This document shows positions 1 to 64,000 of a stretch of DNA of 64,000 bases, piece after piece. The translations under genes and the position numbers were made by a program. The stretch is from Rhodobacteraceae bacterium M382 (GTDB lineage: Bacteria; Pseudomonadota; Alphaproteobacteria; Rhodobacterales; Rhodobacteraceae). The stretch spans positions 1,494,501 through 1,558,500 of the forward strand of contig CP081098.1 in the NCBI GenBank assembly GCA_025141015.1. The letters are read 5' to 3'. How positions within the stretch are numbered: the stretch's first letter is position 1; every line of letters begins with the position of its first letter. Below the pieces are notes generated by a model, which did no database searches, had not been told where the DNA came from, and saw only the letters and a list, made by a program, of their open reading frames with translations.

Positions 1-1357
1 TGGCGATGATCTGCGCATCCTTGGCAAAGGGGTTGTCAACCTGGGCGTCCCGAGCCTCGATCTGGGACCGCAACCGTGCCTCGTCGACGGGCACTTCGGC
101 GATACGGTTCATGCCTTTGACCAAGTCGCTCAGGGTTGTGGACACGACAAAATCGACTCCGTGTTTCTTGAACGCTTCCACAGGCCCGGGAGCGCTGCCG
201 CGTGACAACAGTCGCGCCTTGAGCACTTGAAACCAGCTGCCCGAAGTCAGATCCGGGTTCTGTTCCGACCCGGACAGGGCAAATTCCTTTTCGATGATCT
301 TCTGGCTCAGCACGAACCAGCTGTAATCTTGACCGGTCTTCAGAATCTCGCGCAGCGTACCCAATGTATCGAAACCTGGCAGACAGGGTGCGGTGAGCCG
401 ATTGCCTGATGCGTCAAACCATATGGAAGACGGCCCAGGCAGAATCCGGATGCCATGATTGGGCCAAATCGGGTCCCAGTTCTGTACCCCTTCGGTGTAA
501 TGCCACATGCGGTCGGGGTTGATCACATGGCCACCGGCGGTTTCGGATATTGCGATCATGCGGCCGTCGACGTGAAACGGTACGCCTGACACCATGGTTT
601 TGGGCGCGGGTCCCAGACGGTCAGCGGGCCAGGCCTTGCGCACCAGTTCCAGATTGCCGCCAATCCCACCCGAGGCGACGATGATGGATGGCGCGTAACA
701 TTCGAATTCACCGATCTCATGCCGGCTGGTCTTTTGGCCCCGGGGGCTGGCATCTTCAGCCAGGATTTCGCCGGAGACGCCTTTGGCCGCGCCGTTTTGC
801 ATGATGATGTAGCTGACCTGATGGCGGTCCCGAAAATGAATGCGCCCGGTGGCCATATGATTGCGCACACGGGCTGCAAAAGGGGCAACAACCCCCGGTC
901 CGGTGCCCCAGGTGACATGAAACCGTGGGACAGAATTCCCATGTCCTTCGGCCGTGTCTCCACCGCGTTCGGCCCAGCCCACAACCGGGAACCAGCGCAG
1001 CCCAACGTCATGCAGCCAGCTGCGCATTTCACCAGCCGCAAAGTCCAGATACGCATCGGCCCATGCGCGCGGCCAGGCATCCTCGGGGCGGTCGAACTGT
1101 GCGCTGCCCAGCCAGTCGCGCCGCGCCAGATCGGGACAGTCGCGAATGCCCATGCGACGTTGTTCCGGGGTATCGATCATGAACAACCCGCCCAGGCTCC
1201 AATGGGCCTGACCTCCCATGAAATGTGCCGGTTCCTGATCCAGCAAAATGACGGTTTTGCCGAGGTCACCCAATTCGACCGCGGCGGCCAATCCGGCCAA
1301 TCCCGCGCCAACTATGATGACATCGGCGCTGTTGATTTGACCGTTTTGATGGGGCAC
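1..1357 (-). CDS. FAD-binding dehydrogenase (COG3573-like), C-terminus cut by window edge
   Basis: The minus-strand frame is open from the left edge to about 1375. It has an N-terminal Rossmann motif GAGLAG at residues 17-22, followed by LLDQE, the usual ribose-binding acidic end of an FAD-binding fold. Long recognisable stretches match the predicted FAD-dependent oxidoreductases distantly related to ketosteroid dehydrogenases (MWHYTEGVQNWDPIWPNHGI region, ILPGPSS). The C-terminal part is missing because the window ends. I chose GTG at 1357 because AAAGGAG sits 6 bases before it; an in-frame ATG at 1375 is the alternative. The substrate is unknown. It lies upstream of nothing obviously related and is not part of the B12 pathway by family. 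Confidence 0.85.
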   Translation of the reverse strand, partial: MPHQNGQINSADVIIVGAGLAGLAAAVELGDLGKTVILLDQEPAHFMGGQAHWSLGGLFMIDTPEQRRMGIRDCPDLARRDWLGSAQFDRPEDAWPRAWADAYLDFAAGEMRSWLHDVGLRWFPVVGWAERGGDTAEGHGNSVPRFHVTWGTGPGVVAPFAARVRNHMATGRIHFRDRHQVSYIIMQNGAAKGVSGEILAEDASPRGQKTSRHEIGEFECYAPSIIVASGGIGGNLELVRKAWPADRLGPAPKTMVSGVPFHVDGRMIAISETAGGHVINPDRMWHYTEGVQNWDPIWPNHGIRILPGPSSIWFDASGNRLTAPCLPGFDTLGTLREILKTGQDYSWFVLSQKIIEKEFALSGSEQNPDLTSGSWFQVLKARLLSRGSAPGPVEAFKKHGVDFVVSTTLSDLVKGMNRIAEVPVDEARLRSQIEARDAQVDNPFAKDAQIIA

Positions 1358-1457
1358 GCGCTGCTCCTTTGGCATATCTGCCGGATCAGCCTAGCCGTGT
1401 CGCGGCCACTCAGGCAACCTGTGCGGGCGGTTCGTGCCGTGTGGTCACCCGGCGGCA

Positions 1458-2192
1458 TCACCCATAACGCTGGGCAAATCGGCGCAGGATTTCGCCCGGC
1501 ACCGTCACCTCGGCGGCGTGGCATTGGGTGATCAGTTCATCCGCCTGTTCGGGCGGGAAATAGCCGTGACCAGAATAGATTCGGATGCGCTGTTCAAAAT
1601 CGGCGGCATCGGCTTCGGGGTGGAACTGGGTGGCATAGACGTTTTCGCCAAACCGCACCATCTGGAACGGGCAGGGGGCCGAGGCCACCAGATGCACACA
1701 GCCCGGTGGCAGCGCCTGCACCGCTTCCTTGTGGCCGACAAAGGCTTCGAACGCGACGGGTAACCCCGTCGTGAGCGGATCGTTTTGCGCGTCCTTGGTC
1801 AGGGTGCAATCGGATGGGCCGACCGGTTCGCCGTATTGTGCCTTGGACACGTCGCCACCCAGATGCGCGGCCAGAATGCCCAGACCGTAACAGCAGCCCA
1901 TGAATGGGTGATCCAATGCGGTGATCTGCGGCATCAGCCCCAGCACGGTCTCTTCGATCCGCGCATCCATCGGGGATTTTTTCTCGGGATCGTCGCTGAC
2001 ACAGCCCGGGCCGCCGCCGACAATCACACCGGCGTAATCGCGCACATCCAGCCCAGCGGGCAACTCCTCGCAATCCAATCGCACCCGGTGACAGCGTTCA
2101 GCCGTCAGGCCGGATCGGTTCAGGATAGAGGCAAACTCCGCATCGGCGGCGTCGGTTTCGGGGCGCAATTGCAGGATCAGAAATGGCTTCAT
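1458..2192 (-). CDS. class I glutamine amidotransferase domain protein (GuaA-like, stand-alone)
   Basis: A 244-residue protein made only of a class I glutaminase domain. The nucleophile elbow GCCYGLG lies at residues 99-105 with Cys101 as the expected catalytic cysteine, and FHPEA near residue 193 supplies the His and Glu of the triad. Such stand-alone proteins hydrolyse glutamine to feed ammonia to a partner, but the family includes many members of unknown partner, and no synthetase domain is attached here. It follows cobF by about 60 bases on the same strand, so it may be cotranscribed with it. A role in amidating corrinoids is possible but unproven; cobB carries its own glutaminase domain. 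Confidence 0.8.
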   Translation of the reverse strand: MKPFLILQLRPETDAADAEFASILNRSGLTAERCHRVRLDCEELPAGLDVRDYAGVIVGGGPGCVSDDPEKKSPMDARIEETVLGLMPQITALDHPFMGCCYGLGILAAHLGGDVSKAQYGEPVGPSDCTLTKDAQNDPLTTGLPVAFEAFVGHKEAVQALPPGCVHLVASAPCPFQMVRFGENVYATQFHPEADAADFEQRIRIYSGHGYFPPEQADELITQCHAAEVTVPGEILRRFAQRYG

Positions 2193-2254
2193 GGCCGTTG
2201 GTTTAGGCCAACCGGGTATTCATGCACAAGGGTGCGCACGGCCCCCGCGACATT

Positions 2255-3007
2255 TCACCGGCGCAACAGATAGATATCCATGATCCAGCCGTGATCGGCG
2301 CGCGCCTGTGCGCGGGTGTCGATGATCGTCTGACAGACCTCGGACAAGGGGCCAGACAGGGTGATCTCTTCGGGCATTCCGGCAAAACCTGACCACCAGA
2401 TCTGAACGCCGTCCTGATCAAGGGTCTGGAAGGAACAGGCCCCGTCCAGCATCACCACAACGGTATCCGCCCCCTCAGGCCAGCCGTGATCGCGCAATTG
2501 ACGGCCTGTGGTGATCACAACAGGTCCATTGATTTCGTTCAGCGGGATCGCGTGCCCGGCGGTCAGCGCCTGGATCGACGTGATACCAGGGATGACCGAT
2601 ATGGTGAACGCGGCCCGGGTCAGCAACCGGTCGGCGATCCGCATGGTGCTGTCATAGAGCGACGGGTCGCCCCAGACCAGAAACCCCACCTTGCCACCGG
2701 TATCCGGCAGGTTGGCGGTGATGTTCTGCCACCAGATTTCGGCAATGGCATCATGCCAATCATCGACCCGCCGGCGATAATCGGTGGTGGCCTCGTCCCG
2801 GATGGGCAGGTCGAATTCGATGATCTGCGGACCAGCGCCCCGGATCGCCCGGTCACAGATCTGACGCCGCAACCCAGCCAGATCATCCTTGCCCGCGCCC
2901 TTGTTGGGGATCAGGATCAGATCCTGCGCGTTCAGCGCGTCCACCGCCTGCAACGTCAGATGCTGGGGGTTGCCGGTGCCGATTCCGATCAGGGTGAGTT
3001 CGATCAT
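2255..3007 (-). CDS. cobF: precorrin-6A synthase (deacetylating)
   Basis: A 250-residue SAM-dependent methyltransferase of the tetrapyrrole methylase fold. The start MIELTLIGIGTGNPQHLT is typical of CobF, and a GDPSLYDSTMRI motif near residue 113 matches the family's SAM-binding loop. In the aerobic cobalamin pathway CobF methylates C1 of precorrin-5 and releases acetate from the extruded C20, giving precorrin-6A. It is separated from cbiM by a minus-strand hairpin terminator (3041-3070), so it may need its own promoter or read-through. Presence of cobF rather than only cbi genes supports the oxygen-dependent route, in agreement with cobG further right. Confidence 0.93.
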   Translation of the reverse strand: MIELTLIGIGTGNPQHLTLQAVDALNAQDLILIPNKGAGKDDLAGLRRQICDRAIRGAGPQIIEFDLPIRDEATTDYRRRVDDWHDAIAEIWWQNITANLPDTGGKVGFLVWGDPSLYDSTMRIADRLLTRAAFTISVIPGITSIQALTAGHAIPLNEINGPVVITTGRQLRDHGWPEGADTVVVMLDGACSFQTLDQDGVQIWWSGFAGMPEEITLSGPLSEVCQTIIDTRAQARADHGWIMDIYLLRR

Positions 3008-3040
3008 CTGTCAGAGCCCTTGCCAAAACAATCATGTGCC

Positions 3041-3070
3041 AAAAACAAACACGGCCCCGTAATGGGGCCG
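3041..3070 (-). terminator. rho-independent terminator after cbiM
   Basis: On the minus strand, GGCCCC and GGGGCC pair across a 5-base loop (3053-3069) and are followed by a T-rich run (complement of 3041-3050). It lies between the cbiM stop and the cobF start, so the riboswitch-controlled cbiM transcript probably ends here in part. Confidence 0.75.
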
Positions 3071-3093
3071 CGTCCGTGTGTGTGCAAGCTGAA

Positions 3094-3771
3094 TTACGCC
3101 GCGTTATAGAGGCGCGGCGTCACCAGACCGGATCCATTCAGGCCACGCATGGTCTTGGCCGCGGCCAGCACGGCCAGATCGGCGACGGGTTCAATCAAAA
3201 CGACCAACATATAGGCCCCACCAAAGGTCAGCACGGATGTCACGGTTTCAGCGCCAAAGCCCTGACCGTAAAAGGCCCAGAAACCAACCCAGGCCACAAC
3301 GCCGCCCTGATAGGCGGTGCTCAGCGCCAGCGCCTGCGTGTATTTCAGATCAACATAGGCGGTACCGGGCGCGATCATGCGGTTTGCCACGGCTTTCAGC
3401 GCGAACAGCGGCACCAACAGGGTGGTGACGTTGATGAAATACTGGGGCAGGTCGGTAGGCGCAAAGAACATGCCCTGCAACAGCAGCGCCATCGCCAGAC
3501 CCACCGCAGCAGGGGCTGCGCCCAGGATCAGGAACAAGGTCGAGCCGAGGATAAAGTGGACTTCGGACACGCCGACGGGGAAATGTGGCAGCACCTGAAA
3601 GAAGGTGAAGGCCGCAGCGGTCGCCATGACCGAGCGCACCGCCAGCGATATGGCACCGGATACGCCAAAGGCAGACGCGGCTTCCTTGACCATATAGGTG
3701 GCGGCACCGGCTGCAGTTGCGTAGGACAGCGTGATTTTGGCACCGTTTACGATGCCGGGTTCGATATGCAT
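3094..3771 (-). CDS. cbiM: CbiM-like energy-coupling-factor cobalt transporter permease
   Basis: A 225-residue membrane protein starting MHIEPG, the N-terminal signature of the CbiM/NikM substrate-capture subunit, in which the N-terminal amine and His2 bind the metal. Several hydrophobic segments follow, including a LPHFPVGVSEVHFILGS stretch characteristic of the family. It should admit Co2+ for corrin ring insertion. A good ribosome site (GGGAG, 7 bases before ATG) fixes the start. A cobalamin riboswitch lies directly upstream, so expression should fall when B12 is plentiful. No CbiN, CbiQ or CbiO gene is adjacent, so the ATPase part must be encoded elsewhere or is absent. Confidence 0.88.
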   Translation of the reverse strand: MHIEPGIVNGAKITLSYATAAGAATYMVKEAASAFGVSGAISLAVRSVMATAAAFTFFQVLPHFPVGVSEVHFILGSTLFLILGAAPAAVGLAMALLLQGMFFAPTDLPQYFINVTTLLVPLFALKAVANRMIAPGTAYVDLKYTQALALSTAYQGGVVAWVGFWAFYGQGFGAETVTSVLTFGGAYMLVVLIEPVADLAVLAAAKTMRGLNGSGLVTPRLYNAA

Positions 3772-3820
3772 AATGTGTCTCCCTGCCGTCTCACCCGACG
3801 GCCGAAAAGTTCAGGACCAG

Positions 3821-4040
3821 TCCGGGACCATCCCGGACCGCTGACGGCAGGTCTCCTGACTCGCGGGTCATAGTTTGCCCCGACCTTCCCGACGCCCTTT
3901 GGGGCGATCAGTGGTCTTTGGCGGGGCACACTCTCCGCTCACAGTTGCGGGGGCAGTCACGGATTTGGCGCCTTTTGGCTACACCACACCGTGTTCCCTT
4001 TTAATCCCTTGGTCTTGGACCGCTGGGAACCGTCAATGGC
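3821..4040 (-). promoter_or_regulatory. cobalamin riboswitch upstream of cbiM, with expression-platform hairpin
   Basis: Read on the minus strand, the leader contains the conserved class I cobalamin riboswitch blocks in order: AAAAGGGAACACGGTG (near 3980), the B12-box region GACTGCCCCCGCAACTGTGA (near 3950), a GACCACTGA block (3909) and GCGAGTCAGGAGACCTGCC (3846-3864). Downstream, TCCGGGA and TCCCGGA (3821-3837) form a 7-bp hairpin about 50 bases before the cbiM start, plausibly the loop that interacts with the aptamer and gates expression. Binding of adenosylcobalamin is expected to repress cbiM. Confidence 0.93.
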
Positions 4041-4079
4041 CTTTGTTTTCATAAGGAATCGCAGTCTGTCAAGCGTCAC

Positions 4080-4805
4080 TTACGCGTCCGCAACAGCCAA
4101 GGCTCCATACAGGATCAAAACCGGCGCCTTGGTATCCAGCTGCGCCAAATGAGCGGGCAGATCACCCAATGTGTGATGCGACAGGGCCTGGTCCGGCGTC
4201 GAAACACCGGTGGCCAACAAACAGGCAGTGTCGGCGGACAACCCACGCTCCAGCAGCTGTTCGGCAAGGGCGGCAAAGGTGCGTTTGCCCATATAGACCA
4301 CGGTTGTTGCTTCGCCATCGGCCAGCGCCGCCCAGTTCAGTTTTTCGGGCAATTCGCCAGTAACATCGTGGCCGGTGACATATTGCAGGCGCCGTGCCGT
4401 CAACCGTCGGGTCAGCGGGATGCCCGCCGCCGCTGCTGCGGCCGATGCGGCTGTGACACCAGGGATGATTTCGTATTCGATCCCGGCTGCGCGCAGGGCG
4501 GTCAACTCTTCTTCGAGCCGTCCGAAAATTCCGCAATCCCCGGATTTCAACCGCACAACCCGCGCGCCGGTGGACGCATAGTCCACCAAAAGCTGGCTGA
4601 CGTGGTCCTGCTTGGGGGACGGGCGGCCCGCGCGTTTGCCAACGCCGACCAGATCGGCGTCCTCGCGCGCATGGCTCAGGATCGGGCCGGAACTCAGATC
4701 GTCAAACAGAACCGCATCGGCCTGTTGCAGCGATTTGACCGCCTTGACGGTCAACAGGTCGGGATCGCCCGGCCCAGAGGAGACAAAACTGACAAAGCCG
4801 CTCAT
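4080..4805 (-). CDS. cobA: uroporphyrinogen-III C-methyltransferase
   Basis: SUMT makes precorrin-2 from uroporphyrinogen III with two SAM molecules, committing tetrapyrrole flux to B12 and sirohaem. The 241-residue protein has the family's opening FVSSGPGDPDLLTVKA, followed by DLSSGPILSHA and the KSGDCGIFGR block near residue 96, and EIIPGVTAASAAAA near 122. No CysG dehydrogenase/ferrochelatase part is attached, so oxidation and chelation of sirohaem must be separate. The ATG at 4805 is preferred (GGAG 10 bases upstream inside cobB); a GTG at 4811 is in frame. It overlaps the end of cobB by a few bases or abuts it, implying translational coupling. Confidence 0.94.
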   Translation of the reverse strand: MSGFVSFVSSGPGDPDLLTVKAVKSLQQADAVLFDDLSSGPILSHAREDADLVGVGKRAGRPSPKQDHVSQLLVDYASTGARVVRLKSGDCGIFGRLEEELTALRAAGIEYEIIPGVTAASAAAAAAGIPLTRRLTARRLQYVTGHDVTGELPEKLNWAALADGEATTVVYMGKRTFAALAEQLLERGLSADTACLLATGVSTPDQALSHHTLGDLPAHLAQLDTKAPVLILYGALAVADA

Positions 4806-4807
4806 CG

Positions 4808-6115
4808 TCACGCTTCTCCAGTGATGAGGTGAAAGAAAGTGCCCGTGACATTGCCTTTGATCGACCCGGTTTCTGGCACCGGGTTGCCATCGGCGTCAAA
4901 TACCTGTGCCAGCGGGGCGTCGGGTTCGTCCAGGATTGTGGAGTAATGGAATTCATGCCCACGCAGGGCGCGACCTGCGTCAAACCCGGGCATGCCCGCG
5001 CCCAGAACCGCCCGGCGATACCCGAGATGGAACTTGCGTTTTTCATAGGATGTGACCAGGCCCAGCAGACCGGCCATCTGATGGCGCACACCCTGTTTGT
5101 CGATCAGCGCCTCGCCCAAGGCCATGTATCCACCGCATTCGCCATGCACCGGTTTGGTCTGCGCATGTTTGCACAGACCAGCACGGAAATTCTCGGCAGC
5201 GGCCAAGGTGCCGCCGTGCAATTCGGGGTATCCGCCGGGCAACCAGACCAAATCTGCGTCCGCCGCCGGGGCCTCATCGGCCAGCGGTGAAAACGGCAGG
5301 ATTTCTGCCCCCGCATCACGCCAGCCTTTCAGAAGGTGCGGATAGGTAAAGGAAAACGCCGCATCCCGTGCCAATGCAATGCGCTGGGCAGGGGGCTTTG
5401 GCAGACCGTTTGTTGCGGGCTCGACCGGCCCAGCCATGGCGGCGGCCTTGATCGCGTCGAGATCGACGTTGTACCGCAGGAAAGTGGCATAGCCTGCAAT
5501 CGCGGCGTCCAGATCGGGATGTTCAACGGCCTGGATCAGCCCCAAATGCCGTTCTGGTAAAGTCAGATCACCGCGCCGGGGCAGAGATCCCAGAAACTTG
5601 ATCCCGGCGCGCTCCATTCCCAAACGGGTCAGGCGTTCGTGCCGGGGGCTGGCGACGCGGTTCAGGATCACCCCTGCAAAGGGCAATTCCGGGTCGTAAT
5701 TTTTGAAACCCAACGCTGTAGCGGCGGCCGATTGGGCCTGCCCGCCGACATCGACCACCAGAATAACGGGCCACCCCATGCGCTTGGCGGTTTCCGCACT
5801 GGTGCCGAACGCAGTCTGGCCCCGCGTGGCGACCCCGTCATACAGACCCATGGACCCTTCGCCGATGCAGATTTCTGCGCCCTCAGCTTGCGCCGAAATT
5901 GCGTTCAACAGGTCCGGCGCCATCGCCCAGGTATCCAGATTGAACGACGCCCGTCCGGCGGCAGCCAGATGAAACGCCGGGTCGATATAGTCCGGGCCGC
6001 TTTTGAACGGCTGAACGGCCAGCCCGTCGTCGGCCAAAGCGCGCAATAGACCCAGCATGACCGTGGTCTTGCCGGTGCCCGATGCAGGCGCTGAAATCAT
6101 CAGACCTGCTGGCAT
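4808..6115 (-). CDS. cobB: hydrogenobyrinic acid a,c-diamide synthase (CobB)
   Basis: This 435-residue ATP- and glutamine-dependent amidoligase amidates the a and c side chains of hydrogenobyrinic acid before cobalt insertion. The N-terminal P-loop SGTGKTT is at residues 12-18, in a dethiobiotin-synthetase-like domain. The C-terminal CobB/CobQ glutaminase domain carries HGECGGYMALG near residue 330 with the catalytic cysteine, and a final domain around residues 380-400 has GHEFHYST. Its start ATG overlaps the TAA of cobM by one base, and cobA follows at its 3' end, so these genes form one translational block. Confidence 0.95.
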   Translation of the reverse strand: MPAGLMISAPASGTGKTTVMLGLLRALADDGLAVQPFKSGPDYIDPAFHLAAAGRASFNLDTWAMAPDLLNAISAQAEGAEICIGEGSMGLYDGVATRGQTAFGTSAETAKRMGWPVILVVDVGGQAQSAAATALGFKNYDPELPFAGVILNRVASPRHERLTRLGMERAGIKFLGSLPRRGDLTLPERHLGLIQAVEHPDLDAAIAGYATFLRYNVDLDAIKAAAMAGPVEPATNGLPKPPAQRIALARDAAFSFTYPHLLKGWRDAGAEILPFSPLADEAPAADADLVWLPGGYPELHGGTLAAAENFRAGLCKHAQTKPVHGECGGYMALGEALIDKQGVRHQMAGLLGLVTSYEKRKFHLGYRRAVLGAGMPGFDAGRALRGHEFHYSTILDEPDAPLAQVFDADGNPVPETGSIKGNVTGTFFHLITGEA

Positions 6116-6900
6116 TATTCTACTCCTTCCGGGAACCGTGGATTGGTGCCGACGGGGCGATAGCGGCGGTCATAATCGCCAGCATACAGGCAACTTTCGT
6201 CGAACTCCTCGGCCCCGATGGCGCGGCCGACCAAGATCAGCGCAGTGCGACCGCGTTCACCATCGGTGGCCTCGATCAACGTGTCCAGTGTCGCCTTGAC
6301 CACCCGCTGATCCGGCCAGGTTGCCCGCCAGATCACCGCCACCGGGCAATCGGCACCATAATGGGGGGTCAGCCGGTCAACGACATCGTCCAGCACATGC
6401 ACCGACAGGTGAATGGCCAACGTGGCACCTGTGCGGGCAAAATTCTCCAGCGTTTCGCCTTCGGGCATCGACGAGGCACGCCCCGAAGTCCGGGTCAGGA
6501 TCAGCGATTGTGCAACACCCGGCAGGGTCAGTTCAGCGCCCAAAGTGGCCGCCGCGGCGGCAAAGGCGGGTACACCTGGAGTGACGTCATAGGGAATATC
6601 TTCGGCACGCAGGCGGCGCAGCTGTTCGCCCATCGCCGACCAGACAGACAGATCACCAGAATGCAAACGGGCCACATCGTGACCGGCGGCATGGGCGGTT
6701 TTGATCTCGGCAACGATCTCGTCCAGCGACATGGACGCGGTGTTCACGATATGCGCGCCCTCGGGGCAATGTTGCAGCAATTCGGTCGGGACCAGCGATC
6801 CGGCATACAGACATACGGGGCAGGCGGCGATCAGGTCGCGCCCGCGCAGGGTGATCAGGTCAGCAGCACCCGGTCCGGCGCCGATAAAGTGAACGGTCAT
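6115..6900 (-). CDS. cobM: precorrin-4 C11-methyltransferase
   Basis: A 261-residue tetrapyrrole methylase that transfers a methyl group from SAM to C11 of precorrin-4, producing precorrin-5. It opens with [18 protein letters not shown], continues with [10 protein letters not shown] and a [14 protein letters not shown] motif near residue 80, and has [15 protein letters not shown] near 107, all characteristic of CobM/CbiF. Its ATG overlaps the cobE stop (TGA at 6900-6902) and its stop overlaps the cobB start. The next enzyme in the pathway, CobF, is encoded at the far left of the cluster. Confidence 0.95.
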
Positions 6901-7286
6901 CAGGTTCGTCCTTTTGCAGTCGCCTGCGCAATCGCCACTGTGGCGTTGCCGTTGGCGGTTATTACGCGGGGGCTTAGTAAACGTACAGTTGCCCCTTTGA
7001 CGCTGGTCCGTGCGCCTGCTTGTGCAGCGGCTTCGGCCAGCGACCCGGTTCCAAACCGGGCCTTGATCCGGGGGGAACAGGTCAATGTCTGTTCTCCGGC
7101 AATTTCATTTTCGTCCAACGCGATCAGGGGCACATCCAGCTCTTTGGCCAGTTGTTGCAGCACGGGTGTCTGTGCCTTGGTTGAGATCGACGCCACCGCA
7201 TCCGGTGTCTGCCCGGTCAGCGCCAGAACGTCGCGTAGATCAGCAACAGTTGCGCCTGAGCGAAAGCCGAACCCCGCCACCTTCAT
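6900..7286 (-). CDS. cobE: CobE / CbiG C-terminal-domain protein
   Basis: A 128-residue protein ([17 protein letters not shown] at its start) matching the stand-alone CbiG C-terminal domain called CobE in aerobic cobalamin clusters. CobE is needed for B12 synthesis in the classical aerobic producer, but its exact biochemical role is not settled; the homologous part of CbiG opens the ring-A lactone in the anaerobic route. A longer upstream open frame exists but the ATG at 7286 overlaps the cobL stop as ATGA and gives the domain length expected. It sits between cobL and cobM, its usual position. Confidence 0.9.
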
Positions 7287-8470
7287 CGGGTCACGCTCCA
7301 CTGGATCACCGGGCGGGCCCGGTCCCAGCCATGCATACTGCCCAAGGGGGCGGCTTCGGCGATTTCCGCTTTTAACAGATGACCGCCGCGGGTCTTGTGG
7401 GCGGTCATCAGCAGCGTCTCGGTTTCCAGCGTCACACCATTGGCAACGATGCGTGTGCCTGCGGGCAGGATATTCCAAAGGTGATCCAACAACATCCGCG
7501 AGCCACCACCGCCGATAAACACGGTGTTGGGCAGCTCAACTCCGTCCAGCACGGCGGGGGCCTTGCCAATGACCGGCGTCATCCGGTGGGCTATTCCGAA
7601 TTTTTCCGCGTTTGCACGAATATTTGTCAGACGATCTTCGCGTGGTTCGAAAGTGATTGCGCGCGCGCCACGTGCGGCCAGACACCATTCGACCGAAATC
7701 GACCCGGACCCGCCGCCGATGTCCCACAACAGCTGACCCGGACGCGGGGACAGGGCCGATAGCGTCAGGGCACGGATTGGACGTTTGGTGATTTGGCCAT
7801 CACTGTGGAACAGATCATCCGCCAACCCCGACGCCTGGGGTAGCCCAGCAGCACCGGCCGCCTGAATCGCCACGGTAACAAGCGTGTCTATCTCTTTGAG
7901 ATCAAAGATCTCTGCCGTGGCGGTGCGGATCCTCTCACGCGGGCCACCAACACATTCCAGAACGGTGAGCGTCGATGCGCCAAACCCCTGTGTCTCCAGC
8001 CATGTGGCCAGCTCGGCCGGGGCCGCCGCGTCGCGCACCGTAGCAATGATCTGAACACCGGGTGCCAGAATCGGAAGCAATTGCTCAAACGGGGCCGCAT
8101 GCAGCCCTGTGCATAACACCTCTTCCAGCTTCCAACCCAGCCGGTTGGCGGCCAAGGCAAATGTGGATAAGCTGGGAAACGATTGCCATTCCCCATCCGC
8201 CAGATGACGTGACAATGACCCGCCCGCCCCATGCCAGAATGGGTCACCCGACGCCAGAACCGCCACTTTGCGGCCTCGTGCAGCCAGCACAGGCGTGATG
8301 GAAAACGGTATTTGCCAGGGCTGACCGCGGTCACCGGCATTCACCAGATCCAGATGGCGCGGACCACCAAAGATGATTTCTGCCGCGTCCAGCGCGGACT
8401 GGCTTGCATCCGACAGCCCGCTCAGGCCATCTTCGCCCAAACCAATAATCGACAACCACGGGTTACTCAT
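7283..8470 (-). CDS. cobL: precorrin-6Y C5,15-methyltransferase (decarboxylating)
   Basis: This 395-residue bifunctional enzyme methylates C5 and C15 of precorrin-6B and decarboxylates the C12 acetate to give precorrin-8. The N-terminal CbiE-type domain starts WLSIIGLGEDGLSGLS and has LASGDPFWHGAGG near residue 85. The C-terminal CbiT-type domain has the SAM-binding GQLLWDIGGGSGSISVEW near residue 250 and a later LPNTVFIGGGGSRML. The ATG at 8470 has AAGGA 8 bases upstream. That codon overlaps, on the opposite strand, the ATG of cobK: the four bases CATG at 8468-8471 serve both starts. The 3' end overlaps cobE. Confidence 0.95.
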   Translation of the reverse strand: MSNPWLSIIGLGEDGLSGLSDASQSALDAAEIIFGGPRHLDLVNAGDRGQPWQIPFSITPVLAARGRKVAVLASGDPFWHGAGGSLSRHLADGEWQSFPSLSTFALAANRLGWKLEEVLCTGLHAAPFEQLLPILAPGVQIIATVRDAAAPAELATWLETQGFGASTLTVLECVGGPRERIRTATAEIFDLKEIDTLVTVAIQAAGAAGLPQASGLADDLFHSDGQITKRPIRALTLSALSPRPGQLLWDIGGGSGSISVEWCLAARGARAITFEPREDRLTNIRANAEKFGIAHRMTPVIGKAPAVLDGVELPNTVFIGGGGSRMLLDHLWNILPAGTRIVANGVTLETETLLMTAHKTRGGHLLKAEIAEAAPLGSMHGWDRARPVIQWSVTR

Positions 8471-9215
8471 GACACGCATCCTTTTGCTTGGCGGCACAAC
8501 CGAAGCGTCGCGCCTGGCCCGCGTTCTCGCAGAACGCGGTGCGGATGCGGTGTTTTCCTATGCCGGACGCACGGCCAGCCCGGTGGCGCAACCGTTGCCC
8601 ATGCGCATCGGCGGCTATGGCGGCGCGGGCGGTCTGGTCCAATACCTGCGGGCCGAAAACATCACCCATGTGATCGATTCCACCCATCCTTTTGCCGCAC
8701 AGATGAGCACCAATGCGGTTGCGGCCTGTGCGCAAGCGGGTGTGAAATTGGCCGCGCTGGAACGTGCACCATGGCAGGCGGTGGAAGGAGATTCGTGGTT
8801 GCATGTCAGCGATATGCAATGCGCGGTTGATGCGTTGCCCGAAGACAAGGCCAACGTTTTTCTGGCCATCGGAAAACAGAACCTCGACGTGTTTGCCGCC
8901 AAACCCCAGCACCATTATCTGCTGCGTCTGGTCGACGCGCCAGAGGCGGCGCTGCCCTTGCCTGATACGTCCCTGGTCATTGCCCGCGGTCCGTTTGACG
9001 CCGACACTGACACAGCCCTGATGCGGGAACACGCCATCACCCATGTGGTTGCCAAGAATGCCGGTGGCGCGGGGGCCGAGGCCAAGCTGATCGCCGCACG
9101 GGCTTTGGGCGCGACGATCATCATGATCGACCGCCCCCAGGTGCCGCAGCGCCGGATCCTGCGATCCGTTGATCAGGTTCTGGCCTGGTTGGATCACGTC
9201 GCCGACCCTTCCTGA
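8469..9215 (+). CDS. cobK: precorrin-6A reductase, inverted within the cob operon
   Basis: CobK reduces precorrin-6A to precorrin-6B with NADPH. The 248-residue protein opens with ILLLGGTTEASRLARVLAE, the Rossmann-type glycine-rich loop of the CobK/CbiJ family, and contains HVIDSTHPFAAQMS near residue 75 and a VVAKNAGGAGAEAKLIAAR stretch near 195. It runs on the plus strand between minus-strand cobL and cobJ: its start codon overlaps that of cobL and its last 22 bases overlap the end of cobJ. There is no clear ribosome site upstream. Any transcript running from cobI-cobJ into cobL would be fully antisense to cobK. Confidence 0.95.
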   Translation: MTRILLLGGTTEASRLARVLAERGADAVFSYAGRTASPVAQPLPMRIGGYGGAGGLVQYLRAENITHVIDSTHPFAAQMSTNAVAACAQAGVKLAALERAPWQAVEGDSWLHVSDMQCAVDALPEDKANVFLAIGKQNLDVFAAKPQHHYLLRLVDAPEAALPLPDTSLVIARGPFDADTDTALMREHAITHVVAKNAGGAGAEAKLIAARALGATIIMIDRPQVPQRRILRSVDQVLAWLDHVADPS

Positions 9216-9976
9216 TCTGGGGCCTGATCGGGGGCAAAACGGGGCGTATAGACATACCGCCCGACGACCCGTGTGTCGCTGTTGCCGACAATAACCACGG
9301 TGCGCATATCCGCCATTTCGGGCGTCGCGTCCTTCAGCGGAACGGTGGTGATCGTCTGCCCCGGTTTGGTCACGTCGCGGGCAAAGCTGATCAGCGTGTC
9401 ACCGCCACAAGCTTCGCGTAGGATCTCCAGCGCGCGGGCGAACTGATGCGGGCGCGATTTTGAACGCGGATTGTAAAACGCCATGGCAAATCCGGCCTCG
9501 CCAGCCGCGCGCAGGCGGGTTTCGATCAGGGACCAGGGTTTCAGATTGTCGGACAGGTTGATTGCCGCGAAATCATGACCCAAGGGCGCGCCGATCTGGG
9601 CCGCCGCTGCCAACATGGCTGTGATGCCGGGCAGGACCTTGATGTCGATGTCCAGCCACTCGGGCTTGCCGTCTTCCAGCGCTTCGAACACGGCCGAAGC
9701 CATGGCAAACACACCGGGATCACCGGAGGAAACCACAACAACCCGTTTGCCCTCGGTCGCCATTTCCAGCGCATGGGCGGCGCGATCGACTTCGACCCGG
9801 TTGTCGCTGGCGTGCAGGGTCAGCCCGTCACGCGGTTCGATCCGTTTGACATAAGGGATATAGCCGACAATGTCGGTGGCCTGGGCCAGCGCATCGCGCA
9901 CTTCCTGGGTGACCAATGCCTCGTCTCCGGGGCCAAGCCCCGCGATAACGACCCAGCCGTTTTCCGAAACACTCAT
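9194..9976 (-). CDS. cobJ: precorrin-3B C17-methyltransferase
   Basis: CobJ methylates C17 of precorrin-3B and drives ring contraction to precorrin-4. The 260-residue protein contains VVIAGLGPGDEALVTQE at its N-terminus, DIVGYIPYVKRI near residue 36, VSSGDPGVFAMASAVFE near 82 and LPGITAMLAAAAQIGAPLG near 112, then AFYNPRSKSRP near 165, all family hallmarks. Its ATG overlaps the stop of cobI (ATGA at 9973-9976), and its 3' end overlaps the convergent cobK by 22 bases. The protein has a C-terminal tail after FTPRF that is rich in Asp, Gln and Pro, outside the conserved core. Confidence 0.95.
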   Translation of the reverse strand: MSVSENGWVVIAGLGPGDEALVTQEVRDALAQATDIVGYIPYVKRIEPRDGLTLHASDNRVEVDRAAHALEMATEGKRVVVVSSGDPGVFAMASAVFEALEDGKPEWLDIDIKVLPGITAMLAAAAQIGAPLGHDFAAINLSDNLKPWSLIETRLRAAGEAGFAMAFYNPRSKSRPHQFARALEILREACGGDTLISFARDVTKPGQTITTVPLKDATPEMADMRTVVIVGNSDTRVVGRYVYTPRFAPDQAPDQEGSAT

Positions 9977-10689
9977 GGTCTGCGCCCCTGTCCATGAACC
10001 ATCGCGATGGAGAAATAGGGCACAGGACCGTCCAACTCGGACAGCTTGTGTACTTGTTGCTCGGCCATGGTGCCTTTGACCACGATCCAGGCGTCGTTCA
10101 AACGGCCAGCCCGTTCCAATGCGCGGCGCAGTTTTGGCAGATTGCGGCCAATTTTCATCACCACCAGCGCGTCGGTTCCAGCGGCACGTTCGGTCAGCTC
10201 GTCTTCGGAGAGCGTCGCCATTGCCACGGTCAGCACATCGTCGCCCCAGGTGATCGGGTGGCCGGTGGCGGTCCAGCAGCCGGACATGCCGGTAATGCCG
10301 GGGATCACGTCGACCTGTGTCCGGTCGCGCAGGCGGGTATAGAGATGCATGAACGACCCATAAAGGAACGGGTCACCTTCGCACAGGACCACGACGTCTT
10401 CGGATTGAGACAACTCGGCCAGACGGTCGGCCCAATCGTCATAAAACGCCGAAAGCTGCCGGTTGTATTCGGGATCGGAGAAATGGATTTCCGTGGTGAC
10501 CGGGTATTCCATCGCATGTTCCACGGCCGTATCGGGCATCAACCCGTTGACGATGGTCCGGGCCTGGCCCACATGGCCGGCCTTGCGGAAATAGGCCACA
10601 TGACGCGCCGATTGGATCGCGCGGTACGATCGGACGCTCATCAATTCGGGATCGCCGGGACCCAGCCCGGCACAGATCACTTTACCCAT
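9973..10689 (-). CDS. cobI: precorrin-2 C20-methyltransferase
   Basis: The enzyme adds a methyl group to C20 of precorrin-2, giving precorrin-3A. The 238-residue protein has VICAGLGPGDPELMSVRSYRA at the start, VVLCEGDPFLYGSFMHLYTRL near residue 90 and DVIPGITGMSGCWTATG near 118. The open frame extends further upstream, but ATG at 10689 begins the conserved core and falls just beyond the cobH stop, leaving one base between genes. Its 3' end overlaps cobJ, consistent with a tightly coupled operon. Confidence 0.95.
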   Translation of the reverse strand: MGKVICAGLGPGDPELMSVRSYRAIQSARHVAYFRKAGHVGQARTIVNGLMPDTAVEHAMEYPVTTEIHFSDPEYNRQLSAFYDDWADRLAELSQSEDVVVLCEGDPFLYGSFMHLYTRLRDRTQVDVIPGITGMSGCWTATGHPITWGDDVLTVAMATLSEDELTERAAGTDALVVMKIGRNLPKLRRALERAGRLNDAWIVVKGTMAEQQVHKLSELDGPVPYFSIAMVHGQGRRP

Positions 10690-10690
10690 G

Positions 10691-11320
10691 TCACTCTTTC
10701 CAGCTGGCCAGCGCGTTGATCGCGGCCACGGTGATGGCCGATCCACCCAAGCGGCCTTTGACGATCATCGACGGCACCGGCGGATCTTGCATCAATGCGT
10801 CCTTGGATTCCATGGCGCCGACAAACCCCACGGGGCAGCCGATGATGGCGGCAGGGCGGGGGCAATTGGGATCCTGCAGGATGTTCAGCAGGTGAAACAG
10901 CGCCGTGGGGGCGTTGCCAATGGCAACCAGCGCGCCTTCGAGCTTGGGCCGCCACAACTCTACGGCAGCCGCAGAGCGGGTGTTGCCCATCTCCTTGGCC
11001 ATCTCGGGCACTTTGGGGTCGCGCAGGGTGCAGATCACTTCGTTGTCGGCGGGCATGCGCGGACGGGTGACGCCTTCGGACACCATATAGGCGTCGCACA
11101 GGATCGGCGCGCCATTGGCCAATGCGGCGCGGGCGATTTCGGCCATGCCGGGGGTGAAGCGCACGTGTTCTTCCAGCCCCACCATACCAGCGGCATGGAT
11201 CATGCGGACAACAACGGATTCCTCATCCTTGTTAAAGCGGGCCAGATCGGCTTCGGAGCGGATGGTGGCAAAGCTCTCTTTATAGATCTTGGCGCCATCG
11301 GTTTCATAGGTGTGGAGCAT
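10691..11320 (-). CDS. cobH: precorrin-8X methylmutase
   Basis: CobH moves the methyl group from C11 to C12 of precorrin-8 to form hydrogenobyrinic acid. The 209-residue protein has the catalytic histidine in RMIHAAGM (His42), LCDAYMVSEG near residue 77 and IIGCPVGFVGAMESK near 165, all expected for CobH/CbiC. It lies one base from the cobG stop and one base from the cobI start. Confidence 0.95.
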   Translation of the reverse strand: MLHTYETDGAKIYKESFATIRSEADLARFNKDEESVVVRMIHAAGMVGLEEHVRFTPGMAEIARAALANGAPILCDAYMVSEGVTRPRMPADNEVICTLRDPKVPEMAKEMGNTRSAAAVELWRPKLEGALVAIGNAPTALFHLLNILQDPNCPRPAAIIGCPVGFVGAMESKDALMQDPPVPSMIVKGRLGGSAITVAAINALASWKE

Positions 11321-11321
11321 C

Positions 11322-12497
11322 TCAGGTCCCCTGGGTCAGAATGTCGGGTGCGCGGCGCAGGGCGTCGGCGGTCAAATCGGTTTGGGCGGGTCGATCCGCG
11401 GCGGTGCCACCCCGGATCAAGTCAAAAGTATCAGGGCCAGTCGCGGTCAGCGTCAGCGGGGCCGGGCCCGGATGCGCGCATCCTTTGGCGCAGCCTGACA
11501 CGTGCAGGGTTTGGTTGGCCGGCAATGTGGGAGCCAGATCCAACGCCAGCTGACGGGTGGCGCCAAGCGCCTGCGGGCACCCGGGCGCGCCTGTGCAAGC
11601 GGTCACACGCAGGCGCGGGTCAGCGGCGTCAAAGATGGCACCGTCGCAGGGGGCACAGGTGGCAAGCCCTTCGAGCAGCAGCATCCGCCAGGGTGTGAGC
11701 CGGATCGGGGCCAGATCCGCAAGGGTGGCAAAGCTGTCGGCCTCGATCTGACCAAACGCCAATGCCGCGAGCGTGCCCGAGGGGCAGGGGCCGGGCAGGG
11801 GCTGAGTTTGTTGGGGGCGCATTGCACCGGTGGTATGGCCCTGCGGTAGTGTGGCGCCGTTTGCGATCAGCGTCTTCATCCGTCCGCGACCCGAGGGCGC
11901 GCCACCAGAGGCCAGAAACCAGCGGGCCAGATCCAAGGCCGCGTTAGCCGCGGTTTCTACTGTGACCAAAAGCCCGGTTTCGGCACCATCAGCGCGCAGG
12001 ATCACCCCGTCAGATGTCCGTTCAATGCGAATGTCGGCGGCCACATTCTGCAACACCGGGGCTGGGCCACAATCCACCGCGAAACCGAATTTTCCGGGCA
12101 GTTTCAAATCGGTGGCAGCTGTCAGTGCCGTGCTGAGTGCCTTGGCGATCCGGTGCGTGTCATCCCCGTCGCGCCAGAATGGGGTCAGCAGCACGTTACG
12201 GCGTGCTTCGGCTTCGGCGTCGTCGTCCACCAGCCCCAGTTTGCGCAGCCCGGCGATCAATTCAGGATGAGACTCCTGACGAATGCCGCGCATCTGAAGG
12301 TTGGCGCGGGCGGACAGGTCCAGCAACCCATTGCCAAAGCGGCGCGACAGCTCGGCAATGCCGATGCCCTGTTCGCGGGTCAGATGTCCCAGAGGCGCGC
12401 GGACGCGTACCACCAGACCGTCGCCCGACATCATCGGACGCAGGGCACCGGGGCACCAGCCGTAAACCTTGGGGCTGTGGGCGGAGGCTGCGCTCAT
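11322..12497 (-). CDS. cobG: precorrin-3B synthase (oxygen-dependent)
   Basis: CobG is the iron-sulfur monooxygenase that hydroxylates C20 and forms the ring-A lactone, the defining step of the aerobic pathway. The 391-residue protein resembles sulfite/nitrite reductases: a ferredoxin-like N-terminal half (LVVRVRAPLGHLTREQG) and, near the C-terminus, the cluster ligands in CTGAPGC and SGCAKGCAHP. The start at 12497 overlaps the cobN stop as ATGA; the longer open frame upstream lies inside cobN. The central region is rich in Pro and Gly around residue 230, where family members vary. Confidence 0.93.
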   Translation of the reverse strand: MSAASAHSPKVYGWCPGALRPMMSGDGLVVRVRAPLGHLTREQGIGIAELSRRFGNGLLDLSARANLQMRGIRQESHPELIAGLRKLGLVDDDAEAEARRNVLLTPFWRDGDDTHRIAKALSTALTAATDLKLPGKFGFAVDCGPAPVLQNVAADIRIERTSDGVILRADGAETGLLVTVETAANAALDLARWFLASGGAPSGRGRMKTLIANGATLPQGHTTGAMRPQQTQPLPGPCPSGTLAALAFGQIEADSFATLADLAPIRLTPWRMLLLEGLATCAPCDGAIFDAADPRLRVTACTGAPGCPQALGATRQLALDLAPTLPANQTLHVSGCAKGCAHPGPAPLTLTATGPDTFDLIRGGTAADRPAQTDLTADALRRAPDILTQGT

Positions 12498-15400
12498 GCT
12501 GCGCCCTCCAGTTCGGCCATGATCGAATTGCGCCGTGTGATCCACAGGCCCGCGTCATGCAGCGCCCGGAACCGGTCGCGCATGGCCTGGAGCGCCTGTG
12601 GGTTTTCACGTTCCATGAAATCGACCAGATCGTCGCGCCCCAGCGTGGCTTCGAAATAGAGATCGAACAGATGCGGCTGTACCACCTGCGCCAGATGGGC
12701 AAAGGCCGCCATATGGTCCAAGGTTGCAGAAATTTCGGCTGCGCCCCGGAACCCATGCTCCATCATCGCGGTCGCCCAATCGGGGTTGGCGGCGCGCGCG
12801 CGGGTGACGCGGGCAATTTCTTCGCCCAAAGATCGCGCCTGTGGCTGATCGGGGCGGGTGGCGTCCATGTGATAGAGCGCCGGGGCCTTGTGGCCGACGC
12901 GGGCCATGGCGGCGGCAAATCCGGCCTCATGCGCGGCATAATCCGAGGCCATCAACAGGTCGGTTTCCGGCAGATCCTGCAAGTGGACAAAGCTGTCGGC
13001 ACCCTTCAGCCGGTTTTCGAGAGCGGCGCGGGCGTTGGTGATGTCGCCCTTGGCGTCGATGGCGTGGGACGAGGCGTTGAGCCAGGCCTCGCCTGCGGCT
13101 TCGCGGGCCTCGTGGGTATAATCGTCCAGGGACGCGGTCATGTTCAGGCCGTATTGCCCGGGGCGGGGGCCAAAGACGCGGGGTGTCTCGGTCAGATAAG
13201 GGTTGTCGTCGGCGCTTTCGTCACGGGTGTGCAACACTGCGGCGGCGGATTCGAACATCTGCGCCAGCCCGGGGAACACATCGCGGAAGAGCCCCGACAC
13301 GCGCAAAGTCACGTCGATCCGGGGACGGTTCAGGAGCGCCAGCGGGATCACTTCGAATCCGGACACACGTTCCGAATTCTCGTCCCATTTCGGTGCCAGT
13401 CCCGCCAGATGCAAGGCCATGGCAAATTCTTCACCTGCGGTGCGCATGGTGGCGGACCCCCACAGGTCGATGACCAACCCTTTGGGCCAGTCGCCATGGT
13501 CCTGAAGGTGGCGGCGCAACAACTCTTCGGCCAGTTTCACGCCCTGCGCCTGCGCCGCCCGCGACGGGACCGCGCGTGGGTCGGTGGTAAACAGGTTGCG
13601 CCCGGTCGGCAATACATCCGAGCGCCCGCGAAATGGAGAACCGGAGGGGCCGGGGGCGACCAGACGACCGGCCAACGCATCGCGCAGGCCCTGGCGTTCA
13701 CTGTCACCGCAGTCACCGGTGCCAAAGATGTGCAGACCTTCGCCGTATTGGCTTTCTTTGATGTCACAGACAAAGCGGTCGATGCGTGTGATCGCTTCGG
13801 CAGGCGAGCTGTCAGGTGTCAGTCCCAGGTCGGCTTCGACCCCGGTGCCCTGGGCTTCGGCGCGGATGTCCGAGATCAGCCGGTCACGCCGGGCCGGGTC
13901 CAGCCCATCGGCAGTGGAATATTCATCCAGCAGGCTTTCCAGCCGTCCCATGCCTTCGGGCAGGGCGGTCTGTGCCAGCGGCGGCGGCAGATGCCCGATG
14001 GTCACGCCGCCGATACGGCGTTTGGCCTGGGCGGCCTCGCCGGGGTCATTGACGATGAACGGATAGGTGACGGGCAGGGCGCCCGTCAGTGCCTCGGGCC
14101 AGCAGTCGCTGCCAAGCGCCACGGATTTGCCCGGCAGCCATTCCAGCGTGCCATGGGCACCGATATGTACCAGCGCGTCGATCTGGCCCTGCATCCATAG
14201 ATAAAACGCCACATAGGCATGGCGCGGCGTGCGTTCGAGATCGTGGTAATCATCGCTGCGTGTCTGAACATCGCCGCGTTCAGGTTGCAGCGCGATCAGC
14301 GCCTGACCGGCGCGCAGCGCCTTGAACACGAACTGACCGTCGATACAATCGGGATCACTGTCCGGTGCGCCCCAGGCCGCATTCAGATCGTCGCGCAGCG
14401 TTGTAGGCAGGGCGTCGCGCGCGGCGAGGTAGTCCTTTACCGGCCAGCTCAACGAGTCGCGCATCAGCGCCTGACCCAGATCTGAGGGCGCAGCGACTGC
14501 ATAGCTATGTGTGGCCAGATCCGTCAAAATTTCGGTGCAGGAGGCCAGCGCGTCCATTCCCACGGCATGAGCCAACTGGTGTGCCTTACCGGGATAGGTG
14601 GACAGGATGATGCCGAGGCGTTTGTCCGCGTTGGACAGGGTGGCCAGTTTGCGCCAGCCATCAACACGATCCACCACGGCGCGAATGCGGTCCGCATCAG
14701 CGCGGTGGGCAAAGCGAGAGTATTGCAGATCGAGGTCCTGGCGTCCGGGGGCCTTGAAGCTGGCAACCCCGGCAAAGATCCGACCGTCGACTTCGGGCAG
14801 CACCACATGCATCGCCAGATCGGCAGGGGATAGCCCGCGTTCGGCCTCGGCCCAATCCTTGCGCCGGGCGGTTGACAGAGCGACCTGAAACACCGGGCAG
14901 CCGACAACCGACAAGGGGGATCCAGAACCATCCGCCGCTTGGGCTGAAAAGGCTGTGGCGTTGATGATCGCAACCGGGTCCAGCGCGGGCAATGTCTCGC
15001 GCAGCCATCCCGCCGCGGCAGGGGCTTTGAGCGAGGCGGCAAAGACGCCCAAGGCGGCATAGCCGCGACTGCGCAACTCGGCGATCAGCGCATCCACTGG
15101 TTCGGTATCGGCAGAAGTTAGATAAGAGCGGTAAAAGCTGACCAGAGCCAGCGGTTTGCCGTCCGGATCAACGTCCGGCACGACGCCCCGATCCGGATCA
15201 TAAAACCCGAATTGCGGCATGGATTTGAGCCCCAGTACCGGCCCGGCATAGAGACCAGCAGCCAGCGCCAACTGTGCCAGCGCCGCCTGTGCAGCCACAG
15301 CACCGCCCGCATCGCACAACGCCTGCAATCGGCGTAATGTGGAAACGGGCAGGGTGGACAGTTCGTCCAGGCGTGCATCTTCGCGCCCGTCCGCAGGCAA

Positions 15401-15739
15401 GATGGCCAAGGCAATGCCCTTGCGCCGTGCCAAATCCTGAAGCGTGGCCAGACCATAGGACCAATAGCTTTCGCCGCCGATCAGACGCACCAGAATGCCC
15501 TTGGCCCCCTCCAGCGTCTGTTCGGCATACACATCCACCGACAGCGGATGTTTCAGTGCCACCAGGTTGGCCAATCGGCACGTGGGCAGTTTGCCATTCG
15601 CGCGATGCCAGCCCGCCGCAAAAGCACCCAGGTCACTGTCCGAGAACGACAACACCACCAGGTCCGCAGGGTTTTGCCCCAGATCCTGTGGGGTGTCGGT
15701 CTGGTCCAACCCATGGCTTTCGCGAAAGACGACATGCAT
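12494..15739 (-). CDS. cobN: cobaltochelatase large subunit CobN
   Basis: CobN is the porphyrin-binding subunit of the ATP-dependent CobNST cobaltochelatase, which inserts Co2+ into hydrogenobyrinic acid a,c-diamide. The 1081-residue protein shows the family's conserved central and C-terminal blocks, including HIGAHGTLEWLPGKSVAL near 545, GDCWPEALTGALP, FVCDIKESQYGEGLHIFG near 645, and VDLWGSATMRTAGEEFAMAL near 755. It is shorter than many CobN proteins (about 1200-1280 residues), mostly by a compact N-terminus. The AAA+ partners CobS and CobT are not in this window. It starts six bases after the cobW stop and overlaps cobG. Confidence 0.95.
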   Translation of the reverse strand: MHVVFRESHGLDQTDTPQDLGQNPADLVVLSFSDSDLGAFAAGWHRANGKLPTCRLANLVALKHPLSVDVYAEQTLEGAKGILVRLIGGESYWSYGLATLQDLARRKGIALAILPADGREDARLDELSTLPVSTLRRLQALCDAGGAVAAQAALAQLALAAGLYAGPVLGLKSMPQFGFYDPDRGVVPDVDPDGKPLALVSFYRSYLTSADTEPVDALIAELRSRGYAALGVFAASLKAPAAAGWLRETLPALDPVAIINATAFSAQAADGSGSPLSVVGCPVFQVALSTARRKDWAEAERGLSPADLAMHVVLPEVDGRIFAGVASFKAPGRQDLDLQYSRFAHRADADRIRAVVDRVDGWRKLATLSNADKRLGIILSTYPGKAHQLAHAVGMDALASCTEILTDLATHSYAVAAPSDLGQALMRDSLSWPVKDYLAARDALPTTLRDDLNAAWGAPDSDPDCIDGQFVFKALRAGQALIALQPERGDVQTRSDDYHDLERTPRHAYVAFYLWMQGQIDALVHIGAHGTLEWLPGKSVALGSDCWPEALTGALPVTYPFIVNDPGEAAQAKRRIGGVTIGHLPPPLAQTALPEGMGRLESLLDEYSTADGLDPARRDRLISDIRAEAQGTGVEADLGLTPDSSPAEAITRIDRFVCDIKESQYGEGLHIFGTGDCGDSERQGLRDALAGRLVAPGPSGSPFRGRSDVLPTGRNLFTTDPRAVPSRAAQAQGVKLAEELLRRHLQDHGDWPKGLVIDLWGSATMRTAGEEFAMALHLAGLAPKWDENSERVSGFEVIPLALLNRPRIDVTLRVSGLFRDVFPGLAQMFESAAAVLHTRDESADDNPYLTETPRVFGPRPGQYGLNMTASLDDYTHEAREAAGEAWLNASSHAIDAKGDITNARAALENRLKGADSFVHLQDLPETDLLMASDYAAHEAGFAAAMARVGHKAPALYHMDATRPDQPQARSLGEEIARVTRARAANPDWATAMMEHGFRGAAEISATLDHMAAFAHLAQVVQPHLFDLYFEATLGRDDLVDFMERENPQALQAMRDRFRALHDAGLWITRRNSIMAELEGAA

Positions 15740-15745
15740 CGTGCG

Positions 15746-16780
15746 TCAGGCTCCCAATTCGGCGCGGATCGCCGTTTCGTTGATGTCGTCATGCTCGGCG
15801 ATCACAACCAATTGGGTCTTGCGGGGCTGACTGCCCCAGGGCTGATCGTACTGCGCCCGCAGCCGTTCACCGACGGCCTGAACCAGCATGCGCATCGGCT
15901 TGCCAGTAACAGCGACGTACCCTTTGACCCGCAGGATGTTGCGTTCGCGCGCAAGACGGATGATTGCATCCTGCAGCACTTGGGGGTCATCTACTTCGCC
16001 CATTTCGACCACTATGGATTCGAAATCGTCATGTTCGTGGTCATGATGGCCATCATGGTGGCTGGGGCGGGCATCCAGGTCGTCTTCGGCGGCGGCGTTC
16101 AGGCCCAGAATCACCCGCGGGTCAATCACGCCTTCGCTCATGGGCAGCACCGGCAGCTTGCGCGGGGTTTCCGCATCAATCACGGCGCGTGCCTTGGCAA
16201 TACCCTCTTCGCCAGCCAGATCCGCCTTGGAGAGCAGCACGATGTCAGCGCAGGAAATCTGGTCCTCGAACACCTCGGACAGGGGCGTTTCGTGATCCAG
16301 CGACTCATCGGCTTCGCGCTGGGCCTGAACCGCGTCCAGATCGGGAGCGAACTGGCCTTTGGCGACAGCTTCGGCATCGGCCAGAGCAATCACCCCGTCC
16401 ACGGTGATGCGCGATCGGATCGCGGGCCAATCAAACGCCTTGAGCAACGGTTTGGGCAGCGCCAAACCGGATGTTTCGATCAGGATATGCTCGGGCTGCT
16501 CCGGCAGGGCCATCAGCTGTTCGATGGTCGGGATAAAGTCATCCGCCACGGTGCAGCAGATACAGCCGTTGGCCAGCTCGACAATGCTGTTTTCCGGACA
16601 GTTTTCATCGGCGCAGGATTTCAGGATGTCACCATCCACACCGGCGGTGCCAAATTCATTGACCAGCACGGCCAGACGTTTGCCCTGAGGGTTCTGCATC
16701 AAATGCCGGATCAGCGTGGTTTTGCCAGCGCCAAGAAAACCGGTGATGACGGTGACGGGGATCTTGTTGAGGTCGGACAT
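15746..16780 (-). CDS. cobW: CobW GTPase, presumed cobalt metallochaperone
   Basis: A 344-residue member of the G3E GTPase COG0523 family. It has the Walker A GFLGAGKTT at residues 14-22, the metal-binding CICCTV near residue 73 and a histidine-rich linker around residue 245 (HHDGHHDHEHDD) that should bind divalent metal. The C-terminal domain contains ILRVKGYVAV. CobW members of this family have been linked to Co2+ delivery to CobNST. The gene sits between the DUF1636 gene and cobN with gaps of three and six bases, a position that fits handing metal to the chelatase. Confidence 0.94.
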   Translation of the reverse strand: MSDLNKIPVTVITGFLGAGKTTLIRHLMQNPQGKRLAVLVNEFGTAGVDGDILKSCADENCPENSIVELANGCICCTVADDFIPTIEQLMALPEQPEHILIETSGLALPKPLLKAFDWPAIRSRITVDGVIALADAEAVAKGQFAPDLDAVQAQREADESLDHETPLSEVFEDQISCADIVLLSKADLAGEEGIAKARAVIDAETPRKLPVLPMSEGVIDPRVILGLNAAAEDDLDARPSHHDGHHDHEHDDFESIVVEMGEVDDPQVLQDAIIRLARERNILRVKGYVAVTGKPMRMLVQAVGERLRAQYDQPWGSQPRKTQLVVIAEHDDINETAIRAELGA

Positions 16781-16783
16781 GAC

Positions 16784-17173
16784 TTACTCCTCTGTCGGCA
16801 TTTCAGCCGGGGGGATACGTGCGATGGATTGTTTGCGAAAGACAACGGGGCGTTCGCGCCAGGGCACCAGCCCGTTGTCGGTATTGGCATAGGCGGTGAC
16901 GCCGGCAATGATGTCTTCGGCGTGTTGCGCCGGGTCCATATCGCCGTACACATAGGACCAGCGCGCCGGCCCACCGGTCAGCGCCATGGAACAGCCCCGG
17001 GTACAGGCCGACAGGCATTCCGCCGGGCGCAAGCTGATATTGTCCGGCAGGTCGAAGGCCTGCAAGGCTTCGTACATTTCGGTGCCCGGGCGTTTGGCTT
17101 CCGGGTCGCTCATCTCTCCACGACGGCAGGTCGTGCAGATCGTCAGTGTTACCTGGCCCTTTTTAGCCATCAT
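16784..17173 (-). CDS. DUF1636 protein, first gene of the riboswitch-led cob operon
   Basis: A 129-residue protein with a ferredoxin-like cysteine pattern: ICTTCRRG near residue 10 and LSACTRGCSMALTG near 66, resembling thioredoxin-like [2Fe-2S] folds, plus YVYGDMDP near 85. DUF1636 genes recur in alphaproteobacterial cobalamin loci next to cobW and cobN, but no biochemical role has been shown. The real start is ATG at 17173 or the adjoining ATG at 17170, after AGAGGT; the longer open frame runs back into the riboswitch and is not coding. A redox or metal-handling role in cobalt insertion is an inference from position and cysteines. Confidence 0.85.
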   Translation of the reverse strand: MMAKKGQVTLTICTTCRRGEMSDPEAKRPGTEMYEALQAFDLPDNISLRPAECLSACTRGCSMALTGGPARWSYVYGDMDPAQHAEDIIAGVTAYANTDNGLVPWRERPVVFRKQSIARIPPAEMPTEE

Positions 17174-17289
17174 GGCAGACCTCTTTCGCGCGTTTCGACG
17201 ACAAGGGAGAGATGGCCAGCAAGGGCGCCATGAGCGGCATGCCCAACAGCCGGACGCGAAACACCCCGTTCGCCCGTTACAGTTCCAGC

Positions 17290-17490
17290 GCTGGCAGGTC
17301 TCCCGGCTTGCGGATTTCGAGAAACCCACGTGGGGCTCTCTGCGGCTGGCCTGCCTTCCCAACCTTGCGGTCAGTGGCCAGGCAACCTCTCCGGTCACGG
17401 TCGCGGGGGCGGCTGCGCTTCGGCTTTGGACATTTACATGTCGCGCAGCCTATCGCATTCCCTCTTCGCCTGTCCTAGAACAGGCACCAG
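17290..17490 (-). promoter_or_regulatory. cobalamin riboswitch leading the DUF1636-cobW-cobN operon
   Basis: On the minus strand the blocks appear in order: GGCGAAGAGGGAATGCG (near 17460), a CCCCCGCGACCGTGACC region (near 17400), GGCCACTGACCGC (near 17372), GGGAAGG and CCGCAAGCCGGGAGACCTGCC (17293-17313). This matches a second class I cobalamin riboswitch. A GCCTGT/ACAGGC inverted repeat (17469-17486) could be the outer stem at its 5' end. The promoter must lie close to, or overlap, the divergent cobO start at 17544. Confidence 0.92.
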
Positions 17491-17543
17491 CCTTGCCCCC
17501 TTGCGGCAAAGGCCTGCCCCTTGTCAAGAGAAGGATGTCCCCC

Positions 17544-18173
17544 GTGACCGACACGCCAGAAACACCAAGTGATGACGATGCCCGCCACGCGGCGAAAATG
17601 GCCAAGAAAAAAGCCGCCCGCGACAGGATGATGGCCACCAAAGACGGTGAAAAAGGGCTGATCATCGTGCATACCGGCCCGGGCAAGGGCAAATCCAGCT
17701 CTGGATTTGGCATGATCATGCGCTGCATCGCCCATGAAATGCCTTCGGCTGTGGTGCAATTCATCAAAGGTGGTTGGCAGACCGGGGAGCGCACCCTGAT
17801 CGAAACGCATTTTTCCGACCTGTGCCAATTCTATGCCATGGGCGAAGGGTTCACCTGGGAAACCCAGGACAAGTCCCGCGATATTGCCGCCGCGCAACGG
17901 GGCTGGGAAAAAGCCAAGGAAATGATTCGTAACCCCGAGATACAGATGGTGTTGCTGGACGAAATCAATATCGCGCTGCGCTATGAGTATCTGGATATCA
18001 ACGAAGTGGTGGAATTTCTGGCCACTGAAAAGCCCGAGATGACCCATGTGGTGTTGACCGGTCGTAATGCCAAGGAAGAGCTGATCGAAATCGCGGATCT
18101 GGTCACTGAAATGGCGCTGGTCAAACATCCCTTCCGGGCGGGTGTGAGGGCGCAAAAGGGCGTGGAATTCTGA
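17544..18173 (+). CDS. cobO: cob(I)yrinic acid a,c-diamide adenosyltransferase
   Basis: CobO adds the adenosyl ligand to cobalt using ATP. The 209-residue protein has an N-terminal basic helix (KMAKKKAARDRMM), the P-loop HTGPGKGKSSSG at residues 43-54, VVQFIKGGW near 73 and LLDEINIALRYEYL near 132, typical of the BtuR/CobA-type family. GTG at 17544 has AAGGA 8 bases upstream; an ATG at 17535 is in frame but has poorer spacing. The gene is divergent from the riboswitch-led operon, and a B12 riboswitch is not seen on its own leader. Confidence 0.93.
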   Translation: MTDTPETPSDDDARHAAKMAKKKAARDRMMATKDGEKGLIIVHTGPGKGKSSSGFGMIMRCIAHEMPSAVVQFIKGGWQTGERTLIETHFSDLCQFYAMGEGFTWETQDKSRDIAAAQRGWEKAKEMIRNPEIQMVLLDEINIALRYEYLDINEVVEFLATEKPEMTHVVLTGRNAKEELIEIADLVTEMALVKHPFRAGVRAQKGVEF

Positions 18174-18600
18174 TCTTTGGGTGAGGTCCGGTCGGCGGTT
18201 CCTTCGGCGCGCCGATCGGGGCAGATTACGCCGTCGTTTCCTTGACGCTCAGTGTCAGGGCCGACAGGCGGGTGATGTTTCCCACTGAACTGCTCTGCCA
18301 TAGCTTTGGCAAAGCAAAGGGTTTGTGCAGCTCCCGGTGTGTGGGCCACCGGACTGAAAGTTCTCGGGGGGGGCAGTCTCAGGGCGCTTGTTGCATGTCT
18401 GAGCCATTCATCAACGCGGTCGGCGGGGTGTTTCCGATTGCGCTGAGGAGGCGACCTTCGCTGTCGTCGCTACACCACTCCTGGGTTTTGAACCTGCATC
18501 GTCCAGGCTCGGGACCCAGTGTGTGCTCAGGTCTTTCGCTCGGAACTTTCCGGTAAACCCTGCGATTGCGGCATTCGGCAGGGTCACACGGACCAATGGC
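18174..18600. other. gene-free block, origin unclear
   Basis: No credible gene was found in this stretch downstream of cobO. On the minus strand, two frames are open for unusual lengths across 18235-18560 but are broken by stops (one UGA near 18395), and none has a start with a ribosome site. A GGTTCAAAACC motif occurs near 18500. The block could be a decayed mobile element joined to the orfA remnant on its right, or a structured RNA; the sequence alone does not decide. Confidence 0.5.
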
Positions 18601-18610
18601 GTGACGCGGC

Positions 18611-18854
18611 TCATTCCAACGGCAGATCAGCGGCCCGGTGTGTCATCCTGGTGATCGCCTCATCCGACATCTTCAAATGTTTTATCTCGGGCGGCATCTG
18701 GTCCGAATATTTTTTGCACCAGTTGTGGAGTGTCACCTCGGCAATTCCGCTCGGCGGCACCGCTCGGCATTGCGCGCGCCATCAGCGTGCAATCCTCCAC
18801 CTGCTTGGGCAAAAACGCCATCTGTGCATGTGTGACCTTGCCCGCTTGTTGCAC
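18611..18854 (-). pseudogene. decayed IS3-type transposase orfA fragment
   Basis: Reading the minus strand, one frame gives VTHAQMAFLPKQVEDCT and ends MPSG; a second frame then resumes IAEVTLHNWCKKY and continues MPPEIKHLK to a stop at 18611. Together these follow the helix-turn-helix layout of IS3-family OrfA (pattern FTEEQI-A--LKQ-E-GT ... I-EVT-YNW-KKY ... EIKRLK). The frames are separated by a 13-base tandem duplication of GCCGAGCGGTGCC, which explains the frameshift. No orfB, no terminal inverted repeats and no target duplication were seen, so this is a fossil. Confidence 0.7.
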
Positions 18855-18994
18855 CTCTCTGTCTGCCGCGCGGGGAAAAGCACTGGAAAACTCCAGCGTT
18901 AGACCGTCCAGTAGTCAGCTATTCAGGTCAGGGCCAGGACCCCCGCACCGATGACCGGTCCGCGCGTCCGCTCGAAGCCGGGCACAGGGCTGCT

Positions 18995-19030
18995 GCTTCT
19001 TTCTGGTTGAAAATACCTGGTCGCTGCCCG
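18995..19030 (+). repeat. dispersed element family 1, copy A (truncated)
   Basis: The first 24 bases, from GCTTCTTTCTGG to AATACCT, match copies B (29377) and C (53675) at all but one or two positions. The hairpin half present in the other copies is missing or degraded here. The rest of 18855-19197 shows no gene. Confidence 0.6.
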
Positions 19031-19197
19031 TGACAGACAAAGCGACGCCAGTGGTCAGACCGACGCGTTCGATGCCGGCGGTGTGCTCCCGCCCGGAGCT
19101 CAGCGCATCGCAGATGCGCCTCCTCCCGTTGGGCCAGGCATCGCGCGGGCAAGCCCACCCGATGCCCGCCGTCCGTCGAGCGCCCGGTTTGTGTGAC

Positions 19198-20775
19198 CTA
19201 TACTTTGCGACCGGTGCAACTGGCAGCGATGAAGGCGTCGATCTCAGAGACCTGCTGTGGAGAGACCCGCAGCCCCAGCTTGCTTCGCCGCCACAAGAAG
19301 TCTTCGGCCGTGCGCACCCATTCCTGATCCATGGCCCATTCGAGTTCCCGGGCCGTGATCGTGGCCCCAAAGGACTGTCCCAGATCGCTTTCGGATTTGG
19401 CATCGCCCAGAACGATCCGGGCTTCGGTTCCATAGGTCCGTATGAGTCGGCGCGCCCAATAGGGGGTTAGAAACGGATAGCTCTGCTCAAGCGCTTGCAC
19501 CTGCGCCCCAACCTCGTCCACGCCAAAATCGCCACCTGGCATTGCCACGCCTGCCGTCCAGTTCGACGCGAGATCCGGAAATACCGCCTGGGCCTGTGCC
19601 ATCGCGGCTTCGGCCAGTTTGCGATAGGTTGTGATCTTGCCTCCGAATACGGTCAGCAAAGGCGCGGCGGCCTGATCCAGATTGAGCACATATTCCCGGG
19701 TCGCGGCGGTCGCAGAACTGGCACCGTCGTCATACAGGGGGCGTACCCCTGAATAGGTCCACGTGATGTCATCCCGGCTGATGGGGTGTTCAAAGTACTC
19801 TGACGCAAATTTCACCAGATACTCCTGTTCGGCCTCGCTGCAGGTTGGGGCCGTGTCGGGGGTATCATGATCGGCATCGGTGGTTCCAATCAATGTGAAA
19901 TCTTCTTCATAGGGGATCGCAAAGATGATCCGCCCGTCCGTACCCTGAAAGAAATAGCACCGGTCGTGATCAAACAGCCTGTGGGTCACAATATGGCTGC
20001 CGCGCACCAGCCGTACGGTTTCACGGCTTTTGATCCCCAACGGATCCTTCAGGACATCCGCAACCCAGGGGCCGGTGGCATTGACCAGCATGCGGGCGCG
20101 GTGCGTCTGGATGGTGCCGGTGGTTTTGTTCTGGACTTTGATCACCCAGAGATCCTGCTCCCGGCTGGCGGACACCACCTTGGACCGTGTCAGAATGTCG
20201 GCCCCGCGGGCCTGTGCGTCCCGCGCGTTCAACACGACCAGGCGGGCGTCCTCGACCCAGCAATCAGAATATTCAAAAGCCGTGCTGAATTCGGGTTTCA
20301 ACACCTGCCCGGCAGGGTCTTGTGTCAGGTCGATCTTGCGGGTGCCTGGCAAGATGCCGCGCTTACCCAGGTGATCATACAGAAAGAGACCCAATCGGAT
20401 CAACCAGGCCGGTCTGCGCCCCTTCATCCAGGGCATGACCCACGTCAACAAGCGCGAGGTCGGGGTGTCGCTTTCAAACCGCATGTCGCGATGATACGGC
20501 AACACAAATCGCATCGGCCATGAGATGTGGGGCATGGCGCGCAGCAGAGTTTCCCGCTCGACCAATGCTTCGCGCACCAGGCGGAATTCAAAGTACTCCA
20601 GGTATCTGAGTCCCCCATGAAACAGCTTGGTCGAGGCCGACGAAGTGGCCGAGGCCAGGTCATTCATTTCGGCCAGTGTCACGCTCAATCCACGGCCCGC
20701 CGCATCGCGGGCGATGCCGCAGCCGTTGATGCCACCGCCGATAATGAACAGGTCCTTGATTTCACTTTCAGACAT
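19198..20775 (-). CDS. glpD: glycerol-3-phosphate dehydrogenase (FAD, quinone-linked)
   Basis: GlpD oxidises sn-glycerol-3-phosphate to dihydroxyacetone phosphate at the inner membrane and passes electrons to quinone. The 525-residue protein has the FAD-binding GGGINGCGIARDAAGRG at residues 13-29, SSASTKLFHGGLRYLEYFEF near 50 and the C-terminal DAO_C region. ATG at 20775 has AAGGA six bases upstream; the longer open frame extends into glpR. It overlaps the glpR end by 8 bases, so regulator and enzyme are translationally coupled. No glycerol kinase or glycerol transporter lies nearby. Confidence 0.95.
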   Translation of the reverse strand: MSESEIKDLFIIGGGINGCGIARDAAGRGLSVTLAEMNDLASATSSASTKLFHGGLRYLEYFEFRLVREALVERETLLRAMPHISWPMRFVLPYHRDMRFESDTPTSRLLTWVMPWMKGRRPAWLIRLGLFLYDHLGKRGILPGTRKIDLTQDPAGQVLKPEFSTAFEYSDCWVEDARLVVLNARDAQARGADILTRSKVVSASREQDLWVIKVQNKTTGTIQTHRARMLVNATGPWVADVLKDPLGIKSRETVRLVRGSHIVTHRLFDHDRCYFFQGTDGRIIFAIPYEEDFTLIGTTDADHDTPDTAPTCSEAEQEYLVKFASEYFEHPISRDDITWTYSGVRPLYDDGASSATAATREYVLNLDQAAAPLLTVFGGKITTYRKLAEAAMAQAQAVFPDLASNWTAGVAMPGGDFGVDEVGAQVQALEQSYPFLTPYWARRLIRTYGTEARIVLGDAKSESDLGQSFGATITARELEWAMDQEWVRTAEDFLWRRSKLGLRVSPQQVSEIDAFIAASCTGRKV

Positions 20776-21553
20776 TTTCGGTCCTTTCGGCTTGGGAGGC
20801 GACAAGGATCTTGGTGCCAGCAGCGCTGGCGGCTTCGGCGAAATCGGACGGGACGGGGCGGTCGGTAATCACCATGTCCAATTCGGAAATCGCGCAGATT
20901 CGTACCGCTGCGGTGCGCGAAAACTTTGACCCGTCACAGACCAAAATGCGTGTGCGGGCATTTTGCAACAGCGCGCGTGCAACCGTGACTTCGCGTGCAT
21001 CGTGATCCAAAATTGCCCCATCGGTGTCCAGGGCCGAAGCCCCGATGATTGCGAAATCGGTTTTATATCGGGAGATGAAGGCCGCTGCATCTTCTCCGAC
21101 AACCGCACCATCGCTTTGCCGGACAGCACCGCCCACCAGGATCAGCTCTCTGAGCCGGGCAGACATCATGAGATTTATAATGTTGATATTATTGGATAGA
21201 ACCGTGAGCCCCTGATGATCTGACAGCGCGCGGGCGACCTGTTCCGTCGAGGTGCCGATGTTCAGGGAAATCGAACAATGTTCGGGGATGTGTTCGGCGA
21301 CCAGCGCGGCCATGGCGTGTTTTCCGGCGGCGTTGAATTGGCGTCTCTCATCATACCCGCGCCCGGCCGCCGCTCCCAGCGGAACCGCGCCGCCATGGAC
21401 ACGGGACAACAGGCCCCGGTTGCTCAGGTCGCGCAGGTCCGATCGAATGGTCTGGCTGGACACTGACAGACGCTGGGCCAGATCATCGACTTCGACCTGC
21501 CCGTTTTTGGTCAGGAGCGCAATGATGTCACTATGACGGTTCGGGGCGTTCAT
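20768..21553 (-). CDS. glpR: DeoR-family repressor, GlpR-like
   Basis: A DeoR-type regulator of about 261 residues. The N-terminal winged helix contains VEVDDLAQRLSVSSQTIRSDL near residue 18, followed by the signature RVHGGA near 50. The C-terminal sugar-phosphate sensor domain has LNIGTSTEQVARAL and the LILVGGAVRQSDGAVVG stretch. Cotranscription and overlap with glpD make glycerol-3-phosphate the likely effector. The start is uncertain: ATG codons at 21553, 21568 and 21595 are all in frame; 21553 best fits the family's N-terminus, but none has an ideal ribosome site. Confidence 0.9.
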   Translation of the reverse strand: MNAPNRHSDIIALLTKNGQVEVDDLAQRLSVSSQTIRSDLRDLSNRGLLSRVHGGAVPLGAAAGRGYDERRQFNAAGKHAMAALVAEHIPEHCSISLNIGTSTEQVARALSDHQGLTVLSNNINIINLMMSARLRELILVGGAVRQSDGAVVGEDAAAFISRYKTDFAIIGASALDTDGAILDHDAREVTVARALLQNARTRILVCDGSKFSRTAAVRICAISELDMVITDRPVPSDFAEAASAAGTKILVASQAERTENV

Positions 21554-21668
21554 GTCTGGGGCTCGCATGGTTTTGAGACCGTCAGGTACTTTCATTTCCT
21601 TTCGTTGTCACGCATTTATTTTCGTTTTGCTTTGGTTTGTGTCCCCCGCGTGTATCCGGGTACCTGCA

Positions 21669-21750
21669 GCGCAGGGCCACGGCCCTGCGCCGCGCGGCCC
21701 AACGGGCCCCCAGCATCCTTGGATGTTGGGAGGGACGGGCGGGAGAACTC
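21669..21750. repeat. dispersed element family 2, copy 1
   Basis: A 9-10 bp stem (GCGCAGGGC / GCCCTGCGC, 21669-21690) is followed by GCGGCCCAACG, then a second small stem CAGCATCC-tt-GGATGTTG and GGGCGGGAG. Copy 2 at 45621 has the same order of parts with a different first-stem sequence that still pairs. It lies beyond the stop of the di-haem gene and upstream of glpR. Confidence 0.6.
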
Positions 21751-21766
21751 CGGTTCGGATGGGCTG

Positions 21767-23329
21767 TCAAAGACTGGCGAGAAAGCGCAACAAGGCGTCG
21801 CGATCTTCGGCAGACAGGGAAATCACCGCATCCCGGGATGCGCGCGCTTCGCCGCCATGCCACAGAACCGCCTCCAACATTGTACGGGCACGTCCGTCGT
21901 GCAAGAAGCCCGCGTCGGGTGAAACCTGGGTGGTCAGACCGAGCCCCCACAAGGGCGGGGTACGCCATTCCCGTCCGCTGGCCAGCCCTTCGGGCATGTC
22001 ATCGGCCAATCCGTCACCCATGTCGTGAAGCAGCATATCGGTGTATGGCCATATCAACTGAAAGCTCTGTTCCGGTTGATCCGGCAGCTTGTGAGTTACG
22101 AATTTGGGGCGGTGGCAGTCGGCGCAGCCGCTTTGGTGAAACACGGCCTTACCCCTCAGAACTTGGGGGGCATTGGCATTTCGTCTGGCTGGCACTGCCA
22201 GATTGCGGCTGTAGAACGTGATCAAGTCCAGCCCGATGTCGTCGATCTCTGTGAAGCGTGCATCATCGTCGCCATGCGGGGCGGCCTGACAGGCGGGTTG
22301 GGCGGCGGTACAATCGCCCCATGGATCAGGGTGCATGGACGATGAGATGCCGATGTCGAACGAAAACGCCGCTGCAGACTGGTCCCGAACCGTAGGGCTT
22401 GCTGCCTTGAGGCCAAAACGGCCCAGCACTGTCCTTTGGTATCGATCGGACCAGACCAGATTGGCGCGTCCCGAGATGCCGTCCGCGTCGTGATCGTCGG
22501 GGTCTGCTCCGGCCAGGATTTCGGTAGCGGGAATGGCTTCGAGCAACCCCAGACCAATCATCTGGGGTGCGACCCGGGGGGAAAGACGGGCCCCTTTGGC
22601 AAAAGGCCCCCAACCAAGGTCGACAACCTGGTGGTCGGGCACGCGCAGATGCACCGTCACCCCATCGGCCAATACGACAGGATGTTCTTTCCATTGGACA
22701 GTGATGCGACCTTCGGCACGCAGTCCGGGCAGGCTGTGATCCTGAATCTGACCTCCATAAACAGGATCTGGGGCAGAGGCGGTTGTGGACCTGTCCCTTG
22801 GTCCGCTCTCTGGCACCGAGATTTTGAACAGCAGCGATCCGCTGTCGCCCGTCTCATCAGGGGCCGCGCCGCGACCGTCCCGGATGTGACAGGATTGGCA
22901 GGCGCGGGCGTTGTACAGCGGTCCCAACCCATCGGAGGCTTTGGTCGATGAGGGCGAGGACACCCAAAGTTTTTCGAACAATGCATTGCCCAGTTGAAAC
23001 TCGAGCTTTTGCTCAAACTCCATGTTGCCAGAGGGTTGTGAAAATGCGTCCTGCCCAAAGACGTCACCACCTGTGGCCGCGCCACCCGGGTAGGCTTCAA
23101 AAGCTTCGGGCTCCTGCGCGGTGACAGGTCGCTCAACTGCAATCCGGGCTCGGTTCTGTTCCTGCTGGGTCCAGGGCGCAACAGCCAGATGCGACCAGCC
23201 CGGGTCAAACTCCTGACTGACCGCCGGGGTTCGATCCTGGTCTGCGGTGTTTTCGCTGGCCAGCGCAATACTGGAACAGGCAACACAGAGCGTCGCAAAG
23301 AGGGTAACCGCGTGTTGCACCATAATCAT
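21767..23329 (-). CDS. di-haem oxidoreductase family protein (DUF1111), periplasmic
   Basis: A 520-residue secreted c-type cytochrome of the di-haem oxidoreductase (thiol oxidoreductase, DUF1111) family. Residues 1-25 form a signal peptide ending ALA-SEN. Two haem-attachment motifs are visible, CQSCH near residue 150 and CADCH near 400. Family landmarks such as GLGPLYNARACQSCH and LGRFGLKAASPTVRDQ are present. The electron donor and substrate are unknown. The start ATG at 23329 follows the porin gene after a terminator, so it may be a read-through second gene of a porin operon. A second ATG at 23323 is also possible. Confidence 0.88.
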   Translation of the reverse strand: MIMVQHAVTLFATLCVACSSIALASENTADQDRTPAVSQEFDPGWSHLAVAPWTQQEQNRARIAVERPVTAQEPEAFEAYPGGAATGGDVFGQDAFSQPSGNMEFEQKLEFQLGNALFEKLWVSSPSSTKASDGLGPLYNARACQSCHIRDGRGAAPDETGDSGSLLFKISVPESGPRDRSTTASAPDPVYGGQIQDHSLPGLRAEGRITVQWKEHPVVLADGVTVHLRVPDHQVVDLGWGPFAKGARLSPRVAPQMIGLGLLEAIPATEILAGADPDDHDADGISGRANLVWSDRYQRTVLGRFGLKAASPTVRDQSAAAFSFDIGISSSMHPDPWGDCTAAQPACQAAPHGDDDARFTEIDDIGLDLITFYSRNLAVPARRNANAPQVLRGKAVFHQSGCADCHRPKFVTHKLPDQPEQSFQLIWPYTDMLLHDMGDGLADDMPEGLASGREWRTPPLWGLGLTTQVSPDAGFLHDGRARTMLEAVLWHGGEARASRDAVISLSAEDRDALLRFLASL

Positions 23330-23384
23330 GATATTGTCCGGTTTGGATGTAGAAACAGGCTTACAGGACGCAAAGCCCCTTGCC

Positions 23385-23425
23385 AAAACGAAAGCGGCCC
23401 GGAGCTGGTCCGGGCACGCCGTTGC
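23385..23425 (-). terminator. hairpin terminator after porin gene
   Basis: On the minus strand GCCCGGACCAGCTCCGGGCC forms a short-loop stem and is followed by a T-rich run (CTTTCGTTTT). It sits between the porin stop and the di-haem gene start, so it may reduce transcription of the latter. Confidence 0.6.
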
Positions 23426-23447
23426 CGGGTTGCAGGTGCGCCGGCTG

Positions 23448-24461
23448 TTACCCGCCAAACGGCAGGATCAGGTTGATACCGATCACTGTGTCCTTGACGC
23501 CTGAATTATCGACACGCGCCAGTGCGCCGCCAACGGTCCAGCCATTTTGCAGTTCGTATTCCGCAGCCAGTGACGCCAGCTTGGTCTCTCCCGACGTGTC
23601 CAGATCCGCCTGGGCCAGGGTGCCGGACAGGGTGACTTCGCCAATCGCGTAAGCCGCGTTCAACGTCACATAAGTCGCATCATCGACGGTGCCACCAAAG
23701 TTCGAAAACCGAGCCACCTCACCGAACATGTCCAGCCCGGAGTCAAAGCTGTGGCCGATCCCAACCACGAGGCCCTGTTCATCGTCCACATCACCGACGC
23801 CGGCGCTCAGATGGCGGGCACCGATCTGGTAATAGGTGTCTCCGACTTCGCCATCCCATTGAATGGCAAAATTATCGAGCTTGCCGGTATTGCCTGCGCC
23901 ACCAGCGGCGACGGTATTGCGGCCCCGATCAAACCCGACAGACCGGCTGAGTCCGGTGTCGTCGGCATAAAAGACCCCAAAGGACAGCGTGCCAGCCCCG
24001 TCAAACTGAACGTCGGCCAGGATCCCAATCTGTTCGATCAACTCATAATCTTCGGCCAGCGTACCCCCAAAGAAACCGGCGGTATTGTCCCAGGCTGACC
24101 CAAAGACCGGATGCAGTTTGCCCAACGAAACGGTGGCGGATTGACCAACGGCAAAGAACAGGCCCAGCTCTTCGATATAGGCGCCAAAGTCGTCAAAGCT
24201 GCGATCGGCTGTGGCGTCGGTCAGGGACTCGGCTGTGAGGGTAGAGAATACGCCGATCCCATTGCCAAACGTATAGGCACCGCTGAACGTCATAATGGCA
24301 TAGGTGTCGCGGATTTCATTGGCCGCGACAGGAGAGGACACGATTTGTTCGTTTCCGATCTCGATTTCTCCTTCCCATTCGAAACTTTGGGCAACAACGG
24401 GCTGTGCCAGCAAAAGAGCTGGGGCGCTGGCCAGGATGGCCAGGGTAGTGGGCTTTTTCAT
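23448..24461 (-). CDS. outer-membrane porin
   Basis: A 337-residue beta-barrel porin of the type common in Rhodobacterales. Residues 1-24 form a signal peptide (MKKPTTLAILASAPALL, cleavage after VVA-Q). The mature part is acidic and shows alternating hydrophobic strands, and ends in ILPFGG. The C-terminal residue is not the canonical phenylalanine, although a Phe occurs three residues before the end. A 23-base near-palindrome resembling a Zur box lies 36 bases upstream, which suggests expression when zinc is scarce. Confidence 0.88.
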   Translation of the reverse strand: MKKPTTLAILASAPALLLAQPVVAQSFEWEGEIEIGNEQIVSSPVAANEIRDTYAIMTFSGAYTFGNGIGVFSTLTAESLTDATADRSFDDFGAYIEELGLFFAVGQSATVSLGKLHPVFGSAWDNTAGFFGGTLAEDYELIEQIGILADVQFDGAGTLSFGVFYADDTGLSRSVGFDRGRNTVAAGGAGNTGKLDNFAIQWDGEVGDTYYQIGARHLSAGVGDVDDEQGLVVGIGHSFDSGLDMFGEVARFSNFGGTVDDATYVTLNAAYAIGEVTLSGTLAQADLDTSGETKLASLAAEYELQNGWTVGGALARVDNSGVKDTVIGINLILPFGG

Positions 24462-24496
24462 CTTGTCTTCTTCTTGAGTTTGGAGAGGGTTGCAGT

Positions 24497-24519
24497 GTTA
24501 AGTTATGATATAACGTAAC
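24497..24519 (-). promoter_or_regulatory. Zur-box-like palindrome upstream of porin
   Basis: GTTAaGTTATgatATAACgTAAC is a near-perfect palindrome: the GTTA/TAAC outer arms and GTTAT/ATAAC inner arms all match. It resembles the zinc uptake regulator operator described in proteobacteria (core GTTAT-N3-ATAAC). It lies 36-58 bases upstream of the porin start. Identification with Zur is by resemblance only. Confidence 0.6.
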
Positions 24520-24707
24520 ATGCCTACTGGCCGCCTTGAAAAGCATCAAGGCGAATCTGCGCTGAGCTGCGATATTGTGGGCAGGACGGGTATTCGGCAG
24601 AACTTGGGTAAGTGCCGGGCGACCGTCCCTCCGATCCAAAGATCAAAAAGGCGAAAACTGAGTCGCTTGCATGCGACCGATTTCGATCAATTTGACCTAA
24701 ATTGGAT

Positions 24708-24872
24708 CTATTTTGTCAGGATCAACTTCCCCGCCCGAGTGATGCGCAGGGAATAAATTTGACCGTTCAGCAGAATCCGCGCCTGATTTCCGCCCTTGGT
24801 CAGTTCTTCGGCGTGAAATGTGGGGAATACTTCGGTTGCGGTGGACACGGTGTCTCGGACGATTTGATTCAT
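24708..24872 (-). CDS. hemP: hemin uptake protein HemP
   Basis: A 54-residue protein whose C-terminal half, from ARILLNGQIYSLRITRAGKLILTK, is the HemP domain. In several proteobacteria HemP promotes expression or function of haem-uptake genes and is iron-regulated. ATG at 24872 has GAGG 8 bases upstream; a GTG at 24896 is also in frame. No TonB haem receptor or Hmu transporter is adjacent, although the neighbouring porin and its own upstream region suggest metal-responsive expression. Confidence 0.85.
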   Translation of the reverse strand: MNQIVRDTVSTATEVFPTFHAEELTKGGNQARILLNGQIYSLRITRAGKLILTK

Positions 24873-25217
24873 GGCATCAGCCTCGTTGCGGATCACATGG
24901 GGCCCTTGGCATCCGCTGGAACGGGTGCGGGGCCCCTATGGGGTTGCGTTGATGGTCGTGGCTTCCCGATTCCAGATCGGGTGGCTGATGTATAATACCT
25001 GATTGATATAGTCAGCTTTGTCAATCTGACTTTTTTACTAAGGTATTATTTTTTGACAAACACTTGGTGATCAGTGTTCGCCAAGGCGCTGTATTTGTGC
25101 TTCAACTGAAACAATCCAGGGGGCGACCGGCCTGAAATATCAGGTTTTTTCAAATCTCCCTTTGGTTTCAGAGAGAATTTTACGCATTATGGGGCAAAGC
25201 TTTTGGGGATTGGAGAC
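24873..25217. promoter_or_regulatory. AT-rich divergent control region between hemP and lipoprotein gene
   Basis: This 345-base gap is noticeably AT-rich. It contains TGA-N9-TCA at 25000-25014, the form of the iron-rhodo-box bound by RirA in alphaproteobacteria, a TATTAT hexamer facing hemP nearby, TTGACA at 25053-25058 and, directly after it, an inverted repeat AACACT-N8-AGTGTT (25059-25078) facing the lipoprotein gene. These are candidate promoter and operator parts; the iron box is a short and loose motif. Confidence 0.4.
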
Positions 25218-25397
25218 ATGAAACGTATTTCACTCGTGCTGCTCTTGCCGTTGATTTTGACGGCTTGTGGCGGCTGGAAGCAACCGACAGAAGAGCGGCG
25301 CGCGACCAAAGAACGCTGCGTTGCCGGTGACTATGACGCCTGTGCTGAAATCGGGCATCTGGCCCGCGAAGAGATGAACGGGCAGGTGGTGGAATAA
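25218..25397 (+). CDS. small lipoprotein of unknown function
   Basis: A 59-residue protein with a clear lipobox: MKRISLVLLLPLILTACGG, with LTAC placing the lipidated cysteine at residue 17. The mature part is about 43 residues, charged, with two further cysteines (RCVAGDYDAC). ATG at 25218 has a good GGAG just upstream. No family is recognised. A bidirectional terminator separates it from metG. Confidence 0.75.
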   Translation: MKRISLVLLLPLILTACGGWKQPTEERRATKERCVAGDYDACAEIGHLAREEMNGQVVE

Positions 25398-25444
25398 GAC
25401 GCCAGTCTCTTGTGGTGTCGGGTTTTCCGACGACGGATTGAAGA

Positions 25445-25480
25445 AAAAGCACCTCGCAGCGATGCGGGGTGCTTTTGTGT
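25445..25480. terminator. bidirectional terminator between lipoprotein gene and metG
   Basis: AGCACCTCGC and GCGGGGTGCT pair with one G-T wobble around a 6-base loop, with an A-run on the left and a T-run on the right, so it can serve both convergent genes. Confidence 0.75.
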
Positions 25481-25515
25481 TTGTGCAAGGATCAGATGTC
25501 GACCGCCGGGATCGG

Positions 25516-27234
25516 TCAGTCCCGGGTGCCCGAGAACCGAGTTTGCCAATCTTCGCGTTGATCGTCGGTGATCTTGGCAAACAGGACTTCGGGGACGACA
25601 AATTCATGTCCCGGTGTCAGCGCGGACAACGCGGCCGGCACATCATCGGGCCAGCTGTCGTCGGTGCATTTCATCGACTCGAGCATACTGGCCGAGGCCT
25701 GTGGAATGAACGGCGCGCTCAGCACGGCATAAAGCCGAACCAGGTTCAGGCCCAGCCGGACCTGCGCAGCGGCCTGTTCTGGGTCGGTTTTGAACACGGA
25801 CCATGGCGCGGTATTTTGCAGATATTCATTGCCCGCAACCCAGATTGCACGCAGCTCTTGGGCGGACTTGCGAACTTCCATAGCTTCCATATGGGCTTCA
25901 TAAGTGCGGACCCGTGCAGTGACCTCGTCGATCAAGGCCTGTTCCTGCGGCCCATATTCGGCACCCTCAGGCACCGCTTCGCCAAATTTCGAGCGACAGA
26001 ATTTGGTGATGCGGCTGACAAAATTGCCCAGCACATCCGCGAGATCTTTGTTCACCGACTGCTGGAAGTTTTCCCAGGTGAATTCGCTGTCGCTGTTTTC
26101 CGGTGCATGGCTCAACAGCCACCAGCGCCAATAATCGGCGGGCAGGATCTCCAGCGCCTGATCCATGAACACGCCGCGCCCTTGCGAGGTCGAAAACTGA
26201 CCGCCATCATAATTCAGGTAGTTGAAGGATTTCAGGTGATCGACCATCTTCCATGGCTCGCCCGAACCCAGAATGGTCGCCGGGAAGCTGAGCGTGTGGA
26301 AGGGCACATTGTCCTTGCCCATGAACTGGACATAGCGCACGTCATCGGCCCCTTTGTCGGTGCGCCACCACCGTTCCCAATCGGCGTCTGTCTTGCCATT
26401 GGCCTCGGCCCATTCACCGGCGCAGGCGATGTATTCGATGGGGGCATCGAACCAGACATAGAACACTTTGCCTTCCATGCCGGGCCAATCATGGCCACCC
26501 TTTTTCACCGGGATGCCCCAATCCAGATCGCGGGTGATGCCACGGTCCTGCAATCCGTCACCGTCGTGCAGCCACTTTTTGGCGATCGAGGTTGTTAGAA
26601 TAGGCCAGTCGGCCTTGCTGTCGATCCAGGCGTCCAGATCCTCCTTCAGAGAGGACTGGCACAGATACAGGTGTTTGGTCTCGCGCACTTCCAGATCGGT
26701 GGACCCCGACACCGCGCTGCGCGGTTCGATCAGATCGGTCGGGTCCAATTGTTTGGTACAGTTTTCACACTGGTCGCCGCGCGCCTTGTCATAGCCGCAG
26801 TTGGGACAGGTCCCTTCGATATAGCGATCGGGCAGGAACCGGCCATCAGCGTTGGAATACACCTGTTTTTCCGAGACTTCGCGGATCAACCCTGCCTCTG
26901 CCAGCTTGCCTGCAAAATGCTGGGTCAGCACGTGGTTCTGCGGGCTGGAGGACCGGCCAAAGTGATCAAAGCTCAGGCAGAATCCCTTGGCGATCTCGGC
27001 CTGGACAGCGTGCATCTCGGCACAATATTCGGCGACCGGCTTGCCGGCCTTTGCGGCGGCCAGCTCGGCCGGGGTGCCGTGTTCATCGGTGGCGCACAGG
27101 AACATGACTTCATTGTTCCGGCACCGCTGATACCGGGCATACAGGTCCGCCGGCAGCTGGCTGCCCACAAGGTTGCCCAGGTGTTTGATCCCATTGATAT
27201 AGGGAATTGCCGAGGTAATGAGAATCCGCGCCAT
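25516..27234 (-). CDS. metG: methionyl-tRNA synthetase
   Basis: A 572-residue class I aminoacyl-tRNA synthetase. The HIGH-type motif appears as IKHLGN at residues 16-21; a zinc knuckle CPNC...CENC lies near residues 145-160; the KMSKS-type loop is present as KFSTSQ-like FSTSQGRG near 320. The anticodon-binding helical domain follows with [10 protein letters not shown]. There is no C-terminal tRNA-binding extension, as in many short alphaproteobacterial and archaeal-type MetRS proteins. It should charge methionine to both initiator and elongator tRNAs. Confidence 0.95.
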
Positions 27235-27369
27235 TTTTATCCGCCGTCTGATGTGGTGCGGGCGTGTTTACCGCAGCTATGGGTATGCGTCACCCCCGAA
27301 ACGAAGCCCATTTGTACACCGCGGGGGAAAGTCACGTCTTTCTCACTGTGTCAGGCTGGACTGCCTGGG

Positions 27370-28593
27370 CTAGCGACGCTCGCGCTGACGTCGCAACAAC
27401 CGGCCGACCACAAAGGACGTTCGCGGCGAATAGACATATTTGGTCCGGTCTTCGGGGGTTGGGCGGGCCCGCATCCGGGTCAGGCCAAAGATGATCAGCA
27501 CCACATGGCCCAACGCGATGAATCCGAACAGGGCTCCGGGGCCATAGGCCTCGATCAGGCTGGAGGCGACATAGGGGGCGGCAATGGCCCCCAACGCAAA
27601 AAAGAACATCAGCGCGGCGGCGAGCTCGATTCGCTGCTCTGATGTGGCAAAGTCATTGGCGTGGGCAGCCGAGACAGAAAAGATCGGAAAGGTGGTAAAG
27701 CCAAAAAAGACCGCCGACAGCATGACGCCAGTGATGCCTGACGAACTGGCCATCATGGTGATGCCGCAGGACACAATGGCGACGACAGACAACCAGATCA
27801 GCACCCAGCGGCGGTCGTATTTATCCGCTAACCAGCCCATCGGATATTGCGCCAACGCACCACCCAGAACAAAAGCCGCCAGGAAAAACGCGATCTGCCC
27901 GATCTCTAACCCGACTTCCTGGCCGTAAATCGGACCGACCATCCGAAAGGATGCCGAGCTGAGCGCCGCGACGATCACACCGGCCACGGCCAGAGGCGAA
28001 CAGCGCCAGGCCAATTTGGGCCGCAGACGGGGCGCATCGGGTGTTTCGGGCTGGCTCGCCTTGGTCAGGGTCAATGGCAACAAGGCAGCACAGCACAGGA
28101 TTGCCAACAGGTTATAGGACACATAGCTGGCCGGCGGCAGCACGGCGATGATCAACTGGGCTCCCAGCGATGCGCTCATGTCGACGATGCGGTAAACCCC
28201 GGTTGCACGGCCGCGGTTTTCATTGGTGACCTTTGAATTCAACCAGGCTTCGATCACGGTGTAACAGCCGGCCACGCAGGTGCCCGACGCAATCCGCAGC
28301 ATCGCCCAGACATAAGGGTCTTCGGTCAACGTGTGGCCGATCAACCCCATGGCACCCAACGCAGTACAGACGGCAAAAGCACGCGAATGCCCGACCGACC
28401 CCATCAACCGCGGGGCCCACCAGCAGCCAATGAAAAAGCCCAGGAAATGCGCCGACCCCAACAGACCGATCTGTCCCTTGTTAAAGTTCAGCGACAGGCC
28501 GGAAATTGCATCTAGCGGCCCGACGCCTCCGGTCGAGAGCTGCAGCAGAATGACGGACAAAAACAGGGCGGCAAAGGAAATGATCAGGCGCAT
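27370..28593 (-). CDS. major facilitator superfamily transporter (YcaD-like)
   Basis: A 407-residue integral membrane protein with about twelve hydrophobic segments. The loop between helices 2 and 3 (PRLMGSVGHSRAF) and the GWLADKYDRRW motif after residue 255 are MFS signatures. The nearest recognisable group is the YcaD/NarK-like efflux MFS subset with unassigned substrate. It is preceded by a 130-base gap from metG and followed upstream by the yceI-type gene; no pathway partner indicates its cargo. Confidence 0.85.
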   Translation of the reverse strand: MRLIISFAALFLSVILLQLSTGGVGPLDAISGLSLNFNKGQIGLLGSAHFLGFFIGCWWAPRLMGSVGHSRAFAVCTALGAMGLIGHTLTEDPYVWAMLRIASGTCVAGCYTVIEAWLNSKVTNENRGRATGVYRIVDMSASLGAQLIIAVLPPASYVSYNLLAILCCAALLPLTLTKASQPETPDAPRLRPKLAWRCSPLAVAGVIVAALSSASFRMVGPIYGQEVGLEIGQIAFFLAAFVLGGALAQYPMGWLADKYDRRWVLIWLSVVAIVSCGITMMASSSGITGVMLSAVFFGFTTFPIFSVSAAHANDFATSEQRIELAAALMFFFALGAIAAPYVASSLIEAYGPGALFGFIALGHVVLIIFGLTRMRARPTPEDRTKYVYSPRTSFVVGRLLRRQRERR

Positions 28594-28684
28594 GACGTCA
28601 CACCATGGCGCAAGGTGGGCGGGCCGCTTGGGATTTTTCGACGTATTGATGTCGCGAATGGGGTATTGTCATCACTTCGTCGCC

Positions 28685-29284
28685 TTATTCCGTAACATGG
28701 ATCACGGCGCGGATGTCGATCTGTACCTGATCGGCAACCAGCTTGGGAAATCCGACCGCTCCGAATGCCTGCCTGCTGATACTGCCTTTCAATTGAATGC
28801 TCAACCGGTCCAGGGCGTCGGGCGCGCTGCCTGCGGGGCGGTAGATATCAGCGCTCAGGGTGATTTGACGGGTCACGTCGCGGATGGTCAGGTCTCCGAT
28901 AACCGCGGCCCCGTCTGACAATCGCCCACTGGGTGCCAATCGGATTTGCGTGGATCGAAAACGGATCATCGGATAGTGCGCCACATTCAGAACCTCTGGT
29001 CCGGTTAACGCCTGTGTTGCCAGAAATATCCCGGTACGGGCTTTGGCTACATTCAGATCAACGGCCACGACCGCCCTGTGCAGGGCCTTGGGATCGATCC
29101 GGATATCTGCCTTGTGAACAGGGATGGTGCCGCGCTGTTTGCTTCCCTGCAGGTCAAATAGGAACCCGACCTGCGACTCCCCTTGTACCAACTGATACTG
29201 CCGCATTTGCGCCAGGGCCGTGCGGGGTAGGGCGATCAGCCCGGCCAGTGCTGCGATCGCTTGGCGTCGATTTGGAAATGTCAC
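28685..29284 (-). CDS. YceI-family periplasmic protein
   Basis: A 199-residue secreted protein. Residues 1-26 look like a signal peptide (RRQAIAALAGLIALPRTALAQ); the arginine pair is not a full twin-arginine motif. The remainder is the YceI lipocalin-like beta barrel that binds polyisoprenoid or amphiphilic ligands: YQLVQGESQVGFLFDLQG near 30, YPMIRFRSTQIR near 105, GDLTIRDVTRQITL near 130. Start is GTG at 29284, after AAGGGG. It has no cytochrome b561 partner here, which is a frequent neighbour elsewhere. Confidence 0.88.
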   Translation of the reverse strand: MTFPNRRQAIAALAGLIALPRTALAQMRQYQLVQGESQVGFLFDLQGSKQRGTIPVHKADIRIDPKALHRAVVAVDLNVAKARTGIFLATQALTGPEVLNVAHYPMIRFRSTQIRLAPSGRLSDGAAVIGDLTIRDVTRQITLSADIYRPAGSAPDALDRLSIQLKGSISRQAFGAVGFPKLVADQVQIDIRAVIHVTE

Positions 29285-29376
29285 GTGATGCGCCCCTTTG
29301 TGTGTGACCGTAACATCTTTCCGCTCGCTGTCAGCCGGGGGTCACTGTTTTGTCAGATCCAGAGAGCCGCCTTCCT

Positions 29377-29443
29377 GCTTCTTTCTGGTTGGAAATACCT
29401 CGGGGGAGCCGCAGCAGAGCTGCGGTGGGGGCAGCGCCCCCAA
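29377..29443 (+). repeat. dispersed element family 1, copy B
   Basis: The element has a lead segment from GCTTCTTTCTGG to AATACCTCGGGGGAG, then hairpin 1 CCGCAGC-aga-GCTGCGG (29409-29425) and hairpin 2 GGGGGC-agc-GCCCCC (29427-29441). Copies C and D have the same order. It lies between imuA and the yceI-type gene. Confidence 0.7.
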
Positions 29444-29470
29444 CAGGTTGGCGTTCTGCCAGTCAGCGGG

Positions 29471-30079
29471 TCAGACCGTTTCCGGCTCCACCAGGTTCAT
29501 CCCGGCTCCGGGGGCCCGCTGCTGCAATTGCCAGCCGCGCGGTGGCAGGGTCCGGGCGCGCAGCCGCTCCAGATGCCAGATCCGCAACCGGGCCTGATGA
29601 CACGGGGTCATCCGCCAGCGGCTTTCGATGCCCTGCGCCCCGCCCTCGCCGGGGGTCAGCAGCAGCCCCAGCGGTGCAGGCCCCAGGGTGCCGCCCTGTT
29701 CGGCGGCCAGATGCAGGCGGCGCACCGGGGTCAGTGCGGGCGGTGCAGGCAGGTCGGCCACAACCAGGGGCACCGCTCCTGCGCGCAGGGCCTCTTCCAT
29801 CGTCCACAGCAGATCGTTGGCCCGCGCCGCGCTGACAAAGATGAACCGCCCCGGGTCGACAAAATCCCGCATCCCGTCCGGGTTCAGCTGTCCGGGTTCC
29901 CAGGTCGGAGAAATCCACAGCACCGGCCCGCTACAGACAGACGCCAGCCACAGCGCAAAACTGCGCCGCGCCGCGCCGCACGCCTCATGCACCCGCGCTT
30001 GCGACAGGGTGATTCCGGGCAGCAGGGTAAGATGCGGGCGCGCCCGCTCTGGCGCGCGTCTGAGCAGATGAGTCGACAT
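29471..30079 (-). CDS. imuA: ImuA-family SOS mutagenesis protein, orphan
   Basis: A 202-residue Arg- and Pro-rich protein matching the short ImuA form found in Rhodobacterales: VHEACGAARRSFALWLAS near residue 30, PVLWISPTW near 52, MEEALRAGAVPLVVADLPAPPALTPVRRLHLAAEQGG near 95. ImuA is a RecA-fold relative that works with ImuB and DnaE2 in error-prone repair; this short form lacks a Walker A loop. imuB and dnaE2 do not follow. Upstream, an exact alphaproteobacterial LexA site starts 17 bases before the ATG, so SOS control looks intact. Confidence 0.75.
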   Translation of the reverse strand: MSTHLLRRAPERARPHLTLLPGITLSQARVHEACGAARRSFALWLASVCSGPVLWISPTWEPGQLNPDGMRDFVDPGRFIFVSAARANDLLWTMEEALRAGAVPLVVADLPAPPALTPVRRLHLAAEQGGTLGPAPLGLLLTPGEGGAQGIESRWRMTPCHQARLRIWHLERLRARTLPPRGWQLQQRAPGAGMNLVEPETV

Positions 30080-30095
30080 GAGAGCACTTTACTAT

Positions 30096-30110
30096 GTTCC
30101 CGTTATGTTC
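30096..30110 (-). promoter_or_regulatory. LexA (SOS) box of imuA
   Basis: GTTCCCGTTATGTTC is an exact GTTC-N7-GTTC direct repeat, the LexA operator of alphaproteobacteria. It lies 17-31 bases upstream of the imuA start. Confidence 0.8.
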
Positions 30111-30482
30111 TCAATATTCTTTCACGACCTCTCAGACCACAGGAGGAGCCCCGTCCCTCGCGCATCGTCGCAACGCAACCAAATCGACCGTTTCCCTTAC
30201 TAAAAGGGCTGGGCGGCTGGTGGCCATAACGAAGCGGGCAGCGTCGAAATCTGATGCCTGGGGGACCGGACGGTCGCCACCGCCATCTACACCACAATCT
30301 TCATCGACATCAGCGGCGCGAAACTGGCCGATGCTGCGTGCGATCTTGTCGATTGTCGTGATGTTTCACATTTGAAGCCAGACAGCGCTGTCCGATCTCC
30401 CTCAAAGATTTTGCCCCCAGAGATTTCGGCCCCAAAGCCCGGTGCACCGACACCGACACCGACGACCAACCTGGGTCCCGGT
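30111..30482. other. region upstream of imuA without a recognised gene
   Basis: No gene is recognised in this 370-base gap. On the minus strand one frame is open for about 77 codons (30132-30364) with a coding-like run ending RETVDLVALRRCARDGAPPVV, but it has no suitable start codon and an upstream stop, so it may be a gene remnant. The promoter of imuA must lie at the left end. Confidence 0.35.
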
Positions 30483-30881
30483 TCAGCCCTTTTCAACCGT
30501 GGGGCCGTCCTGTTTGACCCATGCGCTGAACCCGCCTTCCAGGTGCATCACGGGCTTCAATCCCATGTCCTGGGCGGTGCGCGCGCTCAGCGCCGAGCGC
30601 CAGGCGCTGGCGCAATAAAACACATAGGTCTTGTCCTGATTAAAGACCTCCTTGTGATAGGGGCTGTCGGGGTCGATCCAGAACTCCAGCATCCCGCGCG
30701 GGCAGGAAAAGGCACCGGGGATCATGCCGCTGCGTTGCAGTTCTCGGATGTCACGCAGGTCGACAAACACGTAATCCTCGTTGTCATACAGGGTTTTGGC
30801 CTCGGCCACAGACAGGGTTGTCACGACCTTGTTGGCGTCGTCCACCAGGGTTTTGATTCCTGTGGTGATGGTTTGGGGCAT
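30483..30881 (-). CDS. rhodanese-like sulfurtransferase
   Basis: A 132-residue single-domain rhodanese. The conserved DLRDIRELQRSGMIPGA lies near residue 40 and the active-site loop YCASAWRSALSA near 88, with Cys89 as the sulfur carrier. Proteins of this size move sulfane sulfur between small thiols or proteins, sometimes in cyanide or sulfite metabolism. The gene is divergent from an aldo/keto reductase and has no obvious operon partner. Confidence 0.88.
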   Translation of the reverse strand: MPQTITTGIKTLVDDANKVVTTLSVAEAKTLYDNEDYVFVDLRDIRELQRSGMIPGAFSCPRGMLEFWIDPDSPYHKEVFNQDKTYVFYCASAWRSALSARTAQDMGLKPVMHLEGGFSAWVKQDGPTVEKG

Positions 30882-31013
30882 GGCGTTCTCCTTGGCTGTT
30901 GTGTTGCAGGCTGGCGCAAACAGGGCGAAGGCTCAATGCCAAAACGGGGGGCTTGTGGTCGCGCCCCAGAGCGTTACCTTCACAGCAACCGCGAACAAAG
31001 AAGGAATGTCCCG

Positions 31014-32057
31014 ATGAAAATGAATCCGCTGGGCCGGACAGGGATGATGGTCTCTGAGCTGTGTTTGGGTACCATGACCTTTGGCACGCAAACCCCCGAA
31101 GACGAAGCCCATGCCCAGATTGACCAGGCGCTGGCGGGTGGGGTGAATTTCATCGACACCGCCGAAATGTATCCGGTAAACCCGATCAGCCCCGAAAATA
31201 TTGGGGGCAGCGAGGCAATCATCGGCAATTGGAACGCACGTACGGGGCGGCGTGGCGATTACATTCTGGCCACCAAACACTCGGGTGAAGGCATGAAGCA
31301 CGTGCGCGACGGGGCACCGATCAGCGCGGCGACCATTGCCCCCACGATCGAGGCCTCGTTGCGCCGGCTCAAAACCGACTACATCGACCTCTATCAGTTT
31401 CACTGGCCCAACCGGGGCAGCTATATGTTCCGCCAGAACTGGACCTTTGACCCATCCAGCCAGAACCGCGAAGAAACCCTGGCGAACATGGCTGAATGCC
31501 TGGAGGCGCTGCAGGAACAGGTGGACAAGGGCAATATCCGCGCCTTTGGTCTGTCGAACGAAAGCGCCTGGGGCACGGCACAATGGCTGCGGATTGCCGA
31601 TGCGCAGGGCGGGCCACGGGTGGCGTCGATCCAGAACGAATATTCTCTGGTCTGCCGGATGTATGACACCGATCTGGCCGAGCTGAGCGTAAACGAAGAT
31701 GTTGGGCTATTGGCGTTTTCGCCGCTGGGGACCGGATTGTTGACCGGCAAGTATCAGGGCGGCGCACTACCCGAAGGGTCACGCAAGACGATTAACCCCG
31801 AGTTGGGCGGGCGCCATTCGGACCGGGTTTATGACGCGGTGGACGCCTATCTGGAGATCGCGGCGCGTCATGGGCTGGACCCTGTGCACATGGCGCTGGC
31901 CTGGTGTCGGACGCGGCCCTTCATGGCTTCGGCAATCTTTGGGGCGACACGGTTGGCACAGTTGGATCACATCCTCGGATCGACCGATCTGGAGTTGAGC
32001 CAGGAGGTTCTGGACGAAATCAATGTCGCGCACCGGGCGCACCCGATGCCCTATTGA
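31014..32057 (+). CDS. aldo/keto reductase (Tas-like)
   Basis: A 347-residue TIM-barrel oxidoreductase. The catalytic tetrad is seen in FIDTAEMYPVNP near residue 44 (Asp and Tyr), ATKHSGEG near 84 (Lys) and DLYQFHWPNRGS near 123 (His). The layout, with a long insert after the tyrosine, matches the Tas/YajO group of NADPH-dependent reductases. ATG at 31014 has AAGGA well spaced. Substrate unknown; Tas-type enzymes reduce small aldehydes and ketones. The frame stays open far upstream by chance. Confidence 0.9.
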   Translation: MKMNPLGRTGMMVSELCLGTMTFGTQTPEDEAHAQIDQALAGGVNFIDTAEMYPVNPISPENIGGSEAIIGNWNARTGRRGDYILATKHSGEGMKHVRDGAPISAATIAPTIEASLRRLKTDYIDLYQFHWPNRGSYMFRQNWTFDPSSQNREETLANMAECLEALQEQVDKGNIRAFGLSNESAWGTAQWLRIADAQGGPRVASIQNEYSLVCRMYDTDLAELSVNEDVGLLAFSPLGTGLLTGKYQGGALPEGSRKTINPELGGRHSDRVYDAVDAYLEIAARHGLDPVHMALAWCRTRPFMASAIFGATRLAQLDHILGSTDLELSQEVLDEINVAHRAHPMPY

Positions 32058-32204
32058 CCGGATGCGGCCCGACCGGACGCTATCGGCAAAGGCTTCGATT
32101 TCACAGGGGGTGAGAGGCGTGCCAGGGCACGCCCCCTCTGCGTCAACGACCGGGTGGTGGTTTCCTTCGACTGCGGTGCCAATCAAACTTTTGCCGGATC
32201 CCGT

Positions 32205-32858
32205 TCATGATGAGGTTCCCAGCTTGGAGGCGTCACGGGCGAGGGTTTCGATTCCGCTCCAGTCCCCAGCCGCAATCTTGTCCTTTGCCGCGACCCAGCT
32301 TCCGCCTGCGCAGATGACGTTTGGGAGGTCTAGATAGCTTTTGGCGTTCGCTGGGCTGATACCGCCTGTGGGACAGAAAGTGATTTGGGGAAGGGGGGCA
32401 CCGATAGCTTTCAGCGCTGGTGCACCGCCCGAGGTCTCGGCGGGAAAGAATTTGAGCATGTCATAGCCGCACGCCAACAGACGCATCGCTTCGCTTGCAG
32501 TTGCAGCGCCAGGCAAAAGTGGCAGATCCGCCTCTTCGCAGGCCTTCAGCAATTCATCCGTTGCGCCGGGGGAGACGCCAAAGGTTGCGCCAGCCTGTTT
32601 TGCTGCGCGCACATCTTCGGGGGTGACCAAGGTGCCGGCGCCGACATGCCCACCCGGCACCTGGGCCATGATGGCGATGGCATCCAAGGCTGCTGGCGTG
32701 CGCAGCGTGACTTCCAGCGCTGGCAATCCACCTGCGACCAGGGCCTCGGCCAGGGGGCGGGCGCTGGTGATGTCGTCGATCACCAGAACTGGAACAATAG
32801 GGGCGAGCGCACAAATCCCTCGGGTCAGCTGGCTTGCATCAGATGGCGTAAGTGTCAT
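32205..32858 (-). CDS. eda: KDPG/KHG aldolase
   Basis: Eda cleaves 2-keto-3-deoxy-6-phosphogluconate to pyruvate and glyceraldehyde-3-phosphate, the last step of the Entner-Doudoroff pathway. The 217-residue class I aldolase has APIVPVLVIDD near residue 18, ALEVTLRTPAALDAI near 46 (Glu), GAGTLVTPEDV near 73 and the Schiff-base lysine in MLKFFPAE near 134, with FCPTGGISP near 162. The gene lies five bases after the edd stop, so they are coupled. Confidence 0.95.
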   Translation of the reverse strand: MTLTPSDASQLTRGICALAPIVPVLVIDDITSARPLAEALVAGGLPALEVTLRTPAALDAIAIMAQVPGGHVGAGTLVTPEDVRAAKQAGATFGVSPGATDELLKACEEADLPLLPGAATASEAMRLLACGYDMLKFFPAETSGGAPALKAIGAPLPQITFCPTGGISPANAKSYLDLPNVICAGGSWVAAKDKIAAGDWSGIETLARDASKLGTSS

Positions 32859-32863
32859 GGCGA

Positions 32864-34672
32864 TCAGCCTCCGAATATGGTTGCGCCTGTGTTGGCGGCA
32901 CTGACGGTGTTGCGGAACATGGAAAACAGCTCGCGGCCCGTGCCTGCTTGGTTGGCGGACAGATCCGCCACCTCGGCCGGGCGATCAAGGACACCTGTGG
33001 TCAGGATGTCCAGCGTTCCGGCCACGGCATCCACGCGCAGCACGTCACCGTCCCGAAGTTTTGCGATGGGACCGCCATCGACAGCTTCGGGGCAGACATG
33101 AATGGCGGCTGGCACCTTGCCGGATGCACCAGACATGCGCCCATCCGTGACCAGCGCAACTTTCTGGCCCCGTCCCTGCAGGATCGAAAGCAGCGGCGTC
33201 AGGCTATGCAGTTCAGGCATGCCGTTTGCTTTTGGTCCCTGAAAGCGCACTACTACGATCAGATCGTCGGTGAAGTCTCCGGCCTTGAACGCTGCCTTGA
33301 CGGCCTGCTGGTCAGCAAACACCCGTACGGGTGCTTCGACCACCTGATGTTGGGGAGCCACAGCCGAGACTTTCATCACAGCGCTGCCCAGCGATCCGGT
33401 CAATAGGCTAAGACCCCCGGTCGGTTGGAACGGGTCGCTGGCCGGGCGCAGGATCTTGTCGTTCAGGCTGTGACCCGCGCCGTCGCGCCAGCCCAGCGTA
33501 CCGTCGGCAAGCACCGGATCCCTGGCGTAGTGTTCCAGCCCGGTCCCAACCACCGTTTGCGTGTCGGGGTGCAGCAGGCCAGCGTTCAGCAAATCGCCGA
33601 TCAAATAGCCCAGACCGCCCGCCGCGTGGAAATGGTTCACGTCTGCCAATCCGTTGGGATAGACCCGCGCCATCAAAGGCGTCACCGCCGACAGATCTGC
33701 AAAATCCTGCCAGTCCAGCACAATTCCGCCCGCCCGCGCCATCGCGACAAGGTGGATCAGCAGATTTGTCGAACCACCCGTGGCATTCAACCCGACGATT
33801 CCGTTCACAAAAGCCTTTTCGTCCAGAATGTTGCAGACTGGCGTATACTTGTCGCCCAGGGCGCTGAGGCGCAGGGCCTGCCGACTGCCTTCGATCGTCA
33901 GCGCATCGCGCAATTCGGTGTTTGGCGGCACAAAACTGGATCCGGGCAGATGCAGCCCCATGAATTCCATCAGCATCTGGTTGGTGTTGGCGGTGCCATA
34001 AAAGGTACAGGTGCCGGGGCCATGGTAGGCGGCCATTTCGGCAGCCATCAACGCATCACGGCCAACTTTTCCGGTCGCAAAGTCCTGACGGACCTTGGCT
34101 TTTTCATCATTTGCCAACCCGCTGGTCATCGGACCTGCTGGCAGGAAAACGGCTGGCAGATGGCCAAAGGTCTGGGCTGCAATCACCAGTCCGGGCACGA
34201 TCTTGTCGCAGACCCCAAGAAAAACAGCCGCGTCAAAAGTATTGTGGCTCAACGCCACCGAAGCCGCCAACGCGATCACATCCCGAGAAAACAGGCTCAA
34301 TTCCATCCCGGCTTCGCCCTGGGTGACACCATCGCACATGGCAGGCACACCGCCCGCGACCTGTGCCGTTCCCCCCACATCACGGGCCGCCTGCCGGATC
34401 AAATCGGGATAGCGTTCAAAGGGCTGATGCGCAGACAGCATGTCATTGTAGGTCGTAACAATGCCGAGATTGCCAGATTGCCCATCACACAGTCCTTCTT
34501 TGTCCGAACCGCTTGCCGCATAGGCATGGGCCTGCCCACTACAGGACAGATGCGCCCGGGCCGGACCTTTGGATGTGGCCTGAGCCATGCGCTCCAGATA
34601 GGGTTTCCGGGTTGCTTGGCTGCGGGCAACGATGCGTTCGGTGACGCGGAGGAGCGTTGGGTTCAGGGTCAT
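32864..34672 (-). CDS. edd: 6-phosphogluconate dehydratase
   Basis: Edd dehydrates 6-phosphogluconate to KDPG using a [4Fe-4S] cluster. The 602-residue protein has the IlvD/Edd landmarks [17 protein letters not shown] near 70, [22 protein letters not shown] near 105, [12 protein letters not shown] near 155 and [11 protein letters not shown] near 315. The C-terminal barrel has [24 protein letters not shown] at 34672 is taken; the longer frame enters zwf. Position between zwf and eda gives a complete sugar acid branch apart from the lactonase. Confidence 0.95.
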
Positions 34673-34685
34673 GTTCTGTTGCCTT

Positions 34686-36134
34686 TCAATCAATCTCGCG
34701 CCAGCGCCGGCCATCCCGATGTAATAGCATCAATGCGTCTTCGGGTCCCGAGCTGCCGGGATCATAGGGGGCGGGGGCCAGGCGGGCCTCTTCCCAGCCC
34801 GAAATGATCGGATCGGCCCAGGCCCAGGCGGCTTCGACTTCGTCACCGCGCATGAACAACGTCTGATCGCCCCGGATCACGTCCATGATCAACCGCTCAT
34901 AGGCGTCTTGGGCTTGGGCCTGTTCGCCGAGGGCATCGGCAAAGGTCATGTCCAGCGTAACCTCGGCCAGCCGCATTCCGCCGGGGCCGGGTTCCTTGAT
35001 CGTGGTACGCAGGGTGATGCCTTCGTCGGGTTGCAGGCGAATGATCAGGGCGTTTCCGCGCCGTCCCTCCATTTTCGGAAAAATCATGTGTGGTGGATCC
35101 CGGAACATCACGACAATCTCTGATGTGCGCGCGCGCAGTTTCTTGCCAGTGCGCAAATAGAAAGGTGTGCCTGCCCACCGCCAGTTGCCGATGTTGACCT
35201 TTAACGCGACAAAGCTTTCGGTGTTGCTTTTGGCGTCGCCGGCGTGATCACGGTAGCTGCCAGAGCCATCGCGATCCCGATACTGACCGCGTATGATATC
35301 GGCTTGGGGAACAGGCTCCAGGGCCTCTATCACCTTGACTTTTTCGTCCCGCACCGCGTTTGGGTGCAGTCTGGACGGTGGCTCCATCGCGGTAAGGCAC
35401 AAGAGCTGCATCAGGTGGTTCTGCACCATGTCCCGCATCGCGCCCGAGCGGTCATAGTATTCGCCGCGCCCCTCGACGCCGAGGCGTTCGGCTACGGTAA
35501 TCTGAACGTGGTCCACATGTGTGGAATTCCACAACGGTTCCCACAGGGAATTGGCGAACCGCAATGCCATCAGGTTCTGGACAGTCTCCTTGCCCAGGTA
35601 ATGGTCGATCCGATAGATCTGATGTTCTTCGAAGCTGTGGCGCAAATCGGCGTTCAGGGCCCTGGCCGAAGCCAGATCGTGGCCAAAGGGTTTTTCCACC
35701 ACGAGGCGGCTGTCGGGTGTCGCAATGCCATGGGCATTCAAATTGGCGGCAAGCGCACCAAACAAAGCCGGGGACACCGACAGATAGAACGCCCGGGTCA
35801 CGCCATTGCGCAGCTTTTCACCCAGTTCGGTCCAACCCTGTTCCCCAGTTGCATCGACGCAGACATAGCTGATCTTGGCAAGAAAACCGTCCAGCACATC
35901 GGTCTGTGCGCTCAGGTCGGGCGCGAATTCGGTCAAGGTCGCGCGCATCTGTTCGCGGAAGGCGTCTTCGGCCATCGCTGAACGGGCCGCCCCGATGATC
36001 CGGGCATCCGCAGGCATTTGCCCCACGGCAAAGCGATGGAACAAACCCGGCAGGATTTTACGGCGCGCCAGGTCGCCTGTTGCACCAAAGATAACCAGGT
36101 CAAAAGGATCAACTGGTATAACACGAGACACCAT
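34686..36134 (-). CDS. zwf: glucose-6-phosphate 1-dehydrogenase
   Basis: The enzyme oxidises glucose-6-phosphate to 6-phosphogluconolactone. The 482-residue protein has the coenzyme loop VIFGATGDLARRK at residues 14-26 and the catalytic RIDHYLGKE near 177. The C-terminal domain has LRTGKKLRARTSEIVVMF near 330. It follows gap with only four bases between them and precedes edd. The gene for 6-phosphogluconolactonase (pgl), often next to zwf, is not here. Confidence 0.95.
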   Translation of the reverse strand: MVSRVIPVDPFDLVIFGATGDLARRKILPGLFHRFAVGQMPADARIIGAARSAMAEDAFREQMRATLTEFAPDLSAQTDVLDGFLAKISYVCVDATGEQGWTELGEKLRNGVTRAFYLSVSPALFGALAANLNAHGIATPDSRLVVEKPFGHDLASARALNADLRHSFEEHQIYRIDHYLGKETVQNLMALRFANSLWEPLWNSTHVDHVQITVAERLGVEGRGEYYDRSGAMRDMVQNHLMQLLCLTAMEPPSRLHPNAVRDEKVKVIEALEPVPQADIIRGQYRDRDGSGSYRDHAGDAKSNTESFVALKVNIGNWRWAGTPFYLRTGKKLRARTSEIVVMFRDPPHMIFPKMEGRRGNALIIRLQPDEGITLRTTIKEPGPGGMRLAEVTLDMTFADALGEQAQAQDAYERLIMDVIRGDQTLFMRGDEVEAAWAWADPIISGWEEARLAPAPYDPGSSGPEDALMLLHRDGRRWREID

Positions 36135-36138
36135 TGAT

Positions 36139-37170
36139 TCAACTCGCCAAGCTGAAAGCGTTGCCAGTTCGGAGCAGGGCTCCGATCCGGCGGCCGGTGT
36201 CGATCATTCGATTGGAGAATCCCCATTCGTTGTCATACCAGCTGACGATACGGATCAGGCCATCATCTGTCACCGAGGTTTGCGCTGCGGCAAAGCAGGA
36301 CGAATGTGAATCGTGGTTGAAATCAATCGAGACAAGCGGATCTTCTTCATAGGAGAGGATACCGGCAAGCGGACCCTGCGCCGCCTTTTGGATCACCGAA
36401 TTGATGTCATCCCGCGTTGCCAAAGACCGCGGCACAAAGGAGAGATCCACCAAAGAGACATTGGGTGTCGGTACGCGTATGGCCGAGCCTTCCAGTTTGC
36501 CCTTGAGCTGTGGCAGGACCAGCGAGATTGCCCGCGCCGCGCCAGTTGACGTGGGTACCATCGACAGTGACGCGGCCCGCGCGCGGTAAAGGTCGCTGTG
36601 GCTGGTGTCGTGACTGGGCTGGTCGCCGGTGAACGAATGGACCGTGGTCATATAACCGGTTGTGATGCCAAACGCCTGATCCAGGACCATTGCAATCGGG
36701 GCCAGACAATTGGTGGTGCAGGATGCATTGGAAATGATCACGTCATCAGGTGTCAGATCCGCATGGTTGACTCCGTAAACAACGGTTCGATCAACATCCG
36801 TGCCCGGTGCGGAAATCAGTACCCGTTTGGATCCATTGTCGAGGTGCAGCGCAGCCTTTTCACGCGTCGTGAACAGGCCGGTGCACTCATAGGCGATATC
36901 GACGTCTCCCCAGGGCAGGTCCTGGGGGTTGCGGATGGCGGTCAGGCGAATTCTGTTTTTTCCAACCACCAGCCGGTCACCGTCCACAAGAACGCGTTCG
37001 TTCAGCCGCCCGTGAACGCTGTCGTATTTCAAAAGGTGGGCAATGGTCTGTGCCGGGGCCAGATCGTTGATGGCGATGACCTCGATATCATGGGTGTTCC
37101 CCTCGATGAGCGCACGCAGCACACCCCGACCAATTCGCCCAAATCCGTTGATTGCAATCTTGACTGTCAT
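36139..37170 (-). CDS. gap: glyceraldehyde-3-phosphate dehydrogenase
   Basis: A 343-residue phosphorylating GAPDH. It has the coenzyme loop INGFGRIGRGVLRAL at residues 7-21, the catalytic SNASCTTNCLAP near 155 and the C-terminal SWYDNEWGFSNRM near 320. The residue after the second strand is in AINDLAP, as in NAD-using enzymes. As the first gene of a gap-zwf-edd-eda operon it could convert the glyceraldehyde-3-phosphate made by Eda onward, or work in reverse for gluconeogenesis if it is one of two paralogues. A LacI-type palindrome sits upstream. Confidence 0.95.
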   Translation of the reverse strand: MTVKIAINGFGRIGRGVLRALIEGNTHDIEVIAINDLAPAQTIAHLLKYDSVHGRLNERVLVDGDRLVVGKNRIRLTAIRNPQDLPWGDVDIAYECTGLFTTREKAALHLDNGSKRVLISAPGTDVDRTVVYGVNHADLTPDDVIISNASCTTNCLAPIAMVLDQAFGITTGYMTTVHSFTGDQPSHDTSHSDLYRARAASLSMVPTSTGAARAISLVLPQLKGKLEGSAIRVPTPNVSLVDLSFVPRSLATRDDINSVIQKAAQGPLAGILSYEEDPLVSIDFNHDSHSSCFAAAQTSVTDDGLIRIVSWYDNEWGFSNRMIDTGRRIGALLRTGNAFSLAS

Positions 37171-37219
37171 TGATTCATCCTCCGCGCGGGATAGGGCCAG
37201 AGAGCGGCCGCATCTATTG

Positions 37220-37235
37220 ATGATAGCGCTAACAT
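37220..37235 (-). promoter_or_regulatory. LacI-family-type operator upstream of gap-zwf-edd-eda
   Basis: ATGATAGCGCTAACAT matches its own reverse complement at 14 of 16 positions, with the central GCGC typical of LacI/GalR-family operators. It lies 50-65 bases before the gap start. The cognate regulator gene is not in this window. Confidence 0.6.
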
Positions 37236-37777
37236 GGATGGAAAAGAAAAGCGAGTCTCTTGTTGGGCCTCTCTTGGGTCTCGGTTTTGTTCAACGCTCT
37301 CCTGCCCACGGGGGATTGGCACCGGCACGCAAAACAGGGACGGCCGCAACCCTGGCACCATGCGACAAGGCCGCTTCCAAAACCTCAGGCGACAGAGTTT
37401 TCAGCTTGGGCCTTTTCAGTTGGCCAAGTTCCAACCTTTTTCTCCACCGGCATAGGGGCGGGCAGAATCCAGTTCAGGTCTTGGTCGGGCACGTTGACAA
37501 TATCGGCTTGTTTCATCATCCGACCCGCCGAGTTTTCGTCGAAAACGCAATACGTCGCTTGGCCATCCACAAGGCGGAAAAACGCCAGCGTTGTTTATCG
37601 GTCCGAGAGGATCACATGAGCGGTGCCCGCATAGAGTGCCCGCTTGCTTCACATGGCGGCATTTTGGACGGGCGGATTATTCGAGCGCAAATTGGGATGA
37701 GAGCGGGGCCCGTCGTTCCCGCCCGTTTCTGATGTTCCCTCTGCCCAGGGGCTTTCCGACCCGGCACAGAGAGGAGA
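37236..37777. other. gap between gap and the carnitine regulator, with a possible gene remnant
   Basis: No confident gene is seen. On the minus strand a frame at 37385-37570 encodes about 61 residues (GTG start, no ribosome site) with coding-like content: VDGQATYCVFDENSAG and DQDLNWILPAP. The frame continues upstream as TLAFFRL to a TAA stop near 37600, before which another open stretch reads TAHVILSDR. This may be a small gene whose 5' end has decayed or a genuine short gene with a weak start. Confidence 0.3.
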
Positions 37778-38764
37778 TTAGTGTAAGGTCGTGCGCTGGT
37801 TTTCCAACCGCAGGTCACGCGCCGAGGTCCCATGAGCGGTACGAAAGGCGCGGGCAAAGCTGGATTGAGATGTGAAACCGGTGGCAATCGCCACATCCAT
37901 CAGCGGTGTTTCCGTATCAGTGACCAGACGGCGGGCTTCGGCAAGACGCAGTTGCAGGTAATGGTCCTGCGGCGTGGTGTCCAACCGCAGGCGGAACTGT
38001 TGCTGCAAGCTGCGCGGTGAGCTGCCAAGCGATTTGGCAATTTCAGCCAGCGGGATCGGGTCGTCCAGCGCCGCCTCCATCATGGCGTGGGCCTTGGCCG
38101 TCAGGGCATTGTGTTTGTGCGAACCCAGGCGGCTTTGTGGACGCTGAGCAGGGGCCGTAGGGCCGTCGTACAAAAACAACCCAGCCACGCGCGAGGCAAA
38201 GCCTGCGCCATGGCGGGCCCCAATGATGTGCAACATCATTTCGATCGCCGGAGTGGCCCCACCGCTGGTCAGGCGCGACTCTGAAACCACGAAACGATCC
38301 TGCCTGACGTCGACATCGGGAAAGCGGGTGGCAAAGTTCTCCAGATCTTCCCAGTGGTTCGTCGCGGCATGGCCGTTCAGCAGCCCAGCTTCGGCCAGCA
38401 ACCACGGACCACCGTCGATCCCGGCGATGGTGGCACCGGTGCCCGCGATCCGGCGCAATCCGGCCAGAAGCGAGGGCGTCGCATGGCGCGCGAGCTGAAA
38501 TCCGGCGACCACAATCAACAGCTCGCAGCTGTCCAATCGCGACAACGGGATGCCGGGTACCTGCACCCCGCTGGTCAGCGTTGCGGGTGCACCGGTGGCG
38601 GTGACATAGTCCCAGTCAAACGCCGCGCGACCCGCCAAACGGTTGGCCGCCCGCATCGGATCTACGGTCGCCGCAAAGCTGAGCGTGTTGCAATCGTCCA
38701 GCACCAGGACGGCGGTTTTCAGGGCCCGATGTTCGGGTTGAAGGATGTTTTTTGCGGATTTCAT
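37778..38764 (-). CDS. cdhR: GlxA/AraC-family regulator, CdhR-like (carnitine)
   Basis: A 328-residue regulator with an N-terminal DJ-1/PfpI-like amidotransferase domain (TAVLVLDDCNTLSFAATVDPMRAANRL near residue 18, GIDGGPWLLAEAGLL near 115) and a C-terminal AraC helix-turn-helix pair (PLAEIAKSLGSSPRSLQQQF near 245, DVAIATGFTSQSSFARAFRTAHG near 293). This architecture matches CdhR, the activator of carnitine dehydrogenase genes in Pseudomonas. It is divergent from the carnitine operon and so probably induces it in response to carnitine or a derivative. ATG at 38764 is the family start. Confidence 0.85.
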   Translation of the reverse strand: MKSAKNILQPEHRALKTAVLVLDDCNTLSFAATVDPMRAANRLAGRAAFDWDYVTATGAPATLTSGVQVPGIPLSRLDSCELLIVVAGFQLARHATPSLLAGLRRIAGTGATIAGIDGGPWLLAEAGLLNGHAATNHWEDLENFATRFPDVDVRQDRFVVSESRLTSGGATPAIEMMLHIIGARHGAGFASRVAGLFLYDGPTAPAQRPQSRLGSHKHNALTAKAHAMMEAALDDPIPLAEIAKSLGSSPRSLQQQFRLRLDTTPQDHYLQLRLAEARRLVTDTETPLMDVAIATGFTSQSSFARAFRTAHGTSARDLRLENQRTTLH

Positions 38765-38897
38765 CAAGTACGATTCGCATGTTGTAAAGTTTGGAGCCCA
38801 AGGCTGCGGCACTCTGATTGCGAAATCAAATCGGAATCGGGGGACAAGCCTGGGGATATCCCTCGGGGAAACCCGGTAAAACTTGGGGAAAGAAAAT

Positions 38898-39815
38898 ATG
38901 CCTCTCGAAATGAACCGCGAAGTCTTTATCACCTGTGCTGTGACCGGATCGGGCGGTACCCAGGATCGCAGCCCGCATGTGCCGCGTTCGCCCAAACAGA
39001 TCGCCGACAGCGCCATCGCCGCGGCCAAGGCGGGGGCCGCCATTGTGCATTGCCACGTGCGTGATCCCGAAACCGGCACACCGTCACGTGATCTGGCAAT
39101 GTATCGCGAAGTCACCGACCGCATTCGCGACGCCGAGGTCGATGTGGTGCTGAACCTGACCGCGGGCATGGGCGGCGACATCGTGTTCGGCGGGGTCGAA
39201 AGCCCGTTCCCGGTCAATGCGGCCGCCACCGACATGATTGGTGCCACCGAGCGCGTGGCCCATATCGCGGAATGCCTGCCGGAAATCTGTACGCTGGACT
39301 GCGGCACGATGAACTTTGCCGAGGCCGATTACGTCATGACCAACACCCCCGGTGCGTTGCGCGCCATGGGGCAGATGATGACCGATCTGGGCGTGCAGCC
39401 GGAAATCGAAGCCTTTGACACCGGCCACCTGTGGTTTGCCAAACAGCTGGTCAAGGAAGGCATTCTGAGCAGCCCTGCGCTGGTGCAGCTGTGCATGGGC
39501 GTGCCGTGGGGGGCTCCGGATGACCTGAACACGTTCATGGCGATGGTCAACAATGTGCCGGACGACTGGACCTTTTCGGCCTTTTCGCTGGGGCGGAACC
39601 AAATGGCCTATGCGGCGGCCGCTGTTCTGGCTGGTGGAAATGTACGGGTCGGTCTCGAAGACAACCTGTGGCTGGACAAGGGCGTGCTGGCCGAGAACTG
39701 GCAGTTGGTTGAGCGTGCCAATACCGTGGTGTCCAACATGGGTGCCCGCGTGATCGGAGCGCAAGAGGTGCGTGAGAAGCTGGGTCTGACCAAACGGGCC
39801 CCGGTGGCCAAGTGA
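38898..39815 (+). CDS. BKACE-family 3-dehydrocarnitine cleavage enzyme
   Basis: A 305-residue beta-keto acid cleavage enzyme (DUF849). The zinc ligands are seen in VHCHVRDPETG near residue 48, with TAGMGGDIVFGG near 93 and EAFDTGHLWFAKQLV near 170 as further family blocks. BKACE enzymes transfer the beta-keto part of 3-dehydrocarnitine to acetyl-CoA, releasing acetoacetate and betainyl-CoA. The flanking carnitine dehydrogenase makes that substrate assignment strong. ATG at 38898 follows GGGGAAAG. Confidence 0.88.
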   Translation: MPLEMNREVFITCAVTGSGGTQDRSPHVPRSPKQIADSAIAAAKAGAAIVHCHVRDPETGTPSRDLAMYREVTDRIRDAEVDVVLNLTAGMGGDIVFGGVESPFPVNAAATDMIGATERVAHIAECLPEICTLDCGTMNFAEADYVMTNTPGALRAMGQMMTDLGVQPEIEAFDTGHLWFAKQLVKEGILSSPALVQLCMGVPWGAPDDLNTFMAMVNNVPDDWTFSAFSLGRNQMAYAAAAVLAGGNVRVGLEDNLWLDKGVLAENWQLVERANTVVSNMGARVIGAQEVREKLGLTKRAPVAK

Positions 39816-40174
39816 TCCGGCTTGCCGCTGTTTTTGGCCTGATGGCCTGTTCCGCTCTGGCAGAGCAGGCCCCCGGTTGGGAAGGTCATTGGAGCGGCAA
39901 TGCAAGTTGGTGCGTCCGGGCGGGCGAGGTCGGAGACGAAACGCCGACCTGGTTCGGGCGCGACGGGTTTTTTGGCATCGAATGGAGCTGTGACATCACC
40001 CGTGCACGCCCAACAGGCCTGCCCAACAGCTGGACCATCGACACGACCTGTCTGGATGCAGGATTTGAATACAAGCAGTCGCAGCTCTTCCTGCTGACCG
40101 TTCAGGACCGGCTGCTGATCATCGACGAAACTGGCGTGACCGACAACCTGGTACGCTGTGTCAAAGGACAATAG
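39812..40174 (+). CDS. small secreted four-cysteine protein in carnitine operon
   Basis: A 120-residue protein not recognised as a known family. Residues 1-17 form a signal peptide (IRLAAVFGLMACSALA-EQ), so the product is probably periplasmic. The mature part contains four cysteines, in WCVRAG, EWSCDIT, TTCLDAG and VRCVKG, enough for two disulfide bonds, and several tryptophans (GWEGHWSGNASW). Start is GTG overlapping the BKACE stop as GTGA, so it is translated in the operon. A role with a carnitine-binding or quaternary-amine step outside the cytoplasm is an inference from location only. Confidence 0.8.
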   Translation: MIRLAAVFGLMACSALAEQAPGWEGHWSGNASWCVRAGEVGDETPTWFGRDGFFGIEWSCDITRARPTGLPNSWTIDTTCLDAGFEYKQSQLFLLTVQDRLLIIDETGVTDNLVRCVKGQ

Positions 40175-40180
40175 AGACAC

Positions 40181-41650
40181 ATGAAAACCGCAGCAATCAT
40201 TGGTGGTGGTGTGATCGGCGGCGGCTGGGCCGCGCGCTTTTTGCTCAATGGATGGGACGTTCGGGTGTTTGACCCGGACCCCGAAGCCGAACGCAAGATT
40301 GGCGAAGTACTGGGCAATGCGCGTCGCTCGCTGCCCGGTCTGGGCAATGTGGCATTGCCGCCCGAAGGCACCCTGACATTTCATGGCACCGTGGCCGAAG
40401 CCGTGACCGGAGCCGAATGGATCCAGGAAAGCGTGCCCGAGCGGTTGGATATGAAACAGCGGGTTTACGGCGAACTGCAGGCGCATTGCGCGCCGGATGC
40501 GGTGATCGGGTCGTCGACCAGCGGGTTCAAGCCGTCGGAATTGCAGGCCGGGCGCGACAACCCGGGCCAGATCGTGGTGACCCACCCGTTCAACCCGGTG
40601 TATCTGTTGCCGCTGATTGAACTGGTTACCACCCCGGCCAACACGCAGGGCGTGATCGACCGGGCCAAGGAGATCATTTCGTCGGTTGGGATGTATCCAC
40701 TGCACCTGAAGAAAGAGATCGACGCACATGTGGCGGACCGTTTTCTGGAAGCGGTCTGGCGCGAGGCGCTGTGGCTGGTCAAGGACGGCATCGCCACCAC
40801 CGAAGAGATCGACAACGCAATCCGCTATGGTTTTGGGATCCGTTGGGCGCAGATGGGCCTGTTCGAGACGTATCGCGTCGCGGGTGGCGAAGCCGGGATG
40901 AAGCATTTCATGGCGCAATTCGGCCCGGCGCTGAAATGGCCCTGGACCAAGCTGATGGACGTGCCCGAGTTCACCGATGAACTGGTGGATCTGATTGCCG
41001 GGCAGTCTGACGATCAATCCGGCCATATGTCGATCCGTGAACTGGAACGCGCGCGCGATGACAACCTGGTGGGCATGATGCGGGCGCTGGGGGCCAATGA
41101 CTTTGGCGCGGGTGCATTGCAGAACGCCCACGACCTGACGCTGGAGACCGAAGCCGGGCTGTCCCGCGGGATGGACGGTGTCGATGTTACGCAGCCGATC
41201 CTGACCCAGTCCCGCGTGGTGCCGCTGGATTGGACCGATTACAACGGGCACATGAACGAAGCGCGCTATCTCGAGGCGTATTCCCAGGCGACGGATCGGC
41301 TGATGATCATCATTGGCTGTGATGCGGATTACATCGCCAATGGCGGCAGCTATTTCACGGCGGAATCGCATGTGCGGTATCTGGACGAGGCCCACGCCGG
41401 GGATGCGATCGAGGTGAAAACGACCGTGATCCAGGGCGGCGGTAAGAAAATGCACCTGTGGCACGAGATGTTCGTGGGCGACCGTTTGGTGTCCACCGGG
41501 GAAACAATGTTGCTGCATGTGGATCTGAAGACCCGCAAGACATCGGCTCCGGCCCCGCACATCGAGTCCAATCTGGTCAAGATTGCCGAGGCACACGCGG
41601 CGCTGGACGCTCCTGAAGGGTTGGGCCGCGGCGTGGGGGCCCCCCGGTGA
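40181..41650 (+). CDS. L-carnitine 3-dehydrogenase fused to betainyl-CoA thioesterase domain
   Basis: A 489-residue two-domain protein. Residues 1-315 are a 3-hydroxyacyl-CoA-dehydrogenase-like NAD enzyme (IGGGVIGGGWAARFLLNGW at 6-24, STSGFKPSEL near 112, HPFNPVYLLPLIELV near 132). Residues 345-475 are a hot-dog thioesterase (PLDWTDYNGHMNEARYLEAY, with Asp and His typical of 4HBT enzymes). The first domain oxidises carnitine to 3-dehydrocarnitine; the second should hydrolyse betainyl-CoA made by BKACE to glycine betaine. Such fusions are known in alphaproteobacteria. Confidence 0.9.
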   Translation: MKTAAIIGGGVIGGGWAARFLLNGWDVRVFDPDPEAERKIGEVLGNARRSLPGLGNVALPPEGTLTFHGTVAEAVTGAEWIQESVPERLDMKQRVYGELQAHCAPDAVIGSSTSGFKPSELQAGRDNPGQIVVTHPFNPVYLLPLIELVTTPANTQGVIDRAKEIISSVGMYPLHLKKEIDAHVADRFLEAVWREALWLVKDGIATTEEIDNAIRYGFGIRWAQMGLFETYRVAGGEAGMKHFMAQFGPALKWPWTKLMDVPEFTDELVDLIAGQSDDQSGHMSIRELERARDDNLVGMMRALGANDFGAGALQNAHDLTLETEAGLSRGMDGVDVTQPILTQSRVVPLDWTDYNGHMNEARYLEAYSQATDRLMIIIGCDADYIANGGSYFTAESHVRYLDEAHAGDAIEVKTTVIQGGGKKMHLWHEMFVGDRLVSTGETMLLHVDLKTRKTSAPAPHIESNLVKIAEAHAALDAPEGLGRGVGAPR

Positions 41651-42408
41651 TGACGGGTCGGGTTTTGATCACCGCAGGCGCGTCCGGAATTGGGCGCGCC
41701 ATGGGCGAAGGTTTTGCCGCAGCCGGATACGACGTTTGGATCACCGATGTGGACACCGGCGCGTTGGAACAGGTCCCTGCCAATTGGCGTAGCTTTGCAG
41801 TGGATGTGACCGACGAACCAGCCATGCAGGCGGTGTTTGCCGAGGTCGACGCAGCCGGAGGCTTGGATGTCCTGTGTGCCAATGCCGGAGTGGCAGGGCC
41901 GACGGCGTTGATCGAAGACGTGGCACTGGCAGAGTGGCGACGCTGTGTCAGCGTCAATCTTGAAGGTGCATTTCTGGCTGCGAAATACGCGGCGCCGATC
42001 ATGAAGGCCGCCGGGCGGGGATCCATTGTGGTGACGTCGTCGACCGCTGGACAGTTTGGCTATCCAAACCGTGCGCCCTATGCGGCGGCGAAATGGGCGG
42101 TGATTGGATTGATGAAGACCCTGGCCATGGAGCTGGGCCCGCATGGGATCCGGGCCAATGTCGTCTGCCCCGGAGCGGTAGAGGGCCCGCGTATGGAAGG
42201 CGTGCTGGAACGCGAAGCCGCGGCCAAGGGCATGACCCGGGATCAGGTTTATGATGGCTATGCGTCGGGCACCTCGATGCGGTCCTTTGTCGAAGCCAGC
42301 GACATTGCCAACATGGCGGTGTTCCTGGGGTCTGATGCGGCGCGGATGGTATCGGGTCAGGTGATCGCAGTGGATGGGCATACGGAAAACCCCGACCCCA
42401 AGGTGTAG
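41650..42408 (+). CDS. SDR-family oxidoreductase of the carnitine operon
   Basis: A 252-residue short-chain dehydrogenase with TAGASGIGRAMGEG near residue 9, the NAG motif LCANAGVAGP near 78, Ser in VTSSTAGQ near 130 and the catalytic YAAAK near 148. The ATG at 41650 overlaps the stop of the carnitine dehydrogenase gene; a GTG at 41647 is also possible. The genetic context suggests oxidation of a carnitine-related alcohol, for example D-carnitine, but that is inference. Confidence 0.87.
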   Translation: MTGRVLITAGASGIGRAMGEGFAAAGYDVWITDVDTGALEQVPANWRSFAVDVTDEPAMQAVFAEVDAAGGLDVLCANAGVAGPTALIEDVALAEWRRCVSVNLEGAFLAAKYAAPIMKAAGRGSIVVTSSTAGQFGYPNRAPYAAAKWAVIGLMKTLAMELGPHGIRANVVCPGAVEGPRMEGVLEREAAAKGMTRDQVYDGYASGTSMRSFVEASDIANMAVFLGSDAARMVSGQVIAVDGHTENPDPKV

Positions 42409-42424
42409 GATGTATGTGTTTATG

Positions 42425-42448
42425 GCCGCGCCCCTGGCGGGGCGCGGC
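42425..42448. terminator. strong hairpin after the carnitine operon
   Basis: GCCGCGCCCC and GGGGCGCGGC form a 10-bp stem with a 4-base loop, 17 bases after the SDR stop. There is no T-run, so it may stabilise transcript ends or be part of the neighbouring repeat region. Confidence 0.5.
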
Positions 42449-42530
42449 GATGTCGCTGGCGCCCTGCGGGCGCAGGTCCGGTGGTGGCCTGCGGGCGAGC
42501 CCATTCTTGGTGGCACCCAAAGGGTGCGTT

Positions 42531-42600
42531 AGGGGCGCTGCCCCTCATGCACCTGCGGTGCATTCACCCCGGGATATTTTTAGCCAGGCGAAGGACGGAT
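42531..42600 (-). repeat. dispersed element family 1, copy D (divergent)
   Basis: On the minus strand this begins CCTTCGCCTGGCTAAAAATA, then CCCGGGG, hairpin 1 ATGCACC-gca-GGTGCAT (42547-42563) and hairpin 2 GGGGC-agc-GCCCC (42532-42544). It abuts the stop codon of the XRE regulator gene. Confidence 0.65.
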
Positions 42601-43463
42601 CAGCAGGTCAGCCTGGCGAGAAGGTGATCAATGTGATCTGGGATCTGGCGGGCGGTCAGGTCAGCTTCGCGCACCAGCCGGTCGAAATGTGTGGTGAAGG
42701 TTTGAATCCGGTCGCTGTCACGAAATGCCAGATAGTGCGATCCGGCATAAAAGACGCACAGAAGTGGACCAAAGAGGGTGACCGGGGCCGAATAGAGGCG
42801 TTTGGCGTCAAACAGATAGATCCGTAAACGCGGGTAAAGCTGGTCACAGACCGTTTTCATGTGTCCGAGCTGCTCCCGCCGGATTTCGAGCGGTAGCCCA
42901 TTGTAATAACCGGTCCCGGTGGCGAAATTGTCCAGCTCGTAGAGCGGCATGGCGATTTCATAATCTGACGGAGCCTGTTGCATCCAGGCCAGCCGGTCCT
43001 GCGAGGCGCCGATCGCCTGATCGGCAGTGCGCCCCAGATGCGGGGCGTATTCCCATTCCAGCAGGGCGCGGGTCTTGAGCATGTCGGGCAGGGCGGCAGG
43101 AACGTGGCGGATCTTGTAACCGGCGGCTTCGCGGTGCCATTCAAAAATACGCTCGTCAACCAGCGCCCGGGGGGCTTCGGTCAGTGACAGCGACCCCGCC
43201 AGCAACTCTGCTGCGCTTTCGGGGCGTTCGGAGAGCGAGAGCAACCAATCCGCCGAAACCCCCAGCACGGCAGCGCAGGCCCCGACCACATGGGCGTTGG
43301 GGAGACGCGCGCCATCATCTGTCAAAAGCTGGGATATTGTCGAGCGGTCCACCCCGGTCTGACGCGCCAGGGCGCTTTGGCTGAGACCGCTGTCCTGCAG
43401 TGCCCGGACCAGGCGCAGGCGAAATTGTTCGGCGCGCAAACGTTTGTCGATATTTATGCTCAT
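42600..43463 (-). CDS. XRE-family transcriptional regulator with C-terminal sensor region
   Basis: A 287-residue protein. The N-terminal helix-turn-helix contains LSQSALARQTGVDRSTISQLL near residue 27 and a Cro/C1-type fold to about residue 80. The remaining 200 residues do not match a named domain that I recognise; they include an aromatic-rich stretch (LFGPLLCVFYAGSHYLAF near 228). The gene is divergent from the DUF2061-desaturase group, which is its most likely target. Confidence 0.82.
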   Translation of the reverse strand: MSINIDKRLRAEQFRLRLVRALQDSGLSQSALARQTGVDRSTISQLLTDDGARLPNAHVVGACAAVLGVSADWLLSLSERPESAAELLAGSLSLTEAPRALVDERIFEWHREAAGYKIRHVPAALPDMLKTRALLEWEYAPHLGRTADQAIGASQDRLAWMQQAPSDYEIAMPLYELDNFATGTGYYNGLPLEIRREQLGHMKTVCDQLYPRLRIYLFDAKRLYSAPVTLFGPLLCVFYAGSHYLAFRDSDRIQTFTTHFDRLVREADLTARQIPDHIDHLLARLTC

Positions 43464-43569
43464 ATGGTGACTAATATCACGTTCTGTGAGTTTTGTTAAT
43501 CATATTCGGAATTCGAAAACCCATGCTCTTGCAGTAACAGTTTTGTGAAATCAACGAGCAGGGGCAAAA

Positions 43570-43776
43570 ATGGAATCGGGTTTAAGATCAATGGTCAAAG
43601 CGGTGATCTGGAATGTGATGGGATTGCTGACCATGACCATTGTCGGATTTCTGGCCACCGGGTCGGTTGCGGCAGGCGGTGTCATGGCGGTGGTTAATAC
43701 TGCCATCGGTTTTGGCATGTACCTGTTTTACGAACGGGTCTGGGCCCGGATCGGATGGGGGCGGCGTCATGTCTGA
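43570..43776 (+). CDS. DUF2061 small membrane protein
   Basis: A 68-residue protein with two hydrophobic helices (VIWNVMGLLTMTIVGFLATG, VMAVVNTAIGFGMYLFYERVW) and a basic tail (RIGWGRRHV), as in the DUF2061 family. The stop overlaps the start of the desaturase gene by eight bases, so both are translated together. The function of DUF2061 is unknown; the pairing suggests a membrane-lipid related role. Confidence 0.82.
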   Translation: MESGLRSMVKAVIWNVMGLLTMTIVGFLATGSVAAGGVMAVVNTAIGFGMYLFYERVWARIGWGRRHV

Positions 43777-44674
43777 GCGTCGGGTCCACTGGGCCGGAGT
43801 GGAGTGGATTACCCTTGGATTGATTCTGGCCTGTTATGCGATCTGGTTGGGTGCGCTGTGGTGGCTGCCCGGGTTGAACATGGTGTTGGCGGTGCTCGTG
43901 TTGGGAGTTGTGATCGCGTTCCATGCCTCGCTGACCCATGAGGTTCTGCATGGTCACCCGTTCAAGTCGAAATGCGTCAACGAGATGACCATGTTCCTGC
44001 CGCTGAACCTGTTCATCCCGTATAATCGGTTCCGAGACACGCATCTGGCGCATCACCGGGATGCGTTGTTGACCGATCCCTATGACGATCCGGAATCCAA
44101 TTTTCTGGATCCTGCGGTATGGCACGCCATGCCGGTTTGGAAACGGGCGCTGTATCGGGTGAACAATACGCTGTTGGGGCGGATCCTGGTGGGGCCCGCC
44201 ATTGGCCAGACCTGTTTTACGCTGGACGATCTGCGCGCCATGGGCCGGGGCGACGGGGCTGTTCTTTGGGCCTGGATGTTGCATGTGCCCGGAGTGGCAC
44301 TGGTGATCTGGGCGGTTGTGGCATCTCCCATGCCGGTCTGGGCCTATGTGCTGGCGGCCTATATCGGGCTGGGGCTTCTCAAGATCCGGACCTTTCTGGA
44401 ACATCGCGCCCACGAAAAATCCCGGGCACGAACCGTGATCGTCGAAGACCGCGGGCCGTTGGCCTGGCTGTTTCTGTTCAACTCGTTGCATGTGGTGCAT
44501 CACATGCACCCAGGTGCTGCCTGGTACGAGCTGCCGCGGCTCTATCGGGAAGGCAAGGAGCGTTACCTGGCCTGCAACGAGGCCTATGTGTTCCGTTCTT
44601 ACGGCCAGGTGTTTCGGCAGTATTTTCTTCGTGCCAAAGATCCGGTTCCGCATCCGCTCTGGCCTCAGGGCTGA
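43769..44674 (+). CDS. fatty acid desaturase family protein
   Basis: A 301-residue membrane di-iron enzyme. Three histidine clusters are visible: HEVLHGHP near residue 52, HLAHHRD near 92 and HVVHHMHPG near 240, the ligands of desaturases and related hydroxylases. Hydrophobic spans lie at residues 12-55 and 165-205. It likely desaturates or hydroxylates acyl chains or membrane lipids; the exact substrate cannot be read from sequence. It overlaps the DUF2061 gene and precedes an EamA transporter. Confidence 0.87.
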   Translation: MSERRVHWAGVEWITLGLILACYAIWLGALWWLPGLNMVLAVLVLGVVIAFHASLTHEVLHGHPFKSKCVNEMTMFLPLNLFIPYNRFRDTHLAHHRDALLTDPYDDPESNFLDPAVWHAMPVWKRALYRVNNTLLGRILVGPAIGQTCFTLDDLRAMGRGDGAVLWAWMLHVPGVALVIWAVVASPMPVWAYVLAAYIGLGLLKIRTFLEHRAHEKSRARTVIVEDRGPLAWLFLFNSLHVVHHMHPGAAWYELPRLYREGKERYLACNEAYVFRSYGQVFRQYFLRAKDPVPHPLWPQG

Positions 44675-44695
44675 ATTGCCGTCATAGACGGGAAC

Positions 44696-45598
44696 ATGAG
44701 CTTATGGATTCCGGTCGCAATCGCCGCCGCATCGTTTCAAACGGTGCGGTTCATGCTGCAAAAGGTGCTCAGCACCGCCACCCTGTCGCCCGTCGGAGCG
44801 ACGTTTTCGCGGTTTGCCTATTCGATGCCGCTGATCCTGTTGGGGTTGGCGGGCTATCTGGTTGTTTCAGGGCGTGAACTGCCGACGTTGAACGCGACGT
44901 TCTGGATGTTTGCCGCGATTGGCGGAACGGCACAGATCCTGGCCACAGTTTGTGTGGTGGCGCTATTCAAACAGCGTAATTTCGCGGTGGGGATCACTTT
45001 CAAGAAGACCGAAGTGATCCAGACCGCAATCGTTGGACTGCTGGTGCTGGGGGACCAGGTATCGCTGTGGGGCACGGTTGCAATTCTCATTGGCCTGGTG
45101 GCAGTTCTGGTCCTGTCCAAAGCGCCCGACAGCACCGGGGCCTGGTGGCGGCATCTGACCAACCGGGCGGCGCAGCTGGGTCTGGGCTCTGGGGTGTTGT
45201 TTGCCTTTTCAGCGGTCAGCTATCGGGGGGCGTCTTTGGAGCTGGGCATGCTGGAACCGGCGTTCCGTGCAGCTGTGACATTGGCGGCCGTTGTGTCGCT
45301 ACAGGCGGGCAGCATGGCATTGTGGCTGGCGTGGCGGGATCGGCCGCAATTGCGCGCAGTCTGGGCCAGCCGCCGTGTGGGCCTGTGGGTGGGGCTGACC
45401 AGCATGGGAGGGTCTTTCTGTTGGTTTCTGGCCTTTACCCTGCAGAATGCCGCCTACGTCAAAGCGCTGGGCCAGGTCGAATTGATCCTGAGCCTGCTGG
45501 CTTCGGTGCTGTTTTTTCGCGAAAAGATTTCCGCCCGCGAAATGTTGGGTATGGCGCTGTTGGGGGGGTCGATCCTGGCGTTGGTTTTGACCATCTGA
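44696..45598 (+). CDS. EamA/DMT-family transporter
   Basis: A 300-residue membrane protein with about ten hydrophobic helices in two halves, the layout of drug/metabolite transporters. The first half has SRFAYSMPLILLGL and the second half FREKISAREMLGMALLGGSILAL, typical EamA ends. Start ATG at 44696 has GGGAA close by. Cargo unknown; 21 bases separate it from the desaturase gene, so cotranscription is likely. Confidence 0.85.
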   Translation: MSLWIPVAIAAASFQTVRFMLQKVLSTATLSPVGATFSRFAYSMPLILLGLAGYLVVSGRELPTLNATFWMFAAIGGTAQILATVCVVALFKQRNFAVGITFKKTEVIQTAIVGLLVLGDQVSLWGTVAILIGLVAVLVLSKAPDSTGAWWRHLTNRAAQLGLGSGVLFAFSAVSYRGASLELGMLEPAFRAAVTLAAVVSLQAGSMALWLAWRDRPQLRAVWASRRVGLWVGLTSMGGSFCWFLAFTLQNAAYVKALGQVELILSLLASVLFFREKISAREMLGMALLGGSILALVLTI

Positions 45599-45620
45599 TT
45601 CCAGTGTCCAGATGCTGTGA

Positions 45621-45700
45621 CGCAGCGCCCGACGGGCGCTGCGCGGCCCAACGCCAAGCCTGGCATCCAGAGGATGCAAGGCGCGGGGGCGGGAGTATCC
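45621..45700. repeat. dispersed element family 2, copy 2
   Basis: CGCAGCGCCC-gac-GGGCGCTGCG (45621-45643) is followed by GCGGCCCAACG, the small stem GCATCC-aga-GGATGC (45663-45677) and GGGGCGGGAG. The same parts in the same order occur at 21669-21750, with a different but still complementary first stem. It lies between the convergent EamA and NUDIX genes. Confidence 0.65.
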
Positions 45701-45721
45701 CGTCGATTTTTCACGGATGGA

Positions 45722-46423
45722 TCAATCCGTGTCAGGCATCGCGTGACCGCGCAGGCGCAGGAACAGGCTGGCCTCGTCGTTGTTGTGAAAATAGGGGACC
45801 GATTTGGGGGGCGTTCGGTCCCGGGCACGACCGGCAACTTCGGCCAGCACCACCTCGGTGATAAACGGCAGATCGAACTGACGGGCTTCGCTCAGTTTGA
45901 TCCACTGCAGATGCGACAGTTCGTCAGACGCATGGGTGAAATCATCCAGATCGCCCTGAATTTCGCCCGCATCCACCAAGAAGAACCGGGCGTCAAATCG
46001 GCGTGGTCGACCGGGAGGGGTCAGGGCCCGAAACACGAACTGCAACGGATGGGCGGCCGGGACGTGGCCAGTGGCGGCAAAGCTGGTCCAATCCTCCGGG
46101 GCGTCGCCCTGCCAGGACCCGGGGGTTCCCAGCACCAGACCGGTTTCTTCCCACAGCTCGCGCACCGCGGCCACAGCCAGCGCATGATGCAGACCCTCCG
46201 GAGCCTGATCGGCCAGGCGGTCGCGGCACAGATCTGGCAACGCAGTACCCAAGGGCACATCGGCATCCGCCGCGTCCACTGCGCCGCCGGGAAACACGAA
46301 CTTGTTGGGCATGAATGCGGCTTTGGCACCCCGCTGCCCCATCAGGATTGCCGGATCATCCATCCGGTTCCGCAAAACAATTACTGTTGCCGCATTGCGA
46401 ATGGCGGTCTTGTCCGTGCTCAT
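45722..46423 (-). CDS. NUDIX hydrolase
   Basis: A 233-residue protein with the Nudix box split by a long loop: PGGAVDAADAD near residue 47 and AAVRELWEETGLVLG near 86 (REx2EExGx). This layout is that of the larger NUDT19/YP-type Nudix proteins that act on nucleoside diphosphates linked to other groups, such as CoA derivatives; substrate not defined here. Start ATG 46423 is chosen over the upstream in-frame ATG at 46498, which lies inside the DUF983 gene. Confidence 0.88.
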   Translation of the reverse strand: MSTDKTAIRNAATVIVLRNRMDDPAILMGQRGAKAAFMPNKFVFPGGAVDAADADVPLGTALPDLCRDRLADQAPEGLHHALAVAAVRELWEETGLVLGTPGSWQGDAPEDWTSFAATGHVPAAHPLQFVFRALTPPGRPRRFDARFFLVDAGEIQGDLDDFTHASDELSHLQWIKLSEARQFDLPFITEVVLAEVAGRARDRTPPKSVPYFHNNDEASLFLRLRGHAMPDTD

Positions 46424-46458
46424 ACTGCGTGCCCTTTTCCCCGATGATCCGCTGTCGA

Positions 46459-46875
46459 TCAATCGCTGTCCCCGAACCCGTGCATACGCCGTGCCCATTG
46501 GAACCCGATGACCGCGCCCTTAATTCTGGGCAGAAGGTACAGAGACAATCCGGTGCAGCCAACCGCAAAGATGGTAAACAGTGTCAACGGCTCCGGCCTC
46601 CAGGTGGTAAATACCACATGCAACAATGGTGCCATCAGATGTCCGACAATCAGGATCGTCAAATAGGCAGGGGCATCATCCGCGCGGTGATGGTGTAACG
46701 GCTGTTCGCAGATCGAACAGGCGTCATTCACCTTCAGGTAGGCGTGCAACAGATTGCCGCTTCCACAATTGGGACATTTGCGCCGCCACCCTTTCAGCAG
46801 GGCCGGTTTCAGCGGGCGATCGGTCTGCGCCTCGGTCTGATCCGGAAGCGACTCCAAAATCTGGGATTGGGTCAT
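46459..46875 (-). CDS. DUF983 membrane protein
   Basis: A 138-residue protein with an N-terminal zinc-ribbon (KCPNCGSGNLL near 34 and CSICEQPL near 54) and two hydrophobic helices (residues 70-120), matching the DUF983 family. Function unknown. It precedes the NUDIX gene with a 35-base gap on the same strand, a pairing that recurs in alphaproteobacteria. Confidence 0.85.
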   Translation of the reverse strand: MTQSQILESLPDQTEAQTDRPLKPALLKGWRRKCPNCGSGNLLHAYLKVNDACSICEQPLHHHRADDAPAYLTILIVGHLMAPLLHVVFTTWRPEPLTLFTIFAVGCTGLSLYLLPRIKGAVIGFQWARRMHGFGDSD

Positions 46876-47076
46876 GAGAAATTCCTGTGTCTTTGATCCA
46901 TATTTGGGGGGTGGGTCGGGTCAGGGAAAGAGGCGAGCCTATCTCTGCGGCAGGATGCCGCGAAAGCGAGGGAGCCAGAAGAAAATGCATTTTTCTGCGA
47001 CGGAACCCGTGGAGCGTTTCGTTAGAGAAGCATGGTTGGCGGCACCGGGTCGCCCATTATCACAGGAACATAGACC

Positions 47077-47559
47077 ATGAAAAACACTGCTTTCATCGCT
47101 GCCATTCTTGCCACCGCAGGTGTGATCGTGGCTGGAACGGCACATGCGCAACCAGGTGGTTTTGGCAAACACGGTCCTAAGGTGAGCTTTGAAGAACTGG
47201 ATACGGACGGCAATGGTGAAGTGACCAAAACGGAAATGGAAGCTCATCGTGACGCCCGGTTTGCCAAGGCAGACACCAATGGTGACGGCAAGCTGACCCT
47301 GGACGAAATGCAAGCCCAGGCCCGGAAAAAGGCCGAAGCGCGCAGCGCCAATATGCTCAAGGAGTTTGACAAGAATGGTGACAATGCACTGAGCCAGGAT
47401 GAGATGCCCAAACCCCGTCGCGCAGGCAAAATGTTCACGCATATGGATGCGGATGGAAGTGGCGGGATCTCGGCCGAAGAATTCGCCGAGGCCAAATCTC
47501 GCATGGGCCAGAAACGTGGCTGGATGAAAGGCAAGGGCAAGGATTGCAGCAGCAACTGA
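47077..47559 (+). CDS. periplasmic EF-hand protein
   Basis: A 160-residue secreted protein with a signal peptide (residues 1-24, ending AHA-QP). Four EF-hand-like loops are visible: DTDGNGEVTKTE, DTNGDGKLTLDE, DKNGDNALSQDE and DADGSGGISAEE, each with the 12-residue D-x-D/N-G pattern expected to bind Ca2+. The C-terminus is Lys/Gly-rich with a lone Cys. It is the first gene before an ECF sigma factor, suggesting a link to envelope stress or metal sensing. Confidence 0.9.
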   Translation: MKNTAFIAAILATAGVIVAGTAHAQPGGFGKHGPKVSFEELDTDGNGEVTKTEMEAHRDARFAKADTNGDGKLTLDEMQAQARKKAEARSANMLKEFDKNGDNALSQDEMPKPRRAGKMFTHMDADGSGGISAEEFAEAKSRMGQKRGWMKGKGKDCSSN

Positions 47560-47656
47560 TCCGGCCTAGGTGATAACAACAGGAGCAAGGCGGCCAGAGG
47601 CGGGCCCATGGACCGCGCTGCCTTGCTCCGGACGCAACGCTGACAGGCCTGAATAC

Positions 47657-48238
47657 ATGACAAAGCCGGAACAGATTCCGTCAGAAGATGCGCTGTTGGT
47701 GTTGTTTGCCAACGGGGACCCTCGGGCTGCGCGGGATCTGACGGATCGGTTGGCACCACGTGCTTTTGCTGTTGCACAACGGGTGCTGGGCGACCGGGCC
47801 GAGGCCGAAGACGTTACCCAGGAAGCCATGATGCGTCTGTGGCGAATGGCACCGGACTGGCAAACCGGCCAGGCCAAAGTGTCGACCTGGCTGTATCGTG
47901 TGGTTATGAATTTGTGTCTGGACCGCAAGAGGCGTGCGCGCGGTGGGGCGGTTGGGTTGGATGCCATCCCGGAACCCGCAGACCCCGCCCAAAGCGCGGC
48001 AGATCGGATGCAGGACAACGCCCGTTGGGATGCGCTGCAGCAGGGATTAATGCAATTGTCTGACCGACAGCGTCAGGCCGTGGTTCTGCGCCACATCGAA
48101 GAATTATCCAATCCGGAGATCGCCGGAATTATGGACATCACAATCGAGGCGGTTGAAAGTCTGACCGCTCGGGGGAAACGGGCCCTGGCAGCCGCATTGG
48201 CTGGTCAGCGCAAGGAGTTGGGGTATAGCGATGGTTGA
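47657..48238 (+). CDS. ECF-type RNA polymerase sigma factor
   Basis: A 193-residue sigma factor. Region 2 spans about residues 20-85 (AEDVTQEAMMRLWRMAPDW, STWLYRVVMNLCLDRKRR) and region 4 about residues 125-180 (LSDRQRQAVVLRHIEELSNPEIAGIM, SLTARGKRAL). ATG at 47657 fits the family. It overlaps the next gene by 8 bases. Its promoter targets are unknown; one is expected to be its own operon. Confidence 0.92.
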   Translation: MTKPEQIPSEDALLVLFANGDPRAARDLTDRLAPRAFAVAQRVLGDRAEAEDVTQEAMMRLWRMAPDWQTGQAKVSTWLYRVVMNLCLDRKRRARGGAVGLDAIPEPADPAQSAADRMQDNARWDALQQGLMQLSDRQRQAVVLRHIEELSNPEIAGIMDITIEAVESLTARGKRALAAALAGQRKELGYSDG

Positions 48239-48632
48239 CCAAAGCAAAGATTCCGAAGAGCCGGGCGACGCGGATGCAACACTTGAGGCGTTGTTTGCAA
48301 AGGCGCGGGCCATTCCGCCCGAGATGCCGGTGGGATTGAGCAATCGGATCGTGATGGATGCCCAACAGATTCAAATCAGCCGATCACAGGCCAGTGTCGA
48401 GATGGGGCCTCCCGAAGCCGGACCTGGGCTGTGGGCTCAGCTGAGGGCAACGCTGGGCGGATGGCCTGCGCTGGGCGGCATGGTGGTTGCATCGCTGTTG
48501 GGTGTCTGGATCGGCGCAGCACCTCCGGCGTTCCTGCCGGATGCGACACAGACCCTGGGGCAGACTGCCCAAGACGTCGATGTTTTTGACAGTTTCGATA
48601 TGGCTATCGTGTTTGCAGAGGACGGATCATGA
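48231..48632 (+). CDS. membrane-anchored anti-sigma-like protein
   Basis: A 133-residue protein with an acidic, soluble N-terminal half (residues 1-65), one transmembrane segment (GMVVASLLGVWIGAAPPAFL near 85-105) and a short periplasmic tail. Size, topology and position, overlapping an ECF sigma gene and followed by a periplasmic sensor gene, fit an anti-sigma factor, though no zinc-binding HxxxCxxC motif is present. Similar proteins in Rhodobacterales are often misnamed dihydroorotate dehydrogenase. Confidence 0.65.
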   Translation: MVDQSKDSEEPGDADATLEALFAKARAIPPEMPVGLSNRIVMDAQQIQISRSQASVEMGPPEAGPGLWAQLRATLGGWPALGGMVVASLLGVWIGAAPPAFLPDATQTLGQTAQDVDVFDSFDMAIVFAEDGS

Positions 48633-49108
48633 GCACCGAACAGGACAAACCGCAAAAGACCCCGATGCGCCCGTGGCTGCGGGTCGTGTTGATTGGATCC
48701 CTGACGGCCAACCTGTTGGTGGTCGGCCTGGTCATCGGAGCAGCCTGGCGGTTCCGGGATCATGACGGAATGCGCCCCACACCGTCCGTTGGGGCGATGA
48801 TGTACCGGGAGTTGTCCCGCGCGGATCGCAATGAACTGCGCCAACATGCCTGGGGAGATCGCGGCAAGTTCAAACAAAAGCGGCTGGAAGACGGGCTGGC
48901 CGTGACCCAGGTGCTGCGGCAGGTGCCTTTTGATCCTGACGCATTGTCAGAATTGTTGAGGGCCCAGGTGCATCGACGCGAGACGTTTCAAGCTGGCATT
49001 CAAGAGAAATGGATCAATCGGGTTGCGAAAATGAGCGATGGAGAGCGTCAGGACTATGCTGATCGTCTCGAAACCCGCATGAAAAAAGGCGGACACAAAC
49101 GCCACTGA
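48629..49108 (+). CDS. periplasmic heavy-metal-sensor-like protein (CnrX/ZraP type)
   Basis: A 159-residue protein with an N-terminal transmembrane segment (VVLIGSLTANLLVVGLVIGAAWRF near 20-42) and a periplasmic, helical, Arg/Gln-rich domain. The LSRADRNELRQHAWGDRGKFKQKRL stretch followed by a second helix pair resembles the periplasmic heavy metal sensor family, whose CnrX member controls an ECF sigma factor. No cysteine or His cluster for metal is seen except a C-terminal HKRH. It overlaps the anti-sigma-like gene by four bases (ATGA). Confidence 0.75.
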   Translation: MSTEQDKPQKTPMRPWLRVVLIGSLTANLLVVGLVIGAAWRFRDHDGMRPTPSVGAMMYRELSRADRNELRQHAWGDRGKFKQKRLEDGLAVTQVLRQVPFDPDALSELLRAQVHRRETFQAGIQEKWINRVAKMSDGERQDYADRLETRMKKGGHKRH

Positions 49109-49313
49109 TGCCCTGGAAATTGATCCAGCATAGACCGCTGTAGGTCTGTCTGATCACGAATGTCAGTAGCCGGGCCCAGAGCATTCGGATGCGGTGCCCC
49201 TGAACATTCCACGAAATCCTGGCGTGGTCCAAACATCAGCCCGGGCAACGACGGGGGCTTTTTGCCTGGCGGCAGTTTCCCACCTACAGCGTCCTGGCAA
49301 AGGACCGGTCCCG

Positions 49314-50708
49314 TCACGCGGCTTGGGGCGACAGGGTCACCCGATTGCGCCCGGCATGTTTGGCCGCATATAGCGCCTGATCAGCCTTGCCAATCAACTG
49401 TTCAACCTGGTTGCGGCCGGTGTCTGAAAGTGACGGTCCCAAGGTGCCACCGATGCTGATGGTGACGGGGACAGGGTGGTCGACTTTGGCGACCTGAAAC
49501 GGGCTGTGGTTTACGACCCGGCACAGTTCACTGGCAGTTTTCTGCAATTCGTTGGCCGTTGTCCCGGGCATGACGATCAGGAATTCCTCGCCGCCGACCC
49601 TTGCAGCCAGATCACCCGGACGCAGAACCGACCGCAATCGTTTGGCGGTTTCGACCAGAACCGCATCCCCGGCCGGGTGGCCGTAGCGGTCGTTGATCGA
49701 TTTGAAATGATCCAGATCTGCGAGGATCACCGCAAAACTCTGGTTATGCAGCTCTGCATGCTGTGACAACCGGGCCAGATAGGGCAGGGCATAGCGGCGA
49801 TTGTATAACCCGGTCATCGGGTCCAGAACCGCCGCGCGTAATCCGCTGCGCACCTGGTCGCGGACCCTGTCGCTTTGTGCCTTGAGGCGCAGTTGGGTTC
49901 GTAATCGCAGCGCCAGCTCGTCGACACAGAACCCGGTCTGCATTGCGTCATGGGCCCCCCGGTCCAGCGCTTCGGCCGCCAGTTTCGGGCTGGCCGGGTT
50001 GGGCACGGCAATGACAACCGTCTGGCGCGTGGCAGCGCGGGCGCGCAAATCGGCGAGCAGTCGCAGTCCGGCGCTTTCGGCGCTTTGGTCCAGCTCCAGA
50101 ATGACCGCATCCGGCACCGGATCTGTCATCAGCGCCTGGATGTCGTTCAGTTGATGGGTGCGCAGTTGGTACGGCACCTCGGGTTTCAGCCGGGCGCGCC
50201 ACAGCGCGGCAGTGGCGGCGTTCTGCGCCACAAGTGCAACTGAAATTGTCGATTGCGCCGGAGCAAAGGGCTCCATGCTTTCAGCGAAGCCCATCGCAGG
50301 CGTGCTGTTGCTTTGGTGGGTGATCTCAGCGGTGTTGGTGCGATTGCGGATCAGGCTGCGGATCCGAGCCTGAAGAATAACATCATCCAACGGGTAACTC
50401 AGCACGTCGTCAATTCCAGCCGACAGCGCGGCCAGCCGGTTTTGGCGGTCATTCTGTTCCGTAACAGCAATTATGGGTACGCCTGCAAATCCATCGCTGC
50501 GGGCCAGCATGGCCTTGATATCTGTGACTTTGCCATCGGGCAGGGACATGGCCGACAGGATCAGGTCGGGGCGGGTTCGTTGGATGGTCGCACCCAACCC
50601 TTCCAGCCGTTCAGCCTGTACCACATGATAGTACGCAGCAGTGAGCTGAACCTTGAGCATGATCCGATTGGTGGCCACGCCATCTATGATCAAAATGGTG
50701 CCCTGCAC
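49314..50708 (-). CDS. pleD: PleD-like diguanylate cyclase with two degenerate receiver domains
   Basis: A 464-residue protein with the PleD order REC-REC-GGDEF. The output domain has the active RVGGEEFLIVMPG near 375 and a product-inhibition site RPGD five residues before it. In the first receiver, the phosphoacceptor position is Ala (LILSAMSLP, where LLDVMMP is expected), and the conserved Lys after the fifth strand is Tyr. The second receiver is also degenerate (AVILELDQ). It should still make c-di-GMP but cannot be switched by phosphorylation of that Asp. GTG at 50708 has AAGG upstream and matches PleD's length. Confidence 0.88.
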   Translation of the reverse strand: MQGTILIIDGVATNRIMLKVQLTAAYYHVVQAERLEGLGATIQRTRPDLILSAMSLPDGKVTDIKAMLARSDGFAGVPIIAVTEQNDRQNRLAALSAGIDDVLSYPLDDVILQARIRSLIRNRTNTAEITHQSNSTPAMGFAESMEPFAPAQSTISVALVAQNAATAALWRARLKPEVPYQLRTHQLNDIQALMTDPVPDAVILELDQSAESAGLRLLADLRARAATRQTVVIAVPNPASPKLAAEALDRGAHDAMQTGFCVDELALRLRTQLRLKAQSDRVRDQVRSGLRAAVLDPMTGLYNRRYALPYLARLSQHAELHNQSFAVILADLDHFKSINDRYGHPAGDAVLVETAKRLRSVLRPGDLAARVGGEEFLIVMPGTTANELQKTASELCRVVNHSPFQVAKVDHPVPVTISIGGTLGPSLSDTGRNQVEQLIGKADQALYAAKHAGRNRVTLSPQAA

Positions 50709-50809
50709 ATTAACACCTTTTCCATACTTGCTATACACGATGGTTGAAGTGTTATTGAATGTGGTTAACAAACCCTTTCTTCCATCGCTAAAAATGGTGA
50801 GGTGCGCGC

Positions 50810-51088
50810 GTGAACGCCGATACTGCCGAAACACTTGCCCTGCAGGCGCTGACCTGGCTGGTGGGTAATGATGAACTTCTGCCCGTGTTTCTGGGGGCCA
50901 CCGGAGCGGACGCCAAGGATCTGCGTGCCCGGGCGGATCAACCGGAATTTCTGAGCTCTGTGCTGGACTTCCTGATGATGGATGATGCCTGGGTCATGGC
51001 GTTTTGCGACGCCCATGGTGTCGCTTACGAGATGCCAATGCGGGCGCGGATGTCGCTGCCGGGTGGTGCACAGGTGCATTGGACCTGA
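50810..51088 (+). CDS. DUF3572 protein
   Basis: A 92-residue protein with the DUF3572 pattern: LALQALTWLVGNDELLPVFLGATG near residue 8 and FLSSVLDFLMMDDAWVMAFC near 47. It starts with GTG after GAGGTG. The family is mostly alphaproteobacterial and of unknown function, often located near the divK-pleD locus, as here: it is divergent from pleD with about 100 bases between their starts. Confidence 0.8.
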   Translation: MNADTAETLALQALTWLVGNDELLPVFLGATGADAKDLRARADQPEFLSSVLDFLMMDDAWVMAFCDAHGVAYEMPMRARMSLPGGAQVHWT

Positions 51089-51132
51089 TACAAGGCCCGC
51101 AACTGAACGTCGCGACCCAAAAGGATCCCACC

Positions 51133-51822
51133 ATGCCCGTTGACGCCATTCTCTTTGACAAGGACGGAACCCTGTTCGATTTCGCGGCTACGTGGAACGG
51201 TTGGACAGGTCAGATGATTCGCGACCTGTCCGACGGAGACGAAGATCTGATCCAGGCCCTGGCAGATGTTGTCAGCTATGATCTGGAAACCGGCAGCATC
51301 CGTCCCGACAGCATTGTCATCGCCGCTTCGAACGCAGTGATTTCAAAGGCATTGGCCGAACCGCTGCCCGGAAAAACAGCCGAGGAAATCGCCGATTATC
51401 TGGCCCACAGTGCAGCAACTGCGCCGCTGGTGCCTGCCACGGACCTTGCACAGATGTGCAAGGCGTTGACAGATCACGGTGTGACGCTGGGTGTGATGAC
51501 CAATGACGCAGAACATTCGGCCCGCGCGCATCTGACGTCGGCGGGAATTCTGGAACAATTTGCCTTTGTCGCCGGGTATGATAGCGGGCATGGCGCAAAG
51601 CCGGACCCTGATCCCCTGCTTGCATTTTGCAAAGCCGTCGGCGTGGATCCTGCCCGCGCCGCCATGGTCGGCGACAGCGAACATGATCTTGTTGCAGGTC
51701 GCGCCGCTGGTATGCGCACCCTTGCGGTGCTGACAGGGATGGCTGGCGCGGATGAACTGAGCCCACATGCCGATGCGGTGCTGCCCGATGTGGGCCATAT
51801 CCCGGCCTGGCTGACCCAGTAA
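51133..51822 (+). CDS. HAD-family phosphatase
   Basis: A 229-residue haloacid-dehalogenase-fold hydrolase. Motif I is ILFDKDGTLFDF (residues 6-17), motif II LGVMTNDAE near 118, Lys in HGAKPDPDPL near 150 and motif III MVGDSEHDLVAGRAAG near 177. The layout is that of phosphoglycolate phosphatase-like enzymes. The longer open frame upstream includes the DUF3572 region; ATG at 51133 starts the core. Confidence 0.88.
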   Translation: MPVDAILFDKDGTLFDFAATWNGWTGQMIRDLSDGDEDLIQALADVVSYDLETGSIRPDSIVIAASNAVISKALAEPLPGKTAEEIADYLAHSAATAPLVPATDLAQMCKALTDHGVTLGVMTNDAEHSARAHLTSAGILEQFAFVAGYDSGHGAKPDPDPLLAFCKAVGVDPARAAMVGDSEHDLVAGRAAGMRTLAVLTGMAGADELSPHADAVLPDVGHIPAWLTQ

Positions 51823-51936
51823 CCCTTTTTCGATTGGCACCACTGACAGATCCCGTTGGCCCCCCGGCCAGCGGGTTTTTGCTTTTTGCGGGTGGCGTGA
51901 TCCCGTGGCGATCCTGTGCAATCTCTCTCGAATTTA

Positions 51937-51968
51937 TTTGGAAATCCAAAAACGACAAAACTTGTCGT
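51937..51968 (+). promoter_or_regulatory. tandem palindromes upstream of the MttB-family gene
   Basis: Two inverted repeats lie side by side: TTTGG-aaat-CCAAA (51937-51950) and ACGACAA-aac-TTGTCGT (51952-51968). The second has perfect 7-bp arms around a 3-base centre, a form common for MarR- or TetR-type operators. They are 70-100 bases before the gene start. The regulator is not identifiable here. Confidence 0.6.
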
Positions 51969-52037
51969 GTTTGTTTGTGCGGCTTTTGCGGGTCAACGGC
52001 ACAAATTCGACACATCATGACGCAAGGGAGACATGGC

Positions 52038-53597
52038 ATGGCAGATTCGGCGGGACGCAAACGGCGCGGTGGCGGTCGGGCAGGGGCATCGGCACGGCGC
52101 GGAACCTCGGTGATTGAACAAATGCCCTGGTCGATCCCGATCAACAGGGACAATCCGGTCGAACCCATGCCGCCCGAAGGGGTTGAAGCCATCCACGAGG
52201 GCGCCATGCGGATCCTCGAAGAGATCGGTGTGGTGTTCCTGAACCCCGAAGCGCTGGCGATCTTCAAACAGGCTGGCTGCAAGGTCGATGGTGAACTGGT
52301 CCGTTTTGATCGCGATTTCATCATGGAGATGATCGCCAAGGCCCCCAGCGAATTCACCATCACCCCGCGCAACCCGGATCGGACCATTCCCATCGGTGGC
52401 AACCACATGCTGTTTGGCAATGTCTCATCGCCGCCAAACTATTGGGACATGGAAATCGGCCGCAAGGTGCCCGGCAATCGAGAGATGTGCCAGAACCTTC
52501 TCAAACTGACCCAGTATTTCAACTGCATCCACTTTGCCGGTGGCTATCCGGTGGAACCGGTGGATATTCATGCGTCGGTGCGTCACCTGGATGTGCTGTT
52601 TGACAAGCTGACTATCACCGACAAGGCCATGCACGCCTATAGCCTGGGCAAGGAGCGGGTCGAGGACGTGATGGAGATGGTGCGTATCGCGGGTGGACTC
52701 AGCCACGAAGAATTCGACGCAAAACCGCATATGTACACCAACATCAACTCGACCTCGCCGTTGAAACACGACTACCCGATGATCGACGGGTGTCTGCGGC
52801 TGGCGCGGCGTGGCCAGGCCATCGTTGTATCGCCCTTTACCCTGGCGGGTGCCATGGCACCGGTAACCATGGCCGGAGCGGTTGCACAGTCGATTGCCGA
52901 AAGCCTCTGTGCCATTGCGCTGTTCCAATATGTGGCCCCCGGAACACCCTGTGTCATCGGCACATTCACCTCGAATGTGGACATGAAGACCGGCGCGCCC
53001 GCCTTTGGTACACCGGAATACATGCGTTCGACCCAGATGACCGGCCAGATGGCGCGGTTTTACAACCTGCCAATGCGGTCTTCCGGTGTTTGCGCGGCCA
53101 ATGTGCCGGACGGTCAGGCCATGTGGGAAACCTCGAATTCGCTCTGGGCGGCCGTGCAATCGGGCACCCATATGGTCTATCACGCGGCTGGCTGGCTCGA
53201 GGGCGGGCTGATCGCCAGCCCCGAAAAATTCATCATGGACTGCGAAATCCTGCAACAGATCCAGCGCTACAACCAGCCCGAGATCTGGCGCACTGACACC
53301 GATGACATTGCCTTTGATGCGATCCAAGAGGTCGGCAACGAAGGCCACTTCTTTGGCATTCAGCACACCCAGGACCGTTACTCCACTGCCTTTTACCAAC
53401 CCTTCCTCAGCGATTGGAAAAACTACGAAGGCTGGGAAGCCGCCGGTGCGGTATGGACCCCGGAACGGGCCCATCACATGTTCAAGGACATCATTGCCAA
53501 CTTTGAAGAGCCCCCGATGGAGGTCGCTATCCGCGATGAGCTTGCCGACTTTGTGGCGCGGCGCAAATCCGAAGGCGGTGCCCCGACCGATTTCTAA
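52038..53597 (+). CDS. MttB-superfamily (trimethylamine methyltransferase-like) protein, non-pyrrolysine
   Basis: A 519-residue TIM-barrel methyltransferase of the MttB superfamily. It has a Gly/Arg-rich N-terminus, then EAIHEGAMRILEEIGVVFLNP near 50, HFAGGYPVEPVDIHASVRHLD near 165 and a long barrel region with SPFTLAGAMAPVTMAGA near 265. No in-frame amber codon is used, so it belongs to the large pyrrolysine-lacking group, whose studied members demethylate quaternary amines (glycine betaine, carnitine, proline betaine) onto a corrinoid protein. No corrinoid-protein or MtrH-type gene is adjacent. ATG at 52038 follows AAGGGAG. Confidence 0.88.
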   Translation: MADSAGRKRRGGGRAGASARRGTSVIEQMPWSIPINRDNPVEPMPPEGVEAIHEGAMRILEEIGVVFLNPEALAIFKQAGCKVDGELVRFDRDFIMEMIAKAPSEFTITPRNPDRTIPIGGNHMLFGNVSSPPNYWDMEIGRKVPGNREMCQNLLKLTQYFNCIHFAGGYPVEPVDIHASVRHLDVLFDKLTITDKAMHAYSLGKERVEDVMEMVRIAGGLSHEEFDAKPHMYTNINSTSPLKHDYPMIDGCLRLARRGQAIVVSPFTLAGAMAPVTMAGAVAQSIAESLCAIALFQYVAPGTPCVIGTFTSNVDMKTGAPAFGTPEYMRSTQMTGQMARFYNLPMRSSGVCAANVPDGQAMWETSNSLWAAVQSGTHMVYHAAGWLEGGLIASPEKFIMDCEILQQIQRYNQPEIWRTDTDDIAFDAIQEVGNEGHFFGIQHTQDRYSTAFYQPFLSDWKNYEGWEAAGAVWTPERAHHMFKDIIANFEEPPMEVAIRDELADFVARRKSEGGAPTDF

Positions 53598-53903
53598 TCC
53601 GGCACGGCCCTGAAAAACAGCGCAGGACGCCCGCAACCGGCGTCCGCGTATCTTTATCTCTCCCCGAAAAAGCGGCTTCTTTCTGGTCGGAAATACCTCG
53701 GGGGAGCAGCCTTTGGCTGCGGGGGCAGAGCCCCCTCTTGGCTCTCATGTTTCGCTGCGTTTGTCTGGTGTCGTTTGCCGCAATGCCAGGCCCAACGGGC
53801 GGGAACGGGCGGGCGCGCGCCGATGCGGGCCTGCGCCGCGTTGCAGTTGTGATCCACGCTGGGCTAGAACAGTCAGGCCCCTGCGTCGCATCAAGGATCG
53901 CTC
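53598..53903 (+). repeat. dispersed element family 1 copy C (53675-53735), then a partial family 2-like stretch
   Basis: Copy C runs from GCTTCTTTCTGG through AATACCTCGGGGGAG, with hairpin 1 GCAGCC-ttt-GGCTGC and hairpin 2 GGGGGC-aga-GCCCCC. At 53789-53820 a GGCCCAACGGGCGGG...GGGCGGG stretch resembles the end of family 2. No gene is seen in this 306-base gap between the MttB-family and DUF4153 genes. Confidence 0.6.
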
Positions 53904-55685
53904 ATGCCCGCTTCTGTCCCTGCACCATCCTCCGCATCCTTGATGAAGGATCGCCTGTTGTTCAGCGTCTTGGGGAGCGGACTGGCGTTGGCGCTGTGGG
54001 GGTTGGGCGAGAACTGGAACCATTCGGCCTGGCCCCGGGGTGCATTTCTGGCGGCATTCACATTTGTATCGGTCTATGCGGCGGTGGTTCTTGCGCTGAT
54101 TGGCCCGGTGTCCATGGGGCGGGCGCTAATCGGTGCCGGGCTGATTGCTGTACCGGCGACGGTTCTGGTGTCCTTGGGGGGGCAACGATATGTCGATCCG
54201 ATGCAGCTGCTTGATCGGGCACCGGCCCTGACAGTCACGGTGCTTCTTGTCTATCTCGCAACCCCCTTCCTCTCGGTGATCCTGCGCAATCGCAGCGCCT
54301 GGCGGGATTACGCACTGCTGTTTGATACAGCCTGGTCCTTTAGCACGCGCTATCTGTTGGCCTGGATCCTGGTGTCGGTGTTCTGGTTGCTGGTGTTTTT
54401 GTCGGATGCGCTGATGAATCTGATCGGCATTGATCTGATTGAACGGCTCTTGGACTCTGAATGGGTGGTGTTCGGTCTCAGCGGAGGTGTTTTGGGGCTC
54501 GGGCTCGCGGTTGTGTACGAGCTGCGCCAAACCCTGTCTCCTTTTGTCGTGCTGCGGATGTTCCGCATGCTTGTGCCCTTTGTGTTGGTGATCGTCGCGC
54601 TCTTTCTCGCTGCCTTGCCGTTTCGGGGGCTTTCGCAATTGTTTGGCGCGGTGTCCTCGGCTGGAACGCTGATGTCGGTGTGCATCTCGGCAATATGTCT
54701 GATTTCGATTGCCGTGGATCGGGATGACGATGCCCGGGTGTCGTCGGCGGGGCTCAACCTTGCAACACGGGGGCTGGCAATTCTGCTGCCCGGGTTGGCG
54801 GGGCTGGCGATCTGGGCGATTGCGATCCGGGTGGCCCAATATGGATGGACGCCGGATCGCGTTTTGGCAGCGGTGTTTTCCATCGTCCTGGGGCTGTATG
54901 GGGCCGGCTATGCCGGGGCCTCACTGATCAACCGTCGCTGGACCGGACTCATTCGTGGATGGAATGTGATCATGGCCTTTGGTGTCATGACAGTATCGGC
55001 GGCGTGGCTGACGCCGGTACTGGATGCCAACCGGATCAGCACGAACAGCCAGATCACCAGGTTTTCTGCCGGTGAGTTGACGACGCAACAACTGGCCCTG
55101 TGGGCAATGCAACATGATTGGGGCACTGCCGGGCAGGCGGGTTTGGCCCGACTCGAGGCGTTGGTTGATCATCCGGAACACGCCCAATTGGTCCAAAGCA
55201 TCGAGGTCGTGCAGACGCAGCCCGACAAATATCGGTTTGAACAGACATTGATTGACCAGCGTGCACCCGAAGAACTGGCCCAACTCGTCGCTGCAATGCC
55301 TGTCCGCCCTGAAAATAGCCCCCTGAGTGTTGCGGATCTGTCCGGGTTGCCAGAGTTCCGCCGGACGCAATGGCTGACGGCCTGTACACAGATCAGGCCC
55401 GAAGGCACACCAGGCTGTGTTATGATCCGGGGACAGTTTTTGCCGGGGTCAGAAGAACAGGCGATGGTCCTGTTTGTGGATGAATTCAATCGAACCAGGG
55501 TCAACCATCTGATTGTTCGCGCGGACGGCGTCCAGGTTCAGGATGCGTATGACATGGCAACCCGTGGTTGGCCTGAACTGCCTGCAAACGCAGTGGCCGA
55601 TGCGTTGAACGGCGACTTTGACCTGCGCCCGCGCGGCGGCGTTGCCTTGCATATCGGTGGCCAGACGCTCGAGGCCATCCCCTGA
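53904..55685 (+). CDS. DUF4153 membrane protein
   Basis: A 593-residue protein with about ten hydrophobic helices over residues 15-400 and a long soluble C-terminal part (residues 410-593). The VVYELRQTLSPFVVLRMFRMLVPFVLVIVALF stretch and the RISTNSQITRFSAGELTTQQLALWAMQHDWGTAGQAGLARLEAL junction match the DUF4153 family of unknown function. It ends at a clear terminator, so it is a single transcription unit. Confidence 0.85.
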   Translation: MPASVPAPSSASLMKDRLLFSVLGSGLALALWGLGENWNHSAWPRGAFLAAFTFVSVYAAVVLALIGPVSMGRALIGAGLIAVPATVLVSLGGQRYVDPMQLLDRAPALTVTVLLVYLATPFLSVILRNRSAWRDYALLFDTAWSFSTRYLLAWILVSVFWLLVFLSDALMNLIGIDLIERLLDSEWVVFGLSGGVLGLGLAVVYELRQTLSPFVVLRMFRMLVPFVLVIVALFLAALPFRGLSQLFGAVSSAGTLMSVCISAICLISIAVDRDDDARVSSAGLNLATRGLAILLPGLAGLAIWAIAIRVAQYGWTPDRVLAAVFSIVLGLYGAGYAGASLINRRWTGLIRGWNVIMAFGVMTVSAAWLTPVLDANRISTNSQITRFSAGELTTQQLALWAMQHDWGTAGQAGLARLEALVDHPEHAQLVQSIEVVQTQPDKYRFEQTLIDQRAPEELAQLVAAMPVRPENSPLSVADLSGLPEFRRTQWLTACTQIRPEGTPGCVMIRGQFLPGSEEQAMVLFVDEFNRTRVNHLIVRADGVQVQDAYDMATRGWPELPANAVADALNGDFDLRPRGGVALHIGGQTLEAIP

Positions 55686-55690
55686 AACAG

Positions 55691-55720
55691 GGAGGTCAAA
55701 AGTACCTCCAGTTTTATTTG
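55691..55720 (+). terminator. rho-independent terminator after DUF4153 gene
   Basis: GGAGGT and ACCTCC pair over a 7-base loop (55691-55709), followed by AGTTTTATTTG. It separates the DUF4153 gene from the H-NOX-like gene. Confidence 0.8.
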
Positions 55721-55780
55721 TTGGGTTTTTCTTAAGGGTTGTCCGGTGAAATCTGGGCAACGCGACTAGAGAGGCCAGAC

Positions 55781-56368
55781 ATGCACGGTCTGATCAACAA
55801 GGCCATACAATCTTTTGTATGCAACACATATGGGCAGGAACGATGGCACACGGTGATGGACCGTGCCGGCCTGGGATTCACCGATTTTGAGGCGATGCTG
55901 ATCTATGAAGATGAGCAGTCACAAAAAGTGCTCGCTGAACTGGGGCGCGAATTGGGTCGACCGTTGGATGAAATCCTGGAGGATATGGGAACCTTTCTGG
56001 TATCCCATCCCCAGCTTGAAGCGCTGCGTCGTCTATTGCGGTTTGGAGGGGTGACTTATGTCGAATTCCTGCATTCGCTGGATGATCTGCCTGATCGCGC
56101 ACGGTTGGCAGTGTCGGATTTGCATCTTCCCGCCATGGAACTGAGGGAATATGCATCAGATCAATTCACGTTGACCTGCCACCCCGGATTGCCGGGGTTT
56201 TGCAGCGTCATGGTGGGCGTTCTGCGTGCCATGGCCGATGACTATGGTGCGTTGGCCATGCTGGACCTGAACCCATCGGGCGGGCAAACCGATGTGATTT
56301 CCATAACTTTGATTGAAACCGCGTTTGCAGAAGGCCGCAGCTTTGAACTGGGGGCCCGGGCAGGATGA
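55781..56368 (+). CDS. H-NOX-fold (haem-NO-binding-like) sensor, apparently lacking the haem ligand
   Basis: A 195-residue protein with the overall H-NOX pattern (MHGLINKAIQSFVCNTYGQERW start; FGGVTYVEFLHSLDDL near 87). By eye alignment with studied H-NOX proteins, the proximal haem histidine (as in MMMDEVHLQ) falls on Pro in SLDDLPDRA, and the propionate-binding Y-x-S-x-R falls on CHPGL. Nearby histidines (FLHSL, SDLHLPA) could still bind something. It overlaps the following GGDEF gene as ATGA, the usual H-NOX/cyclase pairing that links NO to c-di-GMP. Confidence 0.75.
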   Translation: MHGLINKAIQSFVCNTYGQERWHTVMDRAGLGFTDFEAMLIYEDEQSQKVLAELGRELGRPLDEILEDMGTFLVSHPQLEALRRLLRFGGVTYVEFLHSLDDLPDRARLAVSDLHLPAMELREYASDQFTLTCHPGLPGFCSVMVGVLRAMADDYGALAMLDLNPSGGQTDVISITLIETAFAEGRSFELGARAG

Positions 56369-57378
56369 TTTCGTCGCCGGAATTCGCCAAGATCCTTGAT
56401 TGTATCTGTCCAATGTATGTCATGCTGGACGAGACGGGCCATATGCTGCGCGTAGGGCCCACCTTGCAAAAGCTGAGACCACAAAGCCTGATGCCAGGCC
56501 AGCGGTTCCTGGAAGTGTTCGAATTGAACCGTCCCCGGTCGATTGACCGTATGGAAACCTTGATGTCCACGGCCGGGGCCAAGCTACACCTGTGTTTCAG
56601 AGATCAACCCAGAACAAGCCTGAAAGGGGTGTTGGTTCCCTTGCCAGAGGAAAAGGGAGCTTTGGTCAATCTGTCTTTTGGTATTTCGGTGCTGGACGCG
56701 GTGCGTGACTATGCGCTGACCAGCGCCGATTTTTCGGCAACGGATCTGACCATTGAACTGTTGTATCTGGTCGAGGCAAAGTCGGCGGCAATGGAAGCAT
56801 CGCGAACGTTGAACCTGCGTTTGCAGGACGCCATGATTGCGGCAGAGGAACAGGCCTTTACGGATACGCTGACCGGGTTGAAGAACCGCCGCGCCATGGA
56901 CCACATTCTGGATCGCACGATTTCCAAATCAAATTGCTTTGCCGTAATGAACCTGGATCTGGACTATTTCAAGACGGTCAATGATACGCTGGGTCATGCT
57001 GCTGGGGATCATGTGCTGGAACATGTGGCGCAGGTCATGATCGCGGAAACGCGCCAATCGGATACTGTTGCACGGGTGGGCGGTGATGAATTCGTTCTGT
57101 TGTTCGACGGTTTGCAGGACCGGGACATCCTGGACAGGATTGCAAGCCGTCTGATCAATCAACTGGAAGAGCCGATTTTCTTTAATGGTCAGGTCTGTCG
57201 GATCTCGGCCAGCATCGGCACTGCGCTGTCGGTTCCGGACCAAAAGACCGAAGCGGCCGTTCTCTTGCACCAGGCGGATGTCGCATTATACGCGGCCAAG
57301 AATGCAGGGCGGGCGCAGCATTTCTTTTATGACCCGTCGCTGGAGGAAACCGAAGAGCAGAAGACGGTGGCGAATTAG
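56365..57378 (+). CDS. diguanylate cyclase with N-terminal HNOBA-like domain
   Basis: A 337-residue protein. Residues 1-150 resemble the H-NOX-associated PAS-like domain (MISSPEFAKILDCICPMYVMLDETGHMLRVGPTLQKL), residues 150-170 form a helical linker (AKSAAMEASRTLNLRLQDAMIAAEEQA), and the GGDEF domain carries DTLTGLKNRRAMD near 165 and the intact active site ARVGGDEFVLLFDG near 240. No RxxD inhibition site precedes it. Its partner is the overlapping H-NOX-fold gene. In related organisms such a pair adjusts c-di-GMP in response to NO. Confidence 0.88.
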   Translation: MISSPEFAKILDCICPMYVMLDETGHMLRVGPTLQKLRPQSLMPGQRFLEVFELNRPRSIDRMETLMSTAGAKLHLCFRDQPRTSLKGVLVPLPEEKGALVNLSFGISVLDAVRDYALTSADFSATDLTIELLYLVEAKSAAMEASRTLNLRLQDAMIAAEEQAFTDTLTGLKNRRAMDHILDRTISKSNCFAVMNLDLDYFKTVNDTLGHAAGDHVLEHVAQVMIAETRQSDTVARVGGDEFVLLFDGLQDRDILDRIASRLINQLEEPIFFNGQVCRISASIGTALSVPDQKTEAAVLLHQADVALYAAKNAGRAQHFFYDPSLEETEEQKTVAN

Positions 57379-57618
57379 TACGCGGTGCATATGCTGCCAG
57401 AATGTCCGACCCTATGTGACACCCATGCAAAATGGAGGGAACCGAGGTTATTGGACCCGATCTCGCCTTGTGAATAGGGACAGGGGGATGATCATCTGTA
57501 TCGAAACCTTGACACAGATGATTGTATTTGGTCGGCTGAGAGCAGGTTTTTCATAAGTTTAATACCACGCCGTCGACCAGGGGCTCCCATGAGGCGGCCA
57601 ATTCATGAGGGTGGAAAA

Positions 57619-58905
57619 ATGTTTGCTCGTAAACTCTGTATGTCAGCCGTCGCGGCCAGCTTGGTTCTGGGTCCCGTGCAACGCGCACAAGCCAATGATG
57701 CGGCCGCGTTGCTGGGCGGAATGATCATCGGCGGCGCAATCGTGAACGAAGTCAACAAAAGCAAGCGCCGCAAGACCACAACCCGTCGCAAGTCTACAGT
57801 GTCCTCGGCCCAAAGGGCGCAGAACCGGCAGGTTCAGGAATCCCTGAATTACTTTGGATATAACGTAGGGGCGGTGGATGGTTCCCTGGGGCGGCGCAGC
57901 CGCGCTGGGATTTCGCGGTATCAGGCTGACATGGGGTACACATCAGACGGGTATCTGGACGACTATGAACGCGAATTTCTGATCAACAGTCACCATCGCG
58001 CGCAGGCAAGCATTCATGTCGCGCCTTATAACCAGATCCTGGCAAGCCAGGGGACGATCGGGGTTTTGCGGACATATCGCAATGAACAGCTGGGCATTGC
58101 CACACCGCAGGGTCAGTATCAGCAGCCCTATACAGCGGCATCCCAGGCGCCAGCGAGCGTGCCGGTGACCGCGCCTGCTCCAACCGCCGCGCAGCCCCAG
58201 GGTATTCTGGCCCGAAATCAGACGGCGGCGCTGCCGACATTCAATTTTACACCTACGGAACAATCCGCCGCGACGCATTGCAACCAAATCAATGTCATGA
58301 CCACGACCAATGGTGGGCTCACGTCAGCCGTCCGTATTGGCGATGCCGAATTTGCGCTGTCTGAACAATTCTGTCTGGCCCGCACGCAGGTTCAGGTTGA
58401 CGCAGCCCGGGTCGAATCCACCATTCCCAACATGACACCGGCGCAGATCGAACAGCAATGCGATGGGCTGACCCAGGTGATCCAACCGCATATGGGCGCG
58501 CTCAGCACAACTGATCCGCAACAGGTCACCCGTCAGATCGGTGTGGTTCTGCAGAATTCCGGCCATCCGATCGCACAGTTGATCTCGGGCGGTAAAGTGT
58601 GCCTGGGGGTTGGGTATCGCAATGACAATTCCGAAATGGCCCTGGCCTCGGCTCTGGTTCTGAGCGCTGGCGGCGAGCCTGCTTATGCCGAATTGGTCAG
58701 CCACCACCTGCGCGGCGGTTTCGGCACCCAAAGTTCGTCTTTGGCGGCGGCCAGCTGGATGCAGATGACGCTGGCCTCCTTGGATGCAGGTGCTGCGCCG
58801 TTCACCGGTCAAACACCTGATCGCATTGCCGTTCTGCGGGCTGCGCTCTCGGGAGGTGGACAGGCCGCGACCACGATCCCGGTGTTTTCATCCTCTAACA
58901 ACTGA
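57619..58905 (+). CDS. secreted peptidoglycan-binding-domain protein
   Basis: A 428-residue protein with a signal peptide (residues 1-25, ending AQA-ND). A glycine-rich hydrophobic stretch (LLGGMIIGGAIVNEV) and a basic patch (KSKRRKTTTRRKS) follow, then a PG_binding_1 repeat near residues 75-115 (NRQVQESLNYFGYNVGAVDGSLGRRSRAGISRYQ). A Pro/Gln/Ala-rich linker precedes a C-terminal domain of unknown type with several cysteines (THCNQIN, EQFCLA, QQCDGL, KVCLG). ATG at 57619 has GAGGGTGG upstream. It probably acts at the cell wall. Confidence 0.82.
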   Translation: MFARKLCMSAVAASLVLGPVQRAQANDAAALLGGMIIGGAIVNEVNKSKRRKTTTRRKSTVSSAQRAQNRQVQESLNYFGYNVGAVDGSLGRRSRAGISRYQADMGYTSDGYLDDYEREFLINSHHRAQASIHVAPYNQILASQGTIGVLRTYRNEQLGIATPQGQYQQPYTAASQAPASVPVTAPAPTAAQPQGILARNQTAALPTFNFTPTEQSAATHCNQINVMTTTNGGLTSAVRIGDAEFALSEQFCLARTQVQVDAARVESTIPNMTPAQIEQQCDGLTQVIQPHMGALSTTDPQQVTRQIGVVLQNSGHPIAQLISGGKVCLGVGYRNDNSEMALASALVLSAGGEPAYAELVSHHLRGGFGTQSSSLAAASWMQMTLASLDAGAAPFTGQTPDRIAVLRAALSGGGQAATTIPVFSSSNN

Positions 58906-58929
58906 TCGGGCTTGGGCCTGATTTTGCAA

Positions 58930-58966
58930 CTGCGCGCTGCCCTTGGTTGGGGCAGCGCGTTTTTTA
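58930..58966 (+). terminator. rho-independent terminator after the peptidoglycan-binding gene
   Basis: CGCGCTGCCC and GGGGCAGCGCG pair around a short loop and are followed by a run of six Ts (58932-58965). Between here and the hyuA start (59171) there is no gene; an inverted repeat GGTTG-tggat-CAACC at 59020-59034 is a possible operator. Confidence 0.85.
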
Positions 58967-59170
58967 TGGCCCCGGATTTTTGTTGCCATGACCCCGTTTT
59001 TTTTGGTTGCGAGACTGTCGGTTGTGGATCAACCATTGTGATATGAAAACTGTGCCATCTCTGCTGCGCCGTGCGACCGGCTGTGATCTGGTGACCTGAA
59101 CGGTCGCTTGGGGTGTGTGACACCCGCTCACGCTGTTTGTCCTTTGTTTTCAATTCTCGGAACCTGCAAC

Positions 59171-61249
59171 ATGACTCATGACGCGCTGCGTCTGGCGATC
59201 GATATCGGTGGCACCTTTACAGATACCGTTCTTATGGCCGGTGAGGATCAGATCCTCGCTTCGACCAAGACCCTGACAACCCATGACAATCCGGCCGAGG
59301 GGGCTCTTTTGGGCGCGACGCGGGTGATGCAGGACAGCGGACGCGCGCTGCACCAGGTGACTGGGTTTATTCATGGGACAACCCTGGCAACCAATGCGCT
59401 GATCGAACGGCGTGGCGCACAGGTTGCGACCATCACCACCCAGGGTTTTCGCGACATCCTCGAAATCGCCTATGAGCGACGTTATTCGCAATATGACATA
59501 GATCTGGAAAAACCTGATTTGCTGGTGACGCGGGAGCGGGCCTTTACCGTATGTGAACGGATGTCTGCCGATGGGCAGGTTCTGATCCCTTTGGATGAAG
59601 ACATTTCGGATCTGTTGACAGCGCTTGATGGTTCGGGTGCACAGGCTGTCGCCATCTGCCTGATGCATTCCTATGCCAATGACGCCCATGAACGGCATCT
59701 GCGGGAATTGATACAGATCGCGCGCCCGCATCTGGAGGTGTCAATTTCCTCCGAGGTCAGCCCCGAAGCCCGCGAATTTGACCGGCTATGCACCACCGTG
59801 GCCAATGTTTATATCCAGCCCCTGATGCGCCATTACCTGGAACGTTTCCAGGCAGCTTTTTCCGATCAGGGGCTGACCTGTCCGATCCTGATGATGACTG
59901 CGGGCGGCGGTATGTGCACGTTGGGAACCGCGGCGCGCCTGCCGATCCGGCTGGTTGAATCCGGTCCTGCGGGAGGGGCCATTCTGGCCGCACGGATTGC
60001 CGCGCAGGCGGGGTTGGATGAGGTTCTGAGCTTTGACATGGGCGGCACCACGGCCAAGCTGTGTTTGATCGACAATGCCCGCCCCCAGACCGCGCGACAG
60101 TTTGAAATTGCCCGCGCCGCGCGGTTCATCAAGGGATCAGGTATGCCTGTTCGCATTCCCGTGATCGAGATGATCGAGATCGGGGCCGGCGGTGGATCAA
60201 TCGCGGCGGTGGACCGTCTGGGCCGGCTGAACGTCGGTCCGCGCAGTGCCGGATCAGAGCCTGGTCCAGCCGCCTTTGGTCGCGGCGGCGATGACCCGAC
60301 AGTCAGCGACAGTGACATAGCACTGGGCTATATCCGACCCGAAACATTTGCAGAGGGCCACCTGAAGATCGAACCCGAGGCCGCCCGCCGGGTGTTGGCC
60401 CGCGACATAGGGGACAAGATGGGGACCGATGCCACCGGGGCCGCCGATGGGGTTAGCCGCATCGTCGATGAATCCATGGCCAGCGCGGGGCGCATGCATG
60501 CTGTGGAATCGGGCAAGGATCTGGGGAATCGCACAATGATTGCCTATGGTGGAAATGGCCCATTGCACGCAACACGCGTGGCCCGGGCCTGTGGTGTGTC
60601 GCGTGTGTTGGTTCCGCCAAACCCCGGGGTCGGTTCCGCCGTCGGTTTCCTGTTTGCGCCGGTGTCGTTTGAAATCGTGCGTAGCCGTTATACCTTGCTT
60701 GATGACATCGGATCGGGTGTCAACACGCTGTTGACCGACATGGGAAATGAAGCCCGCGCGGTTGTAGAATTGGGGGCTGATGGTCAAAAGATCGAGCTGC
60801 GCCGCACGGCCTTCATGCGCTATGCAGGACAGGGGCATGAGATCGAAATTTCGCTGCCGAACCATGATCTTGCTGCGGGCGATCTCCCGTTGCTGACCCA
60901 ATCGTTCGAGGCGGAATATCGCCGCCAGTTTTCGCGTCCGGTGCCGGGTATGGTGATCGAGATCCTGAACTGGGCGGTCTATGCGTCGACCCCGGCCCGC
61001 AGGGTTCAGGATGCGGTTGCCGCGCCACCCGAACGGGTTTTGCCCCGACACGATACATCCGAAATCAGCTGTGACATTGATGGTACCCTGAAACAGGCGC
61101 ATCTGATCGCCCGTTGCGATCTGAGTGCAGGGGATGTGGTGCACGGGCCCGCGCTGATATTTGAACCGCAGACCACCACATTGGTCAGTGCTGATTTCAC
61201 CGCTCGGGCCGATGCTCTGGGCAACCTGATCCTGACACGGCAGGGCTGA
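59171..61249 (+). CDS. hyuA: hydantoinase/oxoprolinase subunit A
   Basis: A 692-residue ATP-dependent hydrolase subunit. The N-terminal actin-like domain has AIDIGGTFTDTVLM near residue 8 and FIHGTTLATNALIERRGA near 66. The central Hydantoinase_A block includes SFDMGGTTAKLCLIDN near 294 and EIGAGGGSIAAVDRLGRLNVGPRSAGSEPGPA near 337. Together with HyuB it hydrolyses hydantoin-like or lactam rings at the cost of ATP. Start ATG at 59171 is taken at the family N-terminus; the ribosome site is weak. Confidence 0.92.
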   Translation: MTHDALRLAIDIGGTFTDTVLMAGEDQILASTKTLTTHDNPAEGALLGATRVMQDSGRALHQVTGFIHGTTLATNALIERRGAQVATITTQGFRDILEIAYERRYSQYDIDLEKPDLLVTRERAFTVCERMSADGQVLIPLDEDISDLLTALDGSGAQAVAICLMHSYANDAHERHLRELIQIARPHLEVSISSEVSPEAREFDRLCTTVANVYIQPLMRHYLERFQAAFSDQGLTCPILMMTAGGGMCTLGTAARLPIRLVESGPAGGAILAARIAAQAGLDEVLSFDMGGTTAKLCLIDNARPQTARQFEIARAARFIKGSGMPVRIPVIEMIEIGAGGGSIAAVDRLGRLNVGPRSAGSEPGPAAFGRGGDDPTVSDSDIALGYIRPETFAEGHLKIEPEAARRVLARDIGDKMGTDATGAADGVSRIVDESMASAGRMHAVESGKDLGNRTMIAYGGNGPLHATRVARACGVSRVLVPPNPGVGSAVGFLFAPVSFEIVRSRYTLLDDIGSGVNTLLTDMGNEARAVVELGADGQKIELRRTAFMRYAGQGHEIEISLPNHDLAAGDLPLLTQSFEAEYRRQFSRPVPGMVIEILNWAVYASTPARRVQDAVAAPPERVLPRHDTSEISCDIDGTLKQAHLIARCDLSAGDVVHGPALIFEPQTTTLVSADFTARADALGNLILTRQG

Positions 61250-61261
61250 GGAGAGACCAAG

Positions 61262-62911
61262 ATGACCCAAATTAGCAATGCCCGCCTGCAAGTGATGTGG
61301 AACCGTTTGTTGGCGCTGGTCGAGGAGCAGGGGCAAACCCTGATCCGTGCCGCCTTTTCCCCGATCGTGCGCGAATGCGGCGATATTTCGGCCGGGATCT
61401 TTGACGCCCAGGGACAGATGTTGGCCCAGGCCGTGACCGGAACGCCTGGCCATATCAATACCATGGCCGAAGCGGTGCAACACCTGCGCGCCCGGTTTCC
61501 GTCACAACAGATGCAGCCCGGCGACATCTATATGACCAATGATCCCTGGCTGGCTTCGGGGCATCTGAACGATTTCCTGTTGATGATGCCCGCGTTCAAG
61601 GACGGCAAGGTCGTTGGCTTTACCTCCTGCACCTCGCATTTGGTGGATCTGGGTGGTCTGGGCATGGGGCCCGAGGGGTCGGATATCTATGACGAAGGCC
61701 TGTTGATCCCCCCCTGCAAGCTGGTCGAAGGTGGTGTGCCCAACCCGCTGTTGATGGACATCATCCGGGCAAATTCTCGCGAACCCATTGCCAACGAAGG
61801 CGACATCTATGCTCTGATTGCCTGTTGCGAAGCTGGTGTGAACCGGCTGCTGGGCATGATGGAGGAATACAAGCTCGACGATCTCGAGGAATTGTCCGCC
61901 TACATCATCAACACCTCCCGGCGGGGCACATTGGAGGCTATCGCAGAAGTTCCCAATGGCGTTTATCGCAATGCCATGCGCACGGATGGTTATGATCGCG
62001 AAATCGAGCTGCACGCGACACTCACCATCAGCGACAACCGAATGGTGGTGGATTTCGATGGCACCTCGGGGTGTTCCAACAAGGGCATAAATGTGCCGCT
62101 GAATTATGCGACGGCGTATACGGTGTTTGCGCTGCGCTGTATCGTTGGATCGGACATTCCCAACAACGCCGGGTCGCTCGAGCCGTTTGAGGTCACGGGA
62201 CCTGCGGGATGTATCCTGAACGCGCAGCGGCCGGTGCCGGTGGCAATGCGGCACACCTTGGGGCAAATGACGCCGGATCTGGTGTTCGGGTGCCTGCACC
62301 AGGCGCTGCCTGAACGGGTGCCCGCCGAAGGGGCCTCGTGCATGTTTGATCTGCCAATGCGCCACGCGCCCGAGGTGGCCCGCGACGGGGGGCGCGAATT
62401 CGCCATCGAACCCGTCCATAATGGCGGCACCGGCGCGCGACCCCATGCAGACGGATTGTCGGCGACGGCCTATCCGTCCGGCGTCTGGGGGAGCCAGATC
62501 GAGATCACTGAGGCTGTGGCACCTGTCACAATCTGGCGGCGCGAATTGCGCCCGGACAGCGGTGGTGCCGGGCAGTATCGCGGTGGATTGGGGCAGCGCA
62601 TTGAATTGAGCGCGACCAATGATGCGGCGTTCATGGTGTTCCTGTCGGTTGAACGGTTGAAATTTCCAGCACAGGGCCGGGCCGGGGGGCTGTCCGGCGC
62701 ACCGGGCCGCATCCGGTTCGACGGCGCGGACACGGATATTCCGGGCAAGGGCGAATTGCGGGTCGAACCCGGTCAGCGGTTGATTTTTGAAACCCCAGGC
62801 GGGGGTGGTTTTGGTGATCCGCTCCTGCGCGATCCGCAGGCGCTCGCGCAGGATCTGGCCCGTGATCTGGTCACGCCGACCGGGGCCAAGAAATACGGAG
62901 GTGCCACATGA
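61262..62911 (+). CDS. hyuB: hydantoinase/oxoprolinase subunit B
   Basis: A 549-residue partner of HyuA with the HyuB family blocks: RAAFSPIVRECGDISAGIFD near residue 30, AVTGTPGHINTMA near 58, MTNDPWLASGHLNDF near 92 and HNGGTGARPHADGLSATAYPSGVWGSQIE near 388. It starts 12 bases after hyuA and its end overlaps the aminotransferase gene as ATGA. Substrate choice cannot be read; hydantoins, N-methylhydantoin, oxoproline and caprolactam are known for this family. Confidence 0.93.
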   Translation: MTQISNARLQVMWNRLLALVEEQGQTLIRAAFSPIVRECGDISAGIFDAQGQMLAQAVTGTPGHINTMAEAVQHLRARFPSQQMQPGDIYMTNDPWLASGHLNDFLLMMPAFKDGKVVGFTSCTSHLVDLGGLGMGPEGSDIYDEGLLIPPCKLVEGGVPNPLLMDIIRANSREPIANEGDIYALIACCEAGVNRLLGMMEEYKLDDLEELSAYIINTSRRGTLEAIAEVPNGVYRNAMRTDGYDREIELHATLTISDNRMVVDFDGTSGCSNKGINVPLNYATAYTVFALRCIVGSDIPNNAGSLEPFEVTGPAGCILNAQRPVPVAMRHTLGQMTPDLVFGCLHQALPERVPAEGASCMFDLPMRHAPEVARDGGREFAIEPVHNGGTGARPHADGLSATAYPSGVWGSQIEITEAVAPVTIWRRELRPDSGGAGQYRGGLGQRIELSATNDAAFMVFLSVERLKFPAQGRAGGLSGAPGRIRFDGADTDIPGKGELRVEPGQRLIFETPGGGGFGDPLLRDPQALAQDLARDLVTPTGAKKYGGAT

Positions 62912-63975
62912 TCAATCCCACTCCACACATCGGGGCCATGGCCCCCTATGCTCTGGCCGACCTGGGGCCCGAAGGTGCCGTTTCAATGGCCCAGAATGAA
63001 AGCGCCTTTGCCCCCAGCCCATTGGCTCTGGCCGCGGGGCAGGCGGCGCTGGCGCAGGCGGCGCTTTACCCCGATCCTGACTGGATTGACCTGCGTGCAG
63101 CAATCGCCCGGGTGCATCAGCTGGACGCTGGCCGTATCCTGTGCGGGGCCGGGTCGATGGAGCTGATTGGCGCTTTGATTTCGGCCTTTTCGGGACCCGG
63201 TGACGAAGTTCTGGGCAGCCAATTTGGCTATGCCTATGTTGCGACCGCCTGTCAGCTGAGCCAATCCCGATATGTAACCGCACCAGAACTGGATCTGGTG
63301 GTGTCTCCAACCGAAATCCTGGCCCGGGTTACGCCAGCGACGCGTATCGTGTTTGTCTGCAATCCGGGCAACCCGACCGGCACAACAATCGCCAACGCAG
63401 ATCTGGTGGCGTTGCGCCGGGATCTGCCGGATGATGTACTCTTGGTCATTGACCAGGCTTATGGTGAATTCGCTGACCCGCTGGACGATCCGGCGTGTTT
63501 GTTCGCGCTTGTCGATTTGGGCAATACGATCATCACCCGCAGCTTTTCCAAAGCTTATGCGCTGGCCGGCGTGCGGGTGGGCTGGGCCTATGCCCCTGAC
63601 CGGATCGGTTCCGAAATCCGCAAGGTTCTGAATCCCAACAACGTTTCGATCATTTCACAACAGATGGCGCGGGGCGCGATAGAGGATCAGGCGCATCTAT
63701 CCGGTATCGTCGCCAGGACCGGCGCACTGCGCACTGCGTTTTCAACACAGTGCCGGGCCTTGGGTCTGCATGTCCCGCCGTCTCAGACGAATTTCGCCTT
63801 GATGCAATTTGGCTCTGCCGAAGATGCCCGACGCGCGGATCAGGCGCTGCGGCGACATGGCCTGATGATGCGGGGCATGGGGGGCTATGGGCTGTCGGAC
63901 TGCCTGCGGGCCACAATCTGCGACCAAACGGTGATGGACCGTGCGGTTGCTGTTCTCAAAGGAGTGCTGACATGA
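62908..63975 (+). CDS. fold-type I PLP aminotransferase (HisC-like)
   Basis: A 355-residue aminotransferase. The PLP lysine is in SFSKAYALAGVRVGW near residue 213 and the NPTG loop is VCNPGNPTGTT near 151, with IDQAYGEF near 183. Overall it resembles histidinol-phosphate aminotransferase and related broad-range enzymes. Tight coupling to hyuAB suggests it processes the amino acid released from the opened ring. The next gene overlaps its stop as ATGA. Confidence 0.9.
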   Translation: MINPTPHIGAMAPYALADLGPEGAVSMAQNESAFAPSPLALAAGQAALAQAALYPDPDWIDLRAAIARVHQLDAGRILCGAGSMELIGALISAFSGPGDEVLGSQFGYAYVATACQLSQSRYVTAPELDLVVSPTEILARVTPATRIVFVCNPGNPTGTTIANADLVALRRDLPDDVLLVIDQAYGEFADPLDDPACLFALVDLGNTIITRSFSKAYALAGVRVGWAYAPDRIGSEIRKVLNPNNVSIISQQMARGAIEDQAHLSGIVARTGALRTAFSTQCRALGLHVPPSQTNFALMQFGSAEDARRADQALRRHGLMMRGMGGYGLSDCLRATICDQTVMDRAVAVLKGVLT

Positions 63976-64000
63976 CAACGATCACCCGGAACGGCCCCCG
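63972..64000 (+). CDS. start of a further operon gene, cut by window edge
   Basis: ATG at 63972 overlaps the aminotransferase stop (TGA at 63973-63975), and the frame is open to the right edge, encoding only nine codons here (MTTITRNGP). Translational coupling supports a real gene, but its product cannot be named. Confidence 0.55.

Follow-up and report, generated by a model that had tools for sequence, protein, structure and literature searches.

A cyclase-linked H-NOX-like protein lacking the proximal histidine and the YxSxR motif in Rhodobacteraceae bacterium M382

Background

The accepted trigger of H-NOX signalling is the rupture of the Fe–His bond (PMC12329717, PMC8196705). In Caulobacter, the H-NOX switch is Cys oxidation rather than NO (PMC12329717), and the alpha subunit of soluble guanylate cyclase (sGC) is an example of a pseudo-H-NOX that is haem-free yet retained within a cyclase (PMC8196705). 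The H-NOX proteins of Paracoccus denitrificans and R. sphaeroides were stated in 2017 to be without the axial His (PMC5588039). In P. denitrificans, hnoX (Pden_3719) overlaps the GGDEF gene encoding DgcA (Pden_3720), an hnoX mutant formed less biofilm and the cyclase double mutant more, and inhibition of the cyclase by H-NOX was proposed (PMC5588039). In Dinoroseobacter shibae, studied by Bedrunka (2018) and described in three further papers (PMC7232146, PMC8846402, PMC6473078), the H-NOX is reported to inhibit the cyclase Dgc1 when NO-bound, and the hnox gene of this species is reported to be under CtrA control.

Organization of the Locus

The locus lies in the window, that is, the whole stretch of 64,000 nucleotides of the Rhodobacteraceae bacterium M382 genome that was analysed, and comprises the following features:

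55721..55735, plus strand: TTGG-N7-TTAA element upstream of hnox, conserved in relatives and showing the spacing of a CtrA box
55781..56368, plus strand: hnoX-like gene, encoding a protein of 195 aa with an H-NOX fold
56090..56092, plus strand: codon of Pro104 (CCT), at the proximal haem histidine site, with the coordinate taken from the reading frame
56177..56191, plus strand: codons of C133-H-P-G-L137, at the YxSxR site of haem-binding H-NOX proteins, placed by alignment
56365..56368, plus strand: ATGA overlap between the hnoX-like gene and the cyclase gene, read from the sequence
56365..57378, plus strand: diguanylate cyclase gene, encoding 337 aa with an N-terminal HNOBA/PAS-like domain, a signalling helix, and a GGDEF domain

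Several neighbouring genes have counterparts in D. shibae. A REC-GGDEF diguanylate cyclase gene (49317–50834, minus strand), situated about 5 kb from the hnox-dgc pair, occupies the position of a second GGDEF gene in that species; the entire genome has only three GGDEF genes, and this gene and the hnox-linked cyclase gene account for two of them. An MTTB-family methyltransferase gene (51834–53597, plus strand; 734 bits) is likewise syntenic with D. shibae, and in some relatives the MTTB gene seems to lie immediately 5' of hnox. Between MTTB and hnox, a gene for a large predicted membrane protein (53904–55685, plus strand) gave no Pfam match at E 1e-5; its D. shibae counterpart is found in the same place and is 34% identical. 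On the other side of the pair, tandem hydantoinase A and B genes are located at 59108–62911 (plus strand).

Fold of the H-NOX-Like Protein and Loss of the Haem Residues

A first-pass annotation, made by eye from the sequence, had assigned the first gene to the H-NOX proteins, and this identity was borne out by both sequence and structure. The protein matched the HNOB model with 84.3 bits, against a curated Pfam cut-off of 25.5, and its AlphaFold model adopted an H-NOX fold with a pLDDT of 91.5. In a structure search, the model matched the Nostoc H-NOX and sGC beta with Z scores of about 20, including 2o09 (Z 20.4, 2.4 A over 178 residues), so that sequence score and fold both place the protein in the HNOB/H-NOX superfamily. 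Like its relatives, it begins at the H-NOX N-terminus, without an N-terminal extension.

The motifs were located against the Nostoc (Ns) H-NOX (2o09/4iae), with a sequence alignment that was ungapped around both of them. Ns His105 falls on Pro104 of the window protein, so the proximal histidine of helix F is absent, while Ns Y134-x-S136-x-R138 falls on C133-H-P135-G-L137, so the YxSxR haem-propionate motif is absent as well; the same two replacements had been read in the first-pass annotation. The protein thus carries neither of the residue features of haem-binding, NO/O2-sensing H-NOX proteins, and the analysis confirmed an H-NOX-fold protein without the proximal His and YxSxR that is coupled to a cyclase.

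The first-pass annotation had suggested that the pair may sense NO through another ligand, such as a nearby His or the Cys of TCHPG, or may sense a different signal altogether; the residues proposed as replacements are poor candidates. His98 (FLHSL) sits on Ns Glu99, which is not on the side of helix F that carries His105, and is variable in the family. His115 (SDLHLPA) sits on Ns Arg116, and only about 17% of relatives have a His there. Both were rejected as stand-in proximal ligands. Cys133 of TCHPG occupies a column that is Cys in about 70–78% of relatives, but it was dismissed as a direct swap for the proximal His because half of the relatives that keep this His also carry Cys133. The hydrophobic residues lining the pocket region are conserved in relatives. 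At the N-terminus, about 92% of sequences in the cyclase-linked clade share His2 (MHG; window 55784–55786), including members that bear the proximal His, and this column is Tyr or Lys in other H-NOX proteins.

Domains of the Partner Cyclase

The linked partner had been described as an HNOBA-like domain joined to an intact GGDEF, and both parts were recovered. The HNOBA match was barely over the cut-off (24.8 vs. 23.4 bits), the GGDEF domain scored 147.5 bits, and the GGDEF motif (residues 239–243) and the RxxD I-site (RQSD) are intact. With this gene adjacent to hnox, the two have the gene arrangement of an H-NOX-associated c-di-GMP enzyme pair, in which the H-NOX would regulate the enzyme, as is reported for D. 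shibae. In the cyclase model, the N-terminal domain is of mixed alpha/beta type and is followed by a long helix at 128–164 (a 37-residue signalling helix) and the GGDEF domain; a Foldseek search with the model returned GGDEF proteins, and the N-terminal domain by itself had no clear match. Soluble guanylate cyclase follows the layout H-NOX, HNOBA-PAS, coiled coil, and cyclase. HNOBA was recognised in 76 of the 81 partner cyclases of relatives, and the window pair is therefore a split form of this layout.

Distribution and History in the Family

In a sample of one genome per genus of the Rhodobacteraceae family, 138 of 198 genomes carried an HNOB gene, compared with 14 of 289 genomes across the class. 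Two kinds of H-NOX occur in the family, a canonical kind with His and YxSxR, mostly not located beside this cyclase, and the cyclase-linked kind. One genome of the same family bears a canonical H-NOX, with His and YxSxR, beside a related cyclase, and was used here as outgroup. Among 110 distinct cyclase-linked sequences of the one-per-genus sample, the proximal column holds Pro in 83, His in 10, and other residues in 17. The Pro state is the majority in the cyclase-linked clade, so a replacement that had at first been treated as unusual is common there and had been reported earlier (PMC5588039). The non-His residues at this column comprise P, S, A, N, R, Q, T, D, K, G, and E, a variety expected where a ligand is dispensable. 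YxSxR is gone throughout the clade, His-bearing members included.

The cyclase adjoins hnox in nearly all relatives, and GGDEF is intact in all 190 partner cyclases considered. The hnox gene evolves under purifying selection, with a median dN/dS of 0.13, and the protein is therefore in use. On two trees, parsimony called for 8 or more switches between His and non-His states, but the deep forks are weak. In the FastTree tree the His-bearing rows are nested, whereas the C20 tree places several of them near the base, and a single His/non-His split was not rejected by the AU test (p 0.18).

Conserved Element Upstream of hnox

TTAA occurred 45–76 nt before the start codon in 76 of 78 relatives, compared with about 9 expected from shuffles, and mostly 45–53 nt 5' of it. 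When the columns were aligned on TTAA, the pattern TTGG-N7-TTAA emerged, with T in 97%, T in 94%, G in 75%, and G in 84% of sequences ahead of TTAA. The two halves are spaced as in the CtrA motif TTAAC-N5-GTTAAC (PMC7232146), suggesting a putative CtrA-binding site. FNR-type boxes upstream of hnox were found in only 1 of the 78 relatives.

Association with Nitrite Reductase

Nitrite reductase was commoner in genomes with the hnox gene (50/135 vs. 11/63; OR 2.8, p 0.005, kinship ignored), an association that fits, and suggests, a lasting link of the gene to NO. Retention of the proximal His was not significantly related to nitrite reductase (6/10 vs. 44/125, p 0.17, genomes without a fetched sequence being counted as non-His) or to the presence of a second, canonical H-NOX (0/10 vs. 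16/125). In the window's genome, a single cluster (G000:C1:2763732-2774822) holds three strong matches of cytochrome d1 type, as in nirS-type denitrifiers, and searches of this genome found neither a second H-NOX nor a FIST/NosP sensor.

Possible Roles of the H-NOX-Like Protein

Given the lost residues, the H-NOX fold, the coupled genes, their conservation, and the purifying selection observed here, we lean towards a pseudo-H-NOX that docks on and restrains the cyclase and is not gated by ordinary His-ligated haem-NO chemistry. The protein keeps the H-NOX fold and probably also the surface by which it would dock on the HNOBA/PAS-like domain of its co-translated partner. With no Fe–His bond to break, its likeliest role is that of a partner that does not respond to NO, and it would be expected to be in, or to move to, the cyclase-restraining state without NO. 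Control might then come from expression (of the CtrA type), from the state of a cofactor that is absent or only loosely held, or from some other cue. By analogy with D. shibae, and with what was suggested for P. denitrificans, the effect on the cyclase would be inhibitory; the H-NOX of P. denitrificans, reported to be His-less, has a mutant phenotype opposite to that of the cyclase double mutant, which fits a partner that is not NO-gated. Two observations count against this interpretation, namely the conserved hydrophobic pocket lining, surprising if the pocket is simply empty (the extension that fills the sGC alpha pocket has no counterpart here), and the association with nitrite reductase.

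These two observations would be accounted for if the protein were still a haem-based NO sensor, holding haem by hydrophobic packing, another residue, or an exogenous ligand and signalling without Fe–His rupture. The nirS-type cluster of the window's genome, the lack of a second H-NOX or FIST/NosP sensor there, and the D. shibae H-NOX, which functions without YxSxR, point the same way. However, no conserved candidate ligand takes the place of the lost His: His98, His115, and Cys133 are variable or shared with His-bearing relatives, as is the well-conserved His2, and we regard continued haem sensing as possible but not probable. A change of ligand across the whole widespread clade, so that the conserved pocket binds something other than His-ligated haem and signals to c-di-GMP, with the His lost repeatedly or lost and regained among close orthologues, seems improbable. 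The pocket might also hold another small ligand, such as a different tetrapyrrole, a lipid, or an acyl compound, on which the pair reports. This would explain why the hydrophobic pocket is conserved though the haem ligands are gone, and it has parallels in TRAPP Bet3, which shows the same fold arrangement (Z about 9) and holds palmitate in one entry, and in the H-NOX pocket that takes a non-haem drug (4iae); a Z of 9 may, however, reflect no more than a common arrangement, and we find this option distinctly improbable.

Redox sensing through Cys133, at the former YxSxR Tyr, would resemble the zinc/Cys oxidation switch of the Vibrio and Caulobacter H-NOX proteins, the Caulobacter case (PMC12329717) being the precedent, and would draw on the frequency of Cys in this column. 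Yet the window protein offers a single conserved Cys without a 3Cys-1His zinc site, and the Cys is missing from roughly a fifth of relatives or more, which leaves this explanation very unlikely. The by-eye origin of the first alignment, a caveat raised with it, could in principle mean that the true proximal His lies elsewhere; given an ungapped alignment around the site, consistent over 220 sequences, and a D. shibae His exactly at the Pro column, such an error is scarcely credible. Across this large and mostly marine family, the majority of the cyclase-linked H-NOX proteins are recognised by the haem-NO-binding model but lack the residues of a haem NO sensor, which is a warning against annotating such genes as NO sensors.

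Comparison with Known Systems

In Shewanella woodyi and Legionella pneumophila, an H-NOX gene likewise adjoins a c-di-GMP enzyme gene (H-NOX/HaCE), but both haem and NO are bound by the H-NOX proteins of these pairs (PMC8846402), and in S. woodyi the enzyme additionally has an EAL domain. With sGC alpha, the window protein shares an H-NOX fold without a working haem site, retained with a PAS–coiled-coil–cyclase chain, and the loss of haem residues (His and/or YxSxR) typical of that class. In sGC alpha, however, the domain is part of a fusion, with an N-terminal extension occupying its pocket, whereas the window protein is separate and has no such pocket-filling extension.

The window pair is the positional orthologue of D. 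shibae H-NOX/Dgc1. D. shibae DFL 12 shares the gene order, with the REC-GGDEF gene, HAD, MTTB, the membrane protein, hnox, and dgc, and the two proteins are 46% and 49% identical, respectively. Both H-NOX proteins lack YxSxR, but that of D. shibae keeps the proximal His (LDDLH), and the window protein has Pro in exactly that column, as does the C. sphaeroides 2.4.1 lineage. Matched orthologues one codon step apart, with His in D. shibae and Pro in the window and C. sphaeroides, therefore exist in nature, and they allow a direct test of the need for the Fe–His bond in H-NOX signalling to c-di-GMP. P. denitrificans Pden_3719, as PMC5588039 describes it, resembles the window protein in being a His-less H-NOX whose gene overlaps that of a cyclase, and the P. 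denitrificans pair and the R. sphaeroides H-NOX differ from their window counterparts only in species and sequence. Cyclase-linked H-NOX proteins without the His were therefore already known (PMC5588039), and the present work adds the conserved element with CtrA spacing and the synteny with D. shibae.
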